DNA from: a virus
Virus record (IMG/VR): IMGVR_UViG_3300020448_000046
Coordinates: 1-22,448 of that record
Length of the DNA: 22,448 nucleotides
Reading direction: 5' to 3' (one strand)
Shown here: piece after piece, positions 1 through 22,448 of the stretch
How the letters are laid out: each line of letters starts with the position of its first letter
Numbering within the stretch: the first letter of the stretch is position 1
Made by a program: the position numbers and the translations under genes
The notes under the pieces: model-generated
Told to the model about the DNA's origin: nothing
Databases searched by the model: none
The model's input: only the letters and a program-made list of their open reading frames with translations

Positions 1-120
1 ATTTAATGGTAGTTTTTGTAATCCTTGTAATATGAAAACTATTGCTAAAGGAGTTCTGATTAACCAATTTGCTCCTTTGAATTCAGGAATCTTTTTGAGA
101 TAACCTTCTAGTTTTTCCAT
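1..120 (-). CDS. Partial membrane protein, DoxX-like N-terminus
   Basis: The first 40 codons of a gene that runs off the left edge of the window. It starts with ATG at 120, which overlaps the TAA stop of the upstream methyltransferase gene (TAATG arrangement). After a charged stretch of about 17 residues comes a hydrophobic segment with the motif RTPLAIVFILQGLQKL (residues 22-37). This resembles the first transmembrane helix of DoxX-like small membrane proteins, which carry a similar R-x-x-L-x-x-x-F-x-x-x-G-x-x-K-L pattern. The family call rests on one helix only; any small integral membrane protein is possible. The ribosome-binding site is weak (GGTAAG), so coupling to the upstream gene is likely. 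Confidence 0.6.
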   Translation of the reverse strand, partial: MEKLEGYLKKIPEFKGANWLIRTPLAIVFILQGLQKLPLN

Positions 121-683
121 TACTTACCAAGCACAACGATATATTTGTTATTAGGTTGCACTTTTCCTTTTTTATCTGTTCTTGTTTTTTCTACAAATTC
201 ACTGTGTAAAAATTTTATGTTAGGCATATTTTTTTCTATTCTATCTTTCCACCAACCAGGAGTCTCAACAATTAAATGTGCATTTCTTCCATCTGGTAAA
301 AACTTTTTAGCAGGACTAGTTGCTATAATTAAAAATGCAATCTTAGAAAATGTTTCGTGAATGTCTTTCAAAACATTGTCTAAAAAAACAGGTTCAATGT
401 GTTCTAATACGTCTGTGCTTATTAACATATCAAAAGGTCCTGGTTGTCTTTCTTTAAAACTTGGATGCCCTGGATCCCAACCAACAGCTCTGATATCCGG
501 ATAGTTTTCTTTTACTGCTTGAACCACACCACCCTTGCCACAACCATAGTCAAATACACTTGTAGGTTTGTGTTCATCTATCCATTTTGCAATTGGTTTA
601 AGTCCTTTAGCATCACCAAATGATGCTTTTTGATCATGTAGTTGTTCTAGCTGAATTACATATTCTTCACTAATTGTCTTCAT
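120..683 (-). CDS. Class I SAM-dependent methyltransferase
   Basis: A 187-aa Rossmann-fold methyltransferase. Motif I is DYGCGKG (residues 45-51). An acidic residue follows the second strand in AVGWDPG (66-72), and DVLEH (91-95) is the motif IV/post-motif typical of Methyltransf_11/23 proteins. The substrate cannot be read from the sequence; small molecules or sugars are usual for this subgroup. I chose ATG 683 because a purine-rich site (AGAAAGAGA) precedes it and residues resembling the family begin there. An upstream in-frame ATG at 731 has AGGA before it and would add 16 charged, low-complexity residues while overlapping the upstream gene by 62 bases, so it is less likely but not excluded. 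The gene closes the block that follows uvsW and overlaps the next gene by one base. Confidence 0.85.
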   Translation of the reverse strand: MKTISEEYVIQLEQLHDQKASFGDAKGLKPIAKWIDEHKPTSVFDYGCGKGGVVQAVKENYPDIRAVGWDPGHPSFKERQPGPFDMLISTDVLEHIEPVFLDNVLKDIHETFSKIAFLIIATSPAKKFLPDGRNAHLIVETPGWWKDRIEKNMPNIKFLHSEFVEKTRTDKKGKVQPNNKYIVVLGK

Positions 684-1401
684 GTTTGTCTCTTTCTTCT
701 TGTCTTTTTCTATTGTGGATAGACTTTGCATAAGATCCTACACTAGAAATATTAGTAGTATTTAACCTTGACATTTCTTCTGCACTAACAAGGTGGCATT
801 CGATCTCAATTGGTTTATCACTCAATGGAATGATTTGCAACCAAGGATCTCCAGTGTTAATTTTAACCCTTGAATTGAATGGTATCATTATATTGTTTAA
901 TAGTGCGTGTTGATATTTGTATTCTATTATTCCTGGCACACCCCAATAGTCTAATGGGTCTTTTTGATGCCATTCTGGTTTTATCCACATAAATTGCACA
1001 CCAGTTGTTTCTTTCAACAACCAAGGACTTCCTACTTTGACGTGTGCATATCCTGGCTTGTGAAAGTTCCAATCTTGTTCATCGTGTGGCAGTAATGCTG
1101 TGTGTTCTGGAAACACTCTTTGATTTAATTGGCCATTTGGTCCACACTCTAAATGAAGTTCACACCAGCTAGGAATAATAACTCCTTGTTTAAGTATTTC
1201 ATTAATAGCAGGACATTGTTTCATGCTACTTACAGGCACAGGAGATCCTTCTGTGTGTAAGTCTGATTCTGTTCTACTTGCAGGTAATTTTTTCCACCAT
1301 TCAGGTATCCATTTCTTTGCAAGTTGAGGCTTACATTGATCTAAAACGTATTGTTGATTTGTATAAAAATTTAATACAATCTTATCAAATGAGTAATCCA
1401 T
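670..1401 (-). CDS. Conserved phage protein of unknown function (DUF6065-like)
   Basis: A 243-aa protein with no signal peptide or membrane segment. The N-terminal part carries IPEWWKKLP (residues about 32-40), then a Cys-Pro pair (KQCPAINEIL) followed by GVIIPSWCELHLE. The C-terminal half has WGVPGIIEYKY and INTGDPWLQIIPL. This order (PEWW..LP, CP, G.IIP, then pG near a hydrophobic strand, then G.P..QIIP) recalls the DUF6065 family as I remember it, whose biochemical role is unknown; many relatives sit near sugar or oxygenase genes. The fold is probably a beta-sandwich. The last 25 residues are strongly charged (RKRQEERDKHEDN). It overlaps the upstream gene by 17 bases and has no strong ribosome-binding site, so coupled translation is likely. 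Family assignment is from memory, not from a search. Confidence 0.75.
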   Translation of the reverse strand: MDYSFDKIVLNFYTNQQYVLDQCKPQLAKKWIPEWWKKLPASRTESDLHTEGSPVPVSSMKQCPAINEILKQGVIIPSWCELHLECGPNGQLNQRVFPEHTALLPHDEQDWNFHKPGYAHVKVGSPWLLKETTGVQFMWIKPEWHQKDPLDYWGVPGIIEYKYQHALLNNIMIPFNSRVKINTGDPWLQIIPLSDKPIEIECHLVSAEEMSRLNTTNISSVGSYAKSIHNRKRQEERDKHEDN

Positions 1402-1891
1402 AATCTATTGTTTCGCTTTGTCTACTGATGTCCTTGATAAACCATGCACACAAAGGATTAGGTCCGTCAGTGATTGGTGTACCAATAAGTTGTCCATTTT
1501 TTGTCTTAGGAAAATACCATTTCATGTCATTATAGAAGTTTGTTATTTTTACATTACCCCATTGCATGGTATAACCTGTCAATGGATTGTACAGGAATGC
1601 TTCAAAGCCTCTGTCATTCAAACTAGTTAACGGAAGTACTTCTATGTCTCCTGCTCCTTCACTATCTCCTACTGCTAGATGCCAATCAATAGGCATTGTT
1701 ATTTCATGTCCATTTATTTCTATAACCATTGCTGGTGAATTAAAACTTTCTAAAAATATTAAAGGAATAAAAAAGAAGTCAGGCTCTTTTGGATTACTGT
1801 TATCCAGCACACTGAATCTCACATCATCTTTAAGTTCAGATGGCAAGTTATTCAGATGAAACGTTTTGTTATCTAATGTTAATATTCTCAT
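1385..1891 (-). CDS. Conserved protein of unknown function, 168 aa
   Basis: A soluble 168-aa protein, mostly beta by composition. Notable segments are PIDWHLAVGD (residues 66-75), LPLTSLNDRGFEAFLYNPL (about 85-103) and, near the end, DGPNPLCAWFIKDISRQSE. Several of these read like strongly conserved blocks of a protein I have seen near uvsW in marine T4-like phages, where it has no assigned function. Start: ATG at 1891 overlaps the previous stop (ATGA) and has GAGAAAAGA upstream. No catalytic motif is recognised. It belongs to the run of small genes after uvsW that are translationally coupled one to the next, so a role in replication or in head or tail assembly is equally possible. Confidence 0.8.
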   Translation of the reverse strand: MRILTLDNKTFHLNNLPSELKDDVRFSVLDNSNPKEPDFFFIPLIFLESFNSPAMVIEINGHEITMPIDWHLAVGDSEGAGDIEVLPLTSLNDRGFEAFLYNPLTGYTMQWGNVKITNFYNDMKWYFPKTKNGQLIGTPITDGPNPLCAWFIKDISRQSETIDYGLLI

Positions 1892-2112
1892 TCTTTTCTC
1901 ATTTTCATTATCTGTTTGGGAGTAAGTTTACCTGTATCTGGATCTAGTTTATTAATCCTGCAACTGAATAAGTTTTTACGTCCTTTACTTGTTACTAAGA
2001 CTGGTTGACCTTTTTCATCAACCTCTATGCTTTTTATTTTCGTAGTCACGTTTCTAAAACGTCCTACTAAAATTTCGTCACCGACTTTTATATCGACTGT
2101 AAATTTTTTCAT
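1888..2112 (-). CDS. Small SH3-like beta-barrel protein after uvsW
   Basis: A 74-aa basic protein. The sequence VGDEILVGRFRNVTTKIKSI (residues 10-29), followed by short strands ending in FSCRINKL, reads like a small KOW/SH3-type barrel, a fold often used for nucleic-acid or protein contacts. The C-terminal tail (LTPKQIMKMRKE) looks helical. I chose ATG 2112, which overlaps the uvsW stop as ATGA, over an upstream TTG (2118) that would add only two residues. T4 also has a small gene (uvsW.1) directly after uvsW, but I cannot show that the two are homologous. Position suggests co-expression with the helicase; function is unknown. Confidence 0.75.
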   Translation of the reverse strand: MKKFTVDIKVGDEILVGRFRNVTTKIKSIEVDEKGQPVLVTSKGRKNLFSCRINKLDPDTGKLTPKQIMKMRKE

Positions 2113-3566
2113 GACCAATCAATTTTCTCCATTGTAAAAGGATACTCTGCTTCTCTATAGAATTTTTTCCTTTGTGTTAAATGCCTTTTTGCATACTTAC
2201 AACTTGATGTCAAATCCCATATTTGCACAAAGTCCTTGTCTTCTGCCTTCCTAATACCTCTGCCTATTGATTGAATTACCCTAACAAATGATTTGCCAGG
2301 CTCAATTAAAACTAAATTAAAAATACGTGGAATGTTAATACCAACAGCCGCTACTCCATATGTAGCTATAAGAACTTTATTTGTTGCTTCTTTAATTTCA
2401 TCATACTGTTCTTTACGGTCTTTGAGTTTGACATCTCCTTTGATAAAAACTGAATCTGGTATTGCTTCTTGCAGTTGCTCTCCTGCACTGATCCTGTCAA
2501 CAAGTATAAGTGTGTTGCCACTATCCTTGATGCCATGACACATCTTTGCCAAGTATTTTATTCTATCCTTATTTGTAACAAGATACTTCAATTCTTCTTG
2601 ATAAGAATTGTAAACAGTTGTATCAAGCAGTTGCACAATATTAACATGACACTTGCTCAACACATCTTTGTCTTGCAATTCTTTAGCACTAATTTGATTT
2701 ATAACTGGACCTATACTTGCTAATATGCTTTGAAATTCAAACTGTTCTTTTGGTATAGTACCTGTCAACCCCCAACGTATTGGAGCATTTCTTAAGTTTT
2801 GTGTCAATAATTTTTTTAATACATCTGCTTTTGCTTGGTGTACTTCATCAATAATAATTGTTTCTACACCATCTAAAAATTCTGCTAATGTTAATACTGC
2901 TTCACCATCTTTTGTTTTCTTATCTAAAATATTCAAACTTTGCCAAGTACAAATTGTGTGTGTCTTACCTAGTTCTTTTCTATCTCCAAAGTACACACCA
3001 ACATCTAATCCACAGTTTACATAATCTTCTTCTGTCTGTGTTACTAATGATTTGTTAGGAACAATTACCACTGTCCTACCCAACTTCTCGCATAAGTGCG
3101 ATAGTGTTGCAGTAATAATTGTTTTACCTGCTCCTGTGGCAACCTCTTGTAAGCATTGAGGATTTTGTATAAACTTGTTTACTACTTCTACTTGATAATC
3201 TCTCAACACTATTGGCTCACCCTCTGCAGGGTGTCCTTTAGGCCAAGTCTTGCCTTGCCAATAGTTTTCGTCTATGGTGTTAAAAGTAAGGTCATGTTTG
3301 ACTCTGTTGTCTTTGATTTCTGCAATCTCTACTCCTGCATCAACAAGTGTGTTTACAATGACATCCATATGATTAACATAACCACTACCACCAATTCCGA
3401 AAAAAGATATATTTCCATCCCATCTCCCTAGTTTGTATTGTGGAAGATAACGTGCATAAGGCACCTGGAACTTTAGCTTGTTTGCAATCTTACGTCTATA
3501 TTCTACAGGTAAATTTTCTACCTTGACGTTAACTTCATCTTGTATTATTATTCTACAACTTATCAT
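2109..3566 (-). CDS. uvsW: UvsW-type RNA-DNA/DNA helicase (SF2)
   Basis: A 485-aa superfamily 2 helicase, close to the length of T4 UvsW (about 500 aa). The N-terminal domain ends in a YKLGRWDG motif (residues 44-51) that matches the T4 form (YGNWDG). Helicase motifs follow in order: the Q-motif-like RDYQ (122-125), Walker A ATGAGKT (143-149), DEVH (240-243), motif III TGT (268-270), and motif VI QSIGRGIRK (432-440). In T4, UvsW unwinds R-loops, moves Holliday junctions and reverses stalled forks. It shuts off origin initiation so that replication becomes recombination dependent. Here it should act with UvsX, UvsY-like and gp32 encoded upstream in the window. The start ATG 3566 overlaps the previous stop (ATGA). 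All key motifs are intact. Confidence 0.95.
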   Translation of the reverse strand: MISCRIIIQDEVNVKVENLPVEYRRKIANKLKFQVPYARYLPQYKLGRWDGNISFFGIGGSGYVNHMDVIVNTLVDAGVEIAEIKDNRVKHDLTFNTIDENYWQGKTWPKGHPAEGEPIVLRDYQVEVVNKFIQNPQCLQEVATGAGKTIITATLSHLCEKLGRTVVIVPNKSLVTQTEEDYVNCGLDVGVYFGDRKELGKTHTICTWQSLNILDKKTKDGEAVLTLAEFLDGVETIIIDEVHQAKADVLKKLLTQNLRNAPIRWGLTGTIPKEQFEFQSILASIGPVINQISAKELQDKDVLSKCHVNIVQLLDTTVYNSYQEELKYLVTNKDRIKYLAKMCHGIKDSGNTLILVDRISAGEQLQEAIPDSVFIKGDVKLKDRKEQYDEIKEATNKVLIATYGVAAVGINIPRIFNLVLIEPGKSFVRVIQSIGRGIRKAEDKDFVQIWDLTSSCKYAKRHLTQRKKFYREAEYPFTMEKIDWS

Positions 3567-4861
3567 ATCATATCTGCTTTATAATATCCATACCCATAAT
3601 GTGGACTCACGTCTTGATCATATTGTATTATAAAATCATGTCCGTGGACGTAATCATTAATAGTGTGTGGTGTTTTCTTACTGCCTATTTGGAAAATGCC
3701 TTTTGGCCTAAAACCTTTTTTCAATAATGGTTTAGGAACTTTATTATTACTAATATACACTATTCTTGTGTTTTTGTCAACACTATTATTTAAGCCCCAG
3801 GTAGTGACATAACGGTTAAATTGTATTGCGTTATTGCCCTTCTTTGTGTCCATTCTAAACATAACGGACATTTCATTCCTTGGAACGTAATTTGTAAACA
3901 GTGAATTTAGTAAACTCAATTCCTCGTAACACTTGCTCTGATCCAAAAGAATTAATAAAGGATATCTTTTCAACTCATCAACCATTTCAAGCACCTGTGA
4001 CACTTGCCAAGTTTTTGAATTCACACAAATTAAATTTCCTTCACGATTCAAAACTTTATTAGTTAATGTAGTAAGATTTTTTCTGCTTTTTGATAATGCT
4101 GTTTCATCAAAGTGTACTAATCCATAATAATCTTTTCTATCATAATATTGATACAAGTTTTGATAGTTTGGTTGTCCTAATTCTAACAAACAAATGTCCT
4201 GTGCTTTTTCAGGCAAATGTTTAAAATTAAAATTGTATATGCCTGGAATGTAATCTTGTGGGCTTTGATTAAATGATTTTAGGACATCATAAACATTTAA
4301 TACTGCTTCGTCTATTTGAAATTTGTTTTCAAATTTATTTGCTATGTTAACTAATTTCCAGATATACTTTTCTTTATAAGGAAAGTAATGTGTGTGTTTG
4401 TCATAAGCATATTCTTTATCGTTATTGTTTTTTAATTCTTCTATGTACTTGATTACTTTCTTGTTAAACGGAAATCTAATCGCAACGGTATCATGTTCAA
4501 AATTATATCTGTCTTTTCTTTTGATACGTTTGATCCAATGACTGCTATCAATCTTACGTAAAGGACTTCTAAGTTTTTCAACTGCTTCTTTTAGATCAAT
4601 ACCGTGTGCTTCAAATTGATCTTTATAATATTCTAGTAATAATTTTTTTGCAAGTAGATATTGTTTGTCCGTAAGAGCAACACCTCTGAACACTTGTTTT
4701 GCAATACTGAACATGATATTAGCATTGTCCTTGTGCAATTTGAATCCTTGCACTACATTTATGTCAGGATCTTGATGATATTTAAGGTCAGAAATACCAG
4801 CCGCTATTTCTAAACAGTCTTCAGTATTAAGTGCTTTTTTGGATATGGCTCTATTGTGCAT
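3563..4861 (-). CDS. 432-aa protein of unknown function beside uvsW (HARP-like segment)
   Basis: I do not recognise this gene with certainty. It encodes a soluble, Lys/Tyr/Asn-rich protein. Residues about 120-180 hold VAIRFPFNKKVIKYIEEL, then a gap, then HYFPYKEKYIWKLVNIANKF. That pattern (hydrophobic strand, F-P-[FY]-N, helix, aromatic-P strand, helix) resembles the HARP domain that precedes the helicase core of SMARCAL1-type annealing helicases. The C-terminal third (LLILLDQSKCYEELSLL, then RIVYISNNKVPKPLLKKG) looks like an alpha/beta domain, but no Walker motif is seen. It stops by ATGA overlap with uvsW, so the two are probably co-translated. A strong sigma70-like promoter lies immediately upstream and suggests early expression. 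I chose ATG 4861; an upstream TTG (4939) would overlap the previous gene and include the promoter. Confidence 0.8.
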   Translation of the reverse strand: MHNRAISKKALNTEDCLEIAAGISDLKYHQDPDINVVQGFKLHKDNANIMFSIAKQVFRGVALTDKQYLLAKKLLLEYYKDQFEAHGIDLKEAVEKLRSPLRKIDSSHWIKRIKRKDRYNFEHDTVAIRFPFNKKVIKYIEELKNNNDKEYAYDKHTHYFPYKEKYIWKLVNIANKFENKFQIDEAVLNVYDVLKSFNQSPQDYIPGIYNFNFKHLPEKAQDICLLELGQPNYQNLYQYYDRKDYYGLVHFDETALSKSRKNLTTLTNKVLNREGNLICVNSKTWQVSQVLEMVDELKRYPLLILLDQSKCYEELSLLNSLFTNYVPRNEMSVMFRMDTKKGNNAIQFNRYVTTWGLNNSVDKNTRIVYISNNKVPKPLLKKGFRPKGIFQIGSKKTPHTINDYVHGHDFIIQYDQDVSPHYGYGYYKADMI

Positions 4862-4867
4862 TCGTAT

Positions 4868-4896
4868 ATTATACGATATTATAGCACAGAAGTCAA
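4868..4896 (-). promoter_or_regulatory. Sigma70-like early promoter for the 432-aa gene and uvsW
   Basis: On the minus strand there is TTGACT (4896-4891), a 17-base spacer, and a perfect TATAAT (4873-4868). A second TATAAT lies in the spacer at 4883-4878. The -35 is embedded in AAACACTTGACTT, which is identical at the gp32 promoter. The promoter overlaps the 3' end of the upstream gene. The first base of the ATG (4861) is the seventh base after the -10, so the predicted transcript is leaderless or nearly so. The downstream -10 sits in a perfect inverted repeat, CGTATAATATACG (4863-4875). Confidence 0.75.
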
Positions 4897-5724
4897 GTGT
4901 TTTAGTGGTTCTCCACCAGCAATTTCCTCCAATGTCCATTCTGTATGTGCTATGTCATTAAGCCATTGTGTTCTGTCAGGACGTAAAGGATCATTGATGG
5001 TATCATAATTTGGATTGCCTACTTCATAGGCTAAACTTGCTTGGCTTACAAATACAGGCACACCATTGATTACTGAATGTGTAGCAGGGTTACTGCTATG
5101 GTTGATTACTGCATAAGCACCATTACAACTGAAGTCAAAGTCATCATATGTGTCTTGTACTTGCACAGGATTTTGTCTATAAACATTTTTAAAATCCTCT
5201 TCCAAGTTGGTAACAGGAAATCTTGGGTGAGGTCTCCAAATTATATCTCTGTCTGTGTGTTCTCTTATTTTTCTAATTTGTTCACTTACCCAACTTGACA
5301 TACTTGGATTGTTACGCCATTGATGTGAACGTTCGTGTTGCCCTACTATAACTATGCTGTCTCCGTTGTTGTCCCAAGGTTTCAGTTCAAGTCCTAATTG
5401 TTTAGCTCTTGAGTTGTCATTCCCTTTTGGACCAAAGTATGCTTCTCGATTGATTCCACCAACACCCACTTTCCAAGTGGTGCCACGTATCAATCCACCG
5501 ACTTCTAGTACAATTATTTTTTTATTGTGTGCATGGAAATCGTCCCATACTTTTTTGTTAGGAGCCATTCTACCATTCCAAAGAACGCTCCAAATAACAC
5601 CAACGTCACAGTCGTAAGTATTATCAACGACCACATGACCATTACTGCTAAGACTATCAGCAAAGGCGTCAAATACTGGTTTGCTATTCTGTGCACCATA
5701 ATCTCTAAATAAACTAAACTTCAT
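4879..5724 (-). CDS. Polysaccharide glycosyltransferase-like protein (paralogue C)
   Basis: A 281-aa protein clearly related to the 311-aa product of 8425-9360. Both share LG-x-x-LKPW (residues 110-117 here), a helix ending in QIR-x-x-R/T before RPHP (164-167), a Ser-rich NHSSNP (208-213), and NGVPVFV (220-226). The RPHP then H/F-N-SS then GVP order recalls the C-terminal nucleotide-sugar-binding half of capsule polysaccharide enzymes of the KpsC/KpsS type. The N-terminal half looks like a Rossmann domain (residues 1-75). The expected role is transfer of a sugar to a glycan in the cytoplasm or at the inner membrane; donor and acceptor are unknown. ATG 5724 overlaps the glyA stop as ATGA and was preferred over an upstream TTG at 5766. 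Unlike the other two paralogues it lies after glyA, separated from them by three genes. Confidence 0.75.
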   Translation of the reverse strand: MKFSLFRDYGAQNSKPVFDAFADSLSSNGHVVVDNTYDCDVGVIWSVLWNGRMAPNKKVWDDFHAHNKKIIVLEVGGLIRGTTWKVGVGGINREAYFGPKGNDNSRAKQLGLELKPWDNNGDSIVIVGQHERSHQWRNNPSMSSWVSEQIRKIREHTDRDIIWRPHPRFPVTNLEEDFKNVYRQNPVQVQDTYDDFDFSCNGAYAVINHSSNPATHSVINGVPVFVSQASLAYEVGNPNYDTINDPLRPDRTQWLNDIAHTEWTLEEIAGGEPLKHLTSVL

Positions 5725-6860
5725 GATAGAAGGGTTACTATTTTCCCTGCAAGTCCTTCGAACCAAGCCTCGTTGTGACCTCTTGTTGTTTCAGCGGCTG
5801 TGCCTATTCTTATACCACTTGTCTCTACAAATGATCTTGGATCATTAGGTACCCCATTCTTGTTTACAGTTATGCCATTTTCTTCTAATAGATCAGCGGC
5901 TTCTTTACCTGACCATTTTGTGTCACTTAGATCTAATAGTAGTATATGACTATCGGTTCCGTCAGTTAATAATTTGTATCCACTTTCCTTAAACACCCTT
6001 GCCATTGCCTGTGCGTTAGCAACTACCTTGGCAGAATAATCTTTGAAATCATCAGTGTTTGCTTCGATGAATGCCTGTGCCTTTGCGGCAATAATATTCA
6101 TCAATGGTCCACCTTGTGTGCCTGGAAATATTGCACTATTAATTTTTTTTGTGTAGTCTGGATTGTTCCATAATATGATTCCGCCTCTCGGACCTCTCAA
6201 AGTTTTGTGTGTTGTACTCGTTACAAAGTCTGCGTAAGGCACTGGACTTGGATAGGCATTACCGGCAATCAATCCTGAATAGTGTGCCATGTCTACTAAC
6301 AAGTATGCACCTACCTTATCTGCTATATGTCTAAACATAGCAAAATCAATAGCTCTTGGATATGCACTTGCTCCTGCAATAATCATTTTAGGTCTTATCT
6401 CTTGTGCTTTTGCCATTACTTCTGGATAACTTAACCAACCGTTTTCATCAACACCATAATGATGTGCTTCATATACTTTGCCTGATATGTTGACAGGAGC
6501 ACCATGGCTTAAATGTCCTCCACTTGCTAGATCCATGCCTAGAATTTTATCTCCTGGTTTTAAAAAAGCAAGATAAATTGCTGTGTTGGCATTTGCTCCA
6601 CAATGTGGTTGCACGTTTGCAAATTCACAGCCGTATAATTCTTTCAGTTGATCTATTGCAAGTTGTTCAATGCTGTCCATGTGTTCACAACCATTGTAAT
6701 ATCTTTTGCCTGGATATCCTTCAGCATACTTGTTTGTAAACACAGAACCGGCTAGTTTCATTACATCTTGTGATGCAAAGTTTTCACTTGCAATTAATTC
6801 TATAGTAGACGTTTGCCTGTCTACTTCTTTATCTAATATTTCAAAAACTCTTTTATCCAT
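5721..6860 (-). CDS. glyA: Serine hydroxymethyltransferase
   Basis: A 379-aa PLP-dependent enzyme that interconverts serine and glycine with transfer of a one-carbon unit to tetrahydrofolate. The N-terminal IELIASENFAS (residues 20-30) and YPGKRYYNGCE (49-59) are family signatures. D190 and H193 in LVDMAHYSG contact the cofactor, and K219 in TSTTHKTLRGPRGG is the Schiff-base lysine. R352 or so in SGIRIGTAAETTRG binds the substrate carboxylate. Bacterial GlyA is about 415-420 aa; this protein ends soon after that motif, so about 25-30 C-terminal residues are missing, and the usual GTPA is GTAA. All catalytic residues appear intact. A good SD (AAGGAT) precedes ATG 6860. In a phage it may supply methylene-THF for thymidylate synthesis, or glycine. 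It sits inside a glycan gene island, where its presence is unexpected. Confidence 0.95.
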   Translation of the reverse strand: MDKRVFEILDKEVDRQTSTIELIASENFASQDVMKLAGSVFTNKYAEGYPGKRYYNGCEHMDSIEQLAIDQLKELYGCEFANVQPHCGANANTAIYLAFLKPGDKILGMDLASGGHLSHGAPVNISGKVYEAHHYGVDENGWLSYPEVMAKAQEIRPKMIIAGASAYPRAIDFAMFRHIADKVGAYLLVDMAHYSGLIAGNAYPSPVPYADFVTSTTHKTLRGPRGGIILWNNPDYTKKINSAIFPGTQGGPLMNIIAAKAQAFIEANTDDFKDYSAKVVANAQAMARVFKESGYKLLTDGTDSHILLLDLSDTKWSGKEAADLLEENGITVNKNGVPNDPRSFVETSGIRIGTAAETTRGHNEAWFEGLAGKIVTLLS

Positions 6861-6863
6861 TTT

Positions 6864-7679
6864 TTATCCTTGCCAATATGATTCAGTGCGTGGACTTAAC
6901 AAATCTCTTTGTCTACTCTTACCTTCTTCTTTTCTTACACCTTTAAGATGATCAAAGTATTTTCCAAGTTCACAGTTAATAAGTGGATGGCCTTCACCAT
7001 TGATAAGATGACCACTGAAGTCTTTTATGTTAGGATGTTTAGGTTGTATTTTTTTCAATACTTCCCAAAACACATAGCTATCATGCCATTCTTCCATGTT
7101 GAAGATTCCATTGTTTTCTGCTTCGTCATACACACGTTGAAACTCTTGTAAGAAGGCATTTGCTCCTTCGGTGCGTAATGTAAGTCCGTAGAATCCACAC
7201 TCTGGCCATTTTTTGTTTCTACCTAAGTAGTGCAACCATTGTGATTGTGGAACTAAATTTCTAAATTCTGTGTAGGTAACAGGACTGTGTACAAACGTGT
7301 CTGCGTCCATCCAAACTAAAATATCAATGTTTGGATCTTTTGCAGTTTCAAAAACAGCATACACTTTGTTTGCAAATCTAACTGCGTCCCATTTAAATTC
7401 TTTATGATTATCTCTTGGTCTTCGAGCAGGCCAAGGACATTTGCCATTTGCTTTAGGCACATCTTTCCAAGTGCGTTTGAATGTTTGCAAATCAGGTAAT
7501 GTGTTATCTGCATCTCTGATTTCTATTCTTGGATCATTTGAAATAGGGTGACACTTTTCTGCATAGACAATAAGTTTTATTTTAGGATCAACCTGTTTGG
7601 AAAATGAATCTATAAATCTTTGCCCATACTGTTTGAGCCCAGGTTCATGAAAAGTTGTTACGCAAGTTACATTTAACAT
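6864..7679 (-). CDS. GT-A-fold glycosyltransferase-like protein
   Basis: A 271-aa protein. It begins with a strand and helix typical of GT-A enzymes (MLNVTCVTTF) and has the metal-binding DxD motif in DILVWMDADTFV (residues 119-130; D125, A126, D127). Downstream, KWPECGFYGLTLR and a C-terminal GHLINGEGHPLINCELGKYFDHLKG region probably form the acceptor side. No signal peptide or membrane helix is seen. The role inferred is transfer of a hexose to a glycan, using a nucleotide sugar. The start ATG 7679 overlaps the upstream stop as TAATG. The exact GT family is not recognised. Confidence in the fold is fair; substrate is unknown. Confidence 0.75.
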   Translation of the reverse strand: MLNVTCVTTFHEPGLKQYGQRFIDSFSKQVDPKIKLIVYAEKCHPISNDPRIEIRDADNTLPDLQTFKRTWKDVPKANGKCPWPARRPRDNHKEFKWDAVRFANKVYAVFETAKDPNIDILVWMDADTFVHSPVTYTEFRNLVPQSQWLHYLGRNKKWPECGFYGLTLRTEGANAFLQEFQRVYDEAENNGIFNMEEWHDSYVFWEVLKKIQPKHPNIKDFSGHLINGEGHPLINCELGKYFDHLKGVRKEEGKSRQRDLLSPRTESYWQG

Positions 7680-8428
7680 TATTTAAATTTCCCATCTACC
7701 CTTACTGTATAACTAAAATAAGGCATAGAATCTACGCCGTGATAGTCTTTAGTATTATATGAATATGCTTTGTACTGTAAGTCTCCTTCTGGCACGTAAA
7801 ACTTCTGTTTATTCAAGCTATCGTACACGTATACGGGTCTATAACCTCCTGGGTGGAAGTTAATAGTATCAGCTACTTCTTTGTCTAGTAATGTGTCTCT
7901 ATGGCATGGAACAATACTATTTGCCCATGATCCATATATAACACATCTACCAATTTCCTTAAAAGGTAAATCATTGTATACACATTCTTTCAAGTAACCT
8001 AATCCTAAAGAGTCATTCCAATCTGATGTATCATTCATATTATCCGCAAATGAACTTTCTTTAACATCAACAACAAAGAACCAAGGTAAGTTTGTTCTGT
8101 GTTTGAAATAAAAAAATTTTCTTACTTCATTTTGTGTGAAACCTGCAGGTATATCATGTGTATGTTCCATTAGTGCTTCGTCTTCAAACTTACCATATTG
8201 ATTTAGTTCTGGTGGCATACTGCCTCCTACCTTTGGCCATTTATCCAGAGGATTTTTTGCTAACATTAAACATATTTCGTTGTCTAATTTTTGCCAATCC
8301 CAGTCTAATGTGTATTTTGTAAAATTTTTAAAAGGCTTTCCTTCAATGCCTAGCATTGGACTTTCCTCGTGTTCGCACTTGTACAGTTTACCTATACCTT
8401 CTACTTCTTTTGTATCAACTAGTTTCAT
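7679..8428 (-). CDS. Putative 2OG-Fe(II) oxygenase
   Basis: A 249-aa protein whose C-terminal half carries the ligand spacing of a 2-oxoglutarate/iron dioxygenase jelly roll. H176 and D178 lie in VPCHRDT (HxD), the distal H230 in DYHGVDS, and R243 in SYTVRVDG, 13 residues later, would bind the 2OG carboxylate. The strand preceding R243 (YFSYTVRVDG) has the usual alternating pattern. The N-terminal 170 residues are not recognised and may be a substrate-specificity domain. Such enzymes hydroxylate proteins, sugars or small molecules and are frequent in marine T4-like phages. I chose ATG 8428, which overlaps the upstream stop as ATGA. ATG 8449 and TTG 8455 would add 7-9 residues. The assignment rests on motif spacing alone. 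Confidence 0.6.
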   Translation of the reverse strand: MKLVDTKEVEGIGKLYKCEHEESPMLGIEGKPFKNFTKYTLDWDWQKLDNEICLMLAKNPLDKWPKVGGSMPPELNQYGKFEDEALMEHTHDIPAGFTQNEVRKFFYFKHRTNLPWFFVVDVKESSFADNMNDTSDWNDSLGLGYLKECVYNDLPFKEIGRCVIYGSWANSIVPCHRDTLLDKEVADTINFHPGGYRPVYVYDSLNKQKFYVPEGDLQYKAYSYNTKDYHGVDSMPYFSYTVRVDGKFK

Positions 8429-9360
8429 TTTAAATATTTTTTCATCCATTGCCAAGCAATTCCACTACGTAAGTCTGCAAAACTCCAATGACATTGTGCA
8501 ATTTTTCTAATCCAAGCTTCTCTATCAAATATTTGTAAATTATTCATCTGAGATAAATCTGTATGACACACTTCTTCAACTTGACTTGACTTTGGATCTT
8601 CTACTATAATTGGAACACCTTCTATTACACTTGCTACCAAAGGTGAACTGTTAAATCCTATTGTACAAAACGCATGAGCAAGATCATGTTCTATGTGTTC
8701 ACCAAAACTTACTCTAACATTATCACCTACAATTTGTTTTACATATTCCGGAGCCTTCTTGTCTCCAGGATGGGGTCTAACAATTATTGGGCGTGTGGTA
8801 TATTGTCTAATCTGTGCAATTTTATGATTTGCCCAAGATACAACATCTTTACCTTTCATACTCCAACCACCATTACGTTGTAAACAAAGTAATACAGTAT
8901 CTCTTTCATTTATGGACCAAGGCTTTAAGCTAACTCCTAAATCTCTTTGTATGTTTAACCAATTTTGATCAGTATATTCGTTATTACAATAAACACCTGT
9001 ATCATTGAATACTCCATTTATACTGTATCTTAAATAATGATGTGGTGCATTTTGTTTTGCTTTATATAAAAATAAATTGCTGTCAGCAGTTATAAACCAT
9101 TTGTTTCTTGTGTTACTTGCTATGTTTCTGCGTAACTGTATATGAGGAACGTGTGCTGACTTGTCATGAACAAAGCCTTGCATCATTGCCACGTCACAGT
9201 CTAACATTTCATAACCATCATATACCAATCCATTATCACCAGCTTCTCTTACTCCGGTAATAAAATTTTTTATTATATCAAGTTTATGGTTTTCTTTTTG
9301 TGGCTTATTGTTTGCTTTTGCTCCAGGTGGTATTACTTTTGTGTATCCAACAACTCTCAT
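8425..9360 (-). CDS. Polysaccharide glycosyltransferase-like protein (paralogue B)
   Basis: A 311-aa protein, the best preserved of three related proteins in the window. Landmarks are LGVSLKPW (residues 141-148), QIRQYTTRPIIVRPHPGDK (183-201), GFNSSP (235-240), IEGVPIIVED (246-255) and a C-terminal SGIAWQWMKKYL. The RPHP followed by a Ser-rich loop and EGVP is what one expects in the nucleotide-binding half of GT-B-like capsule and Kdo transferases (KpsC/KpsS-like). It has no membrane segment and presumably works in the cytoplasm with the sugar-activating and methylating enzymes of the island. The start ATG 9360 overlaps the upstream stop as ATGA, with AGGAG upstream. Donor sugar is unknown. 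Confidence 0.75.
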   Translation of the reverse strand: MRVVGYTKVIPPGAKANNKPQKENHKLDIIKNFITGVREAGDNGLVYDGYEMLDCDVAMMQGFVHDKSAHVPHIQLRRNIASNTRNKWFITADSNLFLYKAKQNAPHHYLRYSINGVFNDTGVYCNNEYTDQNWLNIQRDLGVSLKPWSINERDTVLLCLQRNGGWSMKGKDVVSWANHKIAQIRQYTTRPIIVRPHPGDKKAPEYVKQIVGDNVRVSFGEHIEHDLAHAFCTIGFNSSPLVASVIEGVPIIVEDPKSSQVEEVCHTDLSQMNNLQIFDREAWIRKIAQCHWSFADLRSGIAWQWMKKYLK

Positions 9361-10361
9361 TTACCTGCTCCTAACTGTTGCCAAGCATATCCACTTAACA
9401 TCTCATCATATGTAAATTGATTATTGCTTAGATATCTACACAGCCAAGTAAGTTGTTTTCTTCCTGGATGTTTTACAAATTCTATTCTTTCTAAACGTTT
9501 TTCACATAAGTCTTGAGCACAGTTAGGACCTAATACTATTGCAGGTTTGCCATATATCATAGCTTCAAGTGCCGCAATACTGTTAAAGGTTACCATACAA
9601 TGTACATTATCATCAAGGGCTTGTTCTATTGTGTTTACAGATACTCTGTCTTCTCTGCTTGGCTTTTTGCGTACTTCAATTGGTCTTGATGTATGTTTCT
9701 TTATTTCTAATATAGTTTCATTGATCCATTGATCCAAATCTCTTTCAAAGTATTTCATTACTTTTTCACTTGGAGGAACAATTAAGATTTTCCTTCCAGG
9801 AACATTATCCTTAAATGGTATTGCTAGTCTTTTCCAACGTTCACCACCATACAAATTTTCGTTGCCTTCTTTCTCTGGCATATGGAGATTTTGTAATGCG
9901 TTCTTTACTATTCTGTGATAAATTTTTTTGCCGTTTGGATTATTTGTGCTTGGATTGTTACCAACGTAACCTGTGTCCATAAAATAAAAATCTTTGCCTC
10001 GGGCAATACATTCTTTGATTATTTTTTGTTTGCCTAGCCCTCTCACAAGGAACGGGGCTGGATGAGCCCAGTAGTCATTTATGTCATCTGCTCTAATATA
10101 TTTTCCACCACTGCCTAATGCCATTGCCATAACAAAAGCATCAACTATGCCAAAAGAACCTTTTACTTTCTTTTCTACTTTTTTAATACCACTGTCTATG
10201 CAAATTAATTTAGGATTTCTAACATCACTAAACATATCCGTAATGGCTCTAATAGCCTTAGAATTATCTTGTACGGCTACAGAATAAATTATTTCATCAA
10301 TTAATTCTTTTAATCTATTTGGTAACACTCTAGGATCCCATTCTCCAAGCCCTTCACTCAC
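9357..10361 (-). CDS. Polysaccharide glycosyltransferase-like protein (paralogue A, altered motif)
   Basis: A 334-aa protein related to the next gene downstream and to that at 4879-5724. It keeps the helix-strand EIKKHTSRPIEVRKKPSRE, VTFNSIAALEAMIYGKPAIVLG and the C-terminal SGYAWQQLG. However, the RPHP motif of the two paralogues is replaced by RKKP, and the Ser pair by SIAA, so it may have a different donor or have lost catalysis. The start is GTG at 10361, four codons before the end of the upstream gene, with GGAGAATAAAG before it; no ATG occurs for the next 40 codons. It lies between the GT8-like gene and paralogue B and should be co-expressed with them. Family assignment is by comparison within the window plus general knowledge of capsule-type transferases. 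Confidence 0.7.
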   Translation of the reverse strand: MSEGLGEWDPRVLPNRLKELIDEIIYSVAVQDNSKAIRAITDMFSDVRNPKLICIDSGIKKVEKKVKGSFGIVDAFVMAMALGSGGKYIRADDINDYWAHPAPFLVRGLGKQKIIKECIARGKDFYFMDTGYVGNNPSTNNPNGKKIYHRIVKNALQNLHMPEKEGNENLYGGERWKRLAIPFKDNVPGRKILIVPPSEKVMKYFERDLDQWINETILEIKKHTSRPIEVRKKPSREDRVSVNTIEQALDDNVHCMVTFNSIAALEAMIYGKPAIVLGPNCAQDLCEKRLERIEFVKHPGRKQLTWLCRYLSNNQFTYDEMLSGYAWQQLGAGK

Positions 10362-11040
10362 CTTTATTCTCCATCATTTGGAATAATGCGTCCTTCCATA
10401 TCTGATGATAGTCACAGTTTCTATATTCTTTAAACCAAGGCCCACCTTCGGTATAATGCAAGGCTCTTGGTGTTCCATCATCATACCAACCTACCAGGTA
10501 GTTCCAATCCTTTGGTAGTTCTCCTATTTCACTGTCTTTCAACCAACTAAATCTATGAAAATATTTTCCATCATAATTAGGATTGTTTACACTATCTATA
10601 GTAACTTTCTCATTACTAGGATGTCCACAGTTCCATAAAACCACAGAACTCCAATTCTTTCTTGGATAAACAGTTTGCACTTGTCCGTCCATCTTGATGC
10701 CTGGCTTTGGCGTGTAATCATGTTGTACACACATCACAGCATACTTGTCATCTGCCAATGCAAATAAATTATCTACATTTTCTAAAAACACAACATCACT
10801 GTCGCAAAACAAAGCCCAACCTTTGTAATTACATAAATGAGGAATCAAAAATCTTGTAAACGTAAATTCTGTACTTGCAAGTTTGTCAACTTCACGCCAA
10901 TACAATTTTTGATCTCTTAAATCTTTTTGGATTAAAGGTATGACTTCTGTTTCTGTGTTGAAACGTTTTAATGAGTGTTCACACACTTGATAAGCAATAT
11001 CTTCTCTAGTGTCATAACCAACAAAAACTTTATTTTTCAT
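10354..11040 (-). CDS. GT8-like glycosyltransferase
   Basis: A 228-aa protein. KVFVGYDTREDIAYQVCEHSL (residues 4-24) followed by LYWREVDKLASTEFTFTRFLIP and the DxD in GWALFCDSDVVF (D80-S81-D82) is the pattern of short GT8-like sugar transferases. The DxD would bind Mn2+ and a nucleotide sugar. The C-terminal WNYLVGWYDDGTPRALHYTEGGPWF has the conserved LHYTEG-type segment (a His near the active site). I chose ATG 11040 because family-like residues begin there; an upstream TTG (11103) adds 21 residues that only overlap the previous gene. It shares 11 bases with the upstream small gene. Confidence 0.85.
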   Translation of the reverse strand: MKNKVFVGYDTREDIAYQVCEHSLKRFNTETEVIPLIQKDLRDQKLYWREVDKLASTEFTFTRFLIPHLCNYKGWALFCDSDVVFLENVDNLFALADDKYAVMCVQHDYTPKPGIKMDGQVQTVYPRKNWSSVVLWNCGHPSNEKVTIDSVNNPNYDGKYFHRFSWLKDSEIGELPKDWNYLVGWYDDGTPRALHYTEGGPWFKEYRNCDYHQIWKDALFQMMENKGE

Positions 11041-11314
11041 ACATAACTTTCTGACCAACAATTTGTGGTCTTTGTTGTGTAGGATCGATGATAACTGATG
11101 CACACGACAAATATTCTACTCCTACGTCTTTACCATAAACCATCTTACCATGATTGATAACACCATTCAATAGTTTGTCTCCGTAGATGTCAAAGAACTG
11201 TTCGCATTGTTGGTAATCCGAAAATTGTATTTGCCAACTGTATAAGTTTTCTTTAACGTCAGGAGTGTTTACGTAGAATAATGTTGCTAAAAAAATGACA
11301 GTCAAAGTATTCAT
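11030..11314 (-). CDS. Small predicted secreted or inner-membrane protein
   Basis: A 94-aa protein that I do not recognise. Residues 3-15 are hydrophobic (TLTVIFLATLFYV) and would act as a signal peptide or a single membrane anchor, although there is no basic residue before them. The remaining 75-80 residues contain two cysteines, C37 and C71, which could form a disulfide if the protein is exported. I chose ATG 11314, one base after the TylF stop, with AGGAAGGA upstream; a TTG at 11353 would overlap the previous gene and place 13 polar residues before the hydrophobic stretch. It is the only apparent exported protein in the glycan island. Roles such as host-surface alteration or exclusion of other phages are guesses. 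Confidence 0.65.
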   Translation of the reverse strand: MNTLTVIFLATLFYVNTPDVKENLYSWQIQFSDYQQCEQFFDIYGDKLLNGVINHGKMVYGKDVGVEYLSCASVIIDPTQQRPQIVGQKVMYEK

Positions 11315-11315
11315 A

Positions 11316-11993
11316 CTATTGGTCCTTCCTAATATAAACCGAAGTTTCGTCAATAATACTTATGTTCACACTTGGTCCAAGAACCTCATGAAAGGCTTGT
11401 TTGCTACCTTGCCATGAATGATAGTCATCCAAAACCATATAGCCTCCTGGCACTACTCTTGGCCATAATACTTGTAATTCTTTTAATGTAGACTCATACC
11501 AATCTGTATCAAGTCTTAAAAATGCAATTTTGTTTGGTATATTGGTTGTATCATTTAGTGTGTTACAAACGTCACCTTTAATAAAATTTATTTTAGCGGG
11601 TGGCATTGAAAATTTGTATAAGTTTTGTTCTACTTCTTCTATTTCAGCTCTACACCATTGTGCATTTCCCCATTTAGCTTTGGGACTGTCTTTTGCATAA
11701 CCTATTGTGCCATCTTTGTTTATTTTGTAATCTGCATCTGTTGGTTGCGTCATTCCTCCAAATGTATCATATAACCAAAAGTTTCTATTGGTATTTGTGT
11801 TTGCCAACCAAGACACAATGATTTGTCCGCCCTTCCAAACTCCACATTCTACTATATCACCTTGTATGTTTTGTTTGTCTAATTCTTTAACGGTATAAAA
11901 TGTGTGTGCAAGTCTAGTGCCACTTGTCATGCTGTATTCAGATGCCTGATCAACTGCACTTTTACAATTTTGATAGGTTTGCCAAGATTTCAT
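11316..11993 (-). CDS. TylF/macrocin O-methyltransferase family protein
   Basis: A 225-aa SAM-dependent methyltransferase. DIVECGVWKGG (residues 46-56) is the family's motif I. LYDTFGGMTQPTDAD (74-88) carries the SAM ribose-binding acid, and RLDTDWYEST (160-169) plus VVPGGYMVLDDY (180-191) supply the metal-binding acidic residues seen in TylF-like enzymes. These proteins methylate hydroxyl groups of sugars in antibiotics and surface glycans. The likely substrate here is a sugar made or transferred by the neighbouring enzymes. The start ATG 11993 overlaps the upstream stop as TAATG; the SD is weak (AGAAAG), so coupling is likely. Family assignment is firm; the substrate is inference. Confidence 0.9.
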   Translation of the reverse strand: MKSWQTYQNCKSAVDQASEYSMTSGTRLAHTFYTVKELDKQNIQGDIVECGVWKGGQIIVSWLANTNTNRNFWLYDTFGGMTQPTDADYKINKDGTIGYAKDSPKAKWGNAQWCRAEIEEVEQNLYKFSMPPAKINFIKGDVCNTLNDTTNIPNKIAFLRLDTDWYESTLKELQVLWPRVVPGGYMVLDDYHSWQGSKQAFHEVLGPSVNISIIDETSVYIRKDQ

Positions 11994-12751
11994 TATTTTC
12001 TTTCTATGTCAGCTTCAGTACATTCTTCTCCATACTGTACTTCAAGTATGTGACAAGGTTCATCAGTGTCATTTATACCTTGATGCCAAACTTCTTTGCC
12101 TATGTCATAACCATGTGTTAGAGCTTTTAAGGTAACAGTTTGTAGTCCAGCTTTGCCATCAGTCAGTACATCACAACTGCCTTTCAAAACGTACCAATGT
12201 TCTGAACGTTTGAAATGACGTTGCATACTTAATTTAGACTTTGGACTTATAACTAATTCTTTAACCTTGTATCCAGGCTTGTCATCTAACACTCTGTACC
12301 AACCCCAGTTGCGTTTTGTCTTTGGATGTTTGTATTCTTCTAATATCCAACTGCTTGAATTTTGTTTATGACTTCCTCCAACACCAAATACAAATTCTAC
12401 TTTGTCTGACCAAAGTTTCATTTCAGGTATGTTGTTTTGTGTTCTATCACCGCCATTTGCAAATACTATATCACAGTTGTAGCCTGAGGTTGCCATTAAT
12501 TTAAAGATTGCACCAGAGGCAGAATCATCATTGTCTTCCCATGTAAGAACATCATCTACCATTTTTAAATTACGGATTATTTCTACACGTTCTTTGATTG
12601 GCATGAAAGGTTTACCTTTCTTACGTGTGAGCCATTCGTCACTATTGAGCCCGACGACTAATTTGTCGCCGAGCTTTTTTGCTTCTTTGAAATAAGAAAT
12701 GTGTCCTGAATGTAAAGGATCAAATCCACCTGTAACTAATACAACTTTCAT
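11993..12751 (-). CDS. RfaE/TagD-like nucleotidyltransferase fused to a ManC-type cupin
   Basis: A 252-aa two-domain protein. Residues 1-140 form a cytidylyltransferase-like fold: TGGFDPLHSGH (7-17) has the nucleotide-binding HxGH (H14, H17), and FANGGDR (97-103) matches the GGD region of HldE/RfaE. Residues 149-252 match the cupin of type II mannose-6-phosphate isomerase/ManC: NWGWYRVLDD, QRHFKRSEHWYVLKG with H179, E184 and H185, and H223 in VWHQG as metal ligands, ending in ILEVQYGEECTEADIER. The N-terminal domain should activate a sugar phosphate or polyol phosphate with CTP or ATP. The cupin may isomerise or bind the sugar. ATG 12751 lacks an SD but has TTAAATA five bases upstream. Confidence 0.85.
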   Translation of the reverse strand: MKVVLVTGGFDPLHSGHISYFKEAKKLGDKLVVGLNSDEWLTRKKGKPFMPIKERVEIIRNLKMVDDVLTWEDNDDSASGAIFKLMATSGYNCDIVFANGGDRTQNNIPEMKLWSDKVEFVFGVGGSHKQNSSSWILEEYKHPKTKRNWGWYRVLDDKPGYKVKELVISPKSKLSMQRHFKRSEHWYVLKGSCDVLTDGKAGLQTVTLKALTHGYDIGKEVWHQGINDTDEPCHILEVQYGEECTEADIERK

Positions 12752-12767
12752 AGTTGTATTTAAGTGT

Positions 12768-13412
12768 CTATCTATTTTCTGCTTCGATGAATTGAGCTAT
12801 TGTTTCTGGGTCAGACACTTCGTATGGATCATTGTCTTCATCTTTGTGATTGAATCCTGGTTCCACGTAGGCTTCCATTATGATATTATTCTTAATGTAG
12901 CAACTGTATCTCCATGATCTCATTGCAAATCCTTTGCCTCTTTTTGAACAAAGCATACCCATTGAGTCAGTAAAATCTCCATTACCGTCTGCTAACATTT
13001 TAACTTTTTCAATACCTAATGATTCGGCCCAAGCATTCATTACGAATCCATCATTTACAGATACGCAATAAATCTCATCAATGCCAGCATTTTTTAATCT
13101 ATCATACATTTCTTCATATGCAGGTAGCATCTTTGATGAACACACAGGAGTGAATGCTCCTGGTAAACTGAAAAGAATTACGTTTTTGTCCTTAAATAAA
13201 TCTAGTGAATTTTGTTTTACAAACTCACCTGCAATTCTCTGTACAAAGTCAGCTGAAGGAATCATATCCCATTTTTGTAACCTTTGTCTTTCGCCAGGTA
13301 ATGATGTCCGTTCAAAGTGGTCAATAGTAGGTCGAACGTTACCTCCATATTGACGTGTTACATTTTCACTTGCCTGTTGTTCCCAAGCAGGCTTGGTTTC
13401 GCTTAACTTCAT
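12768..13412 (-). CDS. Peroxiredoxin (Prx5-like)
   Basis: A 214-aa protein whose residues about 60-214 match Prx5-type thiol peroxidases. The peroxidatic cysteine is C91 in LPGAFTPVCSSKMLPAYEE (the family's PGAFTP-x-C). KRGKGFAMRSWRYSCYI (158-173) and YVEPG...DPYEVSDPETI near the end are also typical. Other cysteines are C116, C155 and C171, any of which might resolve the sulfenate. The first 60 residues are an extension not found in the core family and contain no signal peptide. The enzyme would reduce peroxides in the cytoplasm. It opens the accessory island directly after the UvsY-like gene, with its own SD (AAAGGAAAA) before ATG 13412. The family call is firm; the benefit to the phage is inference. 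Confidence 0.93.
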   Translation of the reverse strand: MKLSETKPAWEQQASENVTRQYGGNVRPTIDHFERTSLPGERQRLQKWDMIPSADFVQRIAGEFVKQNSLDLFKDKNVILFSLPGAFTPVCSSKMLPAYEEMYDRLKNAGIDEIYCVSVNDGFVMNAWAESLGIEKVKMLADGNGDFTDSMGMLCSKRGKGFAMRSWRYSCYIKNNIIMEAYVEPGFNHKDEDNDPYEVSDPETIAQFIEAENR

Positions 13413-13438
13413 ATAATTGTTTTTCCTTTAGTTATGTT

Positions 13439-13894
13439 TTATAAGCTGGCATCTTCCATGCCTGCAACTCTTAATTTGACTATGTTTGTGAGTTGCCATT
13501 GTTTTTGATCTAGTGCCTTTGTTACGCCTAACCATTTATTACGCATTAATGCAAATTCGTTAATTATCTTTTCATAATCAACAACGTCAGCTTCACCGTC
13601 AACATACTTTTCAACGTCTCTACTGCTTAATGCTCTTGCATAATTTTCTAAATATTTTTTAAAGAATGAACTACGCAGTCTTCTGAGTTCAATGTTCAAG
13701 TATTCTAATATTGCTTCAAGTTCTTGCAATTGATTGAACCTTTGCTCAACTATGCCAGGCATTTCAGCCGCCGCACGTTCTACATTTCCTTTGATTCTGA
13801 TTTGTGCCTTTGCGGCATCCAATTCATCTTCAAAGTATTGTATGGCGTCAGGAATCTTGCTGATGTCTTTTGCTATATCAGAATACCATCCCAT
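13439..13894 (-). CDS. uvsY: UvsY-like recombination mediator
   Basis: A 151-aa, mostly helical protein, close to T4 UvsY (137 aa). The C-terminal half shows the UvsY pattern as I remember it: a basic helix (ELRRLRSSFFKKYLENY), a short acidic linker ending in EADVV, a helix with MRNKWLG, and a final helix (QLTNIVKLRVAGME). In T4 the corresponding pieces are KARLDYY, ADKDVL, QYWGIL and IKHIQDMRA. UvsY helps UvsX displace gp32 from ssDNA. The gene lies two genes after uvsX and three after gp32, which supports the call. Overall identity with T4 is low, so this is a family-level inference. ATG 13894 overlaps the previous stop (TAATG) and has AGAGGA upstream. Confidence 0.7.
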   Translation of the reverse strand: MGWYSDIAKDISKIPDAIQYFEDELDAAKAQIRIKGNVERAAAEMPGIVEQRFNQLQELEAILEYLNIELRRLRSSFFKKYLENYARALSSRDVEKYVDGEADVVDYEKIINEFALMRNKWLGVTKALDQKQWQLTNIVKLRVAGMEDASL

Positions 13895-14121
13895 TAATAA
13901 TCCTCTTCTGTGTCTTCATCTAGTTCTACATCTTCTTCCAAGTAATAACCAATTGCCTTATCAAGTTCATTATCTGAGCCTAGTGCATCTCGAAATGCTT
14001 CATCGTCTGTACCAAAGTCTGCACATAAATCTACATATCTTTCAGCAACAGTTTCGATGTGTTTTTTGTCAATGTATTCTTTAAATACTTGCCAAAACTC
14101 GATTATCTGTGAACCATCCAT
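13894..14121 (-). CDS. Small acidic protein between uvsX and uvsY
   Basis: A 75-aa protein, helical in its first 60 residues (FWQVFKEYIDKKHIETVAERYVDLCADFG) and ending in a very acidic tail (EEDVELDEDTEEDY). I do not recognise a named family, although similar proteins occur next to uvsX in marine T4-like phages as far as I recall. The acidic tail could mimic DNA or contact the DNA-binding proteins around it. ATG 14121 has AAGGA upstream and starts 7 bases after the uvsX stop; another in-frame choice is not available nearby. It overlaps the uvsY-like gene by one base, so the pair is probably translated together. Confidence 0.8.
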   Translation of the reverse strand: MDGSQIIEFWQVFKEYIDKKHIETVAERYVDLCADFGTDDEAFRDALGSDNELDKAIGYYLEEDVELDEDTEEDY

Positions 14122-14127
14122 TTGTCC

Positions 14128-15186
14128 TTACTCCTCAGGTTGTTTTTCAACTTCTTCTACAGATTCTTCTGTGGATAACTTTTCGAAGTCACTCATAATT
14201 AGCTCTAGTTGTTCACCAGACCAGTCTTTTCGATAATTCAAATGTTCTTTCCCCATAGAATCTACGTATTTAAGTCGATTCCCCTGTTGAGTAAGTAGTC
14301 CTTTTTTCTCAAATAAGTCAACAAGTCCACTGTAAGGATCCATGCCTTGTTCATATGGAATTTTGACTTGTACTGATTCAAATGGTTTTGCATATCTTGT
14401 TTTCATAACTTTACAAGCGGCTCTAATACCTCTTACGTCAGTTACCTTTTTACCATCTTCATCTTCTTTAAGTTTGAGCTTTTTCATCGCAACAACAATA
14501 CTTGATGCATAGATAAATCCTTGTCCACCTGATATCTTATCATCTGGATCAAACATATCTTGTGATGCATACGTGTGGTTTGTTGCCACTAGTCCTACAT
14601 TATGACTACCAAACATATTAACACAGTTTCTTACAAGTGCCGTTAGTGCCTTGGGTTTTCTACCCATATCACCTTTCATGTCACCTTTTGTAAACTGATC
14701 AACATCTGTTGGAGTCAATAACATACCCAAAGAATCAATTACAAATAATACTTTTGGACGATCTTCTTCCGTCATATCTCTGTAATCACTCATAAAAGTT
14801 GATACTGTCTTTGCAACATCATCAATCATGGACATATTAAGTTTAAGTAATTTCTTTTCATCTGTGTCAACTTCTAATGCTTGTAACCAAGTTTCATCTA
14901 ATGCGTTCTCAGAGTCAACCAAAACAACAAATATGCCTTGCTTCTGTGCTTCTTTTACAATATTACCTGCACAAAAATAAGATTTACCTGATCCTGATTC
15001 ACCTGCAAACACAGTTACTTTGCCTAGTGGAACACCTTTGTTAAAGTCTCCTGACACAAGATAGTTGAGTGCTTTGTTACCTGTACTAATCCAATCAGTA
15101 GGATCATGAAATCCTGCACTCATTCCTGTGATAGATTTAGTTAAGTTTTTACGAAACTTAGAAACGTCAAATGCCTTGTTAGCCAT
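14128..15186 (-). CDS. uvsX: UvsX RecA-like recombinase
   Basis: A 352-aa recombinase of the RecA/UvsX family (T4 UvsX is 391 aa). Walker A is GESGSGKS (residues 62-69). E93 in VVLVDSEN is the catalytic glutamate, Walker B is VLFVID (146-151), and TNHTY (202-206) is the motif preceding the DNA-binding loop region. The C-terminus ends in an acidic tail (STEESVEEVEKQPEE), as in many recombinases. It pairs homologous strands for recombination-dependent replication and repair, loaded by UvsY onto gp32-coated ssDNA. The ATG at 15186 has AAGGAG upstream. A strong hairpin lies in the leader between gp32 and this gene. Unlike T4 UvsX, the P-loop is of the canonical GxxxxGKS form. Confidence 0.95.
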   Translation of the reverse strand: MANKAFDVSKFRKNLTKSITGMSAGFHDPTDWISTGNKALNYLVSGDFNKGVPLGKVTVFAGESGSGKSYFCAGNIVKEAQKQGIFVVLVDSENALDETWLQALEVDTDEKKLLKLNMSMIDDVAKTVSTFMSDYRDMTEEDRPKVLFVIDSLGMLLTPTDVDQFTKGDMKGDMGRKPKALTALVRNCVNMFGSHNVGLVATNHTYASQDMFDPDDKISGGQGFIYASSIVVAMKKLKLKEDEDGKKVTDVRGIRAACKVMKTRYAKPFESVQVKIPYEQGMDPYSGLVDLFEKKGLLTQQGNRLKYVDSMGKEHLNYRKDWSGEQLELIMSDFEKLSTEESVEEVEKQPEE

Positions 15187-15202
15187 TATTACTCCTTAAT
15201 CC

Positions 15203-15238
15203 ATATACTTGGGGTTGCCGAAACAACCCCTTGTATAT
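15203..15238 (-). promoter_or_regulatory. Long UUCG-capped intercistronic hairpin between gp32 and uvsX
   Basis: Read on the minus strand: ATATAC, AA, GGGGTTGT, loop TTCG, GCAACCCC, AA, GTATAT. This gives an 8-bp upper stem (one T-G pair at the loop), a symmetric AA/AA internal loop and a 6-bp lower stem. No T-run follows in either direction, so it is unlikely to be a simple terminator. It sits between the gp32 stop (15245) and the uvsX SD. UUCG hairpins are known in T4 intercistronic regions. An RNA stability, processing or attenuation role is inferred. Confidence 0.8.
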
Positions 15239-15244
15239 TGTTTA

Positions 15245-16219
15245 TTAGTTTCCTTGGCGGTTTCTAATCATTGCGAGAATATCTTCTGCCTTGTTATTAT
15301 CCGCTTTTGGTTCCGCTGGTGCTTCTGCTGGTGCAGATGTCTGTGCTACTGCCTCAACCTTTGGTGCTTCTGCCTTTGGGGCTTCAGCTTTTGGAGTTGG
15401 AGTACTTGCCTTTACAGGATCACCTGTTCTTGCACTTACGCCTGCTGGTCTAAAGTATTGACCAAAAGACTCCATGTCATATGCTTCACCATCAACAGAT
15501 GATTCAAACATTTTTTTGATAACACCTACTTCAACTTCGCTAGGCTTCTTAGGCAAATAATCTTTAAGATTGAATAAGCCATTAGTTTCAATTGCCTTGT
15601 ACTCAGTTTCATCTAATGGACGTTCTCTTCTTGCCCATGTTGATGTAGAGTAATCAGCATATCCACCTTTAGATGCTTTAGTTAACCTAAAGTCAACACC
15701 TTGCGTATAGTCTGTTGGAAGTTCGTTCATATCAGGATCCATTAATGCTCCCTTAATAATTTGGAAAATTTGTGGACCAATAATAAAACGTCTAATTGGA
15801 TTTTCTGGAGTTGAATCCTCTTTTAAAGGATTGTCTGTAACAAATCCTTGGAAAACATATGAACGTTTTTTCCAATACTTACGTCCCATATCTTCTAAAG
15901 ATTTATCTTTAAACCATCCACGTACTTCTGAAAGTACTGGACAAGTTTCACCATACATTTCCATACAAGGAACTTGCACTTGTACAGGACGTGAATCAGT
16001 ATCACCTTTGATTCCTGCAAATGGAAGTTTGATTAGTAATCTTTCTTGCCAGAAAAATGTATTGGAGTCGTCACCATCTGGAAGGAAACGCAGAGTTGCA
16101 GTTTCGCCTTCTTTAATATTCCAAAATGGGTAAATTGCGTTGTCGCCGCCACCAGTATTACCGCTTGAGCGGGTTTCCTGTTCTTTAAGTTTTGCTCGAA
16201 TTTCAGCCAATGTAGCCAT
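15245..16219 (-). CDS. 32: Single-stranded DNA-binding protein gp32
   Basis: A 324-aa T4 gp32-like protein. The core includes FWNIKEGETATLRFLPDGD (residues 32-50), WQERLLIKLPF (57-67), VPCMEMYGETCPVL (83-96) and the aromatic/basic stretch WKKRSYVFQGF, typical of the ssDNA-binding OB domain. From residue 273 an Ala/Pro/Lys/Glu-rich linker leads to a short C-terminal peptide (AEDILAMIRNRQGN). T4 gp32 binds zinc through His64, Cys77, Cys87 and Cys90; here only C85 and C93 exist and the whole protein has no histidine, so that site cannot form. It coats ssDNA during replication and recombination. A perfect AGGAGG SD, its own promoter and a structured leader precede it. Confidence 0.93.
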   Translation of the reverse strand: MATLAEIRAKLKEQETRSSGNTGGGDNAIYPFWNIKEGETATLRFLPDGDDSNTFFWQERLLIKLPFAGIKGDTDSRPVQVQVPCMEMYGETCPVLSEVRGWFKDKSLEDMGRKYWKKRSYVFQGFVTDNPLKEDSTPENPIRRFIIGPQIFQIIKGALMDPDMNELPTDYTQGVDFRLTKASKGGYADYSTSTWARRERPLDETEYKAIETNGLFNLKDYLPKKPSEVEVGVIKKMFESSVDGEAYDMESFGQYFRPAGVSARTGDPVKASTPTPKAEAPKAEAPKVEAVAQTSAPAEAPAEPKADNNKAEDILAMIRNRQGN

Positions 16220-16226
16220 AATATTG

Positions 16227-16232
16227 CCTCCT
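16227..16232 (-). promoter_or_regulatory. Strong Shine-Dalgarno of gp32
   Basis: AGGAGG on the minus strand, 7 bases before the gp32 ATG (16219). It is the only full AGGAGG noticed at a gene start here; most neighbours have partial sites or rely on overlap. High expression of gp32 is expected. Confidence 0.8.
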
Positions 16233-16254
16233 ATAATTTAAGCCTTCGATGCTT

Positions 16255-16277
16255 TGTGCCTTTGTAAGTGTAGCACA
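16255..16277 (-). promoter_or_regulatory. Candidate leader hairpin of gp32 mRNA
   Basis: TGTGC and GCACA (minus strand) can pair around a 13-base loop at what should be the very 5' end of the gp32 transcript. A second small stem, AAGC with GCTT, follows. T4 gp32 represses its own translation by nucleating on a 5' leader pseudoknot; whether this leader does so is inference, and the stem is short. Confidence 0.35.
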
Positions 16278-16284
16278 GTTTTAT

Positions 16285-16313
16285 ATACTACACTAATATA
16301 CTTATAAAGTCAA
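16285..16313 (-). promoter_or_regulatory. Sigma70-like promoter for gp32 and the recombination block
   Basis: TTGACT (16313-16308), a 17-base spacer, then TAGTAT (16290-16285; 4 of 6 to consensus). The -35 shares AAACACTTGACTT with the promoter at 4868-4896. Start of transcription is expected near 16278, giving a leader of about 60 bases. It lies in the longest gap of the window (16220-16346) and marks the change from late to recombination genes. Confidence 0.7.
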
Positions 16314-16346
16314 GTGTTTGTCTGCCAAAAAAGTGACTTTATGTTA

Positions 16347-18794
16347 TTAAACGCCTGCTAGTTGTTTAATTCTTTCCATCTCGCGATCCTTACCGCCCTG
16401 TAATCTGTCGATCATTTTCTGTGCAACTGGAATTGCCTTGTCGCCAAATTCTTTTTCACAAGCTGTAATTACCGCTGTTTCGCCTTTTGGAAATTTGTTA
16501 GTTGTGTAATCATAATATGATTTGACTAGTTCTTCTAACTTCTCTCCAGGTGATCTGCCGTCGTCTTTTGCCTTTTCAATGCTACCGTCCGGATTCATTT
16601 TAACATCAATTGTGTCATCATCTTCCGCTTTTGGATTAGCATCAGCAAATGATTTAAGTTCATCTACTGCATCTGCGAAAGTACATTCCTTGTCAACCAA
16701 GCAACCTTGTTTAACTGTTTTACTTCCCCAAACCAAATCTGCATCATCAAAATACACTTTTGTTCTGTCCACGTTTGCCGCTTTGGCAAGGTGATCAGCT
16801 AATGTAGTTTGTTTCATTTTATCATTAAGGTCAACCATTTTATCAGTTGGCTCAGGCATACTTATCATTGCACCATACTGATCAAATTTTGCCTTTTGAT
16901 CGCCTTCGACTTCGTCTTCTTTGAATCCTTTTAATTTAGCTTCTTTTTCAAGTTCGTGTTTTCTACGTACGATTTCTTTTTTGAGTTTTTCATCTCCGGC
17001 TGTGTTTGGATCCATTTGAAGATCCTGTATGGCTTTTCTTTTAGCCTCATAATCTTCTTTGTCTTTGATGTTTTCCATCTTCAAATCACCAGTGTCAATT
17101 TTTGACATAATTGCTGGTGCCTTTGCTTTGATATATTTCATTATCAATGGTCTTACACACTGATCAGAATCTTTTGCTCCAACTTTCTTAAACATATCAA
17201 GTAGCATCGGGTCATCTATGATACCCTTTAAACTTTGAACAGCATTGGTGCCGTTTATACCAGCTGGGAAATGCTGTGCCGTCAAGCCATTTAGTTTTTT
17301 AATCGCGGCTTCCTGGTCTTTGCCTTTGCCGTTAACTAAAGCATCTTCTGTTTCTCCTACTACCATGCTCATTGCAGATTCAAAATCTTCTTCTGGACTG
17401 TATGCTTCTTCTACTGCATAGCCTTCTTTGTCTAATGCATCTGCTACTTCATCACGTGGTGACATTGTATGAATAATGATTCCGCCTTGTCTCATCTCGT
17501 CTGGCTCACATTTACATTTGATACCAGCCTTGGCACAAGCATATTCCATCTCTTCACAATCTTTATCAGAGATGCCTCTGTCCTCATCATAATCACCATC
17601 GATGTAAAATTTATGTGCGTGTGGTTCCATGCTACCTTCGGGACCACTTGCTTCATCTTGTATAAGTTCCATTTGATGTTTTTGTAATTCTTCAATTGAA
17701 TCAAAAGGACCACCTGTCTGTTTTCCGTTTCTAAATGAATAAAACTTTCCGCCTTTGTTTACTGCGGCAAGTCCATATTTGTTCATGCCCATATCAGAAA
17801 CTTCGTCCACGTTCTCCGGTCCGACTTCTTTGATTTTATTTTTTTCTTTTACTAATCTATTGATGTATGGAAATACTGATTTAAGTTCTTCATTGAAAGT
17901 TCTAATTGTTAATTCATCGATCCAACTGTTTTGTAAATCTTCTGGTACTTCTTCCATCACTACTGGAGCAAAGTCTTTGATAGTTTCTGCATAGTAGTTT
18001 GGTCTTTGTAATTTCATTACTTCTGTTTTAATTGAATCAATTCTTTCATTAACCATGTCCATGTAGCCTTTAAGGCCTTCTGCCATCACTGCCGATCTGT
18101 TAATGTAAGTTTTGAATTGTTTTAACTTGCCAAGCTCTTCGCTGAGTGATACGATATGCTTACCAAAGTCATCATACAAGTTTCCACCGTTGCTTACGTG
18201 TTGTGCCAATGCTCTTGCACCATTAAGGTGTCTCATTGGATACTTGTATCTTTCACCATTTTCTGATTCTATATAAATTGCTTCTACGTGTTGTGTTCTT
18301 GCACCAGGAACTTCTTGGTTGACAGGTTGTCTGTGTTTTAATACTAACCTTGCCTTGTCTATGTCTTCGTAACTTGTTCTACTAGTGCCGTACATTTTTG
18401 TTTCACTCATTTGTTTTTCTCCGGCAGTTTTTGTTAGATGTGCATAATCTCTTTTATCAAGATTGGACTTGTTTATATCTCTTGTGTCAAAGTTTAACAT
18501 ATTTCTTTTTGCAAAGTTTCTTATTTCCTTTAAAAAGTTATACCAATCAGACTTGATTCCATCTGGTTGTTCTGCAATAAAGTTTGTGTTGTACACCACA
18601 GCAACCTCTTTTTCTGTAAGTGTAATACTGACTCTACCAAGTATATCTTCTCCTACGATATAGTCAAAATCAAAGTAACGCCCTGTTTTTGGATCGTCAG
18701 TGACTTCACCTGCTTCGTTACCAATGGTAACAGCGGGAAATCTTCCCCTGATCTTTGCAAATAACTGATCTGATATGTTGTCCATATTGCTCAT
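16347..18794 (-). CDS. Large conserved protein of unknown function, 815 aa
   Basis: A long, charged, soluble protein without recognised catalytic motifs. The N-terminal quarter has VAVVYNTNFIAEQPDGIKSDWYNFLKEIRNFAKRN (residues about 68-102) followed by a DTRDI-x-KSNL segment, a block I associate with large proteins next to gp17 in marine T4-like phages. Residues about 390-460 form a separate part with HAHKFYIDGDYDED, then four cysteines in the DCEEMEYACAKAGIKCKCEP region, then MSPRDEV. The C-terminal 300 residues are Lys/Glu/Asp-rich and helical, with possible coiled coil near LKKEIVRRKHELEKEAKLKG. It follows gp17 from its own late promoter, so a head, scaffold or packaging role is reasonable but unproven. 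The start is ATG 18794, just after the promoter. Confidence 0.85.
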   Translation of the reverse strand: MSNMDNISDQLFAKIRGRFPAVTIGNEAGEVTDDPKTGRYFDFDYIVGEDILGRVSITLTEKEVAVVYNTNFIAEQPDGIKSDWYNFLKEIRNFAKRNMLNFDTRDINKSNLDKRDYAHLTKTAGEKQMSETKMYGTSRTSYEDIDKARLVLKHRQPVNQEVPGARTQHVEAIYIESENGERYKYPMRHLNGARALAQHVSNGGNLYDDFGKHIVSLSEELGKLKQFKTYINRSAVMAEGLKGYMDMVNERIDSIKTEVMKLQRPNYYAETIKDFAPVVMEEVPEDLQNSWIDELTIRTFNEELKSVFPYINRLVKEKNKIKEVGPENVDEVSDMGMNKYGLAAVNKGGKFYSFRNGKQTGGPFDSIEELQKHQMELIQDEASGPEGSMEPHAHKFYIDGDYDEDRGISDKDCEEMEYACAKAGIKCKCEPDEMRQGGIIIHTMSPRDEVADALDKEGYAVEEAYSPEEDFESAMSMVVGETEDALVNGKGKDQEAAIKKLNGLTAQHFPAGINGTNAVQSLKGIIDDPMLLDMFKKVGAKDSDQCVRPLIMKYIKAKAPAIMSKIDTGDLKMENIKDKEDYEAKRKAIQDLQMDPNTAGDEKLKKEIVRRKHELEKEAKLKGFKEDEVEGDQKAKFDQYGAMISMPEPTDKMVDLNDKMKQTTLADHLAKAANVDRTKVYFDDADLVWGSKTVKQGCLVDKECTFADAVDELKSFADANPKAEDDDTIDVKMNPDGSIEKAKDDGRSPGEKLEELVKSYYDYTTNKFPKGETAVITACEKEFGDKAIPVAQKMIDRLQGGKDREMERIKQLAGV

Positions 18795-18799
18795 ATTAA

Positions 18800-18807
18800 T
18801 ATTTATC
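18800..18807 (-). promoter_or_regulatory. T4-type late promoter at the 815-aa gene
   Basis: GATAAATA on the minus strand, fitting the T4 late consensus TATAAATA except at the first base. The gp17 stop codon TAA lies inside it. Five bases (TTAAT) separate it from the ATG at 18794, and ATAAATATTAATATG is identical to the gp17 start region. The transcript should begin at or next to the ATG. Confidence 0.75.
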
Positions 18808-20392
18808 TAACATTAGTAGAAACGAAGATGGGCATGGGCGGGGTCATATCGTCCTCTGTATCTGCTTGATTGAAGGTTTCATACACCCTAGGATCCCAAT
18901 CTTTCAACACAGCCATGATACGCATACTCAGTAAACAAGCACTAACTAGGTCATCTGTTTCACCAGGTTTTGCTTTGTAGCTACTGCCACTTGCAACAAA
19001 AGCCTTTAGTTCACTTACAAGTATTTTGCTGTTTACTTTTAGTCTATCAGTTTCTATCATATTTTTTAATCTTGTACAGGCACTGATTTTTGTGCTGTGT
19101 GTAGTATTGAAACCTTTTCTAAATTTACGCACTCTTCCTTTTCTAATTGGTTCTGATACACACATTCCTGGAATATTTTCTTCGCCCATATCTCTAATCA
19201 CAATCAAAGCACCTTCTCCAATTGAATTATTTTCAACAGACCAATAAATGTTTTGACCATCATTTTGGCATTCTTCTTTGATGTAATTACAAATGTCTTT
19301 GAGTATTCTTATTTGTGATGGTATAGGAGTAGTGTTGTGTCTCCATTCTGCTATTTGTTTGTAACTAGGTAATTCAAATACTTGTATCGCCGCATAATCA
19401 CCACCAGTACCCATTGATGGATCAAGTGCAATTACGTATGTGTTGTCTGCTTTAGGTTTACCATACCAACGTGTTTGTCCCATGTTCCAACTTGGGTCTA
19501 TGCCTTCAATGGTTGACAGCTTTATACTGTTGATTAAAGTTTCATCATAAACTAAAAATTCACAACCATACTCACGTCTAAATCTTTCTTCACCTATTCT
19601 GCCTACTTCTGTCTTAGCCCACTCTTCATCTCTATCAGGATGTTCGTCCCATTTTGCAGTAAAGCCATGAAATCCATTTTGACCAATTATACTTTCATTA
19701 CCATCTTCATCAAATTTATTTTGCGATTCTTTCCATATGATAGCAAATGTGTCTTCATCACTGTTAGGTGTTGATGTAATAATTGCACGACCACCTGTTG
19801 CTAGTGTTGGTGATATCGAAGTCCAAAATTCATCTGCTATACTTGGATTCACGAACGCAAACTCATCACAATATAATAAAGAAATAGACATACCCCTACC
19901 AGTATTTCCAGTAGTTGTAGCACTAACAATCCTACTTCCATTTTCAAACTCCATTGAACCTTTGTTATAATTTGTTACTCCTGCTCTGATATGATCAGGA
20001 CACAATTCATAACCGTATCTTATACGTTGCATTATTTCTTGAGCACCTGTATATTTGTGTGCGGCAATTAGTATTGTTTGATCTGCATGAAACATGGCGT
20101 ACCATAATAGATAAGCCGCGGCAGTTGTTGTCTTGCCACTTTGTCTTGGCAACATATTAATATTAAATCTATGATTGTGATAACTTTTTAATAATCTTTT
20201 TTGATATGAGAAAGGACCAAACAAAGTTTTTCCTTGAACAGGATGTTGTATGTTGAAAAATTTTTCACAAAAATACAAATAACCCGTGTCTGGATCTAAA
20301 CATTTTTTAAGATCTTCAACAGCCTCTTCGTTAAATTTTTCTTTTAGGTGTGCCTTTTTGGTAAGTACACCATCTAAACTTTTTGTTGCCAT
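18803..20392 (-). CDS. 17: Large terminase subunit gp17
   Basis: A 529-aa packaging ATPase and nuclease (T4 gp17 is 610 aa). Walker A is LPRQSGKTT (residues 81-89), Walker B LLYCDEF with catalytic D176-E177, and the coupling motif is TSTPN. In the C-terminal RNase-H-like nuclease domain the acidic triad is visible as D324 (IALDPSMGTGGDY), E387 (WSVENN) and D480/D481 (GETDDLVSA). The motor binds the prohead portal, pumps DNA and cuts the concatemer, together with gp16 encoded upstream. I chose ATG 20392, because the alternative TTG at 20410 lies upstream of a late promoter and would start transcription-wise in the wrong place. There is no SD; the transcript from the promoter should be leaderless. 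Confidence 0.97.
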   Translation of the reverse strand: MATKSLDGVLTKKAHLKEKFNEEAVEDLKKCLDPDTGYLYFCEKFFNIQHPVQGKTLFGPFSYQKRLLKSYHNHRFNINMLPRQSGKTTTAAAYLLWYAMFHADQTILIAAHKYTGAQEIMQRIRYGYELCPDHIRAGVTNYNKGSMEFENGSRIVSATTTGNTGRGMSISLLYCDEFAFVNPSIADEFWTSISPTLATGGRAIITSTPNSDEDTFAIIWKESQNKFDEDGNESIIGQNGFHGFTAKWDEHPDRDEEWAKTEVGRIGEERFRREYGCEFLVYDETLINSIKLSTIEGIDPSWNMGQTRWYGKPKADNTYVIALDPSMGTGGDYAAIQVFELPSYKQIAEWRHNTTPIPSQIRILKDICNYIKEECQNDGQNIYWSVENNSIGEGALIVIRDMGEENIPGMCVSEPIRKGRVRKFRKGFNTTHSTKISACTRLKNMIETDRLKVNSKILVSELKAFVASGSSYKAKPGETDDLVSACLLSMRIMAVLKDWDPRVYETFNQADTEDDMTPPMPIFVSTNVR

Positions 20393-20397
20393 ATTAA

Positions 20398-20405
20398 TAT
20401 TTATA
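20398..20405 (-). promoter_or_regulatory. T4-type late promoter of gene 17
   Basis: A perfect TATAAATA on the minus strand, five bases (TTAAT) before the gp17 ATG. In T4, late transcripts begin about six bases after this box, which would be the A of ATG here. The box lies a few bases after the T-run of the terminator for the preceding gene. Confidence 0.85.
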
Positions 20406-20408
20406 GAC

Positions 20409-20434
20409 AAAAATAGGCTCCGAAGAGCCTATTT
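20409..20434 (-). terminator. Rho-independent terminator with C(UUCG)G loop
   Basis: On the minus strand AAATAGGCTC, loop TTCG, then GAGCCTATTT: a perfect 10-bp stem closed by a C-G pair around UUCG and running into TTTTT. It follows the 117-aa gene stop (20464) by 30 bases and precedes the gp17 late promoter. Read in the other direction the stem is followed by GAATG, so it is directional for minus-strand transcripts. Confidence 0.9.
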
Positions 20435-20463
20435 GAATGTCACTAATTGGGAGGAAATAGTGA

Positions 20464-20817
20464 TTATGATACTGCTATTGCTGATGCCGCCGCTACATCT
20501 GAACCTGTAACGTCTATGTCGTTTGGACCAACTGCTGTACCTAAGTTTCTTATTCTTTGTTGCATATCTGCCGCATTACTTCTTTCATCCATTACTACAT
20601 GGATAGTACCTGCGTTTGAGTTCGTAACCAAATACATTAAAGGATTCAATTCCTTTACAATCATTTCAACTGCTTCATCAACTGCATCATCTTCTGCACG
20701 TAAATCAATGTTTGAGTTGGAAGCATTTTGAATTGTTACGAGATATGCTTTAGCATTTACAGAATAAAGTGTTCCTGCTGTTGCATTTAATCCTACTACT
20801 CTTGTTACACCTGCCAT
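20464..20817 (-). CDS. Small conserved protein, possible virion component
   Basis: A 117-aa protein: MAGVTRVVGLNATAGTLYSVNAKAYLVTIQ at the start looks like beta strands, then an acidic helix with DLRAEDDAVDEAVEMIVKELNPL (residues 38-60), a further strand pair and an Ala/Val/Ser-rich tail with GPNDIDVTGSDV. I associate this type with small proteins near gp17 in marine T4-like phages, sometimes found in virions, but I cannot name it. The Ala/Gly/Thr-rich ends would suit a structural or decoration role. A good SD (AGGAG) precedes ATG 20817. It is the last gene before the terminator. Confidence 0.8.
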   Translation of the reverse strand: MAGVTRVVGLNATAGTLYSVNAKAYLVTIQNASNSNIDLRAEDDAVDEAVEMIVKELNPLMYLVTNSNAGTIHVVMDERSNAADMQQRIRNLGTAVGPNDIDVTGSDVAAASAIAVS

Positions 20818-20830
20818 TTTCTATCTCCTA

Positions 20831-21451
20831 TTAACCGCAATTACTTGCGTATAGTTTTTCAAACTTTGCATCATCAACGTCATACTCAGCAGTAATTCTT
20901 TTCTTCATTTCTTCTTTTGTACAACCGTTGGCGTCAAGTCTTTTCATTTCGCCTACGCAACTTGATTCATCTTTTTTCTTGTCGCTCATCATTGACTCTA
21001 ATTTAGCTCTAAGTTCAGACTTGATTTCATCTTCAAGTGCCATTGGATTATCTCCGCCTGCAACTTTAGGATAAGTTTTCTTTTGTCTGTTTAATCCACC
21101 TGCTAAATCATTTTGCATATAAGCTGTGTCTTGATATTTCTCGTCTGGTGAATTATCCCACTCGCCTTCTTTTGCTTCTGTGTCTTCACATCCACCTGCA
21201 CGTAATTTAATGTCATCCATGTCCATGTCTTTTGGTGCTGGTGGCATATCCATTACTTTAATGCTTTTTTCAATTTCGTCTCTTGGTGACATTTTCGGCA
21301 TTGGTGGAATTATTTCTGGTTTGCCACCTGCGTCTTTCACCATCTTCATTAATGTTGCAACATCATCAGCAGTTTCACCTGACATCGAAATGCTCATGTT
21401 TACGCTTTCATTTAATGAATCTATTTTTTTATAAATGTCTTTTAAGTTCAT
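20831..21451 (-). CDS. Conserved acidic protein of unknown function, 206 aa
   Basis: A 206-aa protein of low sequence complexity. Residues 17-41 (NMSISMSGETADDVATLMKMVKDAG) form a strand-helix unit. Next comes a Met/Pro-rich linker, then YQDTAYMQNDLAGGLNRQKKTYPKVAGGDNPM (about 106-137), and a helical C-terminus with four cysteines in the last 120 residues. The SGETADDVATL-type unit and the YQDT...GLNRQK segment recall proteins of marine T4-like phages encoded around the packaging and head genes. Function is unknown. MSPRDE here (residues 54-59) recurs in the 815-aa protein encoded two genes later. The start ATG 21451 overlaps the upstream stop (TAATG) and has GGGAG before it. Confidence 0.8.
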   Translation of the reverse strand: MNLKDIYKKIDSLNESVNMSISMSGETADDVATLMKMVKDAGGKPEIIPPMPKMSPRDEIEKSIKVMDMPPAPKDMDMDDIKLRAGGCEDTEAKEGEWDNSPDEKYQDTAYMQNDLAGGLNRQKKTYPKVAGGDNPMALEDEIKSELRAKLESMMSDKKKDESSCVGEMKRLDANGCTKEEMKKRITAEYDVDDAKFEKLYASNCG

Positions 21452-22017
21452 TATTTACTCCCTATTGGACTTTTAGTTGATATCTCGCCCATATCGTGTT
21501 TTTGTTCAGCATCTGGTTTAGTTGATTGTCCTGGATCGTTCTCTCTTTCTTTTTGAACGCTTTCTAGTTCTTTCAATAAATCCATAACACGATTGTCGCC
21601 TACCTTCTTTTGTGCATCTGGATCAGCTGATTCCATCTCACTACCAAGTTTAGGTGTGTAAACTTTGTCATACTCTTTATCCTGGTATTCTTCTTGTGGA
21701 GCTTCAGCATCTCTCAAACAAATGTATGCAGGATCTATTCCTGACACTTGTGAAATGTATTCGCCTAACACTTGAGCGGTAGTAGGGTATGATAATTCTG
21801 CTTCAAAATAAGTTGTCTCAACATTTTGTAATTTAGGAAAATCTAATGGACGTTCTTGAATTGGAGTTTTCTTACCTGGTGTCATGTTGATCAAGCCAAA
21901 CTTTTGCAAACAAGATTCGCAACTATCAATAAAACCTTCTGGTAATTCTCCTGCTACCCCAAACTTAAACTTATAAGTTTTTTTAGCTTCTGTTAGATAT
22001 TCTACAAATGTTTTCAT
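21451..22017 (-). CDS. Conserved phage protein, possible prohead-associated
   Basis: A 188-aa protein with an N-terminal MKTFVEYLTEA that resembles the amino ends of T4-type head precursors: T4 gp23 is cut by the prohead protease after FLTE, and here YLTE precedes A11. A compact alpha/beta domain follows to about residue 110 (YKFKFGVAGELPEGF ... YFEAELSYPTTAQVLGEYI). The C-terminal 70 residues are polar and disordered-looking, with VMDLLKELESVQKERENDPG as a conserved-looking helix. Function is not known. It lies between gp16 and gp17, so roles in packaging or head assembly are plausible. The start ATG 22017 has AAGGAAG upstream and follows a late promoter at the gp16 stop. Confidence 0.8.
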   Translation of the reverse strand: MKTFVEYLTEAKKTYKFKFGVAGELPEGFIDSCESCLQKFGLINMTPGKKTPIQERPLDFPKLQNVETTYFEAELSYPTTAQVLGEYISQVSGIDPAYICLRDAEAPQEEYQDKEYDKVYTPKLGSEMESADPDAQKKVGDNRVMDLLKELESVQKERENDPGQSTKPDAEQKHDMGEISTKSPIGSK

Positions 22018-22034
22018 TAGTCTTCCTTATATGT

Positions 22035-22448
22035 TTATTTATCCATGTTTTTCAATTTATCAAGAAGTGAGTTTCTATCAGTTACAACGTATCCTTCGCC
22101 ATTTACTATGGAATCTCCGTCTACACCGCCTTCTTTGTCCTGCTTTTCCTTCTTGAGTTGTAGCTCAACCATCTTTAATTTCTTATCCAATTTAGCTGTT
22201 TTGGCATCTAGGTTGGTCTTCAACATCTGTCCTGCTACTTCAAACACTCTACCACTATACCTGGATTCTACGTTCATGCCCAAATCCATTAGATCTTCAT
22301 ATGCAGTCATGGCCTTATCTGCTACTTCATTAAGTTCTTTATCAGCCATTTCACCTAAGCCCTTAACCTGTGGTAGTGCCGCCTGAATTTTATCTAATTC
22401 AGCTATTTCACGGAAGTCTTCTTTTTGATCAGTAACTGCTTGTTCCTT
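22035..22448 (-). CDS. 16: Small terminase subunit gp16-like, 5' end outside the window
   Basis: The reading frame is open from the right edge of the window for 137 codons. The internal ATG at 22349 is therefore probably not the start; 33 upstream in-frame codons (KEQAVTDQKEDFREIAELDK onward) look coding. The visible part is almost entirely helical and charged, with YEDLMDLGMNVESRYSGRVFEVAGQMLKTNL and a long helix KLDKKLKMVELQLKKEKQ, then a tail ending VTDRNSLLDKLKNMDK. T4 gp16 has a central helical oligomerisation domain with similar spacing (RHMEVFATLMGQM). gp16 normally precedes gp17, here with three small genes between. gp16 rings recognise DNA and regulate gp17. The assignment rests on position, helical character and memory of marine homologues. 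Confidence 0.7.
   Translation of the reverse strand, partial: KEQAVTDQKEDFREIAELDKIQAALPQVKGLGEMADKELNEVADKAMTAYEDLMDLGMNVESRYSGRVFEVAGQMLKTNLDAKTAKLDKKLKMVELQLKKEKQDKEGGVDGDSIVNGEGYVVTDRNSLLDKLKNMDK
22036..22043 (-). promoter_or_regulatory. Candidate T4-type late promoter after gp16
   Basis: GATAAATA on the minus strand, overlapping the last codons and TAA stop of the gp16 gene. Transcription would start about six bases later (near 22030), leaving a 12-13 base leader that contains the AAGGAAG site of the 188-aa gene. Because the same bases are coding, the match could be chance. Confidence 0.5.

Follow-up and report, generated by a model that had tools for sequence, protein, structure and literature searches.

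Two neighbouring genes in the stretch of viral DNA analysed here (22,448 nucleotides, hereafter the window) start with the same 15 bases on the minus strand, in which a T4-type late promoter motif runs through five further bases into the ATG. This raises the question of whether the promoter is fused to the start codon, which would give late mRNAs with practically no leader, or whether the motif stands there incidentally and the genes are translated in some other way. The element, ATAAATATTAATATG, is found at 18792-18806 and 20390-20404, with no other exact copy in the window, where 0.43 matches would be expected by chance with up to two mismatches tolerated. Both copies terminate in the ATG of a real gene, that of the large terminase subunit (TerL, gp17) and that of an 815-aa virion protein, at the two sites given in an earlier note on this DNA. 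The geometry given in that note (motif, five bases, ATG, no Shine-Dalgarno sequence) is also right at both sites, since no Shine-Dalgarno (SD) was found from the upstream terminator or stop codon to the ATG at either of them. An SD is clear for most other window genes, e.g. those with starts at 16219, 15186, 21451 and 22017. The relevant features are:

22036-22043, minus strand: late promoter GATAAATA of the other class, with the ATG at 22017 lying 18 nt downstream and an SD (AAGGA, 22024-22028) in between
21451-22017, minus strand: gene of a 188-aa virion structural protein (phrog_14802, head and packaging, 4e-6), the SD-leadered contrast case
20411-20434, minus strand: intrinsic terminator hairpin (10 bp stem, TTCG loop, T-rich tail) directly upstream of the TerL promoter
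20398-20405, minus strand: T4-type late promoter TATAAATA of TerL, its TAAATA kept in 77/77 readable relatives
20392, minus strand: predicted transcription start on the A that opens the TerL ATG (base 6 after TAAATA, following a pyrimidine), placed from T4-type geometry and from the high share of purines at that base
18803-20392, minus strand: TerL (T4 gp17-type large terminase), 529 aa, with predicted leaderless mRNA
18800-18807, minus strand: late promoter GATAAATA of the 815-aa gene, overlapping the TerL stop codon TAA
16347-18794, minus strand: gene of the 815-aa virion structural protein, with predicted leaderless mRNA from 18794
12757-12763, minus strand: variant late promoter TTAAATA with the 5-nt spacer CAACT before the ATG at 12751; relatives in other contigs have equal spacing
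11993-12751, minus strand: cytidylyltransferase-like/cupin gene (Pfam CTP_transf_like and MannoseP_isomer) without SD, third predicted leaderless gene of the window

Both promoter classes (5 nt without SD, 18 nt with SD) are present within this one window. The cytidylyltransferase/cupin family has a near promoter in 8 of its 14 members in the clade contigs, so that the leaderless class may extend to an accessory gene. Other genes of the window include a phage-encoded serine hydroxymethyltransferase (SHMT) and a peroxiredoxin-like gene (5721-6860 and 12768-13412), probable auxiliary metabolic genes. A sigma-70 promoter scan gave as many sites as shuffled sequence and was uninformative.

TerL matches the PHROG terminase large subunit (1.7e-125) and the Pfam families Terminase_6N/6C, while the 815-aa protein matches phrog_13484 (head and packaging, 2.1e-19) and has a PA5oct relative annotated as virion structural protein. 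The nearest cultured TerL sequences are those of PA5oct (Arenbergviridae) and its kin at about 53%, followed by Sinorhizobium phage Phosso and the 121Q/PBECO4 type. Judged from sequence comparison, the window phage is a member of the T4-superclade and not a cyanophage, its nearest cultured TerL belonging to Arenbergviridae/Asteriusvirus-type jumbo phages. Concerning the host, no TerL relatives were found in GTDB genomes and none was assigned; SHMT relatives are distant and spread over unrelated phyla, and tRNAs are nearly absent from the clade contigs, so neither points to a host.

Conservation was analysed in 80 IMG/VR loci related to the window. TAAATA followed by 5, 7 or 8 bases and ATG, without SD, precedes TerL in all 77 loci with a readable start; the split over these spacings (41/23/13) is slightly off, as one of the "8" spacers, ATGTATAG, belongs to a different nearby gene that also matched the search pattern, the TerL of that locus type having spacing 5. 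The gene after TerL shows TAAATA-N5-ATG with exactly five bases in 78 of 78 relatives, with ten different spacers. Proteins encoded at this position range from about 640 to 1000 aa and share a conserved N-terminal region. That an identical module is used twice, as the earlier note put it, stands for the two window sites; the exact identity is confined to the window contig and its nearest relatives. Elsewhere the spacers of the TerL and 815-aa sites differ and only TAAATA-N5-ATG (for TerL also N7 and N8) is kept. Since the full 15-mer is common to both sites in the nearest relatives only, the conserved unit is the motif with its spacing, and the 15-base module was rejected as a repeat unit. An exact 15-mer scan of IMG/VR was left out because chance occurrences of so AT-rich a word were expected to dominate. 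Chance itself, or wrongly placed start codons, could be proposed as the origin of the arrangement in AT-rich DNA, and ATAAATA as such is indeed no commoner in the window than expected (3 copies against 10); yet motif and spacing are conserved across some 80 loci while the flanks vary, and the comparative data contradict it. Wrong starts are further opposed by the next in-frame ATG of TerL, which lies well inside the conserved protein, and by the depositors' annotation of Pelagibacter phage HTVC008M (see below), which independently chose equal starts. Hence, this explanation is hardly credible.

A different account would be translational coupling, in which ribosomes finishing the upstream gene reinitiate at an ATG 8 to 25 nt further on and the promoter is incidental. 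It finds some footing at the 815-aa gene, where the TerL stop lies 8 nt upstream, but relatives differ in how far the ATG lies from the end of TerL, while the promoter always lies 5 nt from it. TerL itself is separated from the gene before it by the terminator and about 70 nt. This hairpin is well conserved by covariation: among 28 relatives 99.3% of the cells are paired, four pairs being changed on both sides (30 cells), and slid controls reach at most 62% pairing. With a covarying terminator directly before the gene, transcription of TerL very probably starts at a promoter of its own. In PA5oct the annotated TerL start lies inside a terminator-like hairpin (locus L242, 5956-6001), and a likelier ATG follows about 30 nt downstream (near 5983), likewise lacking both an SD and TAAATA. 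A point against leaderlessness is that in 24 of 78 relatives of the 815-aa gene four purines (e.g. AGGA) stand some 11 nt ahead of the ATG and could serve as a weak SD if the RNA were longer; the window copy has no such tetramer.

In order to see how promoters and start codons are arranged beyond this locus, seven large contigs of the clade were combined with the window (8 contigs, 708 kb), and a simple codon-usage script yielded 616 genes in 195 families. The distance from TAAATA to ATG is bimodal: 53 genes lie at 4-9 nt, only two at 10-13 and 97 at 14-35. The peak consists of 36 genes at exactly 5 nt and cannot stem from the choice of start codons, for which every in-frame ATG near the beginning of an ORF was admitted, so that a few single assignments may be wrong. 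Permuted hexamers give a mean of 1.4 genes at this distance, and after collapsing homologues 10 families remain at 5 nt against about 0.6 per background position (P ~1e-9). The SD follows the same division, being present in 3/53 genes at 4-9 nt and in 81/97 at 14-35 nt. Such a distribution has the look of two mRNA classes, one that would lack a leader and one whose leader would be long enough to hold an SD. Genes at spacings 5 and 8 mostly encode virion and packaging functions: TerL, the 815-aa protein, a tail-tube-like protein (phrog_13438), a 385-aa virion protein (phrog_11591), a baseplate wedge protein (phrog_261, phrog_43) and a virion protein (phrog_14467), besides the cytidylyltransferase-like gene. 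An upstream gene on the same strand lies within 30 nt for 24 of the 52 genes at 4-9 nt, as coupling would have it, but several genes at spacings 5 and 8 start divergently from their neighbour. Translational coupling is considered very improbable.

Where transcription would begin can be estimated from the leadered class, where base 6, counted from the end of TAAATA, is a purine in 85% of cases (81% for the stricter ATAAATA set), commonly preceded by T. Base 6 is also purine-rich in T4, Syn9, 121Q and Melnitz. The genes at distance 5 have a pyrimidine at base 5, directly before the ATG, in 35/35 cases. Taken together, and with the general geometry of T4 late promoters underlying the placement, the purine at base 6 and the pyrimidine before the ATG put the expected +1 on the A of the ATG in the 5-nt class. 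By the same base-6 rule, spacing 8 would leave a 3-nt leader (ACT, ACA, AGT, GTT). At spacing 7 the leader would again measure 3 nt if transcription began at base 5; a late promoter need not be tied to one start position. It should be noted that spacings 7 and 8 imply a few leader bases, so a strictly 5'-terminal AUG is not universal.

The fusion of motif and start codon recurs outside the clade. A search for motif-N5-ATG in other marine T4-like genomes, which the earlier note had proposed, finds it again in the window clade and in HTVC008M, a cultured Pelagibacter (SAR11) phage of the Kyanoviridae, where 12 genes show TAAATA-N5-ATG against a background of 0.75 per position (P ~3e-11). Many of them are virion genes, 10/12 lack an SD and the ATG starts (among them 7562, 18943, 19456, 31132 and 49760, and 18916 on the minus strand) are those annotated by the depositors. 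In the HTVC008M gp54 family ATAAATA-N5-ATG occurs in all relatives read, down to 41-55% amino-acid identity. HTVC008M also has two divergent genes (locus L247, 18392-19440), those of the DNA end protector and the head closure protein, whose starts are 26 bp apart and which carry TAAATA-N5-ATG each, so that both promoters lie within these 26 bp. Because both promoters of this divergent pair are of the N5 type, translational coupling is excluded there. HTVC008M belongs to a lineage distant from the window clade, and the module is found at different genes: it is carried by the end protector, the gp54-type tail tube cap and the baseplate, whereas TerL is without it. The HTVC008M pattern is thus an independent recurrence.

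Other T4-type phages show little of this. Comparing gene counts at distance 5 with those at 14-35 nt gives 0/26 in T4, 0/22 in Syn9, 0/35 in 121Q, 0/33 in AG-345-F15, 2/41 in PA5oct, 2/39 in P-SSM2 and 2/20 in Melnitz; relative to all genes, those at 5 nt are 0/133 in Syn9, 0/148 in AG-345-F15 and 2/230 in P-SSM2, whose two genes are isolated ones. The earlier expectation that leaderless late genes would be unusual among T4-type phages agrees with these counts. Only 6/39 of the 14-35 nt genes in P-SSM2 and 3/33 in AG-345-F15 have an SD, which suggests that late translation in these cyanophages may proceed from leaders without an SD. As cyanophage late leaders are long and often SD-less, absence of an SD alone is no proof of leaderlessness, and the mark of the leaderless class is spacing and SD absence together.

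These cyanophage leaders also lend some weight to an alternative in which longer RNAs, read through from upstream or initiated there, are translated without SD from an unstructured, AU-rich leader (ribosomal protein S1 type), TAAATA being mere leader sequence; the 5' flank is indeed AU-rich. Nevertheless, it predicts neither the exact spacing of 5, nor the gap at 10-13 nt, nor the SD in 81 of the 97 longer-spacing genes, permuted hexamers yield no such peak, and the conserved terminator cuts TerL off from upstream RNA. We consider it unlikely, although some read-through RNA could be translated as well.

The reading that we favour, with a probability of roughly 85%, is that T4-type late promoters fused to start codons would give leaderless mRNAs (0-3 nt) for part of the late regulon. 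The module would be a late promoter of the T4 type, NATAAATA, recognised by the host's RNA polymerase together with gp55, the late sigma factor of the phage, and RNA synthesis would begin at the sixth base after TAAATA, i.e. the A of the ATG, leaving a leader of 0 nt at spacing 5 and of about 3 nt at spacings 7-8. Translation of such an mRNA would do without SD pairing, with 70S ribosomes presumably binding its 5'-terminal AUG. The late regulon would comprise a leaderless class (TerL, the 815-aa virion protein, the tail-tube-like protein and others) and an SD-leadered class with leaders of about 9-30 nt. Spacing, lack of SD, conservation, bimodality, the purine at the predicted +1, the late sigma and HTVC008M all support the earlier leaderless prediction as a prediction. 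They make leaderless mRNAs that start on the A of the ATG a strong inference, whereas translation of these by 70S ribosomes is presumed.

Regarding the machinery, a late sigma of the gp55 type is encoded in the clade (contig G001, 78288-79139, phrog_12791 at 6e-78 and phrog_234 at 2.7e-22; also contig G004, 15249-16097); gp55 has no match in the 22 kb window, which is a fragment. Searches with HTVC008M gp33 and gp45 (tblastn) gave no match in the clade contigs, which are incomplete and from a distant lineage. Both gp55 and a putative gp33 are annotated in HTVC008M. No translation factor favouring leaderless mRNA was found. HTVC008M encodes ribosomal protein bS21 (91228-91431), with relatives in Melnitz and PA5oct; phage bS21 was considered as a cause of leaderless translation and is unsupported, as it was not detected in the clade contigs.

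On these results, the T4 late promoter class appears fused to start codons in marine phages that are uncultured, common and widespread, as well as in a SAR11 phage available in culture. A tentative, rather doubtful extension is that these two distant marine T4-type lineages split their late regulon into leaderless and SD-leadered parts so that a late change in the host initiation machinery could determine how much packaging, tube and baseplate protein is made relative to other virion proteins. If confirmed, leaderless translation would serve highly expressed virion genes outside Thermus, start codons in marine phage genomes could be corrected by a rule based on the module, and leaderless mRNA use in SAR11-type hosts could be tested with an existing isolate.

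Late transcription in T4 is a textbook case: its late promoters are read by RNA polymerase with gp55, gp33 and gp45, and the late mRNAs carry SD leaders. The clade resembles T4 in the octamer TATAAATA, the purine preference at base 6, a gp55 homologue and the late virion and packaging genes downstream. Unlike the clade, T4 has no TAAATA 4-8 nt from an ATG, its ATAAATA promoters lying at least 13 nt upstream, nearly all with an SD in between. In the open-licence literature no paper was found that combines "leaderless" with TATAAATA, nor any description of leaderless mRNAs from T4-type late promoters or of the HTVC008M feature; in a pelagiphage paper (PMC9004378) the word occurs solely in a reference title, that of a gene-prediction method. 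Late phage mRNAs without leaders have been described before, and it is their version with T4-type late promoters that was not found. Cyanophages S-PM2 and Syn9 have late promoters NATAAATA upstream of late genes (PMC2984593). The motif is shared by Syn9, AG-345-F15 and P-SSM2, but their promoters are almost never at 5 nt, the spacing being 14-35 nt and often without SD. As summarised in PMC3594737, Thermus phage phiYS40 has leaderless middle and late mRNAs (Sevostyanova 2007), and an extended -10 motif has been associated with its leaderless promoters (cited in PMC4842269). Leaderless late phage genes are thus common to phiYS40 and, as predicted, to the clade, but phiYS40 has a Thermus host and does not use the T4-type late octamer. 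Leaderless mRNAs are widely used in the phylum of Thermus, and in Deinococcus-Thermus leaderless mRNAs arise where a -10 element stands a few bases before the ORF (PMC12340547); there the genes are cellular and read by the housekeeping RpoD, whereas in the clade a viral late sigma would do so.
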